This document shows, piece by piece, positions 1 to 64,000 of a DNA stretch of 64,000 nt (within the stretch, counting starts at the first letter, position 1; every line of letters starts with the position of its first letter). The translations under genes were made by a program, and so were the position numbers. The DNA comes from a bacterium (GTDB lineage Bacteria > Zhuqueibacterota > Zhuqueibacteria > Residuimicrobiales > Krinioviventaceae). Location of the stretch: NCBI GenBank assembly GCA_029561455.1, contig JAKQIY010000065.1:1-64000 (forward strand), given 5' to 3'. Under the pieces are notes generated by a model. The model was given only the letters and a program-made list of their open reading frames with translations. It had not been told where the DNA came from and made no database searches.

Positions 1-99
1 ATTCAAAAATCCCGCCGCCGTCGTTCCCACCTTTGTCACTGCGCCGGCTTGAAGGGCTATGACCAGTATCATAAATACTAGGATTGTTATCTTTTTCAT
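1..99 (-). CDS. PorV-like outer-membrane protein, N-terminal fragment
   Basis: Only the first 33 codons lie in the window; the frame is open to the left edge. They encode a signal peptide (Lys-Lys followed by about 14 hydrophobic residues and an A-G-A cleavage-like site) and then the residues TKVGTTAAGFLN. That segment resembles the start of the mature part of PorV/UPF0164-type beta-barrel proteins, where a 'VGTTAA-FL' motif precedes the barrel. The ATG at 97-99 has a good ribosome binding site (GGAG, 107-110). It starts 34 bases after the large secreted protein upstream and so is probably the third gene of the TonB-receptor operon. PorV proteins are outer-membrane shuttles of type IX secretion; this role is inferred from the family and the fragment is short. 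Confidence 0.6.
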   Translation of the reverse strand, partial: MKKITILVFMILVIALQAGAVTKVGTTAAGFLN

Positions 100-133
100 T
101 ATTAAACTCCTTTTTGTCCTGGAATTCAACGCT

Positions 134-3100
134 CTACTTGATTACCGCAAATTTACCTACTACCTCGCCCAACTCGCCGGCGTCGATATGATAGATGTAT
201 ACACCATAGGCTATATCCAGCAAGTCTTTGGTCTGCATATCCCATACCTCGGTGCCATCAGTCAGCGCCGGTGCGTTATGTTCAAGCTCCCGCACCAGTT
301 GACCGCGAATATTAAATATGCGTATTGTACATTTCTCCGGTAAATGGTTAAAATGCAATTCGCGCGGCCCGCGGCCAGTTGAATAGGGATTTTCAGGTTC
401 CCAGGAGTTTGCAATAATGTACGGGTTCGGTACAACTTTAATTTTTGAAAGATCATTTTTAGCTTTATTATTATCAATACTTTCCGAATAGGTGGTGAAC
501 TCGAACGTATCGGTGGACAGGAACGGAATGGACATCTTTAAAGTCGCTATATCACCGGTTGCCGGGTTCACATGCAGTGAATCGTCGGTCGCGGAATCAA
601 GTTCAAACATCCAGGTCGCTGCCAGGGTATCATCCAAAAAGATGATCCGGTCGCTCAATGTCCCGTCGGTAAAGGCGGTGAACAGCCCTTCCAGGGCGCC
701 GTCGGCCTTGTCTTGTGACCAGAATGCCGTCTTGAGCTTTTTCTCCGGCGTTTGTGATATATCGAATACCCGATAGTTCACCGGCTGCGCCTTGTAGGTT
801 TTGGCTTTAGCTTTGTAGAGTATCGAAGTATCCAGACCAACTTCACCAAACTCGATGCGGTAACTTCCGGCTACCGGGTAGCCCGATACCGAACTGTAAC
901 GGAACGGCCGCAAGGCCATACCATAAATTCCATCACGGTTCCAGGTGGAAGTTGTTGTATTCAATGCCGTACCGGTTTCGTTAGAGAACTGCAACTGGAA
1001 ACCGTCGATAATTGGTATAATATCACCGGTATTTACAGCCGTGCTCGCTTTGATCAACGTATCAACATTGGTGGCATTGGTTACATCCAGTAAATTGAAA
1101 TTGCTGGTTACCAGGTCAATCGTCGTTGTCGTCGGATTAATAAAAGCATCCTGGAAGGTTACACGATAGGTATGGTTGTTTTTGAAAAAGCCCGGATCGA
1201 TGATTTGATAGCCCACCTGACCGGTGCTGAGGCCACTCGTATGCTTTACAGAATCGATATTCGCCGGAACAAAACCAGCGGCCGGTGGATTGGGGGTGAC
1301 GATCTTTACATTGCGGCCCAAATCTGTAGCGCCGGAGGTGCTGATCGAGACGAATTTTGAACATTCGGATGGTGCAATACTACGATCCGGCACACCACGA
1401 TCAAACGACGTGACTGCGTAATAATATTTTTGACCGTTAACAGCCGTTGAATCAACAAAAGTGTTCCGAATACCGGTATCATCACCAAGATAGAAATGAA
1501 CGCCTTTGGTGGAACCGGATGAATAACCGTTGATACCATTATTCAAGTCAAACTGGGCAAGAGGTTTACGATAAGTAACATTGCCTTTGCCGTCTGTAAT
1601 GGGCAGCATATCATTCCAGCCGGGATCGGTGGAACGGTAAATTTTGTAACCTTCAAAGTCATACCCGGTAATCGGGTCCAGTGACATTTCCGCAACAGTA
1701 TCCCAATACAGGGTAACCTGACCATCGCCAGGAATTGCCGACAGGGTCGGAATTAACGGAGCTTTGAAAAAGTTGTAATTACCAAGATATGCGGAAGCGA
1801 CCCAGGATTTATTTTCCAAAAAGTCATCCAGGTTAGAGCCGCAGATAATACCCATAGAGAAACGTTCAACCTGTCCCGGTCTCATGGGGAAATAACCGGA
1901 ACCGTAAAGTAATTCAATATTCTGATTTTCCAGCAATGCGTCAAAGTTACCGGGAACAATAGCATTCCATACCAGTTCATCTTCATAATGCGGAATATCT
2001 TCCCAGCGGTACAAAGTAAAACTGGTTAAACCCATCATATCGGTTTCATCAATATCGGTTTTATCGATATGCGGTTCACCCGGTAAATCGGTGCCGCGGC
2101 CGGAGCTTGGCAGTCCGTCGCCTTCACCTTCGTCGCCGGTATTCTCCACACCGTCGAGACCTACGTCATCGGATAGCGGGTTCCAATCATTATCATTATC
2201 AATATTGTCATCGCGTTTTTCATCGATCAACGGGTTATCTAATCCATCGCCGTTCAGATAATTGATATATTTTACACCCTCATACAAATAAGTGGTGGTC
2301 TCACCATAGACAGAACCGTTATTCTCATCAATGATACCGTTCAGGTTATCATCCACCAGGTTATTGGGTATTTCTTCCAGGGTTTTTCCCGGCCAGAATT
2401 TGAAAACCAGATCCTGGTAATTGACGCGCAGTGTATCGGCGCCCATTTTCTGAATGGTACGTGCAAATGTTGAATAATTAATTAACACAATATCCATACC
2501 CGTAGTGAGGGTTTTCGGTGCAAATACAGAAGACGATATTGTATTGCCATTACCTGTGCCGGCGTCGCCATCATTATCGATACCGTCATAAATATTGCCC
2601 GGACTTTCCAGGAAAGCGCCGCCGAAATAACCAACCGGGAAGAAGGAACCGGCGCCAATATCATCAAAATCGTACAGGTAAGCCACATCTTCGGCTTTAT
2701 TATAAGCGCCCATATCATCGCCGCCATCACCGGAGGAACCGGCGTCACCCATATTGTTACCGAATTTATACCCGAATACCATTTTGTCATGTACATGGGT
2801 GCCAATATTTTCCAAATCGAACAAGGCAAACATGGCGTCTTCGACCAGGGCATTGGCCCACTGGAAGGCGCGCACATACATACGTATACCAAGTCCTTTT
2901 CTGTTCAGATCGGTGCTATCCGGATAAAAACTGAATTCACGGTTTTCATAGTCATCCGCAACGAAATAACTTTCTTCATCGGCGTTGAATATGTTTTTAC
3001 CAAAATAACCATTCCATTTACCGCGCCAGCCCTGATCAATTTTATCATCATATTTATCGGGCCAAAAATCCGGCCAGGCCCATTCCCATTTTGTCATAGC

Positions 3101-3526
3101 AATTTTATTGGTATCTTTGCTGGCAAAACCGCGCAATGGTAAAAAGGTCCACCACTCGCCGTTGGGGCCGGTATCTCCCGAAGACCACTGACCCGAAGCG
3201 CCCGTACCGGTACTTTTTACATCGCTGACAATATGTTTTACATTGTTCTGGGTATCCAAAACTTCGGAACCGACGAACACATTACCATCGATCATATACC
3301 AGCGTCCGGAGTTGATCGGCCATTCACCGGCAATATCGGGCGGGTTATTGATACGACCAAAGGTACCGTCGTTATAAATAGTGGTTCTGAATTGATTGCC
3401 GGCATGCAAGCCGTCGCGTAATTCAGTTATATCTCCGTGCAAACCTTCCATTTGCGCAAACAAGCCGCCAATGGTCAGCAGCAAAAACGGAATAAGGAGT
3501 AATAGTGTTTTTTTGAACTTTTTCAT
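134..3526 (-). CDS. Large secreted Asp-rich protein with FN3 domain and T9SS-type C-terminal domain
   Basis: A 1130-residue exported protein of unknown function. It has a signal peptide ending near residue 25 (G-G-L-F-A-Q), an N-terminal region of about 600 residues that I do not recognise, and clusters of Asp/Asn-rich loops (for example DGIDNDGDA and DDNIDNDNDW, roughly residues 320-460) that look like calcium-binding repeats. A fibronectin type III-like segment with 'GYKIYRS' follows at about 650-770. The last ~100 residues contain 'VVPNPY', 'IRIFNIRGQLVREL' and a final beta-strand, as in type A T9SS sorting domains. The start has AGGAGA eight bases upstream. It sits 25 bases downstream of the TonB-dependent receptor and 34 bases upstream of a PorV-like gene. 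Inference: cell-surface partner of the receptor, delivered by T9SS. Confidence 0.8.
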   Translation of the reverse strand: MKKFKKTLLLLIPFLLLTIGGLFAQMEGLHGDITELRDGLHAGNQFRTTIYNDGTFGRINNPPDIAGEWPINSGRWYMIDGNVFVGSEVLDTQNNVKHIVSDVKSTGTGASGQWSSGDTGPNGEWWTFLPLRGFASKDTNKIAMTKWEWAWPDFWPDKYDDKIDQGWRGKWNGYFGKNIFNADEESYFVADDYENREFSFYPDSTDLNRKGLGIRMYVRAFQWANALVEDAMFALFDLENIGTHVHDKMVFGYKFGNNMGDAGSSGDGGDDMGAYNKAEDVAYLYDFDDIGAGSFFPVGYFGGAFLESPGNIYDGIDNDGDAGTGNGNTISSSVFAPKTLTTGMDIVLINYSTFARTIQKMGADTLRVNYQDLVFKFWPGKTLEEIPNNLVDDNLNGIIDENNGSVYGETTTYLYEGVKYINYLNGDGLDNPLIDEKRDDNIDNDNDWNPLSDDVGLDGVENTGDEGEGDGLPSSGRGTDLPGEPHIDKTDIDETDMMGLTSFTLYRWEDIPHYEDELVWNAIVPGNFDALLENQNIELLYGSGYFPMRPGQVERFSMGIICGSNLDDFLENKSWVASAYLGNYNFFKAPLIPTLSAIPGDGQVTLYWDTVAEMSLDPITGYDFEGYKIYRSTDPGWNDMLPITDGKGNVTYRKPLAQFDLNNGINGYSSGSTKGVHFYLGDDTGIRNTFVDSTAVNGQKYYYAVTSFDRGVPDRSIAPSECSKFVSISTSGATDLGRNVKIVTPNPPAAGFVPANIDSVKHTSGLSTGQVGYQIIDPGFFKNNHTYRVTFQDAFINPTTTTIDLVTSNFNLLDVTNATNVDTLIKASTAVNTGDIIPIIDGFQLQFSNETGTALNTTTSTWNRDGIYGMALRPFRYSSVSGYPVAGSYRIEFGEVGLDTSILYKAKAKTYKAQPVNYRVFDISQTPEKKLKTAFWSQDKADGALEGLFTAFTDGTLSDRIIFLDDTLAATWMFELDSATDDSLHVNPATGDIATLKMSIPFLSTDTFEFTTYSESIDNNKAKNDLSKIKVVPNPYIIANSWEPENPYSTGRGPRELHFNHLPEKCTIRIFNIRGQLVRELEHNAPALTDGTEVWDMQTKDLLDIAYGVYIYHIDAGELGEVVGKFAVIK

Positions 3527-3551
3527 ATAATAAATCTCCTGTTCTGTTTAC

Positions 3552-6500
3552 TTAAAAACCGAGCATGAAACCAATCTGAACTTCACGGGGAGCTGTATAC
3601 CAGCTTGCTTGTTTCACAAATTCTTCAGTGGTACCGATTCTGGCAGGATCATATACAACACGTGATGGACGAATATTAGTAGTATATTCCGCTGTACCGG
3701 TATCGCCATATACCGCAGTTTCATCCCTGTTATCAAATATATTATATACATTGATAAAGAAATCAACCTGCATGTCTGAGAATGAGAAATGTTTGTTGAT
3801 CAGAAAATCTACGCTCTTTTGCGAAGGCAGACGGGAACTGTTCTCTTTTAAACCAACCAGAGTAGCGCCGCCTACGATCTGACCAACCGGGAAACTCGGT
3901 GTATAAGGACGACCGGTCCAGTAACGACCTATCATGGAGAATGTCCAGCTCTGCAGACGGTATATTAAAGAACCGTTAGCAGTATGACGCTGATCCCAGT
4001 TCAGAGGAATCAAAGACAAACGCGGTTCATTTTGACTCTGTGCAGCGTTATAAGCGTCATTCGGGTTGGAATAGGTACCTTCAACAACCTGGAAGGTATA
4101 ATCCAAGCGCGCGGAAAAATTGTATGAATACCGTTTATCTACTTTTAAAGTAACACCACGAACATTTTCGTAATCTTTGTTTTCGTAATTTGAGTATTTG
4201 ATACCGGGATTCGGGGTATCAATCAACGGGCTGGTTCCAACCCAATCACGCACATCGCGGTAGAACAAGGTCACGTCAACACCCAAATCGCGGGTAATTT
4301 GCTGCTGTAAACCGATTTCATACATAACTGTTTTTTGAGGTTCAAGATTGGCATTGCCAAAAGTGGTATAACCGCCGCCCTGGCTCAACTTGAAATCGGC
4401 ATTGGAGTACAAGTACTGGAATTCGGGAATCTGGAAAAAGTGACCATACGAAAAATGGATCACACCGCGGTCGGTAATCGGGTAAGCAATACCCAAACGC
4501 GGACTAATTGCCATTTTGGCATCAACTTTTTCATGCATAAAAGCTCTGCGTTCATCAGGTGTATATTCTGTAAATCCTGCAATGTACTCGGCCATTTCAT
4601 TAGCATTCAAACCGTCAGGCGGTTCAACCCAGTTTTTATATTTATTCTCGTTTCTGAACGGGGCATAAATATTGGGATCGGATGGATCAACCGGCTGCAC
4701 GCTGTTGGCGTCAAAATAATCAAACCGTAAACCCAGGTTTAAAATGATCTCTTTTAACTCAATTTTGTCCTGAATATACGCTGAAAATTCGCGTGGTTTA
4801 CGGGTGTAATAATCGCGGTAAACACTGGAAATATCCGGGCGATCAGGAACGAACGGAACGATTTGTTCGCCTGAATTTGCATCCGTTTTGGGGCGAATGG
4901 TAAAATTATCCAGGAATAATTCATAAGTACGGAATTCCGCGCCAAATTTGGCCTGATGCACATTAGTCACCTGGCTGGTAAAATCGAGTTTACCTACCCA
5001 GTATGCGGTATGGCGGGTGCCATAATTCATACTCATACCGTCATTCAAAAAGCTGTAACTGCCGGTAGAAGCGGAATCCGGATGAATATAGCCTTCCGGG
5101 TTTGCCGGGTCAATTATGTAATCAAACGACCGGCGGGCTGATTTATATTGCTCAAACAATGCAGCTTCGGCCGGATTGGAAAGATCCAGTGTGTCGGCCG
5201 GCAAGGAATTGGCCGCATCTGCATAAACACTGACCAGATAATCGGGCATTTTGTTGTAATCTTCATACACATAATTTTTGGATTCGGTGTAGAACCTGTT
5301 CACCTTTAACTCGTAAAAAGTAGTTGGCGACAAAACATGGTTCATGGAAAAGATATGTGTATAACCGCCGCCGATTTGCTGGGAGGTTCCATAGGGATTG
5401 TATTTGTAATTTTGTGCATAACTGCGGTCATTCTTGTATGCATTTAAAAATACATTATAATTCAGCTTGATAGAATTAGAGAGTTTATAAGTAAATTTTG
5501 CCTGAGCGGAGTATCTCTTGTGCGGATTCATCGGCACCAGGGCGCTGTCGCCTGGCAGACCCTGCGGGGTAAACCAGTCGCGTCCATAGAGATAGCCTTC
5601 ATTCTGAAAATAACGTCCGTTGACAAAAAATGTAAAATCATCGCCAAAAAGCGGTACCGGCCCACTCAAACTAAATTCACCATTGTAAATGGGATTAAAC
5701 TGGGTTAATGGACTTTCCTGGGTACTCGTTGCCTGGGTTTTCCCGTCTTTATCAGTTACGGGGATTACTTTTTCAAGAACATCAAATTTTTCATCATTAC
5801 TGAGGTAATCGCCGGCATAAGCTTTTACCTGACCGGTGTACCGTACACCACCTTCTTTGGTGATGATGTTAATAATACCGGACATGGCCTGGCCATATTC
5901 CGCATTGAATGTACCGCTGATTACCTGCAATTCCTCAATAGCCGAGTTTTCAACTGTAACACCCATACCGCCGCCAAAAACGTCCGTAGTTGCAACACCG
6001 TCGACCCAGTAGGCAACTTCACCGGTACGACCGCCGCGGATATGGAAATCATTACCTGATTTTACAATACCGGCTTGTAATTCGAGAACGTCTCGAACTT
6101 CCTGTACCGGCAGGCTGGTAATTTCATCGGAACTGACTGACGATAATGACGAGGTCATATCGGTGCGTACCAATGGGCGTTCCGCTACAACGGTAACTTC
6201 CTGACCGGCTTCCAACACGGTCTGCTGTAATGAAGCATTGATACTTGTAGTCAGGTCTATCGAAACCCGCACTTTTTCTACTATCTGGGTTTGATAGCCA
6301 ATCATGGAAACACGTAATTTATAGGTTCCCGGCGGGATGTTAAGAATGTTATAATTTCCTTCTACATCGGTTGCAGCACCCATAGAAGTTCCTTCAATAA
6401 CAATATTAACACCCGGAAGGGGTTCTTTGGTTTCCACGTCCGTCACCAACCCAGAAATCTTTCCGGTTGTGCCGGCGAGAACGATGCTGTAAGAAAAAAG

Positions 6501-6554
6501 TAGCACCAACACCGTAACTACAATTAAACTGTGAATTAAAAATCTTGTCTTCAT
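3552..6554 (-). CDS. TonB-dependent outer-membrane receptor with carboxypeptidase-regulatory-like domain
   Basis: A 1000-residue outer-membrane transporter. A signal peptide (residues 1-27) is followed by a CarboxypepD_reg-like beta-sandwich at about 30-110 (ISGLVTD, PLPGVNIVIEG, GYQTQ). Next come a plug domain at about 130-240 (DVLELQAGIV, FHIRGGR, ISGTFNAEYGQAMSGIINI) and a beta-barrel rich in aromatic strands that ends in a terminal Phe, the usual outer-membrane insertion signal. TonB-dependent receptors import bulky ligands using energy from TonB-ExbBD; the ligand here cannot be read from sequence. There is no SusD-like partner, so this is not a classical SusCD pair. It is the first gene of a three-gene operon with the secreted protein and the PorV-like gene. 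The start is preceded by GGGAGTAAAGGAAT. Confidence 0.93.
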   Translation of the reverse strand: MKTRFLIHSLIVVTVLVLLFSYSIVLAGTTGKISGLVTDVETKEPLPGVNIVIEGTSMGAATDVEGNYNILNIPPGTYKLRVSMIGYQTQIVEKVRVSIDLTTSINASLQQTVLEAGQEVTVVAERPLVRTDMTSSLSSVSSDEITSLPVQEVRDVLELQAGIVKSGNDFHIRGGRTGEVAYWVDGVATTDVFGGGMGVTVENSAIEELQVISGTFNAEYGQAMSGIINIITKEGGVRYTGQVKAYAGDYLSNDEKFDVLEKVIPVTDKDGKTQATSTQESPLTQFNPIYNGEFSLSGPVPLFGDDFTFFVNGRYFQNEGYLYGRDWFTPQGLPGDSALVPMNPHKRYSAQAKFTYKLSNSIKLNYNVFLNAYKNDRSYAQNYKYNPYGTSQQIGGGYTHIFSMNHVLSPTTFYELKVNRFYTESKNYVYEDYNKMPDYLVSVYADAANSLPADTLDLSNPAEAALFEQYKSARRSFDYIIDPANPEGYIHPDSASTGSYSFLNDGMSMNYGTRHTAYWVGKLDFTSQVTNVHQAKFGAEFRTYELFLDNFTIRPKTDANSGEQIVPFVPDRPDISSVYRDYYTRKPREFSAYIQDKIELKEIILNLGLRFDYFDANSVQPVDPSDPNIYAPFRNENKYKNWVEPPDGLNANEMAEYIAGFTEYTPDERRAFMHEKVDAKMAISPRLGIAYPITDRGVIHFSYGHFFQIPEFQYLYSNADFKLSQGGGYTTFGNANLEPQKTVMYEIGLQQQITRDLGVDVTLFYRDVRDWVGTSPLIDTPNPGIKYSNYENKDYENVRGVTLKVDKRYSYNFSARLDYTFQVVEGTYSNPNDAYNAAQSQNEPRLSLIPLNWDQRHTANGSLIYRLQSWTFSMIGRYWTGRPYTPSFPVGQIVGGATLVGLKENSSRLPSQKSVDFLINKHFSFSDMQVDFFINVYNIFDNRDETAVYGDTGTAEYTTNIRPSRVVYDPARIGTTEEFVKQASWYTAPREVQIGFMLGF

Positions 6555-7589
6555 ATTCCTTTACTCCCTTTTGGACAAATAATTCATTACCTTGAAAATT
6601 TAATTATTCCTCCTGATTAAATTTACTTACCCTTTTCCTCTTCTCCTTTGTTGAAATTTAGTATTTATTTAGTAATTATAATTATTATCTTTTTTAAAAT
6701 TAATATTTATATAATCGATTCAAATCATCCTGCCAGGCATTATCCCCAAACAGGCTTGTTATACCCCTTACTGAAGAATATAAAAAATATAAAAATTATA
6801 CTATATGGATGAATAATTGACAATCTTGGGTCGGAAGTGTAATTCATAAATTGTTATTCCGGGTTAAGGAAACAATTTTCTTTACTATTGCAACAAACCA
6901 CGCTAGCTTGGCGTATCTTACTATACCAGTATTGGTCTGCAAAACTATTTATTATAACACAAAAAAATTACATTTACAAAACATATTCGAGAAATAAAAT
7001 AACACTGTTTTTGTTTCAATATAGTATGATAATTTTTCATGTTCACAATTAAATTCGGCACTCGTTATTACTAGAACTTCAATTCATCAATTTGCGTTAA
7101 CGCACACGCTTTTTATGAAAAATAAACTTCTAACAATCAAATTAGAAGTTTTTTACACCTCTCCCCCACTGTAGTTACCTACTAAAGTAGAGAAGTTAAT
7201 AGAAAATGTCAAGAAAAAAAAACAAATCTTGTTATTTTTAATATAAAATTCATACTTGCTATAATACCTTTTAAAACATTTATTTGCCTTTCATTGCAGG
7301 CTGGTGATAAATAGCCAGGTTCATACTTTATTAATCTGTTTCGAATAATTATCTTTACATATTATAGTACTTGATCTCAGCGTTAAAAGGAACAAATTTT
7401 TGCCAAACAAGTTTATTTAATTAGTAAAGTATATCCAAAGCCAATAACAAAAAGTTGTTCTATGGCGACCGGTAATTTAAACCAAAAACCTATTATTTCA
7501 CTTGATTTTAATTTACTTCATGATTATACTATATCTTGAAATTACTCACTTTTTACAAATTCAGGCCGCTTTGGTTTAATACAATAACC
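6555..7589. other. Long AT-rich intergenic region
   Basis: About 1 kb without a convincing gene, between the divergent TonB-receptor operon and the SprT-like gene. It must hold both promoters. A purine-rich stretch on the minus strand lies in the receptor leader around 6600-6660. An AT-rich perfect stem-loop is present at 7124-7151. No conserved coding signal was found on either strand. Confidence 0.6.
7124..7154 (+). terminator. AT-rich stem-loop, possible terminator
   Basis: A 10-base perfect stem (7124-7133 with 7142-7151), loop of 8, followed by a short T run. The minus strand also has a T-rich tail, so it could work in both directions. There is no known transcript ending here, and the stem is weak because it is AT-rich. 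Confidence 0.3.
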
Positions 7590-8159
7590 ATGACCTCAAC
7601 TACAATAATTTTCCCGGGAATTGGACCGGTCAAATTCGAAAAAAGCCGTCGCGCACGACATGTTAGTATTGTAATCAAACAGGATACCGGCATCAGGGTA
7701 GCCGTACCAATGAACGTGTCTTTTAATAACGCTGAGAAACTGGTTCATACTAAAATCGACTGGATTAAAAAACATCGTAAAAAAATTGAACTGGCGCACC
7801 ATGTCAGTCAGCAATACTCTGAAACAAAAATTAATACTGCCGCTGCAAAACTAATGCTTATGCAACACTTGCTAAAACTGGCGGCACAATATGGCTTTGC
7901 GGTAAATAAAGTTTCAATCCGTAACCAGAAAACCCGCTGGGGCAGTTGTTCTTCAGTAAATAATATCAGTCTAAATATTAAACTGGCTGCATTACCCCGC
8001 GATCTGGTTCATTATGTTTTGTGCCATGAACTGGTTCATACCAGAATTAAAAACCATGGACCACAATTCTGGCAAGAACTGGAAAAATATGTACCAAATG
8101 CCAGAAAAGTTAACAAACAATTAAGATTTATAAAACCAGGATTAATTCAAATAATTTAA
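7590..8159 (+). CDS. SprT/YgjP-like zinc metallopeptidase domain protein
   Basis: 189 residues from the ATG at 7590. An upstream in-frame TTG at 7536 would add 18 residues that do not fit the family, so I prefer the ATG; neither start has a clear ribosome binding site. The C-terminal half has the signature of the M48-like/YgjP (DUF45) family: a 'TRWGSCS' motif, then 'CHELVH', a zinc-binding HExxH at about residue 147, then 'KNHGPQFW' with the third His ligand. The family are predicted intracellular zinc peptidases, often called metal-dependent hydrolases, with poorly defined substrates. There is no signal peptide. It lies 56 bases before the RelA/SpoT-TPR gene, in the same direction. Confidence 0.85.
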   Translation: MTSTTIIFPGIGPVKFEKSRRARHVSIVIKQDTGIRVAVPMNVSFNNAEKLVHTKIDWIKKHRKKIELAHHVSQQYSETKINTAAAKLMLMQHLLKLAAQYGFAVNKVSIRNQKTRWGSCSSVNNISLNIKLAALPRDLVHYVLCHELVHTRIKNHGPQFWQELEKYVPNARKVNKQLRFIKPGLIQII

Positions 8160-8215
8160 AATGTTATCAATAATGCCGATACTTGTTAATAAAATACATT
8201 CAGAAAGGCTTAATC

Positions 8216-9466
8216 TTGAACGCAGTTGAATTAGAACGGTTGGTTCCGCTACCTGACCGTACAAAACTGGCGGATGCTTATGATAAAAATTATCCCCTTT
8301 ACGAAATTGAATTACGCAGGCTGAATAAAATTCTTAAAAGATTATTCCAGGATCATCAGGTCAATGTTTCTATAAAATCCCGCATTAAATCTTTTGAAAG
8401 CTACTTTAAAAAATTATTACGCCAGTACAATGAAAACGGCGGTGAAAGAATTGTATTAACAGATATTATTGGAGTAAGAATTGTTTGCCCTTTCCTGGAA
8501 GAACGCGACATCGTTCTAAAGCTGCTCACTGCCGAATTTCATGTCACCGAAATTGAAACCAAAGGCGCCAAACATTCTTTTAATGAATTCGGTTATGATT
8601 CTACCCATCTGCTGGCCGATTTACCGGCTGGAACGCCGGCTGTGAATATGCCGTTTACCGGCAAAGTATTTGAAATCCAGGTTCGTACCATCCTGCAGGA
8701 AGCCTGGGCTGAAGTGGAGCATGAGTTAATCTACAAGGCTAACTATTCCCTTTTAAATACCCCAATCAGAAGGAAACTGGCTTCTCTTAATGCCAGCCTG
8801 GCCCTCTCCGACATCATCTTTCAGGAAATACGCGATTACCAGAAAGAGATACAGCAATTAAGCGACAAACGTCAGGACATATTGCAGGATAAAATCAAGG
8901 AAATTGATAACCTGTCAATTTTAGATAAAATCCACCCGATACAAAATATTGATGAAGAATTGGATAAAGTCAAGTCTCCGGTTAAATTACACAATTTTCT
9001 GGATAAACTAATTTTTGATGCACTGGATGCTCACAGCAACCAGCAATACGATAAAGCCGTTGAAATTTATACCCAAATTCTGGATATGGAACTGGACAGC
9101 AAAGTCCGTTCTATTATTTATAATCACCGGGGTATGGTTTATTTCATCCAGTCCGAATATCAAAAATCTATTGAGGACTTTACCCAGGCAATCAAAAGTA
9201 ATAACGATAATTTCCGCGCTTTTAATAATCGCGGCCTGGCTTACAAAATGCTGCATGATTATAATAAAGCTCTCAACGATCTGGAAACTTCCCTGCAACT
9301 CAATCAAATGCAAGTCGATGCCAATTATAGCTGCGCTTCGTTATATTTTGATCTACAGAATTACACAACCGCCCTGGTCTTTTGCGACAAGGCGCTCAAT
9401 ATTAAACCCGACTTTGAACCGGCAAGGAAATTTAAAGCTGTAATTTCCTCAAAACTTTTTTCGTAA
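8216..9466 (+). CDS. RelA/SpoT-type nucleotidyltransferase domain fused to TPR repeats
   Basis: 416 residues from a TTG at 8216, chosen because AAAGG lies seven bases upstream; an upstream in-frame TTG at 8183 is possible. Residues ~20-215 match the RelA/SpoT synthetase fold: 'IKSRIKS', 'DIIGVRI', 'FGYDSTHLL' (compare GYRSYH in small alarmone synthetases), 'EIQVRTILQEAWAEVEHEL'. There is no HD hydrolase, TGS or ACT domain. A helical linker is followed by about four tetratricopeptide repeats (~residues 270-410; 'YNHRGMVYF', 'FNNRGLAYK'). Family knowledge: such domains make (p)ppGpp or related nucleotides, and some relatives are toxins that pyrophosphorylate tRNA or make ppApp. The TPR half suggests regulation by a protein partner. 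The product is not determined by sequence alone. Confidence 0.85.
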   Translation: MNAVELERLVPLPDRTKLADAYDKNYPLYEIELRRLNKILKRLFQDHQVNVSIKSRIKSFESYFKKLLRQYNENGGERIVLTDIIGVRIVCPFLEERDIVLKLLTAEFHVTEIETKGAKHSFNEFGYDSTHLLADLPAGTPAVNMPFTGKVFEIQVRTILQEAWAEVEHELIYKANYSLLNTPIRRKLASLNASLALSDIIFQEIRDYQKEIQQLSDKRQDILQDKIKEIDNLSILDKIHPIQNIDEELDKVKSPVKLHNFLDKLIFDALDAHSNQQYDKAVEIYTQILDMELDSKVRSIIYNHRGMVYFIQSEYQKSIEDFTQAIKSNNDNFRAFNNRGLAYKMLHDYNKALNDLETSLQLNQMQVDANYSCASLYFDLQNYTTALVFCDKALNIKPDFEPARKFKAVISSKLFS

Positions 9467-9585
9467 TTTTCCTCTCTCAGTTTGAAACATATTCCAAACA
9501 TTTACGTATATATCATGTTTATACTATTGCTATCACGTCTGCAATCATTTTAATTCATTGAATTACTAACAAATGGGAGTACCAA

Positions 9586-11628
9586 GTGAAAACACAATTC
9601 AAGATCTTTTCTGTTTGTCTTGTTATAGCAGCAATGCTTTGCATGTGCGCCAAATCAAACAAACAGGCAATTAAACCAATTGATCCGCAAAATATGGATG
9701 TAACTGTACAGCCTGGGGCGGATTTTTTCCGTTACGCTAACGGCAACTGGATGAAAAACAATCAAATACCCGATGAATACGCCCGTTATGGCGCTTTTGA
9801 GCAATTGATCGAGGAAAATTATGTTTCGGTTCGTTCAATTCTGGATGACGCCGCAGCTTTGAAAAATGCTGAAAAAGGCAGCCTGGCCCAAAAAATAGGC
9901 GATTTTTATGCCACCGCAATGGATACCGTAACAATTGAAAAAAACCGTTTAACACCGTTAAACAGCGAATTTGAACGCATCAACGCGCTTTCATCACGTG
10001 AAGACATTCTGAGCGAAATTGCCTGGTTACAAAGCGCCAATTTACCGGCGCTGTTCTATATTTTTTCCGAACAAGATCAAAGCAATTCCGAAAATGTTAT
10101 TGCCTATTTATACCAGGGCGGACTTGGTTTGACGGATAGGGATTATTATCTGTCTGCTGATGGTCATTCCCAGGACATTCGCGCCAAATATATCATACAC
10201 CTGGTTAAAATGTTGCAACTTGCCGGGCAGGATTCCGTTTCCGCCGCTCAAGACGCTGAAACCATTATGAATTTTGAAACCCGCCTGGCTGCGGCTTCCA
10301 ACACCCGCCTGGAAAACCGTAATCCGCAAAACACCTTTAACAAGATGGATATTGCAAACTTGCAAAAAACTGCTCCAGGTTTTGACTGGTCTGCTTATTT
10401 TACTGCGGTCGGCTTGCCGGAACCGGGCGCTGTGAATGTTGCCCAACCCAAATTCTTTACCGAAATCGGCAAGATGATTCAGGATACCGATGTGCAAACC
10501 TGGAAAACCTATTTGCGCTGGAACTTGCTCAATAATGTAGCCGATTTTGTGAGCTCGGATTTTGTGAATCAGAATTTTAATTTTTACGGTCAGGAGATGT
10601 CCGGCACTAAAACACTACAACCCAGATGGAAACGCATGCTGCAAACCACTAATGGTGTGTTGGGTGAAGCGGTAGGGCAATTGTATGTGGAAAAATATTT
10701 CCCGCCGCAAGCCAAAACCCGCATGACCGAATTGGTTATGAATTTAAAGTTCGCACTCGGTGAACATATAAAAAATGTGGATTGGATGAGCGATGAAACC
10801 AAACAAAAAGCTCTGCAAAAACTGGAAAAAATGAATTTCAAAATCGGCTATCCTGATAAATGGATTGATTATACCAGCCTGGAAATGAACCGTGATTCCT
10901 TTGTGGAAAACATTCTCCGCGCCAACCGCTTTGAATTTAAACGCAATCTCGATAAAATCGGTAAACCGGTGGATCGCACCGAATGGGGCATGTCGCCACA
11001 AACTGTGAACGCCTATTATCACCCGCTCCTGAATGAAATTGTCTTCCCGGCGGCCATCCTGCAACCCCCCTATTTTAACATGCAAGCCGATGATGCAGTG
11101 AACTATGGCGCAATTGGACTGGTTATCGGTCACGAAATGACGCACGGCTTTGATGATCAGGGCCGTCAGTTTGATGTCGATGGTAATCTCAATGTTTGGT
11201 GGCAAGAGGAAGATTCGGAACGCTTTATGGAACGCGCACAAAAGCTGGTTGACCAATATAACAACTTTACCGTTTTCGATTCCCTGCATGTGGACGGCAA
11301 TCTCACCCTCGGTGAAAATATTGCCGATCTGGGCGGTTTAAATATTGCTTTGACTGCTTATAAAAAATCCCTGGAAAACAAACCAGCGCCGCAGCCGATT
11401 GATAATTTTACCGATATGCAGCGTTTTTTCCTCTCTTATGCCCAGGTTTGGCGGGGAAATATTAGAGATAAAGAACTCATGCGCCGCCTGAAGGAAGATG
11501 TACATTCACCAAGTGAGTTCCGGGTCAATGGTCCAATAGTAAATATTGAAGATTTTTATGCAGCCTTTAACATTCAACCCGGCGATGCGATGTATCGCGA
11601 ACCGGCAGATCGCGCCAAGATTTGGTAA
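9586..11628 (+). CDS. M13 family (neprilysin/PepO-like) zinc metallopeptidase, exported
   Basis: A 680-residue endopeptidase of the M13 family. It has an N-terminal signal with several Cys (LCMCAKS, near residue 21), which may be a lipoprotein signal with an imperfect lipobox. It carries the family marks in order: 'PGADFFRYANGNWMKNN', 'NAYYHP', the HExxH zinc site in 'VIGHEMTHGFDDQGRQFD', and the third ligand in 'GENIADLGGLNIA'. The usual C-terminal CxxW is replaced by 'RAKIW', as seen in some bacterial members. The start is a GTG with GGGAG six bases upstream. A strong terminator follows 12 bases after the stop, so it is a single-gene unit. Likely role: degradation of oligopeptides outside the cytoplasm. 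Confidence 0.93.
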   Translation: MKTQFKIFSVCLVIAAMLCMCAKSNKQAIKPIDPQNMDVTVQPGADFFRYANGNWMKNNQIPDEYARYGAFEQLIEENYVSVRSILDDAAALKNAEKGSLAQKIGDFYATAMDTVTIEKNRLTPLNSEFERINALSSREDILSEIAWLQSANLPALFYIFSEQDQSNSENVIAYLYQGGLGLTDRDYYLSADGHSQDIRAKYIIHLVKMLQLAGQDSVSAAQDAETIMNFETRLAAASNTRLENRNPQNTFNKMDIANLQKTAPGFDWSAYFTAVGLPEPGAVNVAQPKFFTEIGKMIQDTDVQTWKTYLRWNLLNNVADFVSSDFVNQNFNFYGQEMSGTKTLQPRWKRMLQTTNGVLGEAVGQLYVEKYFPPQAKTRMTELVMNLKFALGEHIKNVDWMSDETKQKALQKLEKMNFKIGYPDKWIDYTSLEMNRDSFVENILRANRFEFKRNLDKIGKPVDRTEWGMSPQTVNAYYHPLLNEIVFPAAILQPPYFNMQADDAVNYGAIGLVIGHEMTHGFDDQGRQFDVDGNLNVWWQEEDSERFMERAQKLVDQYNNFTVFDSLHVDGNLTLGENIADLGGLNIALTAYKKSLENKPAPQPIDNFTDMQRFFLSYAQVWRGNIRDKELMRRLKEDVHSPSEFRVNGPIVNIEDFYAAFNIQPGDAMYREPADRAKIW

Positions 11629-11640
11629 TAACGATACTAA

Positions 11641-11671
11641 AAACGCCTGGTTTAAAAGCCAGGCGTTTTTT
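11641..11671 (+). terminator. Intrinsic terminator after the M13 peptidase
   Basis: A 10-base perfect stem (AAACGCCTGG with its complement) and loop of 8, ending in a run of T. It lies 12 bases after the peptidase stop. Confidence 0.9.
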
Positions 11672-11700
11672 ATTTTTAAAAATTATTTTATTCCCCTGCC

Positions 11701-12741
11701 TTATAATTTTTTATTCTTTAACCAGTTCAATGCTGCTGTTCGTTTTTCTTCACGACTAGTCAACGAATCTGCCAATTCAAACAAATCCCAGGCTATGGTA
11801 AATTCAAAGGCATCGCCCGGCACTAGTTGTATTAACGGACTGGCGACTTCAAGTTGCGCATATCGCGGCTCGGAATAGACTTTACAGTTTAAATTACCAT
11901 CCGGGTAAATGGCCGTAGAATCACGAACAAAGAATTCTGCAAATACGGTATTATCAATTACTGACGCAACCCAGGAGTCCGATACCGCAGATACTTTTTG
12001 TGGCATCAAACTATCAGGATATAAAAAACCAAGCTTGTTTTCAATACTCAAATTCCCGGGAGTTCGTAAAAAAAATGGCAGAATATAATGACCGGAAGGA
12101 TATTGTTCAGTGGGAACAGTATTGATTATTATTTCCAGCGGATTGCGAATTTGGGTCGCATTCCAAATTGTAAGTGGAACTGGCTCATACTGTTTATTTT
12201 TGGCCGTATCAATTTTTTCCATTCGCTGTACGATCAATAATCGAGAAGTGTTTGCCGACAAACGTATCTCCCGTATCAGCCGCGCACCGACGGCCGGGCT
12301 CATCCCGGATGTCATCCTGATTCCATTTCTCAGGAACTTGACCTCAGTTTTTCCGCCATCAAAAGTTACATCAGGAGGCCAGGAGCGATCGTTATAAAGA
12401 AAAAACTGGTTTTGCGCAGTGGGCCACACTTTGTCGCCGCCGAAATTTGCCCAGATAACCCGGCCGTTTTCACGAAACAGTTCACCATCCGGCAAGGTTT
12501 TTCCTGTAAATTCCGAATTTACCCATAATAAATTATCTTTACCCAAAAAACCGTAATGAATTATCCTTCCGATTGATGGTGCAACCACAACGCGAACTTT
12601 AGAATTACTCATTTCAACGGCATCAGGCCATCCTGTATAATTGGTAATCCGGCAAATGGTTGTTTCACGACAGCCAAGCGCACAAATAAAAAAAGTAATG
12701 ATCAAAAAACAAACCCGGTATGCTAGTAACCTGCTTCTCAT
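11701..12741 (-). CDS. DUF4380-type lipoprotein (mutarotase-like fold)
   Basis: 346 residues, starting at the ATG at 12739-12741, which has GGAG eight bases upstream (a TTG six bases earlier is too close to that site). A signal peptide ends in the lipobox 'ICALGC'. The body has 'VVVAPSIGRIIHYGF', 'NLLWVN', 'WANFGGDKVWPTAQ' and 'WPPDVTFDGG', which I associate with DUF4380 proteins. These have a galactose-mutarotase-like beta-sandwich and are found beside carbohydrate genes. No enzymatic activity can be assigned. The gene is convergent with the M13 peptidase and divergent from the GH16 gene, so its promoter shares 12.75-12.87 kb with that gene. Confidence 0.7.
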   Translation of the reverse strand: MRSRLLAYRVCFLIITFFICALGCRETTICRITNYTGWPDAVEMSNSKVRVVVAPSIGRIIHYGFLGKDNLLWVNSEFTGKTLPDGELFRENGRVIWANFGGDKVWPTAQNQFFLYNDRSWPPDVTFDGGKTEVKFLRNGIRMTSGMSPAVGARLIREIRLSANTSRLLIVQRMEKIDTAKNKQYEPVPLTIWNATQIRNPLEIIINTVPTEQYPSGHYILPFFLRTPGNLSIENKLGFLYPDSLMPQKVSAVSDSWVASVIDNTVFAEFFVRDSTAIYPDGNLNCKVYSEPRYAQLEVASPLIQLVPGDAFEFTIAWDLFELADSLTSREEKRTAALNWLKNKKL

Positions 12742-12868
12742 CTTCAAGACTCCACTTGAATCAAAAAGATACTTTAGTTTTTGATTTATTTTTAATACAT
12801 TCCTTTATAATTATATCCAGCCGGTTCAAGGCAGGAAAAATTTTTTTCAATCTAATTTAGGACATTTT

Positions 12869-13723
12869 ATGAACATAAAAAATTACTTTTTTATTGCATT
12901 GTTGACAATTATTATTGTCGGCTGCTCAAAAAATGAAAATCCTGTCGATGGTAAAACCAATAAAACCGAGATACCGGCGCCGGCCGGCTGGACACTGGTG
13001 TGGAATGATGAATTTGACAAACCCGCAATCGACAACGCCAAATGGGAACACGAAGTGAACGGTCATGGCGGCGGTAATAATGAATTACAATATTATACCG
13101 ACCGGTCGGAAAATTCCTTTATCGAAAATGGCGCCCTTGTTATAAAGGCGATAAAAGAAAGCTATACCGGGCCCGATGGCCAGCGCAACTTTACTTCAGC
13201 CAGGTTAGTTTCCAAAAACAAAGGGGATTGGAAATATGGCCGTTTCGACATCAAAGCCAAACTTCCTTACGGCCAGGGAATATGGCCGGCGATCTGGATG
13301 ATGCCGACCGATAACGCTTATGGCGGCTGGGCGGCCAGCGGCGAAATTGACATTATGGAATACCTGGGACACGAGCAAAACAAGGTATATGGCACATTAC
13401 ATTATGGCGGTTCCTGGCCGAACAATACGCATACAGGCACTTTCTATTCTTTATCAAGCGGAACGTTTGTGGAAGATTTTCATGTCTTTACCCTGGAATG
13501 GCAGGAAGGTGAAATTCGCTGGTATGTGGATGGCAAACTCTACCAGACTCAAACACAATGGAATACAACCGCAGCGCCGTTTCCCGCACCTTTTGATCAA
13601 AAATTCTTTATGATCCTCAACCTGGCGGTTGGCGGTAACTGGCCGGGCAACCCGGATGCTACAACTGTATTTCCGCAACAAATGGTTGTCGATTATGTGC
13701 GGGTTTTTGCCAAAGCTGAATAA
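12869..13723 (+). CDS. GH16 family endo-beta-glucanase (laminarinase-like) lipoprotein
   Basis: 284 residues. The signal peptide ends in the lipobox IVGC (Cys19), so the protein is probably anchored in a membrane. The rest is a single GH16 jelly-roll: 'WNDEFD', 'NNELQYY', 'YGRFDIKAKLP', and the catalytic motif GEIDIMEY with Glu159, Asp161 and Glu164 in the ExDxxE arrangement, then 'FHVFTLEW', 'YVDGKLY' and 'VDYVRVF'. The family includes laminarinases (beta-1,3-glucan), lichenases, agarases and carrageenases. The motifs look most like beta-1,3-glucanases, which is an inference. It is followed after 24 bases by a double-thioredoxin gene with its own ribosome binding site, so the two are likely one operon. 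Confidence 0.93.
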   Translation: MNIKNYFFIALLTIIIVGCSKNENPVDGKTNKTEIPAPAGWTLVWNDEFDKPAIDNAKWEHEVNGHGGGNNELQYYTDRSENSFIENGALVIKAIKESYTGPDGQRNFTSARLVSKNKGDWKYGRFDIKAKLPYGQGIWPAIWMMPTDNAYGGWAASGEIDIMEYLGHEQNKVYGTLHYGGSWPNNTHTGTFYSLSSGTFVEDFHVFTLEWQEGEIRWYVDGKLYQTQTQWNTTAAPFPAPFDQKFFMILNLAVGGNWPGNPDATTVFPQQMVVDYVRVFAKAE

Positions 13724-13747
13724 TCAAATTTTAACAGGAGCACTATC

Positions 13748-14866
13748 ATGAAAATCACTCTGTTTAGTTTCATGGTCATGTTTTTATTTATAGGGTATAA
13801 TCAGTTGCTGCCTGCCGAAATAAAAACCCTGGAAATTGGCTCACTGGCGCCAGCTTTTAATCTTCCGGGTGTTGACGGCAGGAATTATTCTCTGCAAGAT
13901 TTTGAATCGGCCGATATTCTGGTAGTTATTTTCACCTGCAATCACTGTCCCACGGCCCAGGCCTACGAAGACCGGATCATCGACCTGGTGAATGACTATA
14001 AAAACAATAACGTTGCTTTTGTTGCCATTTCGCCCAACGATCCCCTCGCCGTGCGCCTGGATGAACTGGGTTATACGGATTTAAGCGATGATCTTGCCGC
14101 CATGAAGCTGCGCGCGGCAGCCGGGAATTTCAATTTTCCCTATCTGTATGACGGTGAAACCCAGCGGGTCAGCATGGCGTATGGCCCGGTCTCGACACCG
14201 CATGTGTTTATATTTGATAAACAAAGATTGTTGCGTTATAGCGGCCGCATCGATGATTCGGAAAAAGTCGGCCAGGCTAAAATTCACGACACCCGTAACG
14301 CCCTCGAAGCGCTGCTGGTCGGCCAGCCGGTTCCGGTGGAGACCACCAAAACATTCGGTTGTTCTATTAAATGGGCGGATAAACGGGATAATGTGCAAGA
14401 GGCTCTGGCGCAATGGGCGCAGGAACCGGTCACAGTAACAGACATTACCCTGGATGGCATTAAAAAACTGGTTAAAAACGATACTGATGATTTGTTGTTC
14501 CTGAATGTGTGGGCAACCTGGTGCGGCCCGTGCGTGGCGGAATTCCCGGAACTGGTGGAGATAAACCGCATGTACCGCAACCGCGATTTTAAGATGGTCA
14601 CCCTGAGTGTGGATGACAGTGATAAAAAACAGAGTGTGCTCAATTTTTTAAAGAAAAAACAAGCGTCGACTACAAATTATATCTCCCAGTCCGATGATAT
14701 TTACAAAATAATAGATATTGTCGACAGTAAATGGCAGGGCGCAATTCCCTATTCCCTGTTGATTGCGCCCGGCGGCAAGATCATTTACCGTCATGAAGGC
14801 AGCATCACCAATCCCCTTACAACCAAAAGGGCAATTGTAGAGTATTTAGGGAGAGTGTATAAATAA
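13748..14866 (+). CDS. Exported protein with two thioredoxin-fold domains (redoxin plus TlpA-like)
   Basis: 372 residues with an N-terminal signal peptide (about 1-23). Domain 1 (about 30-190) is redoxin/AhpC-TSA-like with 'LAPAFNLPGVDG' and a CNHC motif (Cys64, Cys67) in the place of the usual TFCPxC. It resembles 'thioredoxin family proteins' that carry 'FTCNHCP'. Domain 2 (about 235-370) is TlpA/ResA-like with the classic WCGPC (Cys259, Cys262) and a cis-Pro region 'GAIPYSLLI'. Both domains keep two cysteines, so both may be redox active. Likely role: periplasmic thiol-disulfide chemistry. AGGAG lies upstream of the ATG, and a terminator follows immediately. Confidence 0.87.
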   Translation: MKITLFSFMVMFLFIGYNQLLPAEIKTLEIGSLAPAFNLPGVDGRNYSLQDFESADILVVIFTCNHCPTAQAYEDRIIDLVNDYKNNNVAFVAISPNDPLAVRLDELGYTDLSDDLAAMKLRAAAGNFNFPYLYDGETQRVSMAYGPVSTPHVFIFDKQRLLRYSGRIDDSEKVGQAKIHDTRNALEALLVGQPVPVETTKTFGCSIKWADKRDNVQEALAQWAQEPVTVTDITLDGIKKLVKNDTDDLLFLNVWATWCGPCVAEFPELVEINRMYRNRDFKMVTLSVDDSDKKQSVLNFLKKKQASTTNYISQSDDIYKIIDIVDSKWQGAIPYSLLIAPGGKIIYRHEGSITNPLTTKRAIVEYLGRVYK

Positions 14867-14869
14867 ATT

Positions 14870-14902
14870 CCAGCCGGTTTATAAAAACCGGCTGGGTTTT
14901 TT
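14870..14902 (+). terminator. Intrinsic terminator after the double-thioredoxin gene
   Basis: An 11-base perfect stem (CCAGCCGGTTT and its complement) with a four-base loop and a T6 tail, just after the stop codon. Confidence 0.92.
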
Positions 14903-14947
14903 ATGTTTGTACAATTCTAACCGGTGGTGACAATTAATATCATACCC

Positions 14948-14979
14948 TCGCTAATGTCCATCAATTCGCTAATGTCCAT
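14948..14979 (+). repeat. Pair of 14-base direct repeats upstream of the zincin lipoprotein
   Basis: The 14-mer TCGCTAATGTCCAT occurs at 14948-14961 and 14966-14979, 18 bases apart start to start, and ends 15 bases before the TTG start of the next gene. It could be a regulator site or a small tandem duplication. Confidence 0.5.
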
Positions 14980-14994
14980 ATTACAGGAGTTGTC

Positions 14995-15708
14995 TTGAAT
15001 AAAATTTATATTATCCTTCTTTCAATATTACTAACTCTTCAGCCGGGCTGTCGCTCCCAACAACTCAATTTTACCCAAATGTCACAATATGGAATTTTTC
15101 ATTATTGTGAACAGGATACACAGGCAGTAAAAGATTTACTGCAGTGCTGCGCAACAGTCCTGCCCGGTATTGCCGGGGATTTGAACTTGACGGCGCCGGA
15201 AAATATATCTATAGAAATTTATCCGACCCAGAATGATTACAATAGAAATATCATGAATCCGGCCCTGCAAAACAGCCCGGCCATTTCCGGCAACGGTAAA
15301 ATTCAACTGGTCTCACCGCTGGCAAAGATCAAAATCGACAATCTCACTTATGAGGAAAGACTGCTGTTGCTGGTACACGAATATGTGCACATTCTCATCG
15401 ACGGTCTTGATCCCGAACCGCCGCTGTTCATTGACGAGGGTATTGCCTGTTATTATTCCTCGTATCAATTTTATAAATCCGCAGCCGCCCAATATGTAAA
15501 ACAGATCAATTTCATTCCCACTACAAGCCAGTTAAAAGACCATTATCATGAACTGCCTGCGCCGGACTTGTTTTCATTCCTGTTTATAGATTACCTGGTA
15601 CAACAACAGGGCAAACAAATCCTGCCGGCAGTGTTAACTCAACCGCAATTACTTGATGATATACTAAACACCGGGTGGCTGGAATTTGTAAAACAACATT
15701 ACTACTAA
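14995..15708 (+). CDS. Gluzincin-like peptidase lipoprotein
   Basis: 237 residues. The start is TTG, supported by GGAG seven bases upstream and by the signal peptide that follows directly. The lipobox is LQPGC. A zinc-peptidase motif HEYVH lies at about residue 130 in 'LLLLVHEYVHILIDG', followed about 20 residues later by 'FIDEGIACYYSS', which supplies the Glu that is the third zinc ligand in gluzincins. The rest is not family specific. I predict a membrane-anchored metallopeptidase outside the cytoplasm; the substrate is unknown. It follows the terminator at 14.9 kb, so it has its own promoter. Confidence 0.75.
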   Translation: MNKIYIILLSILLTLQPGCRSQQLNFTQMSQYGIFHYCEQDTQAVKDLLQCCATVLPGIAGDLNLTAPENISIEIYPTQNDYNRNIMNPALQNSPAISGNGKIQLVSPLAKIKIDNLTYEERLLLLVHEYVHILIDGLDPEPPLFIDEGIACYYSSYQFYKSAAAQYVKQINFIPTTSQLKDHYHELPAPDLFSFLFIDYLVQQQGKQILPAVLTQPQLLDDILNTGWLEFVKQHYY

Positions 15709-15858
15709 CTGTTTTTTGATAAAAACAAATTTTACTTGTAATTTTCAGTAGAGTTGTTATATTTCTGGTTGGAGAACAAATACAACAATACCCGGGCGGA
15801 GTGGGATTCTATATGGTTAAAATACATTTGGCAAAAACATAAAACAGGAGGTAATGCC

Positions 15859-16377
15859 ATGAATACCAGAAATTATCTGTGGAAACTTTTAATCCTTGTC
15901 GTTTTTGTGATCATTTCATGTACCAAAAACCCCGCCGGCGCTAATAAAGTCAATTCCCTGGAAATGTATTTTCTGGAAGACGCCACTCTTTCCTACCCGG
16001 ATATTATGCACACCCCGGTTAACAATTTGCAGCTTGCCGAACAACCCTTTTTTACTCATGAGGACATAAAATCATTTACCGTTTTATCGTTTGAAGACGC
16101 TACATACGATAAATATATGTTCACTTTCCGCGACTCTATCACCAACCGTGAGAATGAAACCCGGCCCTTTGTAATGGTCTTAAACCAGGAACGACTTTTT
16201 AGCGGCGAATATTGGGGCAGTATGATGGATAGCTATCCTCAGGGCATTCTTATCATTGTACTCACACCACAGGAATTTACATTACACCCCATCAATAAAG
16301 CAGGTTATGATAAAATGAAAATTGAGCGGATCATTACCACCCTGGAAAGACTGGATGTAGAAATAAAACACGAATAA
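15859..16377 (+). CDS. Small lipoprotein of unknown function
   Basis: 172 residues from the ATG at 15859, chosen because AGGAGG precedes it and a signal peptide begins there; the same frame stays open upstream to 15754 without a signal. The lipobox is VIISC. The mature part has no motif I recognise; it is acidic and contains 'RPFVMVLNQERLFSGEYWGS'. It lies 150 bases after the zincin lipoprotein in the same direction and may be co-transcribed. A strong hairpin follows at 16427. Confidence 0.7.
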   Translation: MNTRNYLWKLLILVVFVIISCTKNPAGANKVNSLEMYFLEDATLSYPDIMHTPVNNLQLAEQPFFTHEDIKSFTVLSFEDATYDKYMFTFRDSITNRENETRPFVMVLNQERLFSGEYWGSMMDSYPQGILIIVLTPQEFTLHPINKAGYDKMKIERIITTLERLDVEIKHE

Positions 16378-16726
16378 CAAACCCGGTTGATAGTTATTTT
16401 TTATTTTCAAAATTTCTCTGCGCCCCTCCCATCCAAATACCAGTTTGGATGGGAAGTTGCTCTTGAAACTCTGTTTCAAATAAATATTTATTTCAGACAG
16501 GATTAGTTATAATTAGGTCAATTCCGAAAACAATCATACCTCATCCACTCTTTCACCTTGTCCGCACCATTCAAATCGCCATGTTTTACAATTAATTATC
16601 TCTGCTATCCCTCCAGGCAATAAAATAATAATTTTTTCTAAAAATCTGTAATTTATTGTAAACAGTTTGCAGGAAAAAAGCATCTAAATTTCGTCAAATC
16701 ATTATCATAATATTATGGGAGGAAAT
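16378..16726. other. Intergenic region before the PorV-like gene
   Basis: About 350 bases, AT-rich, containing the 11-base-stem hairpin at 16427-16454 and the leader of the next gene. Nothing coding was seen. Confidence 0.5.
16427..16454 (+). terminator. Perfect hairpin after the small lipoprotein
   Basis: An 11-base perfect stem (TCCCATCCAAA with its complement) and a six-base loop, 50 bases after the lipoprotein stop. There is no T tract on either strand, so termination is possible but not the standard form. Confidence 0.5.
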
Positions 16727-18010
16727 ATGTTTTACAAACCGGTATTAAATAAAAGTAACAGGTTTTGTGCCAGTATTGTTACATTCATTTTACTGTTAAT
16801 CTTGCTTGCCAATTCCGTTTTTGCCGTTTCCGAAGCCGCAGTACTTTCCTTATTAATTTCACCTTCTCCACAGGCTAATGCTATGGGCCAAACTTACGGC
16901 AACATTGCCGGCAAAGACCCAATCGCCACCCAGTTCAATCCCGCCAGCCTGGGTTTGTGGGCGCAGAATCATTACTTTGCCACTTCCTACCTTTCGCCCG
17001 ATGTACAATGGTTACCGGGTTATGGCGATAATTTGACTTACTATTCCAGATCAACGGCATTGGGGGTAAACCTGAAAAACAGTACGGGGCTGCCCATTTC
17101 GTATGGTTTGAGCTTTAATTATAGCAAATTTGGTCTGGACATGTCGTCTCTGGAAGCCAGTTCAATTTTACACTCGAATTACTTGTTTGGCGACCAGGTG
17201 CAAAGCACCAGCATGGCCCTGGCTGTTGATTATTTTGTAAACGCCAGTGTTGGTTACACGTTAAAAACCATAACATCCCGGCTGGCCTCTGTATATAATG
17301 CAGAAATAAATGCTTATGATGTGGGTGTCATTGTCAAAGCGCCGCTCTGTAAATTAGCCGACCAATGTCACCTGCTGCCGCTAAAAAAGCTGCGTCCCTT
17401 TCGGCCATATTTCAATCCAGGTTTGTACTACAGTCTCGCAAATGTAGGGGACAAGATTTCCTATACCAATTCTGCATACGGCGATCCGCTGCCCCGCACT
17501 GTTTCGCTGGGAGTAAACCTGGAAACCGGCATACAATATAAAATCAACCACCAATACCTGGACCTGGTATCCTTTAACTGGGCCCATGAAACAGATGATC
17601 TGCTGATCAAAGTTAATAGGGACAAACCATCCGAATATGTCAACGGTTTTCATGATATAAAAATTTGGGACAATTTACTTTTAGGACAAGCTAACGATGA
17701 AATAATTTCTAAAAAAGGCTGGCAGGTGGAATTTGCCAATTTTTATTCCTACCGTATGGGGAAATTTGAAGATCCGGACGGAAGAGTATTTTTGGAGACC
17801 CAGGGTTATAAAATCAATTTTCTACAGCCGTTAAAACTTTTACTCATCTGCAAGTCAGACCGGAATTTCAGTCTGATAAACACCCTGTTGATGAATATCA
17901 ATTTTGAATATCATTACAGCAGGTACAAAACCACAACCGGCCACCCGCTCAAAGACACCAAATTTAACGGCTATGTCATCAGCCTGGATAATTTCCCGCT
18001 GCATAAATAA
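16727..18010 (+). CDS. PorV/UPF0164-like outer-membrane beta-barrel protein
   Basis: 427 residues from the ATG at 16727. An ATG 12 bases earlier lies within the GGGAGGA ribosome binding site, so it is not the start. A signal peptide of about 35 residues ends near 'NSVFAVSEA'. The mature N-terminus has 'LLISPSPQANAMGQTYG' and 'DPIATQFNPASLG', the pattern of PorV/PorQ/UPF0164 proteins (small-residue motif, then 'NPA-L'), followed by alternating aromatic strands typical of a 14-stranded barrel. PorV-like proteins serve T9SS cargo transfer and PorQ/FadL-like members have other roles; the exact subfamily is not clear. It seems to be transcribed alone, with a GC-rich palindrome 45 bases after the stop. 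Confidence 0.75.
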   Translation: MFYKPVLNKSNRFCASIVTFILLLILLANSVFAVSEAAVLSLLISPSPQANAMGQTYGNIAGKDPIATQFNPASLGLWAQNHYFATSYLSPDVQWLPGYGDNLTYYSRSTALGVNLKNSTGLPISYGLSFNYSKFGLDMSSLEASSILHSNYLFGDQVQSTSMALAVDYFVNASVGYTLKTITSRLASVYNAEINAYDVGVIVKAPLCKLADQCHLLPLKKLRPFRPYFNPGLYYSLANVGDKISYTNSAYGDPLPRTVSLGVNLETGIQYKINHQYLDLVSFNWAHETDDLLIKVNRDKPSEYVNGFHDIKIWDNLLLGQANDEIISKKGWQVEFANFYSYRMGKFEDPDGRVFLETQGYKINFLQPLKLLLICKSDRNFSLINTLLMNINFEYHYSRYKTTTGHPLKDTKFNGYVISLDNFPLHK

Positions 18011-18054
18011 AATTCCCTTTTCCTCCTCTCTATCGGGGAAAATTAAGGGGGCTT

Positions 18055-18083
18055 CCGTGGCGCGTTGCAACAGCGCGCCACGG
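18055..18083. repeat. GC-rich palindrome after the PorV-like gene
   Basis: A 10-base perfect stem (CCGTGGCGCG and its complement) around TTGCAACAG. It stands out in an AT-rich gap of 227 bases. It has no T tail, so it is either a Rho-independent-like structure without U-run or a dispersed palindrome. Confidence 0.5.
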
Positions 18084-18237
18084 GGGGAATATATATTAAT
18101 TCAATCGTTTATATTCTTATTTATTATTATTGTTGGGCATTATTTTTAATTTCATCATTGATTTTTATTATAAACATATTAAATTACTCTAATTGATGCT
18201 TTTAGTGTTGATACTATAAATAAATTGCAAGTCCAAA

Positions 18238-18528
18238 ATGAAAAATACTTTAAATAAAGAAGAACAGGATATTTTAGACTCTTTTAACCGGGGTGAATGG
18301 CAATCTATACCCGATCTTGAAAAACGCAAATGGGAGATTCGCGAGGCGGCGCGCGCGACGTTACGTAAGGATAAGAGAGTCAATATTCGCATTACTGAAC
18401 GCGATTTGAACGAGTTGCAGCGACAGGCGGTTCATGAAGGATTGCCATATCAGACTTTTATTTCCAGCATTCTGCACAAATTTGTTAATGGAAGTTTGGT
18501 GGAGAGGAAAGTTAAAGAGACCGGATAA
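18238..18528 (+). CDS. CopG-type (ribbon-helix-helix) antitoxin
   Basis: 96 residues resembling the CopG_antitoxin family: 'LDSFNRGEWQSIPDLEKRKWEIREAARATL' style N-terminus (residues ~13-42) and 'RVNIRITERDLNELQRQAVHEGLPYQTFISSILHKFVNG', the RHH DNA-binding part. Such antitoxins normally pair with a RelE- or BrnT-like toxin encoded next to them. No such toxin is present; the next gene is an MNT nucleotidyltransferase 10 bases later. A solitary antitoxin may remain as a regulator or as a relic. Confidence 0.82.
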   Translation: MKNTLNKEEQDILDSFNRGEWQSIPDLEKRKWEIREAARATLRKDKRVNIRITERDLNELQRQAVHEGLPYQTFISSILHKFVNGSLVERKVKETG

Positions 18529-18538
18529 AATCAATTGA

Positions 18539-18844
18539 ATGAATTATAATATGAAATTACAAGAGCTTATAAAACAGAAACGCAATGAAATTATCCATAT
18601 TGCCGCCCGGCATGGCGCTAGTCATGTTCGCTTGATAGGCTCTGTTGCCCGGAACGAGGGAACCGAGCAAAGCGACATTGATTTCCTGGTGCGTTTTGAA
18701 CCGAACAGATCGCTCTTTGACCATATTTCGCTCATTCAGGAACTGGAAGCGCTGCTCAATTGTAAAGTAGATGTCGCCAGCGAAGCCGGGTTGCGGGAAC
18801 GGGTGCGGGAAACTGTTGAGGTGGAGAGTGTAGTGTTATTATAA
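18539..18844 (+). CDS. MNT-type minimal nucleotidyltransferase (MntA-like)
   Basis: 101 residues with the minimal nucleotidyltransferase motif: GSVARNEG followed by DID (Gly34-Ser35, Asp46 and Asp48) and a later Asp in 'CKVDVASEAGL'. The ATG at 18539 or the one at 18551 could be the start. In the HEPN-MNT (HepT-MntA) toxin-antitoxin type, the MNT protein adenylylates and silences its HEPN RNase partner. No HEPN gene is present within the next kilobase. The gene follows a CopG-type antitoxin by 10 bases, giving two antitoxin-like genes and no toxin. Confidence 0.85.
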   Translation: MNYNMKLQELIKQKRNEIIHIAARHGASHVRLIGSVARNEGTEQSDIDFLVRFEPNRSLFDHISLIQELEALLNCKVDVASEAGLRERVRETVEVESVVLL

Positions 18845-18981
18845 TCAAATTGAATTATTACTAATGTTTAATTAATCGTAAATGTGATTTCTTTGTGATT
18901 ACAAATGTTAAATTATTCAGAATTTGGTTTCGAAACTCAAAAACAGCAGAGAATTAGAAACATGATATAAAAGGTAATAAC

Positions 18982-19428
18982 ATGAATAATATAATAATTC
19001 CAATAATTACAGCAATTCTTACTGTTATATTAGGTTGGATAACAATATTCATAAAAGACAGGATACTCCAAAAAACAAAAAATGAATCCAAAAAAATAAA
19101 GATGCAAAGAGAAGCTTTCGAAAAATTATTAGACCTTCACTCCGAGAGAATACAAGGAAAACATCTGAAGGATGAATGGATAGATGAATTTGCAAAAATG
19201 AGTCATTTAATTATTGTATGGGGTTCTGATAAGGTATTATATGAATATATTAAATTTAGACAAAACCAATTTTCTGACAAAGAAAACATAATAAAGGATT
19301 ATGAATTATATTTTGGAAAAGCAGTATTAGAATTTAGAAAAGAGTTAGGGTATAAAAATAAAAAGAATTATCTCCAACCAGAACATATTGTACTAATTTT
19401 TAAATCTGGTTGGAATAATCCATTATAA
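18982..19428 (+). CDS. Small protein with N-terminal membrane segment, unknown function
   Basis: 148 residues, not recognised. One hydrophobic helix at residues 3-24 is followed by a Lys-rich, helical cytoplasmic-type domain. AAAGGT precedes the ATG. Base composition is strongly AT-rich like the restriction-modification genes downstream. There is no helix-turn-helix, so it is not an obvious controller protein of that system. It could be a defence accessory or an unrelated cargo gene. Confidence 0.65.
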   Translation: MNNIIIPIITAILTVILGWITIFIKDRILQKTKNESKKIKMQREAFEKLLDLHSERIQGKHLKDEWIDEFAKMSHLIIVWGSDKVLYEYIKFRQNQFSDKENIIKDYELYFGKAVLEFRKELGYKNKKNYLQPEHIVLIFKSGWNNPL

Positions 19429-19562
19429 ATTGTAAATCTCATTTTTAAACACTAAATTGACTATTTCCATAAAAAAATGCCCTCGAATTAATTAAAGTGA
19501 GAATGATCTAATTAAAATAATTATTAGTTTTTCTGAATTTTTTTACATAAAGTAATTTTATC

Positions 19563-20984
19563 ATGTATGAAATAAATGATACAAAAAGAGAAATCCTTTT
19601 TGAAAAGCTTAAAAACCAAATAGAAATTAATCCGAGTTTAAACAGAACCTTGGTTAGTTTTCAGGCCAATAAAAAGGAATATTTCTATCGCTGGTTTAAA
19701 TATAAAGAAGGTTTTTCTAAAAAATTAGTTCAATTTTTCCTTTCCCAATATCATCCAGCGCCAGGCCATATTCTTGATCCTTTTGCAGGCGTTGGTTCTA
19801 CATTATTTGCAGCAAAAGAATTGGGATGGAAAGCCACTGGAATTGAATTACTCCCGGTAGGAGTGTTCGCTTTCGAATCAAGAATTGCTTCGGAATCAGT
19901 TAATATTGAATGTTTGAAAGAAGAAATAAATAAATTTTTATTAACTTTCAAGGCAGGGGAAAACAATATACCGAAAAGAATAAATCATATTACCATCACT
20001 AAAGGCGCTTTCCCTGATGATTCTGAAAATAATTTGAATTACTTTCTAAATTATTGTACAGGTATTAAGGATTTAAATGTCAGAAAATTATTTGAATTTT
20101 CCGCTTTTTCTGTATTGGAAGAAATAAGCTATACAAGGAAAGATGGTCAATACCTTAGATGGGATTACAGGGCTAACAAAAGCTGGGGAAAAGTAAAATT
20201 TGATAAAGGCAAAATATATCCATTTAGTGAAGCAATTACAAAAAAACTTGCCGATATGTACCAGGATCTGAAATTTGGTAATGACGATGATTTATTTTCC
20301 CAGCTTGATGAAGAAAAAGGTTTTACCGGGATAATGCCGAAATTATTACAGGGTTCATCTCTGGAATTAATGCCCAAGTTTGAAAATGACATTTTTGATT
20401 TTATTATGACATCACCACCATATTGTAACCGTTATGATTACACCAGAACTTATGCTTTGGAATTGGTATACCTGGGTTATAATGATGAGCATGTAAAAAA
20501 ACTCCGCCAGGAAATGTTATCATGTACTGTTGAAAACAAGGAAAAGTTGAATATTTTAAAAGACATATACAAACAATCAGGTAAAACTGAATCATTTGAT
20601 CAGATATTCTCTATGTATAATACAAATGATGCCATGCTCGAAGTGAATAATACTCTGGTTGCCTTGAATAAAAAAAACTTGTTGAATAATTCTAATGTAC
20701 CACGAATGGTAAAAAATTATTTTCTGGAAATGGCATTTATCATTTATGAAATGTACCGTGTTTTAAAACCCGGTGGATATTCAGTTATGGTTAATGATAA
20801 TGTAAGATATGGCGGCCAGGAAATTCCAGTAGATTTAATATTATCAGATTTTGCAGTGAATTTTGGCTTTGAACTGGAAAAAATTTGGACTTTACCAACA
20901 GGAAAAGGTAATAGCAGCCAACAAATGGGGGATCATGGCAGATCTGAATTACGAAAATGTGTTTACGTTTGGAGAAAGAATTGA
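19563..20984 (+). CDS. Type II DNA methyltransferase of the AvaI/BsoBI family
   Basis: 473 residues. The AdoMet-binding motif I is DPFAGVGST at 72-80, and the catalytic motif IV is TSPPY at 283-287, with about 200 residues between, so a target-recognition region probably lies in that insert. TSPPY is typical of amino-methyltransferases, mostly N4-cytosine. The adjacent endonuclease is of the AvaI/BsoBI family, so this enzyme should modify the same site (CYCGRG in AvaI and BsoBI). Its stop TGA overlaps the TTG start of the endonuclease, implying coupled translation with the methylase first. AT-rich composition differs from the flanking pyruvate dehydrogenase genes, as expected for a transferred system. 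Confidence 0.9.
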   Translation: MYEINDTKREILFEKLKNQIEINPSLNRTLVSFQANKKEYFYRWFKYKEGFSKKLVQFFLSQYHPAPGHILDPFAGVGSTLFAAKELGWKATGIELLPVGVFAFESRIASESVNIECLKEEINKFLLTFKAGENNIPKRINHITITKGAFPDDSENNLNYFLNYCTGIKDLNVRKLFEFSAFSVLEEISYTRKDGQYLRWDYRANKSWGKVKFDKGKIYPFSEAITKKLADMYQDLKFGNDDDLFSQLDEEKGFTGIMPKLLQGSSLELMPKFENDIFDFIMTSPPYCNRYDYTRTYALELVYLGYNDEHVKKLRQEMLSCTVENKEKLNILKDIYKQSGKTESFDQIFSMYNTNDAMLEVNNTLVALNKKNLLNNSNVPRMVKNYFLEMAFIIYEMYRVLKPGGYSVMVNDNVRYGGQEIPVDLILSDFAVNFGFELEKIWTLPTGKGNSSQQMGDHGRSELRKCVYVWRKN

Positions 20985-21952
20985 AAAGTAAAGATCAACC
21001 ATATCTGCATCATTTAAAATCCGCTCAGGATTTAATTACTCCTTATGAAGCAAGACGCGCAGGTTTTGTCGCCCTTGCATTAGAAAAAAACAGAAAAGCA
21101 TCTCCAATCATTGTTGAGGCAAGGGCTTTAAAAGCGGAAGCAGCAAAGGTCTCGTCTCCACAAAAATTACTTAAATTGGAATCTATTCATTCTTCCCTGT
21201 TAACTGCTGCCGGTATTTCCGATAAAGCCGAAAAATTCTTACAAGAGATAGACAAAACCAATGCAATCCAAGGTCTAATTGAAAAATTCTTAATGCCTGC
21301 CGGTAAAGATTTTATTGATGAACTTGTATACCGGTTTTTACTTATCAAGGGAGATCAATTAGGGGGAATTATGAGAAATATTGGTGGTTCTCTCGGTGAA
21401 AGAAAATTGACTAGAGCAATTATTGCTTCTTTAAATCTATATAACTTTTCATATCATTGGCATCATACAAAAAGTAAAAAATGGATTACTAAATCTGATG
21501 ATGATGTGGATATTGAACTTCATTTAAACGGATTAAGCTGGATAAATTCAAAAGGAGTGAGAACACTATTATTCAACCGAACCATTCCTCTGGTGAAAAA
21601 AAATGTTGACATTAGTATTTTAGAATCGCTTCCAGAAAACATCTCTTCAACAAAGGATTCCAATCATTTAAATCCAGTCAAGTATATTGCTTTGGGCGAA
21701 TTAAAAGGGGGAATTGATCCTGCCGGCGCTGACGAGCACTGGAAAACTGCCAATTCCGCTTTAAATCGTATAAGAGCTTCTTTTGCTAAAAAATCATTGC
21801 ATCCAATTACATTTTTTGTTGGAGCAGCAATTGAAAATTCCATGGCTATTGAAATTTTTTCTCAATTAAAATCAGGGCAATTAACAAATGCTGCTAATCT
21901 AACCAATGATGATCAAGTTGCATCACTTTGTAACTGGTTAATTACCATATAA
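20981..21952 (+). CDS. Type II restriction endonuclease, AvaI/BsoBI family
   Basis: 323 residues from a TTG at 20981, with GGAG six bases upstream; an ATG at 20957 lies inside the methylase and would add eight residues. The length equals that recalled for BsoBI. Segments resembling BsoBI run through the whole protein: 'SAQDL' and 'YEARRAGF' near the start, 'ELVYRFLLIKGD', and 'LGELKGGIDPAGADEHW'. This last motif places Glu240, Lys242 and His253 at the same numbers as the BsoBI active site residues, with Asp210 in 'KKNVDIS' as the likely second metal ligand. AvaI and BsoBI cut C^YCGRG. The comparison is from memory and should be aligned. At least five CCCGGG sites occur in this window (7613, 12055, 15791, 59250, 62648), so the chromosome would need protection. 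Confidence 0.9.
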   Translation: MKSKDQPYLHHLKSAQDLITPYEARRAGFVALALEKNRKASPIIVEARALKAEAAKVSSPQKLLKLESIHSSLLTAAGISDKAEKFLQEIDKTNAIQGLIEKFLMPAGKDFIDELVYRFLLIKGDQLGGIMRNIGGSLGERKLTRAIIASLNLYNFSYHWHHTKSKKWITKSDDDVDIELHLNGLSWINSKGVRTLLFNRTIPLVKKNVDISILESLPENISSTKDSNHLNPVKYIALGELKGGIDPAGADEHWKTANSALNRIRASFAKKSLHPITFFVGAAIENSMAIEIFSQLKSGQLTNAANLTNDDQVASLCNWLITI

Positions 21953-21962
21953 CTCTCCCCCC

Positions 21963-23384
21963 TTACCTCCGCTTCGGCCTATACACATGGGTACTCGTGC
22001 CGAACAGCATTTCCGCGCTTTCCATGATCGTTTCCGAAAGCGTGGGGTGCGGATGAATGCTCATCTTTAAATCCGTGGCATTGGCGCCCATCTCGATGGC
22101 CAGCACGCCCTCGGCGATCAATTCACCCGCTCCAGCGCCAGCAATTCCAACACCCAGTATACGCTCCGTCTCGGCATCGATGATCAGCTTGGTCAGCCCG
22201 TCCGGGCGATCCATGGTCAAAGCGCGACCGGAGGCCGCCCACGGAAAACGCATGATGCTGACATTGCGGTTCTGTTCTTTGGCCTGGGCTTCGGTCAGGC
22301 CGCACCAGGCAATTTCGGGATCGGTAAATACTACCGCCGGTATCGCCAGCGGTTCGAACACCGCCTTATGCCCGGCAATCGCTTCGACCGCCACATGGCC
22401 CTCGTGCGACGCCTTGTGCGCCAGCATCGGCTCGCCGGCTATGTCGCCGATAGCGAAAATGTTCGGCTCGTCCGTGCGCCGCTGCCCGTCTACCTGCACA
22501 AAGCCGCGCTGGATGATCTTGACCTTTGTGTTCTCCAAACCGAGATTCTCGGAATTGGGCTTGCGGCCTATGGTCATCAACACCTTGTCGAACACCTGTT
22601 CCGGTTCGGCGATGCCTTCTCCGACAAACCTTACCTTAATCCCTTCTTTGACTTCGCTCATGGCTTTCACTTTGGTATTCAGCAGAATCGCCTGGAATTT
22701 TGCTTCCAGATTCTTTTGCAGGGTTTTCACCAGGTCGCGATCCGCGCCCGGCAACAAACCCGGCGTCATTTCCACGACCGTCACCTTGCTGCCCAGCGCC
22801 GCGTATACCGTGCCCATTTCCAGGCCAATATACCCGCCGCCGATGACCAGCAGCTTGCCCGGCACATCCTGCAAATCCAGCGCCCCGGTCGAGTCCATAA
22901 TGCGGGGACTGTCCGGCGCGAGTCCCGGTATTACCGCGGGACGCGAGCCTGTCGCTAAAACGGCATTCTCAAAACTCAGCTTTTGCTTGCCGCCCTGCGT
23001 GTCGGTTATTTCCAGGGTTTTATTATCCAAAAACACTGCCCGGCCGTGGATATGATTGATCTTGCGCTGCTTGCTCAACTGTCCCAACCCGCCGGTCAGT
23101 TTGTCCACCACGCTCTGCTTCCAGGCGCGCAGCTTGTCCAGATCGATCTGCGGTTTTGTATAGGTAACGCCCCAATTCCTGGCTTCCTCAGTTTCGTTTA
23201 ACAGCTTGGCCACATGCAGCAACGCCTTGGAGGGAATACAGCCGCGATACAAACACACTCCGCCGGGATTCACATCCGGGTCGACCAGCGTCACCTGCAT
23301 GCCCATATCGGCGGCCATAAACGCGGCGGCGTATCCGCCCGGCCCGCCGCCTATAACGACAACACTCTTTACCTCATCACTCAT
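21963..23384 (-). CDS. lpd: Dihydrolipoyl dehydrogenase (E3)
   Basis: 473 residues from the ATG at 23384, which has GGAG nine bases upstream; an ATG 15 bases earlier is too close to a binding site. FAD-dependent E3 reoxidises dihydrolipoamide of the E2 component and makes NADH. Visible marks: FAD GxGxxG in 'VVIGGGPGGYAAAF', the redox disulfide CLYRGC followed by 'IPSKALLH', the NAD site 'VIGGGYIGLEMG', 'ATGSRP', 'IFAIGDIAGEPMLAHKA', and the C-terminal catalytic pair in 'IHPHPTLSE'. It is the last gene of the aceE-aceF-lpd operon, 24 bases after aceF. Confidence 0.97.
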   Translation of the reverse strand: MSDEVKSVVVIGGGPGGYAAAFMAADMGMQVTLVDPDVNPGGVCLYRGCIPSKALLHVAKLLNETEEARNWGVTYTKPQIDLDKLRAWKQSVVDKLTGGLGQLSKQRKINHIHGRAVFLDNKTLEITDTQGGKQKLSFENAVLATGSRPAVIPGLAPDSPRIMDSTGALDLQDVPGKLLVIGGGYIGLEMGTVYAALGSKVTVVEMTPGLLPGADRDLVKTLQKNLEAKFQAILLNTKVKAMSEVKEGIKVRFVGEGIAEPEQVFDKVLMTIGRKPNSENLGLENTKVKIIQRGFVQVDGQRRTDEPNIFAIGDIAGEPMLAHKASHEGHVAVEAIAGHKAVFEPLAIPAVVFTDPEIAWCGLTEAQAKEQNRNVSIMRFPWAASGRALTMDRPDGLTKLIIDAETERILGVGIAGAGAGELIAEGVLAIEMGANATDLKMSIHPHPTLSETIMESAEMLFGTSTHVYRPKRR

Positions 23385-23408
23385 CTGCTGAATCTCCATT
23401 CTCTATAA

Positions 23409-24743
23409 TTAACCTTCCAGTACAATCTTGAACGGCTGTTCAATCGACTCTACCACCCAGCGGGTAAAACGCGCCGCGTCCGCGCCGTCGATAAGACGGT
23501 GATCGTAGGACAGCGACAACGGCAGGATTAGCCGCGGTACAAACTCGTCATTCACATACACCGGCTCCATGCGGGCGCGGGACACACCCAGAATCGCCAC
23601 TTCAGGGGCGTTGATGATGGGCGTAAACGCCGTACCGCCGATGCCGCCCAGGTTGGATATGGTAAAATTCCCGCCCTGCATGTCGTCCAGGGTTAGTTTT
23701 TTATCCCGCGCTTTTTTAGCAATTTCGTTCAGTTCCACGGCAAGTTGCACAATGTTCTTTTTGTCGACGTCGCGAATGACCGGCACCAGCAGGCCGCGAT
23801 CCGTATCCACCGCCACGCCGATGTTGACGTACTTTTTGTAAACGATCTCCCGGCTCGCCATATCCACGCTGGCATTGAACTGCGGGAAGACCTTTAAAGC
23901 GGCGGCGATGATCTTTAATAAAATGGCGGTCATGGTCAACTTGCCGCCGGCGGACTCGGCTTTGGGGGCGAACTGTTTGCGCAACTGTTCCATCTCGGTA
24001 ATATCGGCACGGTCAAACTGGGTTACGTGCGGAATAGTGGCCCAGGCGCTGCTTAAATGTGTGGCGGTCTTTTCCCGCACTTTAGTCATGGGTTCGCGGA
24101 CAATGCCGCCCCATTTGCTGAAATCGGGTAACGGCGCGGCGGCAATCACTGTCCCGCCGGAGGCCGGGGCGCTGCTGTATTGCTCATGCAGCATTTTAGA
24201 ATAGCTTTTCACATCCTCGATGGAAATTCTGCCGTTAGGCCCGCTGCCCTTGACTTTATGAATATCCACGCCGATCTCGCGGGCAAAGCGCCGCACCGAA
24301 GGCGCTGCCGGCGCGGGCACGCCTTTTTCAGGACTTGCCGGTATGATGGGCGCGGCTGACGCTGCCGTCGGTTGCACCGCTGCCGGGGCGTCAGCGCCCG
24401 GTTTGCTTTCCACAGGCGCGGCCGGTTTTACCGGTTCGGCAGGCGGCTGCGGTTTGGCTTGTGGGAGCGGTTCTGCCGGTTTGGGCGCCGTTTCTGCGCC
24501 GGTTGCGGCCAGTACGATCAACACCTGGTCGACCATTACTTCCATTCCTTCTTTGATCGGGATACTCGACACGACCCCGCTCTTGTCCGCAGGGACTTCC
24601 AGCACAGCCTTTTCCGTCTCCAGTTCCACAATCGGCTGATCTTTAACAACCGCATCCCCCACTTTGACTTTGATTGCTACCACCGTACCGGACTTGATAT
24701 TCTCTCCCAGCCCCGGTAATTTTATCTCCATCGCTGACGACAT
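23409..24743 (-). CDS. aceF: Pyruvate dehydrogenase E2, dihydrolipoyl acetyltransferase
   Basis: 444 residues. One lipoyl domain lies at about 1-80, with the lipoylated Lys45 in 'ETEKAVLE'. A long Pro/Ala linker (about 85-135) follows, then a peripheral subunit-binding domain at about 138-178 ('VRRFAREIGVDIHKV', 'GPNGRISIEDV') and the catalytic acetyltransferase core to the end, with the active-site 'SYDHRLIDGADAARF'. GAGGGA precedes the ATG. It moves acetyl groups from E1 to CoA. Having a single lipoyl domain, it is shorter than the E. coli enzyme, which has three. Between aceE and lpd in the operon. Confidence 0.96.
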   Translation of the reverse strand: MSSAMEIKLPGLGENIKSGTVVAIKVKVGDAVVKDQPIVELETEKAVLEVPADKSGVVSSIPIKEGMEVMVDQVLIVLAATGAETAPKPAEPLPQAKPQPPAEPVKPAAPVESKPGADAPAAVQPTAASAAPIIPASPEKGVPAPAAPSVRRFAREIGVDIHKVKGSGPNGRISIEDVKSYSKMLHEQYSSAPASGGTVIAAAPLPDFSKWGGIVREPMTKVREKTATHLSSAWATIPHVTQFDRADITEMEQLRKQFAPKAESAGGKLTMTAILLKIIAAALKVFPQFNASVDMASREIVYKKYVNIGVAVDTDRGLLVPVIRDVDKKNIVQLAVELNEIAKKARDKKLTLDDMQGGNFTISNLGGIGGTAFTPIINAPEVAILGVSRARMEPVYVNDEFVPRLILPLSLSYDHRLIDGADAARFTRWVVESIEQPFKIVLEG

Positions 24744-24828
24744 ATTATTCCCTCTTTTTCTTTAAACCTGTAGTAACTTTGTCTATCAGGTCTATAATGT
24801 CCACAATTACATAACATTTTAAAAATTC

Positions 24829-27516
24829 CTAACTCACCATCGGATTCGCTTTATCCGGATTAATACCCAAATCCTGCATGGCTTGCATGACCACCTCTTT
24901 TTTGATCCTGCCTTCGCGCAGCAGCATGGTTAACGCCGCAAAAGCGATATAATTTTGATCGACTTCAAAGAACTCGCGTAAATGCCGGCGGCCATCGCTG
25001 CGGCCAAAGCCATCGGTGCCGAGCGATAACATTGCTCCCGGTATCCATTTGCCGATCGATTCCGGCAGCGCCCGCACATAGTCCGATGCGGCGACAAACG
25101 GCCCGCTTACGCCTAGCAGCATTTCATCAAGGTAAGACAGGCGCGGCTTTTCACCGGGGTGCAGCATATTCCAGCGATCATTATCGATAGCGTCGCGGTG
25201 CAGTTCCTTGTAACTAGTAACACTCCAGACATCGGCGGCAACCCGGTATTTTTCAGCCAGGATTTGCTGCGCTTCCAGTACTTTGGTCAAAATCGTGCCG
25301 CTGCCGAACAATTGCATCCGCTGCTCCCCCTGCTTTAAATCGGATTTTTTATACAGGTACAATCCCTTTAAAATGCCCTCTTTAACGCCTTTGCCTTGCG
25401 GCATGGCCGGCTGGGCGTAATTTTCATTCATCACCGTTATATAATAAAAAATACTTTCCTGCTTGCCGTACATGCGGTTGATGCCATCCTCGATGATCAC
25501 CGCCAGTTCATAGGCAAAAGCGGGATCGTAAGCCTTGAGATTGGGATAGGGATACGCCAATAAATGGCTGTTGCCGTCCTGGTGCTGCAAGCCTTCTCCG
25601 GCCAGCGTGGTTCGTCCTGCTGTGCCGCCAACCATAAAGCCCCTGGCGCGCATATCGCCGGCTGCCCATACCAGGTCGCCAATGCGCTGCAGGCCAAACA
25701 TGGAATAATAGATGAAAAACGGCAGCGCGTTGATATTGTGCGTTGAATAAGCCGTCCCGGCGGCAATAAACGAGGACATGGAACCCGCTTCGGTAATGCC
25801 CTCTTCGAGGATCTGGCCGTTTTTGGCCTCCTTATAATAGAGCAAAATTTCTTTGTCAACAGGTTCATATAACTGGCCCTGGTGGGCGTAAATACCGATC
25901 TGGCGGAACAACGCCTCCATTCCAAAGGTGCGGGCTTCATCGGGTACAATCGGCACCACCAGCTTGCCCAGGTGCTCATCACGCAGCAGCTTGGTCAAAA
26001 TGCGCACAAACACCATGGTCGTGGAAACTTCGCGTCCCTCGGTGCCCTGGTAGAATTCTTCGTATAAGGATTGCTCCGGGGTCATGACCGGATCGCTTTG
26101 CATACGGCGGGTGGGCACAAAGCCGTGCAGCTTTTTGCGCTGTTCCTGCAGGTATTGCATTTCGGGACTGTTTTCTTCAGGCCGGTAGAACGGCAGGGTG
26201 TCAATATCGTCATCGGAAATGGGGATACCGAAACGGCTGCGGAAATGGCGCAACTCTTGTTCATTGAGCTTTTTCTGTTGATGGGTAATGTTCCTGCCTT
26301 CGCCGGCCTCGCCCATGCCGTAGCCTTTGATGGTACGGGCCAGAATGACCGTCGGCGCACCCCTGTGCTCCACGGCGGCCTTGTAAGCGGCGTATACTTT
26401 GACCGGATCGTGGCCGCCCAGTCGCATTTTTTCCAGTTCCTCATCGGAATAATTCTGTACCATTTTCAGCAAGCGGGGGTCGGCGCCGTAAAAATGCTGG
26501 CGGATATAAGCGCCGCCGCGTACGGCATAGTTTTGATAATCACCGTCCACTACTTCATTCATGCGCCGCCGCAGCAGACCGTCGTAGTCTTTATCCAGCA
26601 GCGCGTCCCAGTCGCTGCCCCAAATCACTTTGATCGTATTCCATCCGGCGCCGCGAAACACCTGTTCCAGTTCCTGGATGATCTTACCGTTGCCGCGCAC
26701 CGGGCCGTCCAGTCGCTGCAGGTTGCAGTTAATCACAAAAATCAAATTATCCAGCTTTTCACGCACGGCCAGGGATATAGCGCCCAGGGTTTCCGGCTCG
26801 TCGGTTTCGCCGTCGCCCAAAAACGCCCACACTTTTTCGCCCAGCGGTTTTTTCAGGCCGCGGTCTTCAAGATAGCGATTGAACCGCGCCTGGTAAATGG
26901 CCATCAGCGGGCCCAGTCCCATTGACACGGTGGGGAACTGCCAGAAATCCGGTTTGAGCCAGGGATGCGGATACGAAGGCAAACCGCCTCCTTGATGTAC
27001 TTCGTGGCGGAAATTGCCGAGCTGTTCGGCGGACAAGCGTCCTTCCAGAAACGCCCGAGCATAAATGCCAGGAGAAGCATGACCCTGGAAATAGATCTGG
27101 TCGCCGCTGAACTCACCCTGCGGCGCGCGGAAAAAATGATTGAAACCAACTTCATACAGGGTAGCAGCGGAAGCATACGTAGAGATATGCCCGCCGATAC
27201 CGCTTTCATTGCGGTTGGCGCGCACCACCATAGCCATCGCATTCCAGCGGATCAGGCTTTTAATGCGCCGCTCGGTCTCGCGGCTGCCGGGGAACGGCGG
27301 CTGCTCGGCTACTGGGATGGTGTTGATATAGGGCGTGTTGGCGGTAAAGGGCAGCTTGACCCCGGCCTGGTACGCGCGCTGCTGCAATTCCAACAGCAAT
27401 TTTGCGGTGCGCTCCGCACCGCCGGACTGGATGACGTAATCCAGCGATTCCAGCCACTCTTTTAGTTCAATATCGTTCAGGTTTGGTTCGTTTATGGAAG
27501 AGACATTGTCGCTCAT
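24829..27516 (-). CDS. aceE: Pyruvate dehydrogenase E1, homodimeric type
   Basis: 895 residues, the usual length of the single-chain (alpha2) E1 of the E. coli type, not the two-chain E1alpha/E1beta type. It binds thiamine diphosphate ('FLGDGETDEPETLGA' with 'NCNLQRLDGPVRGN') and has 'GYGMGEAGEGRN', 'VPIVPDEARTFGMEALFRQIGIY' and 'LGTDGFGRSD' near the C-terminus. It decarboxylates pyruvate and reductively acetylates the E2 lipoyl group. First gene of the operon; 85 bases separate it from aceF. AAAGGA lies upstream of the ATG. Confidence 0.97.
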   Translation of the reverse strand: MSDNVSSINEPNLNDIELKEWLESLDYVIQSGGAERTAKLLLELQQRAYQAGVKLPFTANTPYINTIPVAEQPPFPGSRETERRIKSLIRWNAMAMVVRANRNESGIGGHISTYASAATLYEVGFNHFFRAPQGEFSGDQIYFQGHASPGIYARAFLEGRLSAEQLGNFRHEVHQGGGLPSYPHPWLKPDFWQFPTVSMGLGPLMAIYQARFNRYLEDRGLKKPLGEKVWAFLGDGETDEPETLGAISLAVREKLDNLIFVINCNLQRLDGPVRGNGKIIQELEQVFRGAGWNTIKVIWGSDWDALLDKDYDGLLRRRMNEVVDGDYQNYAVRGGAYIRQHFYGADPRLLKMVQNYSDEELEKMRLGGHDPVKVYAAYKAAVEHRGAPTVILARTIKGYGMGEAGEGRNITHQQKKLNEQELRHFRSRFGIPISDDDIDTLPFYRPEENSPEMQYLQEQRKKLHGFVPTRRMQSDPVMTPEQSLYEEFYQGTEGREVSTTMVFVRILTKLLRDEHLGKLVVPIVPDEARTFGMEALFRQIGIYAHQGQLYEPVDKEILLYYKEAKNGQILEEGITEAGSMSSFIAAGTAYSTHNINALPFFIYYSMFGLQRIGDLVWAAGDMRARGFMVGGTAGRTTLAGEGLQHQDGNSHLLAYPYPNLKAYDPAFAYELAVIIEDGINRMYGKQESIFYYITVMNENYAQPAMPQGKGVKEGILKGLYLYKKSDLKQGEQRMQLFGSGTILTKVLEAQQILAEKYRVAADVWSVTSYKELHRDAIDNDRWNMLHPGEKPRLSYLDEMLLGVSGPFVAASDYVRALPESIGKWIPGAMLSLGTDGFGRSDGRRHLREFFEVDQNYIAFAALTMLLREGRIKKEVVMQAMQDLGINPDKANPMVS

Positions 27517-27875
27517 GCTGACATTCCTTTAATTTATCACATTCTGTAAAATTTTGCTCACTCGCTATAACGGCGCTTAATTGATCAATATTCCTTTGGT
27601 ATTTATGAATAATTTGGTTATTAAAAGAATCATTCTCTATTTATGATGTAATAGCTCTTTAAACGATTCAGATTGAATTTCCCTCTGCGTTCTTTGCGAC
27701 CTCTGCGGTTAAAAAAATAGAAACCGCCGAGATCGCTGTGGACGCAGAGGGGAAAAGTATAAGATAATGAATTATCAATTTACCAGTTTTAAGATAATTA
27801 AAAAAACGATAAATACCCACTATAAACAACCTAGTGCCTGATTTTATGTTGGCTAATATGGCAAGCCTGGAAGAG
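27517..27875. other. Intergenic region between aceE and the vapBC-like pair
   Basis: About 360 bases that include the aceE promoter region and an imperfect inverted repeat at 27681-27752. No gene is seen. Confidence 0.5.
27681..27752. repeat. Imperfect inverted repeat with 'CTCTGCG' units
   Basis: Two arms of about 30 bases (27681-27710 and 27721-27752), complementary except for about six positions, around an A-rich loop. The arms read CCCTCTGCGT...CTCTGCGGTT and its complement. A degenerate relative (CCTCTGCATTCTCTGCACACTCTGG) lies at 28734-28760. These short 'CTGCG' phrases resemble the larger repeats at 32.5-34.3 kb. Confidence 0.6.
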
Positions 27876-28277
27876 TTATTCTTCCCAATCTTGAAGTTTT
27901 ATACTCTTAATTCTTTTAAATTTTTTTGTATTATTTGTTACAAGAACACAATTATTCGCCAAAGCAATAGATGCAATAAATAAATCATTTGGACCTATTA
28001 TTTCCCCGGATTTTTCAAGGGTTGATCTTATTAAACCATATAGTTGAGCCGCTTTATCATTAAACGGAAATGAATTAAATCTATTCATAAAATATTCTAT
28101 TTTGATGAGGTTCTCTCTTGGTTTTTGGCTTTTCATTGCGCCATAAATCAATTCTGCTTTAACTACCGAACAAAGGTTTACCATTAATAGATCAACTGAT
28201 TCCAATTTTTTCTTTATTGCACTAGAGCTACCATTTAGATATTTAATACAGGTATTTGTGTCCAAGATATAATTCAT
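27876..28277 (-). CDS. VapC-like PIN-domain toxin
   Basis: 133 residues, PIN fold. Acidic residues of the active site are present: Asp6 in 'YILDTN', Glu42 in 'KAEL', Asp98 in 'GPNDLFIAS', and a TNN triad near residue 114 in the place of the fourth. VapC toxins are Mg-dependent RNases that cut tRNA or rRNA when free of the antitoxin. Its ATG overlaps the antitoxin stop by four bases (ATGA), so they are translationally coupled. Part of an AT-rich pair inserted between two GC-richer housekeeping regions. Confidence 0.92.
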   Translation of the reverse strand: MNYILDTNTCIKYLNGSSSAIKKKLESVDLLMVNLCSVVKAELIYGAMKSQKPRENLIKIEYFMNRFNSFPFNDKAAQLYGLIRSTLEKSGEIIGPNDLFIASIALANNCVLVTNNTKKFKRIKSIKLQDWEE

Positions 28278-28522
28278 TGGATATTTCCCCGTTCTTCGTA
28301 ACTGCCTTGTTCAGCTCTTTCAATAGGATTTTCAGCAAGCGAACCGTATGTTGTATCAATAAATATTTGCCAATCCGTACTACCTTCTTTTATCCTGTTC
28401 TTTACTAACCGGGAAGCTTTCGGTTCAGATACGGTAAATGCTTTTATTATTTTATAAAGGAGTTCAAGGTATTCATTTTGTACCCTGTCAATTTTTGATT
28501 TTATCATTTCTTTTGTAACCAT
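28274..28522 (-). CDS. Antitoxin of the VapC-like pair
   Basis: 82 residues, helical, with 'WQIFIDTTYGSLAENPIERAEQG' near the C-terminus. This tail is typical of small VapB-like antitoxins that pair with this type of PIN toxin, while the N-terminus does not show a clear DNA-binding fold. AAAGGTGA precedes the ATG. Assigned mainly by its overlap with the PIN gene. A short palindrome at 28544-28556 upstream may be an operator. Confidence 0.8.
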   Translation of the reverse strand: MVTKEMIKSKIDRVQNEYLELLYKIIKAFTVSEPKASRLVKNRIKEGSTDWQIFIDTTYGSLAENPIERAEQGSYEERGNIQ

Positions 28523-28543
28523 AATGTCACCTTTAGTTAATTC

Positions 28544-28556
28544 AACATTCTATGTT
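28544..28556. promoter_or_regulatory. Small palindrome upstream of the antitoxin, possible operator
   Basis: AACAT-TCT-ATGTT, 22-34 bases upstream of the antitoxin start codon. Toxin-antitoxin pairs usually autoregulate through such sites; this one is short and only suggestive. Confidence 0.3.
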
Positions 28557-28815
28557 AAAATATAAAGATGCTTGATTATTTGCAAGAATATATTGATTTT
28601 GGTGAATTAATGCTCATAAAATCTTTACAAAATTAATCCGGTCTATTAAATAACAAATCAAACTTGACATTTTAAATGAATAAGTCATTCTAACTTTGTT
28701 TATTCCAAACACACAACAATTAATATTCTTTTCCTCTGCATTCTCTGCACACTCTGGTTTCAATTTCTCTCAGCAGTTAAGTAAAGGATAAGGAGAGAAA
28801 ACTAATAATGTCTCC

Positions 28816-29766
28816 TCAGTACTCCAGCCCCAACTCACCCGCTACCGAACGCACATAACCCGCCGCCTGTTCGTATTCTGCCGGGGTTTGTAAATGTTCC
28901 AGCATGAACGGGATATTGCCCAGTTTGGCGGCTTCTGTTAAAAATGTCCGGTAATCCAGTCCACCCTGCCCAGCGACGATTTCATCCAGGTGTACGGTCA
29001 GTTTGGTTTGCAGGATAATATCTTTGGCGTGAATGCTTTTTAGGTGGGGACCCAGCTTTTTAAAGCACTCGCGCAGAAATTCGGCATTGTCGTAATAACG
29101 CCTGGGACTGTTGATCATATTGACCGGGTCGAGATGCGCGGCGCATTGCTTACGGTCGATGGCTTTCAGCAGTTCCAGGTACGAATCCGGCGAGTCTGGG
29201 TATGCCCAGGGCATGGGCTCCAGGGTGAAAAACGTGCGCTTGGGATTGACCGCATCGATAATGGAGCGGGTAATCTCCACGATCATATCGAACGTTTCGC
29301 GCGTTAAATTCAGTCTATCCGGGCCGTCCCACAACCGGCCGCGTGAGCCGCTGATATTCACGCAACAGCGCGCGCCGATGCGTTCCGCCAGGTATAGCTG
29401 CACCCGGCATTTCTCCAGGGCCTGGCGGCGTTCCTCCGCATCCGCAGCCAGGGGATTGTTCCACACGCCCACTTCGGCAATAATTATCCCGGACTTTTCG
29501 GCTGCGACGGCATACGCTTGTACGGTCTTTTCATCGGCATTTGCATCCACAGGACAATAAGCGGCGCTGTATCCCAATGCCTTGACCGCGTTCACCCATT
29601 CTTCAGGCGAATGATAGTCGGCAAACACCGGCCCGCCCAGGTGGATACGGTTGCCGGTTTTCGCGGCGCTGTTTTGCGCATAATTCACAGTCATCATAGC
29701 GGCGACTCCGTTTAGGGTTGTGCGGGTAAACTCCCGCCGCGACAGTTCATTATTTCGTTCCTGCAT
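28816..29766 (-). CDS. Sugar phosphate isomerase/epimerase-like TIM-barrel protein, Tat-type signal
   Basis: 316 residues. The N-terminus has a twin-arginine pattern (SRREFTRTTLNG at 9-20) with a short hydrophobic stretch, so export by Tat is likely. The remainder is an AP-endonuclease-2/xylose isomerase-like TIM barrel: 'EVGVWNNP', 'CCVNISGSRG', 'FFTLEPMPW' with a metal-ligand Glu, 'AAHLDPVNMI' with His and Asp, 'SIHAKDI' with His, and a last Glu in 'FMLEHL'. These match the metal site of the family. The substrate is probably a sugar or inositol. It is 8 bases from the topA stop, downstream, so the two may be co-transcribed. Confidence 0.85.
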   Translation of the reverse strand: MQERNNELSRREFTRTTLNGVAAMMTVNYAQNSAAKTGNRIHLGGPVFADYHSPEEWVNAVKALGYSAAYCPVDANADEKTVQAYAVAAEKSGIIIAEVGVWNNPLAADAEERRQALEKCRVQLYLAERIGARCCVNISGSRGRLWDGPDRLNLTRETFDMIVEITRSIIDAVNPKRTFFTLEPMPWAYPDSPDSYLELLKAIDRKQCAAHLDPVNMINSPRRYYDNAEFLRECFKKLGPHLKSIHAKDIILQTKLTVHLDEIVAGQGGLDYRTFLTEAAKLGNIPFMLEHLQTPAEYEQAAGYVRSVAGELGLEY

Positions 29767-29773
29767 ACCTGCC

Positions 29774-32434
29774 TCACTTTTTCTTTCTGACCGGCGCTTT
29801 CTTTTTCACCGGAGTTTTGGCTTTGCCCTTTTTACCGGTTTTCTGCCACTCCCATTGGCCGTCGCGGTAAAACGCTTCCCAGCCGGTAGCGTTACCTTCC
29901 AGTTCGCTCATCAAGTACTGCTCTTTCTCCTTGCGCTTGAAGCGGATCACGGAAGGATTCCCGTCCGGGTCGGTGCGCGGCGCATCGGCGAGATAATGGA
30001 ATTTAACGTCCAACTCGCTGCGATGCCGCAGCAGGTCATCCACCAACGGATTGCGGGTTTCCCTCGACTTGGGAAAAGTGTGCGCCGCCAGGAACAGCCC
30101 AGCAATACTGTCCCGCAGCAGGAAATGGGCGTCCGATTTTTCGCACTTTAATTCCGGCATCGGAATCGGCGCGGCTTTGGGCGGCGCGGCCTGGCCATCG
30201 CGCATCAGTTTGCGGGTGTTGGCGCATTCCGGATAGCGCGTACAGGCGAAAAACTTGCCGAACCGTCCGGTTTTGAGCACCATCTCTGCCCCGCATTTAT
30301 CGCATTCCAGTTTTGGCCCCTCATAGCCTTTAATGCGGAACTCGCCGCTCTCGATCAACTGTCCCGGACAATCGGGATTATCAACGCAAATATGCAAGCG
30401 TCTAGCGGCATCGACCAGGTAGCCGTCCATTGCCTTGTTGCAGATCGGGCAGCGTTTACGGGCCAGCAGTTCCCGGACTTCCGCCTCTTCATCATTGTCC
30501 TTTTCCTTCACCGATTCCGATTCCCCGGCCGGCACCAGGTTAATAGTAGCCTTGCAGCGTTCTTTGGGCGGCAGGTCATAGCCGGTGCAGCTTAAAAACA
30601 CCCCGGTCTGGCCGTTGCGGATCATCATCGGCTTGCCGCAGGTGGGACAAGTAATATCCTTCACCACCACCGGCTGGTTGCCGCGCATAGCGTCCCCGGC
30701 CTGCGCCAACTGCTTGCGGAAATCTTTGTAGAATTCATCCAGCACCTTTTTCCATTCCAGGTCGCCCTCGGAAATCTTGTCCAGATCCAGTTCCATGTTG
30801 GCGGTAAAACCGTAATCCATCAGGTTCACAAAGCCCTCGGTCAGCCGGTCGGTAACAATATCGCCAATTTTCATGGCGTAAAAGCGCCGCTTTTCCAGCT
30901 TGACATAGCCCCGCTCCTGGATGGTGGAAATGATCGAGGCATAAGTCGACGGCCGGCCGATGCCGCGCTTTTCCAACTCTTTCACCAGACTGGCCTCGGT
31001 ATAGCGCGCCGGGGGTTTGGTAAAATGCTGACTCGGATCGAGTTTCAGCAGTTTTAATAGTTCATTCACCGCCACTTCCGGCAGCGCCGCATCTTCACTC
31101 TTTTGCGGCGGCAGCACTTTCAGCCAGCCGTCAAAGCGCATTATGCGGCCGGTGGCTTTTAATTCATAATCCCCGGCCTGGATTAAAATAGTGGTGCCGT
31201 CGAATTCCGCCGGGGGCATCTGGCAGGCCACGAACTGCCGCCAGATCAGTTCATACAAGCGTTGCTGGTCGCGTTCCAGGCCGATCATGCGGTCGGGCGT
31301 TTTGTTCACATCGGTGGGTCGTATCGCCTCGTGCGCTTCCTGGGCGCTTTTGCTGCTGGCGTAAAAACGCGGTTTGTCCGGCAAATATTTATCCCCGAAA
31401 TTATTCTTGATAAAATTCCGACAAGCGTTCAAAGAATCCATACTCATATTGGTGGAATCCGTACGCATGTAGGTAATATGCCCGGCTTCGTACAGGCGCT
31501 GCGCCATCATCATGGTCTTTTTGACGCTGAATCCCAGCCGCGTACTGGCGGCCGCCTGCAAAGTGGTGGTGATAAACGGCGGATAAGGATTCTGTTTGGT
31601 TGGCGTCATTTTGCGGTCGATGACTTTATAAACCGCCTTTTCCAGTTCCGCCAGGGCCTTGTCGGTTTCCGTCTTATTGACGGGCCTGAACGTTTTGCCC
31701 TTGCATTTAACTACCTGGGCGCGGAACGCGGTTTTGGCTTTCAGTTCGGCCCACACCTCCCAGTACTCATCCGGTATAAACGCCCGTATTTCCCGCTCGC
31801 GCTCGACAATGAGCCGTACAGCCACGGACTGCACCCGTCCCGCCGAAAGTCCCCGCGCCACTTTTTGCCACAACAGCGGCGACAGCATAAAGCCGACCAC
31901 ACGGTCCAGAAATCGCCGCGCTTGCTGTGCATTCACCCGGTTCATGTTCAGTTCGCCGGGACTCGCAAAGGCTTCGCGGATAGCGTGTTGCGTGATTTCG
32001 CTGAATGTCACCCGTTTATAGCGCCCCGGTTCGCCGCCAATGGACTCGCGCAGGTGCCAGGCAATGGCCTCGCCTTCGCGGTCAAGGTCGGTGGCCAGGT
32101 AAATGTCGTCCGTTTCCGCCGCCAGGGCTTTGAGTTGCTTTAATACTTTACCTTTGCCGGGGATGATCTCGTACCGCGCCTTCCAGCCGTTTTCCGGGTC
32201 CACCGCCATGGTGCGGATCAGGTTCTCGTATTGCCGCTTGCTGCGGAACGCTTCCTTTTCTTCTGCGGCAAGACCGGCCGGCATCTTTTTCGCGCCGCCT
32301 TCTACGCCGCTGCTTTTTACCGGCAGGTCGCGGATATGCCCCACGCTGGACACCACAATATATTGACTGCCCAAATATTTATTGATCGTCTTGGCTTTCG
32401 CCGGGGATTCTACTATAACCAGGGATTTTGCCAT
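29774..32434 (-). CDS. topA: DNA topoisomerase I
   Basis: 886 residues. Relaxes negative supercoils by cutting one strand. Toprim domain: '[13 protein letters not shown]' at 5-17, '[15 protein letters not shown]' at 114-128. The active-site Tyr322 lies in '[10 protein letters not shown]'. Three C-terminal four-Cys zinc ribbons begin 'CPTCGKPMM', 'CPICNKAMD' and 'CDKCGAEMV'. A further C-terminal domain ends in a Lys-rich tail ([10 protein letters not shown]). The Toprim region contains the longer insertion and phrases ('MAVDPENGW', '[23 protein letters not shown]') that I know from the E. coli type enzyme, rather than the shorter form common in Bacteroidota. The Tyr number is close to E. coli Tyr319. 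Confidence 0.97.
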
Positions 32435-32530
32435 ATTACCACACTCGTATGTTCATTATTGTTTGAGAAAAGTTAATATTCTAAAGCGTGGAAATCAAGC
32501 GATATTGTTGGTAAAAAAATACCCAATCAA

Positions 32531-32743
32531 AACAAGGGGTTACAACCCCTTGTTATAAAATCATCACTATTTAGAATTGAAATCATTTAATCTGCGCCCA
32601 TCTGCGTCATCTGCGGATAATACCTCTTCAGATCGCGCCGGATTCTACCCCGGTGCATATTAAAAGTTGGGGGCTGTGCCATGAAAAATACGAATATAAT
32701 TTTGAAAAACAGGAATGAATCAGCGGCGCAGCCCCTGTTTTTT
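32531..32743. repeat. Composite intergenic repeat, copy 1
   Basis: About 213 bases. It begins with the palindrome AACAAGGGG-TTACAA-CCCCTTGTT (32531-32554). The phrase AATCTGCGCCCATCTGCGT.ATCTGCGGATAA (32589-32620) follows, then a 'CGCCGG...CCCCGGTG' unit near 32635-32655, and it ends with CAGCGGCGCAGCCCCTG plus a T run. All parts recur in the same order at 33762-33977. A degenerate 'AATCAGCGCAATCTGTG' lies just after, near 32808. Confidence 0.8.
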
Positions 32744-32865
32744 GCCGACCCAAAGTACAACCCTGGATCGATCATGAGCCACCATTATTTATAGTGTTGT
32801 TATAATTCAATCAGCGCAATCTGTGAAAACTCACTATATTATAATATAAGAAAAAATAAATTTAC

Positions 32866-32894
32866 TTGTTTTGATTGATAATGATTATTATAAT
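32866..32894 (+). promoter_or_regulatory. Sigma-70-type promoter of the DUF433/DUF5615 pair
   Basis: A TTGTTT box (32866-32871), 17-base spacer and perfect TATAAT (32889-32894), 38 bases before the ATG. The area is full of AT-rich dyads (for example TATATTATAATATA at about 32835-32848), which could serve autoregulation. Confidence 0.65.
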
Positions 32895-32932
32895 ATAAAG
32901 AGTATTAATTATAACATTAAGGGAAATTTGAT

Positions 32933-33163
32933 ATGCCGGATAGAATTTCTATTAATCCCCAAATATGCCACGGTAAACCTGTTATCAGGGGAACCAGGGT
33001 ATTGGTTAGTAATATCTTGAGTTCACTGGCTTCCGGAGAGACGGAACAAGAAATACTGGAGGATTACCCAAATATTACCAGGGAAGATATTTTAGCAGCC
33101 CTTGAATTTGGTGCCCAATTATCTACTTTCGAGACCCAATTCTACGAGACAACTAATAGATGA
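32933..33163 (+). CDS. DUF433 antitoxin-like protein
   Basis: 76 residues. The family signature is clear: 'PQICHGKPVIRGTRVLVSNILSSLASGETEQEILEDYP' style N-terminus (residues 9-46), then 'ITREDILAALEFGA'. DUF433 proteins are winged-helix-like antitoxins usually followed by a DUF5615 PIN-like toxin, as here. AGGGA precedes the ATG. The stop overlaps the next start (ATGA). Confidence 0.92.
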   Translation: MPDRISINPQICHGKPVIRGTRVLVSNILSSLASGETEQEILEDYPNITREDILAALEFGAQLSTFETQFYETTNR

Positions 33164-33509
33164 AATTCTTCCTGGATGAAAATGCGCCCAAAGCCGTAAA
33201 GCTACTTCTTGAATCTATGGGGCATACTGTTTATGATATCAGGTCAACACCCCAAAAAGGAGTAGATGATGTAACTATTTTCAAAATGGCCCAGGAAAAA
33301 CACGCTATTTTTATTACTACGGATAAAGACTTTTTCATACGATTCCCTATCAATTTGATAAACATTATGGTATAATTGTAATTACATTAAGACAACCTCA
33401 TCGTCATAATATCATTGATAAAATTTTACTAGCATTGAAATTAATTGACCTGAAAAAGATGGAATCCAGGGTTATTCTCTTCAAAGATAATACATATTCT
33501 ATAATTTAA
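33160..33509 (+). pseudogene. DUF5615 PIN-like toxin, frameshifted
   Basis: The intact frame from 33160 gives only 71 residues, ending at 33375: 'MKFFLDENAP', 'LLLESMGHTVYDIR', 'IFITTDKDFF', then out-of-frame residues. The expected C-terminal part is present in another frame from the T run at 33331-33335 to the stop at 33507-33509. It reads HTIPYQFDKHYGIIVITLRQ, then about 35 more residues ending in NTYSII. Restoring one T would give a protein of about 116 residues, the normal family length. So the toxin is broken by a one-base loss in a homopolymer, or the assembly has an error. The N-terminal half keeps Asp6 and the 'TTDKDF' motif. Confidence 0.88.
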
Positions 33510-33663
33510 AACTTTTTACAATCAGTTTTAATTATGTATTTTAAATCAAATAATTCATAATAAAGCTTTTAATAAAACCCAAGATAATCGGGATTCACGG
33601 ATATCCTGATATTCTCCAAACTACATAATAATGCTGTCACTCATCCGGCAATTCCAGCCGTCA

Positions 33664-33695
33664 AAACCCCATTAGGGGTGAAATATCTTTAGCAA
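33664..33695. repeat. 'ACCCC(N)GGGGTGA' intergenic repeat fragment
   Basis: AAAACCCCATTAGGGGTGA followed by AATATCTTTAGCAA. The same type of phrase (AACCCCGTAGGGGTGATATGT) lies at the right side of the element at 50278-50508, so both may belong to one dispersed repeat family. Confidence 0.45.
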
Positions 33696-33761
33696 CCCAT
33701 TACTCCCCAAACACAAGCCACGCTAGTGGCGAAACAATTATAAAAATTTATAAACTATTGT

Positions 33762-33977
33762 AACAAGGGTTTGCTACCCCTTGTTCTAAAACATCATGAT
33801 TTTAAGAGTTATAACTATTCAATCTGCGCCCATCTGCGTAATCTGCGGATAACCTTTCTTTCAGATCACGCCGGGGTTGTACCCCGGTGCGTATAATAAT
33901 GTGAGGGTTGTACCCCCACAAGTGCAAATTTCAATGTGAATAACAGCAATGAATCAGGGGCGCAGCCCCTGATTTTT
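33762..33977. repeat. Composite intergenic repeat, copy 2
   Basis: About 216 bases, same order of parts as copy 1: AACAAGGG...CCCCTTGTT (33762-33785), the 'CTGCG' phrase (33821-33852), CCGGGGT-TGT-ACCCCGG (33871-33887), GTGAGGGT-TGT-ACCCCCAC (33901-33919) and CAGGGG-CGCAG-CCCCTG (33955-33971). Four hairpins in 216 bases point to a structured element. Confidence 0.8.
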
Positions 33978-34044
33978 CCGAGGGCTGTATAAAAAGCCCC
34001 CAAAAAGTAGAATAGGTTACAAATTTGAGTAAAAAAACCTTTCA

Positions 34045-34130
34045 TGTCATTCCGAGGAGCGAAGCGACGAGGAATCTTTCGTCTTTAACATATTGTAAAA
34101 ACAGGATTTCTCGCTTTGCTCGAAATGACA
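34045..34130. repeat. Inverted repeat with 'GTCATTCCGAGGAGCGAAG' arm
   Basis: The left arm TGTCATTCCGAGGAGCGAAG (from 34045, continuing to about 34076) is nearly complementary to the right arm around 34103-34130 (GATTTCTCGC...CGAAATGACA). The arms differ by a few bases and indels. Similar 'TGTCATTTCGAGCGAAGCGAG' palindromes are known as dispersed intergenic elements in many genomes. Confidence 0.7.
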
Positions 34131-34230
34131 AGTTTTTTATGTATACTTTTTATTTTGAATGACCTTGTATAAATTGAGGCTTTTGATACAGCCCCAATCA
34201 TAAACCACCATTATTATAGAACTAAAAAAC

Positions 34231-34265
34231 TCAATCTGCGCCCATCTGCGTAATCTGCGGATAAC
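34231..34265. repeat. Composite repeat, partial copy 3
   Basis: Only the 'CTGCG' phrase is present: AATCTGCGCCCATCTGCGTA plus ATCTGCGGATAAC, identical to copy 2 over 32 bases. The other parts are missing. Confidence 0.75.
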
Positions 34266-34301
34266 TCTTTTTTGTCCGTTGCGGCAATGCTTCCCCAAAA
34301 T

Positions 34302-34336
34302 AAAAAACGGGACGGCTCTACAAAACCACCGTCCCG
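34302..34336 (-). terminator. Terminator of the FN3 lipoprotein gene
   Basis: On the minus strand an 8-base stem (CGGGACGG and its complement) with a 13-base loop is followed by T6, about 34 bases after the stop. Confidence 0.85.
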
Positions 34337-34369
34337 CTATATACTTGTTATACTAACTTTTCAAAAAAA

Positions 34370-35308
34370 CTATTTAATACCCAACTTGTAATTAATATCG
34401 CCGGCTTTGTAATTCATGTTGCCGGTTTGTGATTGTAAAGCCACATTAAAGGTGATCGCAAAATTATTTGCCACATCGCCGATGTTGGTGATGATCAGCT
34501 TGCCGTAATGATTATCGCCGGTTTTAATGGCATACACATGGCCCAGCAGCGCGGCTATGGATTCGCCGGTATCGGAATAACCCTGCGCCGGGGCAACATC
34601 AGCTTTATCCAGGTTTTCCATATATCCCAAATCCTGCAAGCCGGCGCCGTTCATACCGGCTATCCAGGGACGAATATTCAAATTATTGGCATTGGGGTCG
34701 AAAGCCTCGTTGATCATATCGGCTAGGCCGTCGGTGGTCGTATAGTCGCCCAGGGTTGCGGGTACTTCAACAACCGTGAAATTATGAATATCGAATCCCG
34801 CCTGGCTGTCATTGCCGGTCACATCGGAGGTTCCGGCGGACTGGACTACAATTGAATTGACATCCGGCCGCGGCGTATCCTTGATTATATTACTGGGATA
34901 GCTGACTTTTTCAGTATCCTTTTTGTTGAAACTGACGATAGTAAAACTATAGGTCGTGCCGTTGGTCAGCCCGGTAATAGTGCGACTGACAACTGCATCT
35001 GATGAGGTGGTGAAAGGAATGGAATCGACTTTGGCAAACACTGTTTCGTTTATAGTGCTGTCGTTGGATAAACTGGTATAGTCGCCCTGGGCCATAAATA
35101 CATAATAGCCGCCGAAATCTTTTTCATAGTTTGAAGTATACCAGAACAGGGTCACCTGGCCGTCCTGGGTTACCGAAGTCAACCCTAACGGCGGCGCAAA
35201 TTTTTCTTTTTCCACAGTTTTAAAGATGCTTTCCGCGTCATCGCATCCGGCAATCAATAAAAAGAGAAACGGGACTAACACTAACAGGGTTAAAAGATAC
35301 TTTTTCAT
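34370..35308 (-). CDS. Lipoprotein with fibronectin type III domain
   Basis: 312 residues from the ATG at 35308; a GTG 15 bases earlier contains the AAGGAG ribosome binding site and so is not the start. The lipobox is LIAGC (Cys22). An FN3-like segment lies at about 40-150 ('GLTSVTQDGQVTLFWYTSNYEKDFGGYYVF', within residues 42-75; 'GLTNGTTYSFTIVSF'). The C-terminal half is not recognised and has no T9SS tail. Single gene with its own terminator. Likely surface or periplasmic, function unknown. Confidence 0.8.
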   Translation of the reverse strand: MKKYLLTLLVLVPFLFLLIAGCDDAESIFKTVEKEKFAPPLGLTSVTQDGQVTLFWYTSNYEKDFGGYYVFMAQGDYTSLSNDSTINETVFAKVDSIPFTTSSDAVVSRTITGLTNGTTYSFTIVSFNKKDTEKVSYPSNIIKDTPRPDVNSIVVQSAGTSDVTGNDSQAGFDIHNFTVVEVPATLGDYTTTDGLADMINEAFDPNANNLNIRPWIAGMNGAGLQDLGYMENLDKADVAPAQGYSDTGESIAALLGHVYAIKTGDNHYGKLIITNIGDVANNFAITFNVALQSQTGNMNYKAGDINYKLGIK

Positions 35309-35929
35309 TACGTTCTCCTTCACATGTTTATTTGCTTATTGTTAATTAATTATCAACAAACGGGTCAAACCGGTTACAAAGTGAATTACTATACAACTTG
35401 TACTTTATTAGAGCTCTTTTCCCAATTAAACGATAACCACACGCATATTGTTCGTTTTTATAACTTTATCATTTGGTATAACTTGATGACATGTATAGAA
35501 TAACAATTCCTGATGACCACAATAACTACCAATTTCTATGCCAATGCCACGGGGTGGGTGTCGTTTACTCAAGTTAAATTTTTATAAACACTTAACGTTC
35601 ACAATAATTTATTATTATTAAAATCAGATTACACATTGTGTGCTAGTACCAAAAAACGAATTTCCATTTGGTTATATAACACAAAAGACCGGATTGTAAA
35701 CTAAAAAAATCCTTTGTTAGTAACACCAAAACAAAATACTATTTACTAATATTTCATTAACAATAAACTTTGTTATACTGCACTTGTACAACTTTGGCTT
35801 TGCTAAAAAATTGTCCCCGGTATAATCCAGAAATAAAAACTTGCACCTTGGTAAAACTACTTTATCCAACAATCAGATTAACCGGTTCCCGGCCATTTAC
35901 GCCTGGGAACCGGTTTTTATTTTCAGCTA
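35309..35929. other. Intergenic region between two minus-strand units
   Basis: About 620 bases, AT-rich. It must hold the promoter of the FN3 lipoprotein and the end of the HDOD operon. The only structure seen is the hairpin at 35880-35918. A short plus-strand frame (about 69 codons at 35770) lacks a ribosome binding site and family likeness. Confidence 0.5.
35880..35918 (+). terminator. Strong hairpin with T tract on the plus strand
   Basis: An 11-base perfect stem (AACCGGTTCCC and its complement), a 14-base loop, then TTTATTTT on the plus strand. It lies 11 bases beyond the stop of the minus-strand OmpA-type gene, but that strand has no T run after the stem. It may still close the operon, or it ends a plus-strand transcript. 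Confidence 0.7.
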
Positions 35930-37435
35930 TTAATACGTACCCTGGGTCTGTAACACCACATCGATGCGCCGGTTTTTAGTGCGGCCCTCTTCGGTGTCAT
36001 TGCTGGCAATTGGTTTTTCCGAGCCGTAGCCGATGCTCTGGATTTGCGACTCCGGCAAACCCATATTCGCCTGCAAATACGACTTGACCGCGTTAGCGCG
36101 CGCATTCGATAAACTCATATTGGCGGAAGAATTGCCTTTGGAATCGGTATGCCCCTCGATAATGACCGGCGAATTGGGGAATTCCCGTATGGCCCGCTGC
36201 ACTTTGGTGAGGATGCTGAAATACTGCGCTTCAATAATACTTCTTCCCGAAGCAAAATTCAGCCCCGCCAGACGAATGACCAGGTTCTCGCCTTCCCGGA
36301 GCACGATAGCTTCATCCACAGAAAACAGGCTTTCAACACGTTTGATCTTTTCTTCTTGAATACGTTTTTCTTCCAGCTTTTCTTTCAATCCGGCTTCCTG
36401 TTGTTTGGTGGCATCCAGTTCACTGGCCAGGGTGCGGTTTTCTGCGCGCTGCTTTTTCAATTCTTCATTGGTTTGTTCCAGGTTACGGGCCAGGCCGTTT
36501 TTATCATCCAGGGTTGCCGTTACGGCATATTTAAGGGATTGAATGGCGTTATCCAGTCCCTTGTCGAATTTCAGTTCCACATTCAGTAATGAAGCCACGC
36601 CGGCCAGTTCCTTTTCAGAATTCAGGAACAGGTTTTCCCAATTTGCGTCTTCCTTGCGGGTATCCTGGACGAGTTGCGATAAATAGATAGCGTGCTGCGC
36701 TTCATATTCGGCTTGCTCGGCTTTTTCCCGCGCAGTAGCCTGCGCATTACGATTGGTATTCAGGATCTTTTCCGATTCCTGGATTAATATTTGTGCTTTA
36801 CCATAGGTTTGCGGAGCAAACTTGTCCGCTTTGGTCTCTTTAGCTTTTAATAATAATTCATGCACACTGCCGATAATTGTGCCCTTGATGGCGATCAACT
36901 CCGCTTCACGGTATTTATCCTCGCCATCCTTGCCCTTTTTCAACGCACCGTTAATATCATTGTCTTCAATTTTGGTCATTGCTTCATTGAAATATTGTTC
37001 GGCCTGGGTAAATTCACTCAGGGCATAATCCGGGGCGCCGGCCGCCAGAGCATCCTCGCGGGCTGTAATGATCTGCGGTAATTGCTTTTTAGCCTCTTTG
37101 GAATTTTTTATAGCCAGGGCAAGCAATTCTTCAGCTTTGCCCAGATTCTTACTGATCGTTTTCACATCCCGGCGCTTGTCGATATCCGTTTTGGCGTTTT
37201 CATAGTTCTTTAACGCTTCCCGAAAGACATTCGGGGATAATATATTAACCTGTAACGCCTGCGCATCGCTCATAACATGTTCAATATCAATGAGTTTTTG
37301 ATTTAACTGAACCAGAATACCCTGCTCATTCTGCATGGCAACAGCCTGATTACTGATGATAATCAGCAGACAGATCATCATCAAAAAATATAGTCCTGCA
37401 TTCCGGGCGATAAACTTTTCAGATCGGATTAGCAT
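35930..37435 (-). CDS. OmpA-family protein with helical DUF4398-like N-terminal region
   Basis: 501 residues. A signal or anchor segment (about 14-33) is followed by helical repeats (about 40-300) rich in Ala, Glu and Lys ('AREDALAAGAPDYALSEF'), as in DUF4398-type proteins. A coiled coil follows at about 315-370 ('QTNEELKKQRAENRTLASEL'). The OmpA C-terminal domain at about 375-495 has 'VIIEGHTDSKGN', 'LSNARANAVKSYL' and 'NRRIDVVL', so it probably binds peptidoglycan. It is the last gene of the HDOD - kinase - receiver operon, 25 bases after the receiver. Inference: an envelope element working with, or controlled by, the signalling genes. Confidence 0.85.
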   Translation of the reverse strand: MLIRSEKFIARNAGLYFLMMICLLIIISNQAVAMQNEQGILVQLNQKLIDIEHVMSDAQALQVNILSPNVFREALKNYENAKTDIDKRRDVKTISKNLGKAEELLALAIKNSKEAKKQLPQIITAREDALAAGAPDYALSEFTQAEQYFNEAMTKIEDNDINGALKKGKDGEDKYREAELIAIKGTIIGSVHELLLKAKETKADKFAPQTYGKAQILIQESEKILNTNRNAQATAREKAEQAEYEAQHAIYLSQLVQDTRKEDANWENLFLNSEKELAGVASLLNVELKFDKGLDNAIQSLKYAVTATLDDKNGLARNLEQTNEELKKQRAENRTLASELDATKQQEAGLKEKLEEKRIQEEKIKRVESLFSVDEAIVLREGENLVIRLAGLNFASGRSIIEAQYFSILTKVQRAIREFPNSPVIIEGHTDSKGNSSANMSLSNARANAVKSYLQANMGLPESQIQSIGYGSEKPIASNDTEEGRTKNRRIDVVLQTQGTY

Positions 37436-37460
37436 AACATACTCCTTGTAAGTTAAATTA

Positions 37461-37853
37461 TTAAGGAAAAGTAACCTTTGCCAGGGCTTCGCGTAAATTA
37501 TCCGGCGTTACCGGTTTGGTTAAATACCACTCACACCCTTCGCTGAATGACGTCATAATATCTTTAACATCGTTCTTTATGGTGATCATTAAAATTTTCA
37601 CCTGCTGTGAAAATTTTACTTTTTTATCCGTTTCCCATTTACGAATTCTGTGCACCACTTCCTGCCCGGTAAGATCAGGCATCTCGATATCCATGGTTAT
37701 AAGATTATAAGGCATGGCGTCGGCATGCGATTTTTGGAACATTTCCAGGGCCATTTCGCCATTGGGAACGGCATCACAATCCCCGTAAGCCGATAATAAG
37801 GACTTTAATTTGGTTCGACTTACATAATCATCGTCTACAACAAGGATTCTCAT
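37461..37853 (-). CDS. CheY-like response regulator (receiver domain only)
   Basis: 130 residues from the ATG at 37853, seven bases after GGAAGGAG; an in-frame TTG 21 bases earlier contains that site. All receiver marks are present: 'ILVVDDDY' with the acidic pair, the phosphorylated Asp in 'ITMDIEMPDLTG', Thr in 'ILMITI' and Lys in 'YLTKPV'. There is no output domain, so it must act on another protein. It lies 26 bases from the hybrid kinase gene, its likely phosphate donor. Confidence 0.93.
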   Translation of the reverse strand: MRILVVDDDYVSRTKLKSLLSAYGDCDAVPNGEMALEMFQKSHADAMPYNLITMDIEMPDLTGQEVVHRIRKWETDKKVKFSQQVKILMITIKNDVKDIMTSFSEGCEWYLTKPVTPDNLREALAKVTFP

Positions 37854-37879
37854 TTTTTTCTCCTTCCCGTTCAACTATA

Positions 37880-40180
37880 TTATAAGACTATTTTTTGCTT
37901 TAAAATATATTTTTTTAAATTATCAACTTCACTTTCAAACTCGGTCAGATAACTTCCGGCCTGGTCAAGTTGTCCCTGAATAGCGCAATTTTCCAGGCTT
38001 TCAGCGCAATAAGCCAACCTGACGGCGGTTAAATTTGCCGCACCGCCGCGGATGCGATGTGCTGTGGTACGGAGTTTTTCACTATCCTGGTTGTTTCTGG
38101 CTGTATATAATATCTTGATCTGTTCATCAAGGTTGTCCAGGAATTCTTTTAATACATTATCCAGCGCCGGTTTATTTCCACCAAATTCATATATTGCCCT
38201 TTTATAATCAAATGGCGCCATAGTTTTCCAGAGAATACTGTTGCGGCGATCCGGCGCTTTATTAATTTCCTTATTTTGATTCTTACCTGTTATCCAGTTA
38301 TCAATAAATGGTAAAAAAGAATCCCTGCGTACTGGTTTTATCAATATATCATTCATTCCGGCTTGAACACAATTCTGCCGCGAAGTACTATCGGCATGGG
38401 CGGTAATGGCTATGATCGGTTTGTTTTTGCACAGGGAATTCCCTGAACGTATTGCCCGCGCCGCCTGGTAGCCATCCATTTCCGGCATTTGTACATCCAG
38501 CAATATTAAATCATATTCTTTATCATTGCATGCCGCTACGGCCATGGCGCCATTCTGTACAGAATCGACGCTGTAACCGGTAGTGGTCAAATGCTGTAAC
38601 ACGACCTGTAGATTGGGTAAATAATCCTCGGCAACCAGGATTTTTCCGGTTTTTAGTTTCTTATCATGCAAAGCGGCTTGGTTTGCATCACCGGCTTGCT
38701 GTTCAACACTCTTTTCCGGTGCAAATTTAAAAGGTGTTGTAAACCAGAACCGGCTGCCTTTGCCCGGTTCACTTTCCAGGCCGCAAGTTCCACCCATTAA
38801 TTCCACCAGTTGCCTGGCAATAGTTGTTCCCAGGCCGGTGCCGCCATATTTTCGGGTGATGCTGCCATCGGCCTGTGTAAAGCTGTTAAAAATTTCCTGA
38901 TGTTTTTCTTTGGGAATGCCGATGCCGGTATCAATAATAGAAAACAACAGGGTCATATCGGCATAATTCTGCCGGTTTTCCGTGCTTTCAACCCGAATGT
39001 GGATCGACCCTTGTTCTGTAAATTTAACCGCATTACCGCTCAGGTTCATCAAAACCTGCAATAAACGTAATTCATCTCCCTGCAAATAACGCGGGGTATC
39101 TTGCGGAATATCTATAATAAAAGCAATACCTTTATCACGGGCTAGCGAGCCAAGACTGCCCGACAAGCGCTCCAGCAGTGCATACAAATCAAAAGGCCGG
39201 TTTTCGATCAGCATTTTCCCGGCTTCGATTTTTGCATGATCCAATAGATCACCAATCAGCATTAATAGTAAATCCGCCTGCTGCAAAACCAATCCGGCAT
39301 TTTGATGAATTTCCGGCAGGGAGCCGGAAAGTTGAATCGACTCGGCAAAACCGATAATACAATTCAAGGGGGTACGAATTTCATGGGAAACATTAAAAAC
39401 CAATTGTGATTTTAAGCGACTGGCGTCTTCGGCCAGTTTTTTGGCATAATACAATTTTTCTTCCGCCAGGGAACGTTCCAGGTAGGCGGCGATGATTTCA
39501 CTTGAGGTTTCCAGCATACGAATATCCGCTTCATTCCAATGCCGTTTTTCATGAATATCATCGAAACCGATAACACCATACCACTTTTCATTAATAAATA
39601 TGGGAATAACCACAATAGAAACAATTGATTGACTGTTTAAAATCTGCCGTCCCGGTTCAGTAAAATCATCAATAATGCCAATGACCGGTTTTCGCTGGCT
39701 GAGGATCTCGGCATAGTTGTTTAAACCCTGGCTATAACAAATATTCTTAAAATCATACCCCATGCTACGCAGACAATTTATCCCTTTTGCGCACACTTCG
39801 TGAGTTTTGCGGGCGTATAAAACATTATCCGGATCGGTAAAATTTTCAAATATGTAAACTCGGCTGGCCTGGGAAGCCTGTAATAAAAAGGGCAAAGCAT
39901 TATCGATGGCTTTATCTTTTGTTATCAATAATGCCTGAGAAAAATTTGCTATACCGGTTTCATAGCGTAATCGAATGGCGAGTTCTTCGCGGGCTTGTTT
40001 TCTTTCCTTAATCTCGGCCTGCAACTGCTCATTGGTCTGCAAAAGTTTTGAATAAATTTCAAAATAATTACGTCGTGAAATTTCATATTCTTCCGTAGTC
40101 AACCGTAAATCGTTGACGAGATGCTTGATCTCGGTTTCATATTCCAGTAAAATTTCAGGTTTTATATCTGCTACAGGCAT
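37880..40180 (-). CDS. Hybrid sensor histidine kinase (GAF - HisKA - HATPase - REC - Hpt)
   Basis: 766 residues, no membrane segments, so cytoplasmic. In order: N-terminal coiled coil (about 15-75), GAF-like sensor domain (about 80-245), HisKA with the phosphorylated His266 in 'VFNVSHEIRTPLN', HATPase (about 370-490; 'NLSGNAVKFTEQG', 'DTGIGIPKE', 'YGGTGLGTTIA'), receiver domain with Asp562 in 'LILLDVQMPEMDG' (about 512-630), and Hpt domain with His708 in 'TAHRIRGGAANL' (about 665-755). This is a complete phosphorelay in one chain. It overlaps the HDOD gene by one base (TAATG) and precedes the stand-alone receiver. The ligand of the GAF domain is not known. Confidence 0.95.
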   Translation of the reverse strand: MPVADIKPEILLEYETEIKHLVNDLRLTTEEYEISRRNYFEIYSKLLQTNEQLQAEIKERKQAREELAIRLRYETGIANFSQALLITKDKAIDNALPFLLQASQASRVYIFENFTDPDNVLYARKTHEVCAKGINCLRSMGYDFKNICYSQGLNNYAEILSQRKPVIGIIDDFTEPGRQILNSQSIVSIVVIPIFINEKWYGVIGFDDIHEKRHWNEADIRMLETSSEIIAAYLERSLAEEKLYYAKKLAEDASRLKSQLVFNVSHEIRTPLNCIIGFAESIQLSGSLPEIHQNAGLVLQQADLLLMLIGDLLDHAKIEAGKMLIENRPFDLYALLERLSGSLGSLARDKGIAFIIDIPQDTPRYLQGDELRLLQVLMNLSGNAVKFTEQGSIHIRVESTENRQNYADMTLLFSIIDTGIGIPKEKHQEIFNSFTQADGSITRKYGGTGLGTTIARQLVELMGGTCGLESEPGKGSRFWFTTPFKFAPEKSVEQQAGDANQAALHDKKLKTGKILVAEDYLPNLQVVLQHLTTTGYSVDSVQNGAMAVAACNDKEYDLILLDVQMPEMDGYQAARAIRSGNSLCKNKPIIAITAHADSTSRQNCVQAGMNDILIKPVRRDSFLPFIDNWITGKNQNKEINKAPDRRNSILWKTMAPFDYKRAIYEFGGNKPALDNVLKEFLDNLDEQIKILYTARNNQDSEKLRTTAHRIRGGAANLTAVRLAYCAESLENCAIQGQLDQAGSYLTEFESEVDNLKKYILKQKIVL

Positions 40181-41061
40181 TAAAAAATTCCCATCTCTTC
40201 CATTTTCCGGATTTCATTTTGCATGTTTTTGGCGATCAATCCAAGCGCTATCGGATTCAGATTTAATTTTTTCATACAACTTTTATACAACTCGTCATCT
40301 GGAAAAGGTTCATCACCGTAACCAATCTTTTGCGACTGACAGAAATAATTTGCTACATATAAAGTACAGGATATTTTACTGAATTTTTCCACCACTCGAT
40401 CCGGTTTATGGTGAAAGCCAATAGCCATAACATACTCTTCCGGCAACCCCCAATTATCAGTTATTCGCAAACCAACATCCTGGTGAGTAAAGCCCCACAC
40501 CTCATTCTCTGCCTGCATTAAATTGATCGAGTTATCGTTCGCCAGTTTAATAACACGTTTAAAATCCTGTTGCAAAAACTGGTCTATGGCAATAATGCCA
40601 ATATCATGCAGCAGACCGGCCACATACGCATTTTCACCACGTTCGCCATATTCCCGGCGATAAATCATTTTTCCCATCAGCGCAACAGCAAAACAATGCC
40701 GCCACAGCATGGGTCGTGAATAACCATCGTACACGTCATTTCTTTTAAAAATCTCACACACTTTTTGACTGAGCACCAGTTCTTTCAAGGCATTAAATCC
40801 AAGCCAGATGACCGCCTGATCGATTTCGCTGATTTTATTTTGTGGTGAATAATAAGCGGAATTTGCCACTTTTAAGACCCGCGCGGTTAGCGGCGGATCC
40901 ACCTGGATAATTTCTTCAATATCGCCAACTGTTGAATCGGGATCATTTATTATACGAATTATACTGGTGACCACACTTTTTATTGTGGATATGTCTGAAC
41001 CGTTTACTTTATGTAAAAGATTTTCCAGCTTATCTTCTTGTTCTTTTTCCATCATTGACAT
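40180..41061 (-). CDS. HDOD domain signalling protein
   Basis: 293 residues. The HDOD fold runs from about 15 to 215 ('SIIRIINDPDSTVGDIEEII', 'LTARVLKVANSAYY', 'IDQAVIWLGFNALKELVLSQ') and keeps the HD pair in 'AGLLHDIGII'. HDOD proteins are related to HD phosphodiesterases but usually lack catalysis; they take part in signalling tied to nucleotides and two-component systems. First gene of the operon, with a sigma-70 promoter at 41083-41110. The start at 41061 and two nearby ATGs are all possible. Confidence 0.92.
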   Translation of the reverse strand: MSMMEKEQEDKLENLLHKVNGSDISTIKSVVTSIIRIINDPDSTVGDIEEIIQVDPPLTARVLKVANSAYYSPQNKISEIDQAVIWLGFNALKELVLSQKVCEIFKRNDVYDGYSRPMLWRHCFAVALMGKMIYRREYGERGENAYVAGLLHDIGIIAIDQFLQQDFKRVIKLANDNSINLMQAENEVWGFTHQDVGLRITDNWGLPEEYVMAIGFHHKPDRVVEKFSKISCTLYVANYFCQSQKIGYGDEPFPDDELYKSCMKKLNLNPIALGLIAKNMQNEIRKMEEMGIF

Positions 41062-41082
41062 CCATCATAAAGTTTTTCGAAT

Positions 41083-41110
41083 AATATAGCAATTTTTACT
41101 ATTATGTCAA
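41083..41110 (-). promoter_or_regulatory. Sigma-70-type promoter of the HDOD operon
   Basis: On the minus strand: a perfect TTGACA (41105-41110), 16-base spacer and TATATT (41083-41088), about 22 bases before the HDOD start. The short leader leaves little room for other control. Confidence 0.8.
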
Positions 41111-41688
41111 GCAGTTTTCAGGTTTCAAATACTATTTTTTTTATTTATAAAAATTATAATGAAAATATCGATGAGTCCTTAATATAGTAATATTTTCTAT
41201 CATTCATACAACTACCTTATAAAGTTATTTAAATGACTGGTTCTACTTAAATTTAATAATATAACATCATAATATTTTAAAACATGCCTTACACTTAAAA
41301 AAACAGGTCTGCAATTTAGGATAATTTTTTACATAACCGGATTTTAATTACAAAACATTCTTGCATCTAATATATACTTACTGATGTTATGCATTATAAT
41401 ACAATATTCCTATGCAAAAGTAAGTAAAAAATTCCCATTTTTAAAAATTTGGCATACATATTGAAATAAATGAATCAAAAGAATGATTGAAAAGATGAAG
41501 GCAATATAAATAATCATTAATTATATTAAACTTAACAATAAAAAAATAATTTAAATTTCAATCATCAAAATAAAATCTTGAGGCGCACAAGACACAAAAA
41601 TGAAAGCGTGTTTCCAAAATGTCCCAATGAAATTAGTCAAGATAAATCCTTTTAAAGCCTACCGGTTTTACAAGGCAGGAGTAAAATT
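41111..41688. other. AT-rich intergenic region before the first lyase
   Basis: About 580 bases between divergent units (HDOD operon and lyase). Very AT-rich. It must carry the lyase promoter, but no single box stands out. No gene is seen. Confidence 0.5.
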
Positions 41689-44600
41689 ATGAATAAAACA
41701 AGAAAAAACAATATGAACAAGTTGGGTATATACAATAGAAAAAATGTATTTTCATTTCTAGTCATCTTTGTACTAATACTGCTTGGAAGCGAGTTTGGAT
41801 TTACCGAATCCCATCCAATCTGGAATCCTACTGGTGATGTAACTACCCTGCAAACCAGTGTTGCAGATTATGTTAATATGACCGACACGCAACTGCGCAG
41901 TCAGTTGACCACCGCCGGAGGTAAAGCCGAACCGCATAATATCGAAATGGTTGATATTACTTATAATTTTGCCCTGTTATATCATTTAACAGGTAACAGC
42001 AGTTATGCACACAAATCCGCCGTGTTACTGGATCGTTATGCCGAAGTATTTCCAAGCTGGCCGCTCGATTATAGCGACAGCCGCGGTCATTATATGTGGT
42101 GGGATAACTGGTTTCACCGCGATCTCGGCATGGTTGCCCGTTACCTGGCCCAGGCGTATGACCTGTTATACAACAGCGGCGCTTTTGAAGCGATTGCTGC
42201 CGGTACCAGAGATAAAGTGAAATCTTTTTTAATCAAAGTTGTTCAGGTGGATTTTGGTTACCAATTTTACTTTTTCAATGCTGCCGGCACCAGGCCGCTT
42301 GGCATTATGGTATTTGGACGCGTTTTGGATGATCCGGAACTCGTTCATCTCGGTTTCTGGTATTACAACCAGATGATCCACGAAATGTATACCTATGAAG
42401 GCTTTTTTTATGAAGGTAATTATGAATATATGGCCAGTCATGTAGGGACATTAAGTTCGCCGGATTATAAATTCTTCTTTGAAGGCTATTCCGATCCGCC
42501 AGGTTATGTTCACACTCCTTTTGACAGCCGTTACGACCCCACTCGCATTGATAATCTCAATTTTGACGCCCTGTTCAAACCCAAATTGGACAGGATGCTT
42601 ACAATGTTGTGGGATACCACTTTTCCCGATCTCATCTGGCCGGTTTTAAATGAAACCTTTTCTTACCCCATCGGGTATAGCAGCCGGGGCTACCATTATC
42701 TCAAATCCCCCCTGCAAAACACTACTTTGATGGGCGGCATTGGTCACGCCGCTTTAACCTATGGCACAGGTCGCCAACAAACCCAGGTCCGGTTCGATTT
42801 CAGTCCTTCCATTGGCCATCAACATGCCGATGCGTTGCATCTGCTCTATTATTGTAAAGATGAAGAAGTCGTCGGCGGCACCGGTTACAGCCACATGGAT
42901 CGCGACTGGAATTTTACTACCTTGAACCAAAACCTGGTTGTTGTTAATGGTGTAGATCAAAAATACGATTATTGGACAAATTATACTTATTCCCCATACA
43001 TACCGGGTCAGGGCAGGATCAGCGGCCGGCCGGTTACTCAGCCGATGGAGGATACCAACCTTCACAATAATATTTTGATCTTTGAACCAGCCTATCAGGA
43101 TTTTGATAAAGTTCAGGTCGTTGAAGTGGATGCCAAAGATGCATATAGTCAGTTGAATGTTTCCCGCTACCAGCGCATGCTGGCCCTGACCAATATTGTC
43201 GATAATGATATGTATCTGGTCGATTTCTTCAGGGTCAAAGGTGGCACACAATATGATTGGACTATACATGGCGGTCATGTTACCCTTTGGGAACCGGTGC
43301 ATCCCCCATATTCTGCCAATACCAATTTGGCTATGAGCAGCACCTCCGGTACTTTTGGAAAAATGAATTTTACCCAACGAGCAACTACCGGCAATAACTG
43401 GTATGGCGAATTCAATTATAACGGTGTTATTAACCGGTTTATCATGTGCGGTAAAGCCAATACCACAGTTTATAGAGGCACAGGTCCGCAATCGGTCAAG
43501 GATGCCACAACCCCGCATGATTATTTTGTTGCCAGACGAACGGCGTCGACCAGTACTGATGAAAATTTCCTGGTTGTACACGAAACTTACACCTCTGCTC
43601 CCCATATTCAGTCCATTGAACAACTGACTTTTACTGGCGATGTAGGTACCGCCATTGGCGTTAAAATAACTCTTGATAACGGCATTGTTGATTATGTTAT
43701 CCACACCCTGGATGATGGGCCATCTTATCCGGCGCGTCAGGTTAGCGGCGTTGATAACCTCGTTATCAAAGGCAGGTTTGGTCATATCAGGGTTACCAAT
43801 AACGTAGTGACCTGGATGAAGCTGGTGCAAGGCGCATCGCTCAGCTACGGTACACGGATGATTCAATCAACTAAAGGCGATTATGCCTATAGAGGTTCTG
43901 TTACCGATGTTAACCGTAAAGAAGGCGGAGACAGTGAAAACAGCTTTGTCGTCAACACCTCTCTTCCCAGCAATGGCGATTTGGTCGGCCAGACCCTGAT
44001 CGTTACCTGGGGTAACGGCTGGAAGTGGGGGTACAAAATTAAAAATGTAATCGGCAACCGTGTTATTACCGAAGAAGATCCCGGTTTTAATTTAAATGGC
44101 AGTACTGTAGATATGAAATACTTCCCTACCGGTCAATATGCCGGACCGGTAACATTCATCATTCCTGGAACTGCTGTAATGGATGAGAACGGGTTGATCA
44201 ACAGCGTTGAAGGCGAACAGGTGTCGGGCGATGTCACCCCGCCCACGGTGTTAAGTTCCGTTCCGTTAAATAATGCTCAGGATATTGACGGCAAAGCGCC
44301 GATTGTGATCACTTTTTCTGAGGCTATGAATACCGGTAGCGTACAATCAGCATTTTCTATAACTCCGGCAGCCAATATGGGCTTTAACTGGAGTGGCAAT
44401 ATACTCACACTTACTCCGCTCACCTCCCTGGCGGCAACCCAGCAATATGTGCTTAAAATAAGCGGCGCGGCTACCGATATTGCCGGAAATTTCCTCGATG
44501 GCGATAACGACGGCACTGCAGCCGATGATTTCATTTTAAATTTTAAAACCAAAACCCCGCCGGCTCCGGTTTACCTCTTTGTTGAAGCTGAAACCGGTAC

Positions 44601-45591
44601 GCTAACAGCGCCGATGGTACTTGGCTCCGATCCACTGGCTTTTGGATATTCCTTTGTGCAAATACCGAACGGCGCCGGTAATACAGGCAATGGCGCTGCA
44701 GAAATTCCATTCTCCGTTCCGGCCAATGATACCTATATCATTTGGGGTAGAATTATAGCGCCAACCGGCAGCGATGATTCATATTTTGTGCTTTTAGATA
44801 ATGATCGCGAAAGGATCTGGGATTGCCTGTACGATAACAGCTGGTCGCCAAACTGGAAATGGGATATGATTTCCGAACGCGGCACAGGTACTTTTGATAA
44901 TCCGCAGTACGATCCCGGTTTGTTTACACTCACAGCCGGTACCCATGTTCTCAAACTGAAACAACGTGAAGACGGGGTTATGCTGGATAGAATTCTTGTC
45001 ACCAATGACCTCAGCTTTAACCCTGAAACTGTTACCGGACTGGTGCAATATAACTTACCGGCAGGGTATGGAACGGTAGCCCTGCCCGTTAAAAATGATA
45101 AAATTACCAAAGCCAGCGAACTGGCGGCTGCTATTGAAGCCCAACTGGGCGCTAATACGGTTAACGGTATATCCTACTGGAATCAGGCTACGCAAAAATT
45201 TGTCAGTTTTGCCCCGCATTTGCCGGCCTTTTTGCAAGGACCCAATTTTACTATACCGATTGGCCTACCGATCCTGACCAATACCACAACCAGCGGCAAC
45301 TGGACTTTGATCGGTACAATAGATGAAATAAATTACAGTTTAGGCCAAGGCTATAATACTATAGCCCTGGAGTTAACGCAAAGCGCTATAACCAAAGCTA
45401 GTGAACTGGCCACGGCAATTGAAGCGCAAATAGGCGCCAATGCAGTTAACGGTCTCTCTTATTGGAATACGGCAACGCAAAAATGGGTCAGTTATGCTCC
45501 GCATTTGCCGGTTTTCCTGCGTGGCACGGATTTCCAGACCTATCCGGGTCACTATTATCTGGTTAATATGGTTACATCAGGAAATTTTTAA
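41689..45591 (+). CDS. Secreted heparinase II/III-type polysaccharide lyase with Ig-like, CBM-like and C-terminal repeat domains
   Basis: 1300 residues. AGGAG lies seven bases before the ATG. A signal peptide runs to about residue 40. The (alpha/alpha) toroid part has 'IWNPTGDV', 'FALLYHLTG', 'WPLDYSD-RGHYMWW' and 'GYSSRGYHYL'. The beta-sandwich part has the conserved His cluster 'GHQHADALHL' (His377, His379). A bacterial Ig-like Big_5 segment lies at about 850-960 ('PTVLSSVPLNNAQDI', 'VITFSEAMN'), a CBM-like jelly-roll at about 965-1105 ('VEAETGTL', 'VMLDRILVTND'), and two repeats of about 90 residues at 1116-1300. Heparinase II/III-fold enzymes cleave acidic polysaccharides (heparin, alginate, oligo-alginate); the substrate is unknown. 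No T9SS tail. A paralogue lies at 47739. Confidence 0.88.
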   Translation: MNKTRKNNMNKLGIYNRKNVFSFLVIFVLILLGSEFGFTESHPIWNPTGDVTTLQTSVADYVNMTDTQLRSQLTTAGGKAEPHNIEMVDITYNFALLYHLTGNSSYAHKSAVLLDRYAEVFPSWPLDYSDSRGHYMWWDNWFHRDLGMVARYLAQAYDLLYNSGAFEAIAAGTRDKVKSFLIKVVQVDFGYQFYFFNAAGTRPLGIMVFGRVLDDPELVHLGFWYYNQMIHEMYTYEGFFYEGNYEYMASHVGTLSSPDYKFFFEGYSDPPGYVHTPFDSRYDPTRIDNLNFDALFKPKLDRMLTMLWDTTFPDLIWPVLNETFSYPIGYSSRGYHYLKSPLQNTTLMGGIGHAALTYGTGRQQTQVRFDFSPSIGHQHADALHLLYYCKDEEVVGGTGYSHMDRDWNFTTLNQNLVVVNGVDQKYDYWTNYTYSPYIPGQGRISGRPVTQPMEDTNLHNNILIFEPAYQDFDKVQVVEVDAKDAYSQLNVSRYQRMLALTNIVDNDMYLVDFFRVKGGTQYDWTIHGGHVTLWEPVHPPYSANTNLAMSSTSGTFGKMNFTQRATTGNNWYGEFNYNGVINRFIMCGKANTTVYRGTGPQSVKDATTPHDYFVARRTASTSTDENFLVVHETYTSAPHIQSIEQLTFTGDVGTAIGVKITLDNGIVDYVIHTLDDGPSYPARQVSGVDNLVIKGRFGHIRVTNNVVTWMKLVQGASLSYGTRMIQSTKGDYAYRGSVTDVNRKEGGDSENSFVVNTSLPSNGDLVGQTLIVTWGNGWKWGYKIKNVIGNRVITEEDPGFNLNGSTVDMKYFPTGQYAGPVTFIIPGTAVMDENGLINSVEGEQVSGDVTPPTVLSSVPLNNAQDIDGKAPIVITFSEAMNTGSVQSAFSITPAANMGFNWSGNILTLTPLTSLAATQQYVLKISGAATDIAGNFLDGDNDGTAADDFILNFKTKTPPAPVYLFVEAETGTLTAPMVLGSDPLAFGYSFVQIPNGAGNTGNGAAEIPFSVPANDTYIIWGRIIAPTGSDDSYFVLLDNDRERIWDCLYDNSWSPNWKWDMISERGTGTFDNPQYDPGLFTLTAGTHVLKLKQREDGVMLDRILVTNDLSFNPETVTGLVQYNLPAGYGTVALPVKNDKITKASELAAAIEAQLGANTVNGISYWNQATQKFVSFAPHLPAFLQGPNFTIPIGLPILTNTTTSGNWTLIGTIDEINYSLGQGYNTIALELTQSAITKASELATAIEAQIGANAVNGLSYWNTATQKWVSYAPHLPVFLRGTDFQTYPGHYYLVNMVTSGNF
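45034..45588 (+). repeat. Tandem ~90-residue protein repeat at the end of the lyase
   Basis: Coding repeats 45034-45297 and 45298-45588. Both contain 'ITKASELA-AIEAQ-GAN-VNG-SYWN-ATQK-VS-APHLP-FL'. The unit looks like a surface-attachment or sugar-binding domain; no family name is assigned. Confidence 0.85.
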
Positions 45592-45629
45592 TAAAACAAC
45601 ACACACACTAATTTCTTGAACCTCCCCGC

Positions 45630-45680
45630 CAGGGTCAGCCTTGAACAAGCATTACCGCTTTCAGGCTGACCCTGTCTTTT
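45630..45680 (+). terminator. Terminator of the first lyase gene
   Basis: A 12-base perfect stem (CAGGGTCAGCCT and its complement), loop of 21, tail TCTTTT, about 40 bases after the stop. Confidence 0.85.
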
Positions 45681-46060
45681 ACAAGACACACTTCCTTTTT
45701 GCCTGCTGTACAAACCAAGTTGATAATAAAAACCTTTTTTCTGCTACATCCTGATGATGAAAAATAAAAGATAACACATGACTGTGCCGGCAGAGTGATC
45801 GTATTCCCTCCAGGATTATCGTCAAGCCAATTTTCGGGTTAACAAACCAAAAACGAGAGATACAGCCAGTTCAACAAAGCGGCTTTCCAGCTTTTACAAA
45901 AACAGCAATAAACACAATTGACCTGTTACCTGAAAATATTCCATGCTTTTGCCAAATCATCATTTAATATCATCAGAAATTATCAAAAACAGGCTTCCTT
46001 TATTCCACTAGAAGAAAAACAATCCATCATGGCGTTTCCTACCAATCCCCCGGTTCTATA

Positions 46061-46089
46061 CTCTGTCCATAAAAATGGACAGAGCTTTT
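46061..46089 (+). terminator. Hairpin CTCTGTCCAT with tetraloop
   Basis: A 10-base perfect stem (46061-46070 with 46075-46084), AAAA loop, followed by CTTTTC. Terminator-like, but no gene ends close to it on this strand except the lyase, 470 bases earlier, which has its own terminator. Confidence 0.5.
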
Positions 46090-46147
46090 CAGCATAGTAA
46101 TTTAACCTTTATTAAACGGCTCATGCCACAAAAAGCCAAAGGGCTTA

Positions 46148-46181
46148 TTAAAAGTTGTCCCCTCGAAGGGACAACTTTTAA
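46148..46181. repeat. 14-base perfect hairpin
   Basis: TTAAAAGTTGTCCC and its complement around a six-base loop (CTCGAA). No T tail on either strand, 165 bases before the small T9SS protein gene, so it could be a leader RNA structure or an insertion-type palindrome. Confidence 0.6.
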
Positions 46182-46346
46182 AGCACACTGTGCCCAAGTT
46201 ATTTATTTTCAATATCTTATTGTATCAATGAAAATTAAAAGCTGCATCTTATTGTAAATAATGATTTTAAGTCTGCAATTTTTGGCTTTCCCGGTGGCAT
46301 GGTACTTGAATAAGGGTATAGTGAAACAGTAATAAAAAACTTAACA

Positions 46347-47378
46347 ATGGAAAAGACAATGTTTACATTCAATATAAAATCCAGAACAATCCTCGGTGCG
46401 GCTTTATTCATGTTCATGCTGCTTTCAATAGTTCCCGATGCTTTAGCTCAGGCCCCAAAACACATTTGGTCATTTGTCTACAATTCCGATGGTTCAACCC
46501 CGGCTAATGGCGACATAACGATCAGAGTTTATCTGCAAAAAAATCCAGGTAATGTTATTACCACCTCCAATACTGCCAACGGTTGGGAATATGACATTAA
46601 CAATGCCTGGAGTTTTTTTCCGAATCCGTCCGAAAGTACTCCCACCAGCGCAACAGTAGATGATGTTGTTGTTATAGAATTTGAAAATACCGGCAGCAGC
46701 GCTCATAACGGTGAAAGCAGTGTACTTACCGGCGCACTGGATGAGAATATGTATCAGCAAATTGGTAATAATAATTTTGCCTTACCGGTTGAATTATCTC
46801 ATTTTTCCGCCACTGAAGAAAACGGCGCCGTTGTGTTAAATTGGGCAACTGCAACAGAGACCATCAATCTCGGTTTTAATGTATATCGTTCGGAAGAAGG
46901 CATGAATCAGTTCCAGAAAATAAATGACAAGATCATTGCCGGACATGGTACTTCTGCTGAGAAACACACTTATAGCTTTACAGACAATGATGTTACTTTT
47001 TCAAAAACCTTTGAATACAAGCTGGAAAATATTAATGCCGACGGCACCAGCAAAATATCGGGCCAGTTATCAATAACTATCGAATCACAACAACTGCCGT
47101 CAAGTTTTTCAATTTCTCAAAACTACCCGAATCCCTTTAACCCAACCACTTCTATCAACTACTCTTTGCCCCGCAATACTCAAGTTAATATCATTATCTA
47201 CAACACTCTGGGCGAAGTAGTAAAAGAACTCGTCAATTCCCGCCAGGATGCCGGTTCTTATACAATAATGTGGGATGGTTATTCCGATCTGGGTAACCCG
47301 GTAGCCTCTGGAATGTATTTTTACGAAATTAAAGCCGACAATTTTAACCAGGTTAAAAAGATGACTTTATCCAGGTAA
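46347..47378 (+). CDS. Small secreted protein with novel N-terminal domain and T9SS sorting tail
   Basis: 343 residues (the ATG at 46359 is an alternative start). A signal peptide ends near 'DALAQ'. Residues ~35-150 form a domain I do not recognise ('IWSFVYNSDGSTP', 'VYLQKNPGN', 'ANGWEYDINNAW'), followed by an FN3-like segment with the hinge 'ALPVELSHFSA' and 'LGFNVYRSEEGMN'. The final ~85 residues are a classic type A T9SS sorting domain ('SQNYPNPFNPTTSINYSLP', 'YNTLGEVVKEL', 'GMYFYEIKADNF'). So it is exported by T9SS and anchored on the cell surface. It lies between the two lyases. A paralogue is at 50568-51584. Confidence 0.87.
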   Translation: MEKTMFTFNIKSRTILGAALFMFMLLSIVPDALAQAPKHIWSFVYNSDGSTPANGDITIRVYLQKNPGNVITTSNTANGWEYDINNAWSFFPNPSESTPTSATVDDVVVIEFENTGSSAHNGESSVLTGALDENMYQQIGNNNFALPVELSHFSATEENGAVVLNWATATETINLGFNVYRSEEGMNQFQKINDKIIAGHGTSAEKHTYSFTDNDVTFSKTFEYKLENINADGTSKISGQLSITIESQQLPSSFSISQNYPNPFNPTTSINYSLPRNTQVNIIIYNTLGEVVKELVNSRQDAGSYTIMWDGYSDLGNPVASGMYFYEIKADNFNQVKKMTLSR

Positions 47379-47738
47379 TACCTGAACAGTACAATATATA
47401 AATCTCTCCTCCCTCCAATGCTGCCCCCGTAAAATTTACGGGGGTTCTTTTTTTCCAGCCGCAAAAACATCCTGCTAGTTGTATTTATTATTGATGAATT
47501 AGTGATTTATTTTTTATACCAATTTTCATATATTCGGCTATGGTCTGGTTCTGATAGTTGACCACAGTATAATAACAAGATAATTACACTAATGCCTGCA
47601 CAGAATTAACGTGACTGATAAATTATAATTCCAACGACCGCTGCAGAATAAAGGCTGCTTTGGCAAGAGTCGAATAATGAAATAAATTATTCCTGAAAAG
47701 CATTTTATTATATGTAATCATTTTTTTGAAAGGACAAT
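47379..47738. other. Intergenic region before the second lyase
   Basis: About 360 bases. It holds the terminator at 47424-47454 and the promoter region of the second lyase. Nothing coding is seen. Confidence 0.5.
47424..47454 (+). terminator. Terminator of the small T9SS protein gene
   Basis: A perfect near-palindromic stem CCCCCGTAAA with its complement, tail TTCTTTTTTT, 46 bases after the stop. Confidence 0.9.
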
Positions 47739-50270
47739 ATGTTAAAGCATACTTGTAAAAGAATCAACATACCGGGAATAGTTGTCTTGTTAACAGCCAT
47801 CATTTTCATTTTTACAGCCGATCTGGCAGCTGTTACGCACCCTATCTGGAATCCCACGGGGAATGTCGATTCGTTGAAAAATAATGTTAAAAATTATCTT
47901 TCACTTTCCAATTCGCAGCTCAGGAATAAACTGGATAATTCCGGTAAAGCCAATACTCAAAATGCCGCCATGGTCAATATAACATACGATTTTGCCCTGC
48001 TTTACCACTTGACCGGAGAAAACCGCTATGCTGATAAAGCCGCGACGCTTTTAGCCAGGTATGCCGAGGTGTTTCCCAATTGGCCGCTTGATTACAGCGA
48101 TAAACGCGGCCACTATATGTGGTGGAAGAACTGGTTTCACCGCGATCTGGGTGAAGTAGCCAGATTTTTACCACAAGCTTACGATCTGATCGCCACCAGC
48201 GGCGCTTTGGAACGAATTAGCCAGGATACAGGACAAAAAGTGCTGACCCTGTTTCAGCAAATTGTACAGGTCGATTTGGGTTATAAACTATTCTTTTTTA
48301 ATGCCGCCGGCACCCGCCCCCTGGGACTGATGATCTTTGGCAGGGTTCTGGACGACCCGGAACTGGTTCACCTGGGCTACTGGTATTATAACCGCCTTAT
48401 CCATGAAATGTTTTGCCACGATGGTTTTTGGCTGGAAGGCAGCTATGAATATGGCGCCAGCATTGTCGGTGATATTACCCAAAAAGATTATGCGTTTTAT
48501 TGCAATGGTTACTCAGACCCGGAAGGTTATACCCACATTCCCTTTGACCCGGTCTGGGATCCGCAGCGTCTCGACAACCTGGATTTTAACGCCATTTTTG
48601 GTGATATTTATGATCGCATTAATTTTGCATTATGGAAGACGGCGCTGCCGGATGATAAATGGCCGGTTTTGAATGAAACTTTTGCCTTCCCCACCGGTTA
48701 CAGTAATCAACAATACCATCCACAGCGGGAACCGTTGACAGAATCACGATTATTCGGCGGACTTGGACATGCCGCGCTGACTTTGGGCAACGGCTTGGAA
48801 CAAATCCAAACCCGGTTTGATTTCAGTAATGCCATTGGCCACAGTCATAACGATGCCCTGCATCTGATCTATTTCAGCAAAGGGGTTCAGGTTGTCGGCG
48901 GCACCGGCTATACCGAGGGTAATCGCGATTGGAACAATTCAACAATTAACCAAAATCTTGTCGTTGTCAATGCCAAAGAACAAAAAAGCGAAAGCTGGAA
49001 TGATCGCACTCCCTCGCCCTATATTCCAGGCAAGGGGAGAATCGAAGGTATGCCGGAAAGACTCCCCTTCCCGGATACCAATATGCATAATAATGTGATA
49101 ATGTTTGAACCGGGTTTTCAGGATTTCAAACAAGTGCAGGTAACTGAAGTAGATGCCCTGGATGCCTATGCCAATTCCGGCGCTACCCGCTACCGGCGCA
49201 CTCTGGCGCTAGTCAGTATTTCAGAGAACGATACCTATCTGGTCGATTTGTTCCGTTTACAGGGAGGCTCACAATATGACTGGTGCATTCATGGCGGCTA
49301 TGACAATTATCAGATCACCACAAACCTGAACCTGAAAAGCGCCTCAGGCAAGTTCGGCAGTATAGCCATCAAGAAAAAAGCGGAAACCAATGCAGCCTGG
49401 TATGGCGAAATTGCTTATGCCAACGCCAAACACCGGTTCACCATGTGCGGAGCGCCCGCCACTGCCGTATTTACCGGCAAAGCCCCGCAATCCATTAAAA
49501 ACGGCGGTCAGCAGGATTATTTATTCGCACGGCGAATGACAAACAGCAACGCCGATGAAAATTACCTGGTTGTACACGAAACTTTTACCTCCGCGCCGCA
49601 TATCCGTGCTGTTGAAAAGCTGATCTTTACTGAAGAAACCGGCTCGGCCGTTGGTATCAAGGTTACCCTGGATAATGGTCGGATCGATTATATCATCCAC
49701 ACCCTGGATGACGGCCCCGATTTCCCGGAACATAAAATCACCGGCGGCGACGAGATTCTGATCCGCGGCAAGTTCGCTCATATCCGGATGGTCGGAGGCA
49801 GTGTGGAGTGGATGTACCTGGTGCAGGGGAAATCATTAACGGTCAATTCCCTGGCCATCGAATCGCGGAACCCGGAATACTCATTCCGGGGAATTGTTAA
49901 CCGAGTTGAGAGGAGGCAAGAAGGCGCTGCTGCTAACTGCCTGGTTGTCGACACGTCGCTGCCGGCTGAAACCTTGCCCGGTAAATCCATTATCTTGACC
50001 TGGGCTAATGGCTGGAACTGGGCATATACTATTAAAGAAGCGACGGGCAACACCATTACTTTAAATGAAGAACCGGGATTTACCTGGAATGGCGATAAAA
50101 TAAATATGCGCTTTTTCCCTGCCGGTCAATACCTAGGCCCGGTACAATTTATCATACCCGGAATTGCACTGTTGAATGGTGGGCAAACTATAAGTACGGA
50201 ATACATTCAATCAGTCGATAAGACACCCCCGGCAATACCAAAAATTAAAGGTGCACGTAAAGATAAATAA
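47739..50270 (+). CDS. Secreted heparinase II/III-type lyase, short paralogue
   Basis: 843 residues with a signal peptide (about 1-30). It matches the 1300-residue lyase at 41689 through its whole catalytic part, with long identical runs ('WPLDYSD-RGHYMWW-NWFHRDLG', 'GTRPLG-M-FGRVLDDPELVHLG'), the His cluster 'GHSHNDALHL' (His368, His370), and the C-terminal lyase module that ends near residue 820. It stops exactly where the longer protein begins its Ig-like domain ('DKTPPA'), then ends in a short basic tail. It has no binding domains and no T9SS tail. Two lyases with different accessory parts suggest a free and a substrate-bound form. Confidence 0.9.
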   Translation: MLKHTCKRINIPGIVVLLTAIIFIFTADLAAVTHPIWNPTGNVDSLKNNVKNYLSLSNSQLRNKLDNSGKANTQNAAMVNITYDFALLYHLTGENRYADKAATLLARYAEVFPNWPLDYSDKRGHYMWWKNWFHRDLGEVARFLPQAYDLIATSGALERISQDTGQKVLTLFQQIVQVDLGYKLFFFNAAGTRPLGLMIFGRVLDDPELVHLGYWYYNRLIHEMFCHDGFWLEGSYEYGASIVGDITQKDYAFYCNGYSDPEGYTHIPFDPVWDPQRLDNLDFNAIFGDIYDRINFALWKTALPDDKWPVLNETFAFPTGYSNQQYHPQREPLTESRLFGGLGHAALTLGNGLEQIQTRFDFSNAIGHSHNDALHLIYFSKGVQVVGGTGYTEGNRDWNNSTINQNLVVVNAKEQKSESWNDRTPSPYIPGKGRIEGMPERLPFPDTNMHNNVIMFEPGFQDFKQVQVTEVDALDAYANSGATRYRRTLALVSISENDTYLVDLFRLQGGSQYDWCIHGGYDNYQITTNLNLKSASGKFGSIAIKKKAETNAAWYGEIAYANAKHRFTMCGAPATAVFTGKAPQSIKNGGQQDYLFARRMTNSNADENYLVVHETFTSAPHIRAVEKLIFTEETGSAVGIKVTLDNGRIDYIIHTLDDGPDFPEHKITGGDEILIRGKFAHIRMVGGSVEWMYLVQGKSLTVNSLAIESRNPEYSFRGIVNRVERRQEGAAANCLVVDTSLPAETLPGKSIILTWANGWNWAYTIKEATGNTITLNEEPGFTWNGDKINMRFFPAGQYLGPVQFIIPGIALLNGGQTISTEYIQSVDKTPPAIPKIKGARKDK

Positions 50271-50277
50271 AAAACTC

Positions 50278-50508
50278 ACTACCGGACACTTTATGGACTC
50301 GGTTTCAAACATGCTACCCCTACGGGGTTTGAGCTTGTATTTATGTATTATTCTATAAACATATCACCCCCTACCGGGGGTTAATTTCATTTAATTGACT
50401 TAAAAATAACCGCGAAGCGGTGAAATGTTTGTAGAAAGAGAGCCATCTCAGCACAATCTAACCCCGTAGGGGTGATATGTCGGGAACTTATAAAAAGTGT
50501 CCGGTAGT
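50278..50508. mobile_element. MITE-like element with 15-base terminal inverted repeats
   Basis: 231 bases bounded by ACTACCGGACACTTT (50278-50292) and its exact complement (50494-50508). Inside are two 'ACCCC(T/G)ACGGGGT' type palindromes, at about 50315-50330 and 50460-50473, and a third unit near 50367-50382. It encodes nothing. No clear target-site duplication was found. It lies between the second lyase and the shared terminator. Confidence 0.75.
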
Positions 50509-50513
50509 AAGAT

Positions 50514-50547
50514 AAAAAAAAAGCTCCGGTTATATCAGCCGGAGCTT
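50514..50547 (-). terminator. Bidirectional terminator between the lyase and the second small T9SS gene
   Basis: A 9-base perfect stem (AAGCTCCGG and its complement), loop of 9. The minus strand has a long T run (from A's at 50514-50520), fitting the end of the 50568 gene. The plus strand ends in TTTTA, so it may also stop the lyase transcript. Confidence 0.88.
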
Positions 50548-50567
50548 TTACATTCTAAATTCCCAAT

Positions 50568-51584
50568 TCATCGGGCATAGATCATCTTGCGGGTTAAAAT
50601 AGATTCGTTGGTGCGCAATTCACAGAAATAAATCCCCGCGGTAACCTGCTGCCCGCTGTCGTCAATGCCATTCCAGTTAATAGAAAAAGATCCGGCGCCC
50701 TGCTGCTCATTCACCAGGCGGGTAATATAATCTCCCAACAAGTTGAATATGGTCAGTTGCACCATAGTATCTGCAACCAGGTTGTACCTGATGGTGGTTT
50801 CGGGATTAAAAGGATTGGGGTAATTCTGCGCCAGTTCATGCTGCGCCGGTAAAGCAGCAACACTGGTTGTGACCGAAACCGGGCTGAACGTACTGGTCTT
50901 GCCTTTAATATCCACAGCTTCAAGTTTATAATAATAAGTATGACCGGGATTAACATTTTTATCCGTAAAAGAATAACGAGTCTGTACAGTACTATTCCCG
51001 GCGCCACGTACCATAATATTATTGATCTTTTCAAAATTTACCGCCATATCAACACTGCGGTAAACATTAAAGCCCAGGTTATTCACTTCGCTCTCGGTGG
51101 TCCACTTTAATTCAATAACACTGTTTCTGTATTGAGCGCCAAAAGACGATAACTCTACCGGCAGGGAAAAATCATTCGGGCCGATTTGCTGGTTTTGATT
51201 AATATCCAACGTAGCTTTTAGTGTTTTAGTTTCTCCTGCAAAGGGACCAACACTGACATTTAAAAATATAATCGTAATTTCATCTCCAAAATTAGCATTG
51301 GTTGCGCCGCCGCCGCCAGATTGGTACCAGGTCCATTTAGCGTCAACATCCACGCCCCAACCGTTACTGACATTATATACAGTTGTGGTGCTGGTTGGAT
51401 TTTTGGAAAGAAAAGCGGTTACAAGTATGTCATTATCATTCGGGGAACTATTATCTGAATTATGTACGAATCCCCAAACCGTTTTGGGAACAGAGTATAC
51501 AAAATCAGGGAGCAGAAAAAGAACAAGAAACAATACAGTTATTGCACCCCAACCCTTGCCTTTAAAATTGTAACAGTTTTTCAT
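50568..51584 (-). CDS. Small secreted protein with novel N-terminal domain and T9SS sorting tail, paralogue
   Basis: 338 residues. A signal peptide (about 1-33) is followed by the same unrecognised domain as at 46347 ('VWGFVHNSDNSSPNDNDI', 'AFLSKNP', 'NGWGVDVDAKWTWY', 'GDEITIIFLNVS'). An FN3-like domain follows ('SLPVELSSFGA', 'LGFNVYRSVD'), then a type A T9SS sorting tail ('AQNYPNPFNPETTIRYNL', 'IFNLLGDYITRL', 'GIYFCELRTNE'). It is transcribed towards the second lyase and shares the terminator with it. The two copies look about half identical in the N-terminal domain by eye. Confidence 0.87.
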   Translation of the reverse strand: MKNCYNFKGKGWGAITVLFLVLFLLPDFVYSVPKTVWGFVHNSDNSSPNDNDILVTAFLSKNPTSTTTVYNVSNGWGVDVDAKWTWYQSGGGGATNANFGDEITIIFLNVSVGPFAGETKTLKATLDINQNQQIGPNDFSLPVELSSFGAQYRNSVIELKWTTESEVNNLGFNVYRSVDMAVNFEKINNIMVRGAGNSTVQTRYSFTDKNVNPGHTYYYKLEAVDIKGKTSTFSPVSVTTSVAALPAQHELAQNYPNPFNPETTIRYNLVADTMVQLTIFNLLGDYITRLVNEQQGAGSFSINWNGIDDSGQQVTAGIYFCELRTNESILTRKMIYAR

Positions 51585-52106
51585 AGCTCATTCCTTTGCT
51601 TAAAGTCAATATTGAAATTCTTTTATTTCCTTACCGGATAAAATGGACAAATACCAGTACAAAATTACCTGTTTTTTTCAAAATTTTAATTCAATTTCAG
51701 ATAATTACAAATTTCATGCCGAATTTAATTTTTGTTACAAAATAATCTTACTCAACCAACAGCACAAGTCTTTTATTCATTCCTGGTGTATTAATGGGGC
51801 AGGTTACAATGGAAAAGTAAAATATGCGTCGCCAGCATAATAGCAGGGAAAACACACATCAATACCACATAATGAGTTCGAGACTCGGACTGTTATCATA
51901 TATGGCTTGTAAATAATTTAACATACGAACAAAACCGGTATATTCCCGTTTATGGTAAGAATCTTGCAAATTTTACATTTGGGAGGAATGATTTTATAAA
52001 CTTGAATGATACTAATTCACTCCGGTTTGCACATTATTTTCTAATGGGCAATAACAGATAAATATAAACTCCGGCGGCCCCCATTTATTAAGCACTGGTT
52101 TATTGC
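51585..52106. other. Intergenic region between the small T9SS gene and the glycan cluster
   Basis: About 520 bases, AT-rich. It holds the promoter of the 50568 gene and the end of the glycan operon. A weak stem (TAAGCA with TGCTTA) near 52089-52108 overlaps the last stop codon of that operon. Nothing else is seen. Confidence 0.5.
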
Positions 52107-53330
52107 TTAGCGTTTGTTTTTCTCCAGCACGTGGACAAATTCATCACCGAGTCTATCACGCGAAAACTCTTTTTCCGCCAGTTTGCGGGAAGCGAGCCCC
52201 ATTGCTTCGCGCATTTGTTTATCGGCACAAAATTTTTCCACAGTATCGGCAAATTCTACCGGATCGTCCGGCTTGCACACCAGGCCGCATTTGTTGGCGG
52301 TTATCATATCTGCAAGCCAGCCGGGATAATTGTTCAACACCGGTATGCCGCTGGAGATATAATCAAAAAACTTGTTGGGTGATGTGCCGTAATAGAATTC
52401 CGGGATGTTGGCTAAAATCATCATTCCCACATCAAATCGGGGTAATAATTCCGCCAGTTCAGTTTTAACAACCCGGTCAACCCAGGTAATATAATCTGTC
52501 AACCCTTCGTCGACCGAGCGTTTTACCAGTCGCTCTTTTTGCGAGCCCGTGCCGATAAAAATAAAATGCATGCCGTGTTTGTGTCTTTTTTTCAATTCGG
52601 CAATGCCGTCCAGAACCGCGTCAAGGCCATTCGCCCGGCCATGCGCCCCGGTAAAAACAAAACGAACATCTCCCGGCTTGCCATAATTCGGTTCCGGCGC
52701 GCCCGTTGGCTTGGGCATAAACAAATCCAGGTCGCTGCAATTGGGTATTATACTGATCTGCTCTTCCGGGTAGCCGGCGCGCTTGATGCCATCTTTGATT
52801 CCCGGCGCCAGGGCAATAATATGTTGAGCGGCCCGATAGATGGAATGCTCCATGTTGATCAAAAACCAACGCGCCAGGGGATTCTTCATGGCGCCCAAAG
52901 CAAAGATCAACTCCGGCCACAGATCGCGCACTTCAAAAACAAACGGCACCTTTAACTTTTTCGCCGCGCTTTTTGCCGGCAATCCTACGGTTAGCGGGGT
53001 CGAAGTGGCAAAAATTAAATCCGGCCGTGACTCTAGTATACGGCTATATGTGCCAAACGCAAAGCGGAAAAAGGCGATGGTGCGTTGCCACAGGTTCATA
53101 TTGTTCGAATATGGCGCTTTGATCAACTTGACGGTGATCCCGTCGATTATGATCTCTCTCTTACCTTTTTGATAAAGCAAGCGTTGGTCCATTTTGGTGT
53201 TGCTTTTAGCGGAAGATATCATAGTAACTTTATGACCTGCCGCAACCAGCTTGATCGCCCATTCATACGAACGAATACCGGACCCGCCTTCCGGGGTAGA
53301 AAAATATTGATGAATATAAACGATATGCAT
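52107..53330 (-). CDS. Glycosyltransferase family 4, WbuB-like
   Basis: 407 residues with the GT-B fold and family 4 signature. N-terminal 'YIHQYFSTPEGGSGIRSYEWAI' (residues ~4-25) is typical of WbuB-like transferases that act on N-acetylated sugars. The C-terminal nucleotide-sugar site is 'FYYGTSPNKFFDYISSGIPVL' (within ~315-340). Cytoplasmic, working on a lipid-linked glycan. Last gene of the minus-strand glycan cluster, 13 bases after the heparinase-like gene. Confidence 0.9.
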   Translation of the reverse strand: MHIVYIHQYFSTPEGGSGIRSYEWAIKLVAAGHKVTMISSAKSNTKMDQRLLYQKGKREIIIDGITVKLIKAPYSNNMNLWQRTIAFFRFAFGTYSRILESRPDLIFATSTPLTVGLPAKSAAKKLKVPFVFEVRDLWPELIFALGAMKNPLARWFLINMEHSIYRAAQHIIALAPGIKDGIKRAGYPEEQISIIPNCSDLDLFMPKPTGAPEPNYGKPGDVRFVFTGAHGRANGLDAVLDGIAELKKRHKHGMHFIFIGTGSQKERLVKRSVDEGLTDYITWVDRVVKTELAELLPRFDVGMMILANIPEFYYGTSPNKFFDYISSGIPVLNNYPGWLADMITANKCGLVCKPDDPVEFADTVEKFCADKQMREAMGLASRKLAEKEFSRDRLGDEFVHVLEKNKR

Positions 53331-53343
53331 AGTATTACTTCCG

Positions 53344-55437
53344 TTAATTTATGTTAAATACTGTTTTGGTCAGGGAAGGAACCCTGTCCACTTGAATATA
53401 ATATTTATTATTATCAGCGTCCGCCAATACAATAGTATCATTATTATAGTCCGGCAGCATCGTATTGCCCAATGAAATAACAGTTATATACCGCACCGGC
53501 AGGTCCCGGTGCGAATTGGCAATTATTACCGGGGACGGTTTTCTTTCGCCATAATAAAGCGAATCAAAACCCGCCGGTAACGATTCATTACCTTTATGAT
53601 ATTCGAATCGGCGCTCTGCTCCTGCCAGTAATGTCAGCATTGCCGGGGAACCGGCGCAATCCAGCCGTACACTGTTGTCCTGAATCTTTTGCATGCAATC
53701 GGCAAGCTGCCAGTGCAAGGTCACTTTATGACGGCCTTGCCCGGTAATATCGTCAACGATAATCCAGCAGTTCAAGGCATCAACCTGCATTACAGAACGG
53801 TGATGAACAATATGATCACCCAGTCTTTTAAAACCGAAATGAGCGGCGGCAAAGCATGGATTTCCATCCACATTGCTCATTACCGGACGACTGGTTTGCA
53901 GCCAGTCGTACATAATGAACCGTTCTCCATAAGACATCTGCCCGGCGTCATCTACCATTATTGTATTATGAGCCCCTGAGCCGTTAAAAAAATGCCGCCA
54001 GTGTGTAGCGGTGTTGTATAAATACGACCCGGAATCCCGCAGCACATTTACACCACGCCACCATAAATCCAGGTGCAGGCAGTCCGCCTGGCCCGGACGG
54101 GTTTTAAAACTGTGACAACGGATCAATCCCCAACTTAAAGCGCCGCGCAAGGTATAATACCCGCCGTCGTTAAAAGCGCTGGTTACATAAGGCACATCTA
54201 CACGAACTGCCGTTGAGGCGTTTTCACCCCAATACCACAACAGGTCTTCATCCCAGGGTCCGGCAGGATATAATTTTTGGTTATATAACTGGTAATAGAG
54301 CGCCTGGATCACCGGTCTGTAATCGAGATAGTCACAGGTATTCAGGGGTACAATGATCGAACCGTCATTCGAACCGTAATTCGGCACCCGGCCGGTTTCA
54401 CCATCCTGCATCTGATAAAGGAAATCAACCGCTTTTTTTACTTTATTTATAAACGTTTCAGGAAAAGTATCTTTATACACCTGTCCCAGGCGCAGAGACC
54501 ATAAAATTGTGTGCAGCATCAGGCGGTGATAATTTAAAGAATGTTGAATATAAGCGCCATCGGCAAAGATCTGTTTTAATGCGGTATTTACCAGGATTGC
54601 TTTACCGCGCCGCCGCCAGCGCCGGGCTTGTTTAAACTCCGGGAATAATAATCCAGCCGTGTATAACCCGGTCGCTTCTGTAAGCGCATGATTGGTACGA
54701 GTGGAAATGGCATAACGAATATTCCCATCTATGCGCTCTGCGTGTACAGCAATAGCCTTGAACAACTTGAATTTTCGTTCTGTACTGGTAGCGGCGGCAT
54801 TATTAAATGCGAAACCGGCAAAACATATAGCCATCAGGCGCAGCGCGCATTCCTGGCCGCAATAGTAATTCGGACCCCGGTTTGGCTGATTATTCTCAAG
54901 CCAGTCCTCAAACAACTCCCAAAATTTTGCCGGGTACTTGTTATCGCCAGTTACAGCAAAAGCGCGGACTAGCAGGTATGCCCAGGCAAACCGCGATGGT
55001 TCCCATATATATTTAATATCTCCCAAATCAGGATCAAAATCTTGCAATTCACACCAATGGCGGGCGGAATCTGCGCGTTTGCCGGTAACAGGATTGCGAA
55101 ACCAGTCCGGTTTATCACCCAGGGAATAACTATGATTAAAAAAATAAAAAAACCGGTTATGCAGTATTTCATCAGCCCTTTTAATGATATCTGAATGCCA
55201 GGCCGACGTGCATACCGGTAAATGGTTTGCAGTAAAAAAGAATTTCCTTTCCCTGGTCAACATGCCCGCTACATCGCCGCGCACATACTCTTCCAGGTGA
55301 ATTTGATCCCACAAACGCATCGGGAATTTGTGCTTTTGCCACCCGGTCTTCCGTTCCAGCAAATAATAAATTCGGAACAAAAGGAATCCTGGGCCATAAT
55401 TTTTTATGATTTGCAGAATTCTATCGAGCCTGTTCAT
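53344..55437 (-). CDS. Heparinase II/III-like protein of the glycan cluster, no signal peptide
   Basis: 697 residues, no signal peptide. N-terminal 'YGPGFLLFRIYYLLERKTGW' is typical of heparinase-like proteins encoded inside exopolysaccharide clusters. The toroid has 'STRTNHALTEATGLYTAGLL' (about 250-270), and the beta-sandwich has 'GQADCLHLDLWWRGVNVLRDSG' (His near 450; the lyase His/Tyr site) and 'GAHNTIMVDD'. Related families cleave uronic acid polymers. Without a signal it could act on intermediates inside the cell, or it may be a non-enzymatic partner. Its stop and start overlap or adjoin the neighbouring transferase genes (four-base overlap with the gene at 55434). Confidence 0.86.
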   Translation of the reverse strand: MNRLDRILQIIKNYGPGFLLFRIYYLLERKTGWQKHKFPMRLWDQIHLEEYVRGDVAGMLTRERKFFFTANHLPVCTSAWHSDIIKRADEILHNRFFYFFNHSYSLGDKPDWFRNPVTGKRADSARHWCELQDFDPDLGDIKYIWEPSRFAWAYLLVRAFAVTGDNKYPAKFWELFEDWLENNQPNRGPNYYCGQECALRLMAICFAGFAFNNAAATSTERKFKLFKAIAVHAERIDGNIRYAISTRTNHALTEATGLYTAGLLFPEFKQARRWRRRGKAILVNTALKQIFADGAYIQHSLNYHRLMLHTILWSLRLGQVYKDTFPETFINKVKKAVDFLYQMQDGETGRVPNYGSNDGSIIVPLNTCDYLDYRPVIQALYYQLYNQKLYPAGPWDEDLLWYWGENASTAVRVDVPYVTSAFNDGGYYTLRGALSWGLIRCHSFKTRPGQADCLHLDLWWRGVNVLRDSGSYLYNTATHWRHFFNGSGAHNTIMVDDAGQMSYGERFIMYDWLQTSRPVMSNVDGNPCFAAAHFGFKRLGDHIVHHRSVMQVDALNCWIIVDDITGQGRHKVTLHWQLADCMQKIQDNSVRLDCAGSPAMLTLLAGAERRFEYHKGNESLPAGFDSLYYGERKPSPVIIANSHRDLPVRYITVISLGNTMLPDYNNDTIVLADADNNKYYIQVDRVPSLTKTVFNIN

Positions 55438-56600
55438 TTTTTTAACATTCCGGCATAAAAGAGCCCCAAATTCTTTTCCACAATGCCCCAGTTAAACTTT
55501 TCGATAAAGGCTTTTCTGCCGCGTTCACCCATCTCGCGCGCAAGGGATGGATTATCGACTATTTTGAGAATAGCATCAACATAAGCCTGGGGATCATCAG
55601 CCTGCACGACAAATCCTGCCTGCTCATTTTCAACATACGTATAACTGGACGGCATGTTGGAAGCGACTATCGGCACGCTTTGCGACATGTATTCAAAAAA
55701 CTTGGAGGGCACATTTTCCTTTTGCACATACTGACCGCAATATTGCAGTAAACTCAGCCCGACACCGGCTTCGCGGATAAATTTCGGCAGTTCCTTGCCG
55801 GATAAATGCGGCACCAGGTTAAGCACATCTTTATATTCAGGCTTGGCGGCATATTCGTTCATTATATCTTCATGAATTTTGGCCCAGTATCTTTTGGTGG
55901 TATACACCTGTATTTCAGGGCGTACCATTTTTAAAATCCGCGCGACTTCAAAAAGCACCAGAGAACCCCGCGACGGGCTCGACGTGCCGGAATGAATGAC
56001 CGTATTTTTCCGTTTTTCCCATAATTCGTCCGGCACAGGTTCCGGGTTGTAATCATCCAGCGAGGCATAATTGGGCGTCCATACTGCCCGGCAGCCCAAT
56101 TTTGAAAAACGGTTAAAATGGTGCAAATATACGGCGGAAACGGAACCACAGATCATACCAAATATTGTTTCCAGAAACCATAGCAGGCCGCCAATGACCT
56201 GGCGAAGCGGCCATATATTAGGGAATTTCATGGGGATCTGCTTAAAATAAAATTCATGTATATCATACACAAAAGGTTTCCATTTGACCAGGCGCAGAAA
56301 CGCAGCAAAGGGTAAAAAGTCGGGATCGTGAAAATGATAAATATCGGCTTTTTGACGGAGGACCAAACCGCTTATTTTAAAATAGGTCTTTAGCCTTTCT
56401 TTTATACTATGCCAGCGGGGTATACCGATTACCTTTATACCATCGACAACCTTTTCATATTGCTCCCTTTCGGTAATGGCAATTAAAGTAACCTGCATAC
56501 CAAGTTTTTGCAGGGATCGGCAATGCCGGTAAAACACGCGCACATCGTTATCGGGATGTATGGTAAAGACACAAATTTTGCAATCCACTCTCACATCCAT
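55434..56600 (-). CDS. Glycosyltransferase, GT4-like
   Basis: 388 residues. N-terminal 'CVFTIHPDNDVRVFYRHCRSLQKLG' style start (within residues 10-35), 'DIYHFHDPDFLPFA' acceptor-side motif, and C-terminal 'NVPSKFFEYMSQSVPIVASN' with the acidic and Lys residues of the donor site, then 'GFVVQADDP'. A retaining GT-B enzyme; sugar unknown. Stop overlaps the next start (ATGA), so translation is coupled to the heparinase-like gene. Confidence 0.9.
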   Translation of the reverse strand: MDVRVDCKICVFTIHPDNDVRVFYRHCRSLQKLGMQVTLIAITEREQYEKVVDGIKVIGIPRWHSIKERLKTYFKISGLVLRQKADIYHFHDPDFLPFAAFLRLVKWKPFVYDIHEFYFKQIPMKFPNIWPLRQVIGGLLWFLETIFGMICGSVSAVYLHHFNRFSKLGCRAVWTPNYASLDDYNPEPVPDELWEKRKNTVIHSGTSSPSRGSLVLFEVARILKMVRPEIQVYTTKRYWAKIHEDIMNEYAAKPEYKDVLNLVPHLSGKELPKFIREAGVGLSLLQYCGQYVQKENVPSKFFEYMSQSVPIVASNMPSSYTYVENEQAGFVVQADDPQAYVDAILKIVDNPSLAREMGERGRKAFIEKFNWGIVEKNLGLFYAGMLKK

Positions 56601-56640
56601 TCCAGTGATCCTTTCCGGGATAATTATTTACACCAACTGT

Positions 56641-57846
56641 TTACACAGTTTTATTAACAAACGTTGCCAGGTAATTGATAATCGTACGCGCAGTCTTTTC
56701 CACGCCGAAACTTTGTTCGGCGCGCTGCCGTGCAGCCAGGCTCATCTTTTTTAACAAATCGTCATTGGCCAGCGCCCTGAGCATGGCATTTTTCAGTTCC
56801 ACGACATTTTTAGGCGGGATCAATATAGCGCCGGGACAGTCGCCAATTGCATCCGGCAGGCCGCCGACGGCGCTGACAACCACCGGCGCTCCGCAAGCCA
56901 TGGCTTCCATTACTGCGTTGGGCATACCTTCATGCCAGGTTGGCAGCACAAACAGGTCGCAGGCTTGCATCCACAGGTTGACCTGTTCATTATCAATAGC
57001 GCCCTGCATTATTATTGCGCTTTCCAGTCCCTGCTCCTGAATAAACCGGAGCATACCCTCTTTTTCCACACCATAACCGCAGATCTCAAGAATGGCTTCC
57101 GGCTGCTCGTCATGTAATTGTTTAAATGCCTCCAGCATTTCATAAACACCCTTGTCACGCTTAAAGGTGCCCAGGTACAGAACCAGCTTTTTATGCAAAG
57201 GCAGCCCCAGCTTTTCCCGCACCGGAATTTTATCGGCAACCGGGGTAAAACGGTGCAAATCGACAACCCCATAAACGGACAAGGTCTGTTTGCCGCTCAC
57301 GCTATCAATAATTTTTGCAGCGGCTTTGCCGGAAGCGATAGTACCGTCGAGTCGGTTGGCAATTTCAACAAAACGTTTATATATTGCCTTACTGTAATGA
57401 GGAATAATATTAATATCCCGTCCTATCCCCACACAGACGGCTGGTAATTTCAACACCTTTGCCAACCGCACCGCGGCATCGCCATCCGGGAAAAAACTGC
57501 GGGCATATATAATTTGATAATTATTTTCTTTGTGCAGTTTACAGGCTGATTTTTTTAAAGCCAGAAACATACTTTTTCCTGCCCAGCGATAAAACCAGTT
57601 ACCGGTGATCCTTAAATAGGGGACCGGTATGGCGTTAAGACCGGGAAACTGACACAAAGGGACATCATGGTCATAATTACGCCACTTTTTAAAGATACGC
57701 ATAAAAGGAGGCGTCCAGATCGTCGGCACAATCACGGTAATTTCCATTCCCTGACGGGCCATTTCAATTAATTGGCGCGCCATAAAAATACCATAATTTT
57801 TATTTTCAGTATTGGGGAAAAGGTGAGAAATTACCAAAATCTTCAT
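56641..57846 (-). CDS. Glycosyltransferase family 4
   Basis: 401 residues. Starts 'MKILVISHLFPNTENKNYG', a pattern seen in GT4 exopolysaccharide transferases. 'LVLYLGTFKRDKGVYEMLEAF' marks the nucleotide-sugar domain and 'PTWHEGMPNAVMEAMACGAPVV' carries the EX7E donor-binding motif. CGGAG precedes the ATG. It is the middle one of three transferases in this cluster. Confidence 0.94.
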   Translation of the reverse strand: MKILVISHLFPNTENKNYGIFMARQLIEMARQGMEITVIVPTIWTPPFMRIFKKWRNYDHDVPLCQFPGLNAIPVPYLRITGNWFYRWAGKSMFLALKKSACKLHKENNYQIIYARSFFPDGDAAVRLAKVLKLPAVCVGIGRDINIIPHYSKAIYKRFVEIANRLDGTIASGKAAAKIIDSVSGKQTLSVYGVVDLHRFTPVADKIPVREKLGLPLHKKLVLYLGTFKRDKGVYEMLEAFKQLHDEQPEAILEICGYGVEKEGMLRFIQEQGLESAIIMQGAIDNEQVNLWMQACDLFVLPTWHEGMPNAVMEAMACGAPVVVSAVGGLPDAIGDCPGAILIPPKNVVELKNAMLRALANDDLLKKMSLAARQRAEQSFGVEKTARTIINYLATFVNKTV

Positions 57847-57879
57847 ATTAACGGCTCCGTCAGTTCTACTTGTTCAGAC

Positions 57880-59280
57880 TCATGTTTTTATCCTGGCCGC
57901 GTGTATTCGTTCATCATCGCTGTCAATTTCACTGGAAATATTACCGGCCAGAAAGGCTACGCCAATTGCATACCAGTACCCCTTTTGAACAATGGTGGTC
58001 GAGGTCATACCGGTAATTAAAGTAAATACAAGAAAGGCTATAGCCAGCCAGCGTAATGGAGGATGGGTTAATTTCAAAGTTTGCAGAAATACTACAATAT
58101 AAATTGAAATCCAGATCAAAAGACCTGTAACACCTAGTTCTCCGGCGATGGCAACTATGTTATTATGGGCAGATTTAACCGGCTTGTAATCCGGAAACAT
58201 CTCAGGGAAATTCCTCCAGCCCCAGCCATTAAAGGGACGTTGCGCCAGGAACTCTAATCCGGACCGCCATTGATCTACACGGCCGCTTTCTTCCAGGTTG
58301 TTTTCCGAATTACGCATACGTTCCTTGGCCATTTCAGTTAACAACGAGGTATTCATTGCGGCAAAGTACATTCCATAGCCGATCAGACAGACCAGACCGA
58401 TACCCAAAATATTTTTTACCAGGTATTTGCCCTTGGCCGATAGTAAAAAAGCGGCAATAGGCGCCATTACGGCAGTACCCAGGGCGGTACGGTTTTGTGT
58501 GTTCAAAATGGCATAGAGCATTAACGGCCCGCCGATTAAGAACAGCAATTTATTGACCCACCCTTTTTCGTTAAACAGGTAAAAGCCGCCCAAAAAGCAA
58601 ATCAAAATAGAATTACCCAAAACATTCGGACTGGTTCCTTCCCCCAGGGTTACCCGGCCCATTTTTTCACCGCCCCCGGCATAGGTAACCTGGCCCTGGG
58701 CTATCATGATCGATGCAATAACGCCTCCCCAAAATAATGCCCACAAGAGCATCTTCATTTGCTTGACATCTTTGATAGTATTCATTAAAATAAATATCAT
58801 TATTATATTCAACAGTAAAGACTTGGTCCCTTCAACAGTGACAGACGGTTCTACTGCCCAAATAATACTCAGGCTGGCAAACCATAAAAACATTAAAATC
58901 GGGATAAATGATTTCGGCATAATAACTTTACCGCGAAAGCGGGTAACAACATAACTCAACATTACAATCAAACCTACCACCCGGCTGCCGGCGCCGATTT
59001 GACTCAATGCCACGCCGCCCTCCAAAGGATAAAAGAAAAACAAAAACATCAGGGCGAACGGCGTGTGATAAAAACTTAATCCGACAACCGCCAATCCTAG
59101 TATAACCATAGCATAGATTTTACTTGATAAAAAAAAGAAAATTCCCGCAGCAATCACAGTTGCCGCTAACAATATTAAAATACACCGGATAGTTCGCTGA
59201 TAATCGGCATCGCGTTCCTCAGTTATTGAGGTTTGCATTACAAGCTGTTCCCGGGTCAGTACTTCCTGTGTTATTGCCAT
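57880..59280 (-). CDS. O-antigen ligase/polymerase (Wzy/WaaL-type) membrane protein
   Basis: 466 residues with about 10-12 membrane helices and a large periplasmic loop that carries 'SGRVDQWRSGLEFLAQRPFNGWGWRNFPE' (about 320-350), typical of the Wzy_C family. The preceding helix-loop has 'GTSPNVLGNSI' and 'NTQNRTALG'. Family members polymerise or ligate undecaprenyl-linked glycans in the periplasm. Sequence alone cannot separate the two. It lies next to the transferases, so it is the probable polymerase of this surface glycan. Confidence 0.92.
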   Translation of the reverse strand: MAITQEVLTREQLVMQTSITEERDADYQRTIRCILILLAATVIAAGIFFFLSSKIYAMVILGLAVVGLSFYHTPFALMFLFFFYPLEGGVALSQIGAGSRVVGLIVMLSYVVTRFRGKVIMPKSFIPILMFLWFASLSIIWAVEPSVTVEGTKSLLLNIIMIFILMNTIKDVKQMKMLLWALFWGGVIASIMIAQGQVTYAGGGEKMGRVTLGEGTSPNVLGNSILICFLGGFYLFNEKGWVNKLLFLIGGPLMLYAILNTQNRTALGTAVMAPIAAFLLSAKGKYLVKNILGIGLVCLIGYGMYFAAMNTSLLTEMAKERMRNSENNLEESGRVDQWRSGLEFLAQRPFNGWGWRNFPEMFPDYKPVKSAHNNIVAIAGELGVTGLLIWISIYIVVFLQTLKLTHPPLRWLAIAFLVFTLITGMTSTTIVQKGYWYAIGVAFLAGNISSEIDSDDERIHAARIKT

Positions 59281-59432
59281 AAGATTTCCAACAATGTTAA
59301 ATTATAATCCTTACCAGGTAATACATGCTAAAAAAAATTCAATGTTTTTACTAACTTTATTATCCACAAAAAATTATCGGAGTATTAGCATATACACTAT
59401 AATCATGAGACAGCAGATATTATAACCAACAC

Positions 59433-60524
59433 TCAAATATTCACATAGTTTCGGTAAACCGGGAAATAAGAATTATTATACACTTCTCCATTTGATTTTT
59501 CCAGGTACTGGTCTTTTCCCAACTCTGTGCATAAATTTTCATATATTTCAGGATTCACAACCCATTTCCATATTTTAAAATCATGCCGCTTTTTTGAAAA
59601 CCCGGCTTTAAAAGTATACAATGAATCCCGTTTTGCGCCTAAACCTCCACCAAGATGAAATATCCGCGCACCCTGCCGGGTTGCCCAGATCCGCACTGTG
59701 TCTTTCTCCAGTTTGCGGGGCGCTAACGGCATAAACTCTGTTCTGGTGCCACCTAAATGGGACTGAACCATATCATTGCACCTGACATACATGCCACTGC
59801 AAATAATTTTACCCTTGAGTGTACACATAAAATGATGAACCTGCGCGCCCAGGCACGATATTAACCTCTCAAAATAGGCTTTATTAAAATAATAATACTT
59901 TTCAGCATTGACCCGGTTCATGGTTTCATAATAAATATCAATAAAATCATCCAGGTACTCCATTTTTTCATCATGATAACATTCAACCCCTAACTCTCGT
60001 AATTTATTTATCCCGCTTTTATGTCCTTTGGAATATTGATGTCTTTGCACGTCAATAGGAAGAGTAAGGTCGATAGAAACGGTCACTCCTGATACTGAAA
60101 TAGTACCTAATCCATTTAAAATATCTGCCTGAGGTATAAAAGTATGCAGCCGGGAGAATACTGTAATGATATTATTTTGTAATAACACTTGCCGTAAAGA
60201 ATCATGAAAACCGTTGATGACGTCCTCCGGAATTGGGAAATGCGAAAAAACCGGTCCGGCGTAGCCGTAAACCGACGTGGCATCCCATAAATCTTTTCCC
60301 AGGATTTCCAGTCCGGGAACCTCCTGAACGGGGCGTACCAGCAACGGTAATGCAATCATATACTGATTTTTTCTATATACATATAAATATGCAGTTCCTT
60401 CCCCGCGTTCTTCAGCCAGTGCATGATAACAGGGTAGATGGTAAAAGTCATAATTAACTGACGATTGAATTATTCCCCTCCATTTGTCAAAATCTTTTAT
60501 TGTTAGCGTTTGTAAATTCACCAT
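59433..60524 (-). CDS. FemAB/GNAT-like acyltransferase family protein
   Basis: 363 residues. Two GNAT-like domains as in FemAB proteins. The second half shows the family marks: 'KHKSGINKLRELG', 'YYETMNRVNAEKYYYF', 'GKIICSGMYVRCNDM', 'HLGGT', 'FHLGGGLGAKRDSLYTFKAGFSK'. FemAB-type enzymes transfer amino acids or acyl groups to cell-wall precursors or glycans. In polysaccharide clusters they are likely to modify the repeat unit. A second member is at the right edge (63658). Confidence 0.85.
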   Translation of the reverse strand: MVNLQTLTIKDFDKWRGIIQSSVNYDFYHLPCYHALAEERGEGTAYLYVYRKNQYMIALPLLVRPVQEVPGLEILGKDLWDATSVYGYAGPVFSHFPIPEDVINGFHDSLRQVLLQNNIITVFSRLHTFIPQADILNGLGTISVSGVTVSIDLTLPIDVQRHQYSKGHKSGINKLRELGVECYHDEKMEYLDDFIDIYYETMNRVNAEKYYYFNKAYFERLISCLGAQVHHFMCTLKGKIICSGMYVRCNDMVQSHLGGTRTEFMPLAPRKLEKDTVRIWATRQGARIFHLGGGLGAKRDSLYTFKAGFSKKRHDFKIWKWVVNPEIYENLCTELGKDQYLEKSNGEVYNNSYFPVYRNYVNI

Positions 60525-60540
60525 ATTGCTGAATCCTTAT

Positions 60541-62349
60541 CTAGTTTACTAAAAACATCTTTCTGGTAAGATACTGCATTTCGGTTTTTAATTGGTATAC
60601 ATAAAAACCGGCCGCTACTTTGCTGTTATAATCATTGGTACCATCCCAGTTCAGTGAATAAAAACCGGGATACCGGTAATCTTCCAGCAGAGTTTTTACT
60701 CTTTGCCCCGTAACGTCAAAAATTGCCAACGTTACATGAGAATAGTGTGATAAACTAAACTGAATAACAGTTCTGGAATTAAATGGATTGGGATAATTTT
60801 GATATAAATGAAAAGTATTCTCCTGTTTTATTACAAGTGTAATAGTTTCAGAAAAATTTAAAGTACCATCATTATCTAGTAGTTTCAAACGATACTTGAT
60901 CTTTCCGTAATCACTTTCCTGATCGGTAAAGCTGTATGTCCGGTAGCGTTGATTAAATTCTACAAAACCAATTTTTATGAATTCATTATTGTCGGTAGAT
61001 CTTTGAATTTCATAACCAAAAAATCCTTCTGCCTGCTCCACCTCCCAACCCAGTTCAACCTGGTTATCCACGATACGGGCATAAAATACTACCAAATGAA
61101 CCGGGGTCGGCTCGGTATGCACAATTATTTTTTCTTCCGCCAGGTTGCCAATTCCCAGTGCGTGACAGGTATTGAGGTACTGCCGTAACGGTAATTCAGC
61201 AAGATCGGGATTCATATATGGTGCAATATTTTCATTCTTCTCACTAGCCACCGGGTATAAAACATATTTGGAGGCGTAATAATCCAACGCGACCGGGTCG
61301 GCGCTAGCCAGAATCACTTCAGTATGCTCCGCAACCGATACGGTTCGTCTGTCTGCCCAGCCAACCCACTCGGCAGTAGTAATAAACAAATCTGCGCAGC
61401 GTACCTGTTGTAAAAAAGTGCCGACCGCGCCCCCCATAACTCCCGGCGCCGGGCCGGGATCATCCCAATTATAGGCAAAGGCATGAAAATTATAAAATCC
61501 GCCGGTGATTATACCGTCAGTTGCCGGGTTGCTGCCGCCGGATAAATCGACAATGCCGAAATGGTTTTTCAAAGCGCTGGTAACACCGGCATAATTACTA
61601 TGATAACATAAAGCGGAAAAAACAATCAACTTGACCGGTTGACCAGTGTACTGCCCATTCTTCCAGGCGCCATTCTTTAAATCGATGGTAATTCCACTAT
61701 AGGAGGAAGTGAATACCGGGTAACTCATAATCGTTTGCCGGTGGTCATCGCCGGAAGCGCCGTTATCATAGATTATATCTGTCAGATAAACGTACCCGTC
61801 ACCTTCTTCCGGCCCGGTAACCCGTGTACCGCCATAATTCTTTACATCGTTCCAGCAATAACTTGTTACATTGGCGTGTCCCTGCGATTGCAACAAATCA
61901 ATCAGATCAACAAGATTATGTACATTAGCAACATCCGAATTGATTTCAAAAGTTGTGCCCCAGGCGCCTTTGCTAAGTGGATCGGCGCGGTGGTTGTTAT
62001 CGCAAATAATAACCTCGCCGGAAAAACCGGGACTGGTTAATATCAATTCAATGAATTTTTTCATGGCTGCCAGGTTTGGTGAACCCTGGTTCCACCATTG
62101 GGCATTGGTCTTAATTACTACAATGTCATTGTTCTGTATGATTGTAGATATCCCTCCCATCTGGGAGATAACGTTCTCCATATTTTGGGCGGGGCCGTTA
62201 TTTCTGGCCATAAAAATATGGGAAACATCATCACGGAAAGGATTGCTTTTCACTGATCGGATCGGCAACAACCCGGCGGCCAGCGCCGCTCCCGATGCCA
62301 GTCCACTCTTTTTAATAAAAGTTCTTCTGTTTATTCTTTTACCAGCCAT
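60541..62349 (-). CDS. DUF362-like protein with Tat signal and T9SS sorting tail
   Basis: 602 residues. The N-terminus has a twin-arginine motif ('INRRTFIKKSG', Arg8-Arg9) with 'LASGAALAAGLLPI', so Tat export is likely. The main part (about 50-400) resembles DUF362: 'DIVVIKTNAQWW', 'VIICDNNHRAD', 'VKLIVFSALCYHSNYAGVTSALKNHFG' (pieces within ~250-285), 'RCADLFITTAEW' and 'ASADPVALDYYASK'. A FN3-like region (about 410-510) is followed by 'YQNYPNPFNSRTVIQF' and a type A T9SS tail to the end. Folded Tat cargo then secreted by T9SS would be uncommon. It is 17 bases upstream of the FemAB-like gene. Confidence 0.82.
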   Translation of the reverse strand: MAGKRINRRTFIKKSGLASGAALAAGLLPIRSVKSNPFRDDVSHIFMARNNGPAQNMENVISQMGGISTIIQNNDIVVIKTNAQWWNQGSPNLAAMKKFIELILTSPGFSGEVIICDNNHRADPLSKGAWGTTFEINSDVANVHNLVDLIDLLQSQGHANVTSYCWNDVKNYGGTRVTGPEEGDGYVYLTDIIYDNGASGDDHRQTIMSYPVFTSSYSGITIDLKNGAWKNGQYTGQPVKLIVFSALCYHSNYAGVTSALKNHFGIVDLSGGSNPATDGIITGGFYNFHAFAYNWDDPGPAPGVMGGAVGTFLQQVRCADLFITTAEWVGWADRRTVSVAEHTEVILASADPVALDYYASKYVLYPVASEKNENIAPYMNPDLAELPLRQYLNTCHALGIGNLAEEKIIVHTEPTPVHLVVFYARIVDNQVELGWEVEQAEGFFGYEIQRSTDNNEFIKIGFVEFNQRYRTYSFTDQESDYGKIKYRLKLLDNDGTLNFSETITLVIKQENTFHLYQNYPNPFNSRTVIQFSLSHYSHVTLAIFDVTGQRVKTLLEDYRYPGFYSLNWDGTNDYNSKVAAGFYVYQLKTEMQYLTRKMFLVN

Positions 62350-62376
62350 TCAGTTTACTTTTCTCTTTAATAATCC

Positions 62377-62979
62377 TTATTGGCCTTTAAAAGTAAGCCA
62401 ATACCATACCGTTTTAATCACTTCCCAAACAAAAATTCTGATATTTGCCCGGCTGGTCCACCAATATGTTGGATTAAAAGCGCTTTGTTCCGGGTGAGAA
62501 ATAATTAAATGGATACCGGTATTTTTAAATGCGCGGTCAAAAATAAACCGCACCCGTCCGGTATGATAATTTGAAGTAACCACGATGGCGCTGTGAAAAT
62601 TAAATTGCTGCATCATCTGCCGCAGGGTAATGGCCTGATCGCCGGTTCCCGGGCTGTGACCTTCCAGCACATCCAGCAGGATGCTGCTATCAGGAATGCC
62701 CATATTCATAGCAGTTTGACGCATTCGCAAGGCGCCATACACATCGGTGCCGCCGGCGCACCCGGAAATGATCAGGGTATCCGCCAGATTTTTGTTGAAC
62801 AGATCAACTCCATGGGCAATGCGCTCATTGCTACCGCCGCCCAAAACAATTATTGCATCTACCTGTCCGAGGGGATGATTTACGACCAGCAAGCGCCCCC
62901 CCAATACCATTGCGGCAGCTAAAAGAACAAAAAAAACAACCAGTATTATTCTTACATTTTTTTTATTTATATATTTCAT
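62377..62979 (-). CDS. YdcF/SanA-like DUF218 membrane-anchored protein
   Basis: 200 residues. One N-terminal membrane helix (about 9-29), then a DUF218 domain: 'VDAIIVLGGG', 'RIAHGVDLF', 'LIISGC', 'SPGTGDQA', 'AIVVTSNYHTGRVRFIF' and 'WEVIKTVWYW'. DUF218 proteins include SanA and YdcF; they are often found in surface-glycan or cell-envelope clusters and their activity is undefined. The start overlaps the next upstream gene's stop by four bases (ATGA). Confidence 0.9.
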   Translation of the reverse strand: MKYINKKNVRIILVVFFVLLAAAMVLGGRLLVVNHPLGQVDAIIVLGGGSNERIAHGVDLFNKNLADTLIISGCAGGTDVYGALRMRQTAMNMGIPDSSILLDVLEGHSPGTGDQAITLRQMMQQFNFHSAIVVTSNYHTGRVRFIFDRAFKNTGIHLIISHPEQSAFNPTYWWTSRANIRIFVWEVIKTVWYWLTFKGQ

Positions 62980-63620
62980 TCATCACCTAAAAGTTTATTA
63001 ATAGGCCGCGCCGGGTTGCCGAACATGAACGAATGATCCGGTACATTGCGCGAAACAACAGAACCGGCGCCGATTTTACAATAATCTCCGATTACCGTTA
63101 ATGGCGGAACGCTGGCGCCAACCCCGACCAGGCAGCATTTGCCTATATGGGTGCCGCCGCTGAGCACTACCCGGCCGCCAATATGACAATAAGCGCCGAT
63201 GACAGAATTGTGTCCGATAATCGCATTGTTATTGATTATTCCATGCTCGCCGACAACGGCTTCAGTTTCCAGAATTGCATAAGGCATAACTACTGTGCCG
63301 CAACCGATTTTTACAAATTTACCAACAATCGCTGTTGGATGAATTATTGTTGGAAAATTGAAATCCCGATAAAGTTCTGCCAGCTTTTTGCGAACAACAT
63401 TATTGCCTATTGCAAATATTATATTTTTTATATGTAACCGGTCGCTTTCAAGCAAAAATTCATCCGGCGCAAAAACCCTGGCTTGCTTGTAAAATATTTT
63501 CCCCTGCTTTTGTACATTATCATCTATGAAACCGGCAATTTCAAAACATTGCATGGATAAAATCATATCGGCAATTACTGCTGCATGACCGCCGGTTCCA
63601 TACAACCAAATTTTTTCCAT
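62976..63620 (-). CDS. NeuD/PglD-like sugar O- or N-acetyltransferase
   Basis: 214 residues from the ATG at 63620, where GGAG lies nine bases upstream and the family N-terminus 'MEKIWLYGTGGHAAVIADMI' begins. A PglD-type N-terminal Rossmann-like domain (about 1-85) is followed by a left-handed beta-helix of hexapeptide repeats ('IGCGTVVMPYAIL', 'IGHNSVIGAYCHIG', 'GTHIGKCCLVGVGASV', 'IGAGSVVSRNVPD'). It acetylates an activated amino-sugar or sialic-acid-like sugar. Useful marker for an acetylated sugar in this glycan. Confidence 0.92.
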   Translation of the reverse strand: MEKIWLYGTGGHAAVIADMILSMQCFEIAGFIDDNVQKQGKIFYKQARVFAPDEFLLESDRLHIKNIIFAIGNNVVRKKLAELYRDFNFPTIIHPTAIVGKFVKIGCGTVVMPYAILETEAVVGEHGIINNNAIIGHNSVIGAYCHIGGRVVLSGGTHIGKCCLVGVGASVPPLTVIGDYCKIGAGSVVSRNVPDHSFMFGNPARPINKLLGDE

Positions 63621-63657
63621 TACATTATACTCCAAAACATCATCTGGTATTATTCTG

Positions 63658-64000
63658 CTAACCACGATATGCCGGAAAATAATTATTATCGACTTCCGGC
63701 AGGTTGTTCTTTATTTTATAATTAATTTTAAATTCTGTCAATTGTTTATAAACATCATTGTGATGTATTTTCTTGATGATATAAAAAGGCGCGGTAGTAT
63801 CTGAAAAAGACTTTTTAAAGCGGAACAGATCATCATCACGGTGCCGGCCGCCGCCCAGATGCAATAACTTGTAGCCGGCATTTTTTGCCCATTCTATAAT
63901 ATGTGAAAATAATATATTATTAGGACGCAGGTGCAGCGTTTCCAACTGTGAAGCGCCCAAATGATAATGACAATACTGACCAAAGGTGAAAAACAAACCC
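63658..64000 (-). CDS. FemAB/GNAT-like protein, C-terminal fragment
   Basis: The frame stays open to the right edge of the window, so only the C-terminal ~114 residues are seen. They match the end of FemAB/GNAT-fold proteins: 'HYHLGASQ', 'LRPNNILFSHIIEWAKNAGYKLLHLGGG', 'DLFRFKKSFSDTTAPFYI' (pieces), ending in 'NNYFPAYRG'. The similar end 'NNSYFPVYRN' in the gene at 59433 shows they are related but not identical. 37 bases before the NeuD-like start. Confidence 0.85.
   Translation of the reverse strand, partial: GLFFTFGQYCHYHLGASQLETLHLRPNNILFSHIIEWAKNAGYKLLHLGGGRHRDDDLFRFKKSFSDTTAPFYIIKKIHHNDVYKQLTEFKINYKIKNNLPEVDNNYFPAYRG

Follow-up and report, generated by a model that had tools for sequence, protein, structure and literature searches.

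Two undescribed domains, which we call T and N, appear from their sequences to have a testable joint function in surface display through the type IX secretion system (T9SS). The candidate functional unit consists of a tandem T tail, an N domain, and a type A T9SS C-terminal sorting domain (CTD), and it would come either as one chain (cargo-T-T-N-CTD) or as the products of two adjacent genes (cargo-T-T, followed by a signal peptide-N-CTD protein). We favor, with moderate confidence, the reading that this is a single unit acting in cis or in trans, in which T-tailed cargo that lacks a CTD relies on the N-CTD protein as its T9SS adaptor or anchor. A small tagged partner probably carries or holds large, secreted CTD-less T-tailed proteins, among them a predicted polysaccharide lyase, on the cell surface.

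A locus with two lyases and two small T9SS proteins

The window, meaning the whole 64,000-nucleotide stretch of DNA that was analyzed, is part of a 5.85-Mb genome in 85 contigs from an uncultured phylum in which most named members bear the label candidate division KSB1. This genome encodes the T9SS core components SprA and PorU, both of which score over their cutoffs. Open reading frames confirm four genes in the window, with lyase genes and genes for small proteins interleaved (Table 1). They are flanked on the left by HDOD, sensor kinase, and OmpA-family genes and on the right by a polysaccharide synthesis cluster that includes glycosyltransferases, a Wzy-type ligase, and a third heparinase-like protein, the latter in a gene order that is kept in the congener G037 (locus L069). 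A DUF362-like protein with a T9SS-type tail is also encoded inside this cluster, and an AT-rich intergenic stretch precedes lyase 1.

Table 1. Features of the window (positions in the 64,000-nucleotide stretch)
Feature	Position	Strand	Description
AT-rich intergenic stretch	41062-41688		5' of lyase 1; GC 0.23, flanking genes much higher
Lyase 1	41689-45591	+	ORF, 1300 aa; signal peptide; predicted heparinase II/III-superfamily lyase, ~aa 35-840; Big_5 (Ig-like), aa 848-941; unassigned linker domain (VEAETG motif), ~aa 960-1105; tandem T tail, aa 1114-1300
T tail of lyase 1	45028-45588	+	Two ~85- to 90-aa tandem repeats at the extreme C terminus; E = 2e-47
Small 1	46347-47378	+	ORF, 343 aa; signal peptide; N domain; Fn3-like, aa 147-248; type A T9SS CTD, aa 254-343
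N domain of small 1	46449-46790	+	
Terminator-like hairpin with T-run	47423-47445	+	Directly 3' of small 1; consensus match only
Lyase 2	47739-50270	+	ORF, 843 aa; signal peptide and lyase only; ends where Big_5 of lyase 1 starts
Near-palindromic MITE-like repeat	50275-50520		~240 bp; a few bases 3' of the lyase 2 stop codon
Small 2	50568-51584	-	ORF, 338 aa; signal peptide; N domain; Fn3-like; type A T9SS CTD
N domain of small 2	51156-51494		
Third heparinase II/III-like protein	53344-55437		697 aa; Hepar_II_III_N and Hepar_II_III_C both matched; within glycosyltransferase cluster
DUF362-like protein	60541-62349		T9SS-type tail; inside polysaccharide synthesis cluster

The two lyases are paralogous across the catalytic part (53% identity over 843 aa; E = 0), as a reading made from the sequence alone (the sequence-only reading) had claimed. 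They are the sole two members of their family in the source genome, and a full-length member was found in only one other among 82 genomes of the phylum. Lyase 2 matches Hepar_II_III_C (PF07940; gathering score, 24) at 25.7 bits, and lyase 1 falls just below the threshold at 21.5 bits. Because an exopolysaccharide cluster adjoins the lyases, trimming of a self-made polysaccharide, or scavenging, is their likely role.

The same reading held that the lyases carry no anchoring tail. This is correct insofar as there is no known T9SS CTD: lyase 1 has no match to Por_Secre_tail, CHU_C, TIGR04183, or any other CTD family. However, lyase 1 does end in the conserved T tail. Lyase 2 has none, and a search for T remnants after the gene found nothing. 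The MITE-like repeat next to its stop codon has terminal inverted repeats (CACTACCGGACACTTT/AAAGTGTCCGGTAGT), seven matches in the genome at 96 to 100% (three of them at contig ends), and a predicted RNA fold of -104 kcal/mol (z, -11). It is plausible that lyase 2 lost its tail beside this repeat.

The small proteins belong to the T9SS substrates, as had been proposed, with type A CTDs above curated cutoffs in a genome that has SprA and PorU. Small 1 and small 2 score 37.2 and 35.1 bits, respectively, against TIGR04183 (cutoff, 23 bits) and 29.7 and 30.6 bits against Pfam PF18962 (cutoff, 27), and both begin with hydrophobic segments that resemble signal peptides by a heuristic measure. The model of the small 1 C terminus superimposes on PorU residues 1055 to 1157 with a Z score of 10.6 and an rmsd of 2.8 over 90 residues. 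The two proteins had also been described as paralogs, and they do align at 40% identity over 314 aa (E = 2e-84), but the C-terminal ~200 residues of that alignment (Fn3-like domain plus CTD) are generic, with ~40 proteins of the source genome matching them at ~30 to 45% identity. We therefore rejected full-length paralogy as the mark of a special small-protein family, since most of the alignment is this Fn3-CTD tail. What does bear out the earlier claim of a shared, unrecognized domain is N, which makes up the N-terminal ~110 aa of the mature protein, is 37% identical between the two, and, in comparisons within the source genome, is the only part specific to them.

AlphaFold2 models of related N domains are beta-sandwiches that resemble transthyretin/CnaB-like domains. 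A VIA fold search with N gave Z scores of 7 to 9 to CnaB2, to carboxypeptidase transthyretin-like domains, and to 5-hydroxyisourate hydrolases, values that can reflect a common arrangement only. Searches of Pfam and NCBIfam with T and N returned weak, scattered matches, none common to most members. In PDB sequence searches, N had only weak propeller, sialidase, and laccase matches, and T had none.

T and N occur together, fused or as neighbors

The first N search, for which the queries were the two window sequences only, uncovered N genes in 17 genomes, and in most cases the next gene 5' encodes a large protein that ends in T and lacks a CTD. Profiles of T and N, built partly from such adjacent pairs, were then run over the 82 genomes. 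T is present in 27 of them and N in 26, and all 26 genomes with N also have T; the Fisher test for co-occurrence (P = 1.6e-20) is nominal because the species are related and the counts are not independent. Among named genomes, a scan found eight T loci, five labeled KSB1, two labeled only as “bacterium,” and one labeled Aminicenantes.

The census of T comprises 54 proteins, two of which are cut by contig ends. Among the 52 uncut proteins, 27 have their own CTD, and 24 of these have T-T-N-CTD in one chain; the other three (L097, L101, and L122) have no recognizable N. The remaining 25 lack a CTD, and in these T ends 0 to 19 aa from the C terminus. An N-CTD gene lies beside every one of the 25: 22 are directly upstream of it, and 3 (in G072 and G073) are in the same cluster, where one N-CTD gene is common to two or three T proteins. 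In one split pair (L074), the CTD of the partner falls in masked bases. Known CTDs were looked for on split cargo (lyase 1, the G037 lyase, and others), and none was found. The cargo itself is diverse and unrelated, including a lyase, a subtilase, choice-of-anchor/ASH, FG-GAP/UnbV, and RGL11-like proteins, an apiosidase-like protein, and a 1500-aa protein without a Pfam match. T is thus a general tail and no part of the lyase. The source genome has both forms, with T-T-N-CTD chains on another contig (C68) and the split pair of lyase 1 and small 1 in the window.

Split N-CTD genes mostly begin 3 to 100 bp after the T gene, and in some the ribosome binding site overlaps the upstream stop codon. 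The spacing between lyase 1 and small 1 is far above this, at 755 bp, and the hairpin directly 3' of small 1 possibly closes a putative unit of the two genes. Readthrough joining T and N was considered and rejected, as the N genes have their own start, ribosome binding site, and signal peptide. Judged by hydropathy only, 22 of the 24 split T proteins have a signal peptide-like segment, and the other two are cut or masked; all 37 N-only open reading frames have one. As a control for gene neighborhood, a CTD-less, signal peptide-bearing gene of at least 400 aa lies directly upstream of 19 of 29 small N-CTD genes, versus 4 of the 23 remaining CTD genes at these loci (P = 7e-4).

Two further arrangements were seen. 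N stands on both sides of the T tandem (N-T-T-N-CTD) at L086:6766-11511 and L110:5047-9018, which suggests from domain order that N domains may sit on either side of T. At L100:4036-14239 and L085:7066-13830, one N-CTD gene accompanies two or three CTD-less T-tailed proteins, one of them a subtilase.

The sequence-only reading had looked to a pairing of lyase and small protein across genera. The pairing is real in the sense that N-CTD proteins and proteins without a T9SS tag go together systematically across many genera of the phylum, but the untagged partner is defined by its T tail and not by the catalytic domain of the lyase.

The position of T at the extreme C terminus of all 25 CTD-less cargo proteins, where a sorting signal is expected, together with the existence of several known types of T9SS signal (A, B, and C; PMC10202324), would also fit a different model. 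In it, T would act on its own as a new sorting signal, recognized by the translocon or a shuttle, and the N-CTD protein would be an accessory surface protein and no carrier. We consider this improbable. T is not always terminal, since it lies internally in 27 proteins, ahead of a type A CTD, and an autonomous signal leaves the constant N-CTD neighbor of the CTD-less forms unexplained.

Proposed mechanism

We return to the N-CTD protein as adaptor. In the split form, including lyase 1 and small 1, both proteins would be exported by Sec, the T tail would bind its N-CTD partner, and the CTD of that partner would direct the complex into the T9SS and on to the cell surface. Lyase 1, whose substrate would be a polysaccharide, would thus be displayed there without a sorting signal of its own. 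Either the complex would be exported jointly across the outer membrane, or the cargo would reach the surface otherwise and then be caught. Underlying this proposal are the observed domain grammar, adjacency, genome co-occurrence, and signal peptide-like segments, the lack of a known CTD on split cargo, and the T9SS genes. The same parts in the same order, fused or neighboring, are a classic sign of joint working. The T9SS recognizes its substrates by the CTD (PMC12618676 and PMC10202324), and split cargo has no known CTD; the simplest account is therefore that the separate N-CTD protein provides, in trans, the function that fused proteins contain in cis.

Physical binding of T to N is compatible with the way in which the domains diverge. 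Among split pairs, divergence of T correlates with that of N at r = 0.88 and with that of the CTD of the same small protein at r = 0.81, and the partial correlations are 0.67 for T and N given the CTD versus 0.42 for T and the CTD. This is suggestive, in that it fits contact between T and N and also fits shared descent or species history. A single-chain AlphaFold2 construct that reads through from T-T to N (16 sequences; signal peptide kept as a linker) reached a pLDDT of 81 and a pTM of 0.41, the latter value giving no confident T-N docking, though the individual domains are good.

The common domain order of split and fused forms is also what would be predicted if an ancestral cargo-T-T-N-CTD gene had undergone fission (or if the reverse had happened) and the halves no longer formed a complex, with the cargo periplasmic or released and the small half a relic or a protein with another role. 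Such a history without a complex seems unlikely to us, given that the N half has its own signal peptide and is kept next door in many genera, that the cargo still retains T at its C terminus, and that N co-diverges with T more than the CTD does in split pairs, where relics would decay.

More tentatively, we propose that the KSB1 phylum may have a carrier route through the T9SS, in which CTD-less proteins are exported or displayed in complex with a small CTD-bearing adaptor that reads their C-terminal tandem tail. A literature search for CTD-less T9SS cargo carried by a partner found no such system, an absence that is no proof. If the route exists, one sorting signal could serve separately encoded cargo, and the pair would be a natural two-part tag for surface display. 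If the CTD is indeed divided between cis and trans forms, secretomes predicted from CTDs would miss some of the exported proteins, including a polysaccharide lyase, subtilases, and large uncharacterized proteins.

History of the locus

The syntenic locus of the congener G037 has OmpA, kinase, and HDOD genes on one side and glycosyltransferases with a heparinase-like gene on the other. Between them, the small 1 ortholog (61.5%) faces the small 2 ortholog (56%), and neither a lyase nor a lyase remnant was found there. The single lyase of G037 is encoded elsewhere in its genome. It has 1301 aa and the layout of lyase 1, T included (55.6% over the full length), and it is followed on the same strand by a third small N-CTD gene, in the order and orientation of lyase 1 and small 1. 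Another N-CTD gene in G037 follows a T-tailed choice-of-anchor/ASH-type protein instead of a lyase.

With both small orthologs but no lyase at the locus, the small genes were already there before the two species separated, and gain or loss of the lyases was independent of them. By this sequence comparison, small 1 and small 2 diverged before the two species did, and their divergence is not linked to the lyases. In the window, lyase 2 and small 2 are unpaired; no T protein is encoded upstream of small 2, which makes it an orphan N-CTD gene, like two genes on contig C165 of G037 and others.

The sequence-only reading had explained the locus by duplication of a lyase-small pair as a unit, followed by inversion of one member. 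In that model, the lyase or its polysaccharide is held or presented directly by the small proteins. Both families are indeed two-copy and interleaved in the window, and the lyase-small adjacency recurs at the single G037 lyase. However, the small gene at that lyase is a third one, the syntenic locus has both small genes with neither lyase nor remnant, N proteins elsewhere have nonlyase T-tailed partners, and lyase 2 has no T. The duplication does not survive these comparisons, and the model as a whole is very unlikely.

Comparison with known systems

The nearest solved relative of the lyases is the alginate lyase AlgL17 (PDB 9irq), which a profile of both lyases matches at an E value of 2.4e-7 over part of the toroid domain only. 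The likeness consists of this weak but significant match together with the match to Hepar_II_III_C. The lyases are too distant from AlgL17 for assignment of a polysaccharide lyase family or substrate, and lyase 1 adds the C-terminal T tail.

Cohesin-dockerin and other noncovalent display pairs offer a possible analogy, in that a module of an enzyme binds a module of an anchored protein, as T might bind N. In contrast to cohesin and dockerin, T and N belong to T9SS bacteria, and their binding is putative. No cohesin or dockerin family was matched by T or N in Pfam or by T in NCBIfam. The small proteins end in the same domain as T9SS type A CTD proteins (PF18962/TIGR04183), but in those the CTD is usually on the effector itself, whereas in the split T/N form the effector is a separate chain.

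The T/N-CTD pairs resemble in layout, but are distinct from, the pairs of type B CTD proteins and SprF-like partners (SprB-SprF and PG1035-PorP; PMC9143113 and PMC12618676). In both, the gene for a large surface protein is directly followed by one for a dedicated partner; in the type B pairs, too, orphan partners and orphan substrates exist, and the partner sets the final surface anchoring. However, the type B substrate has its own CTD, and its partner is an outer-membrane beta-barrel shuttle. In the T/N system, no known CTD is present on the large protein. Its partner carries an N domain and a type A CTD and is a signal peptide-N-Fn3-CTD beta-sandwich protein, not a PorP/SprF-like outer-membrane barrel.
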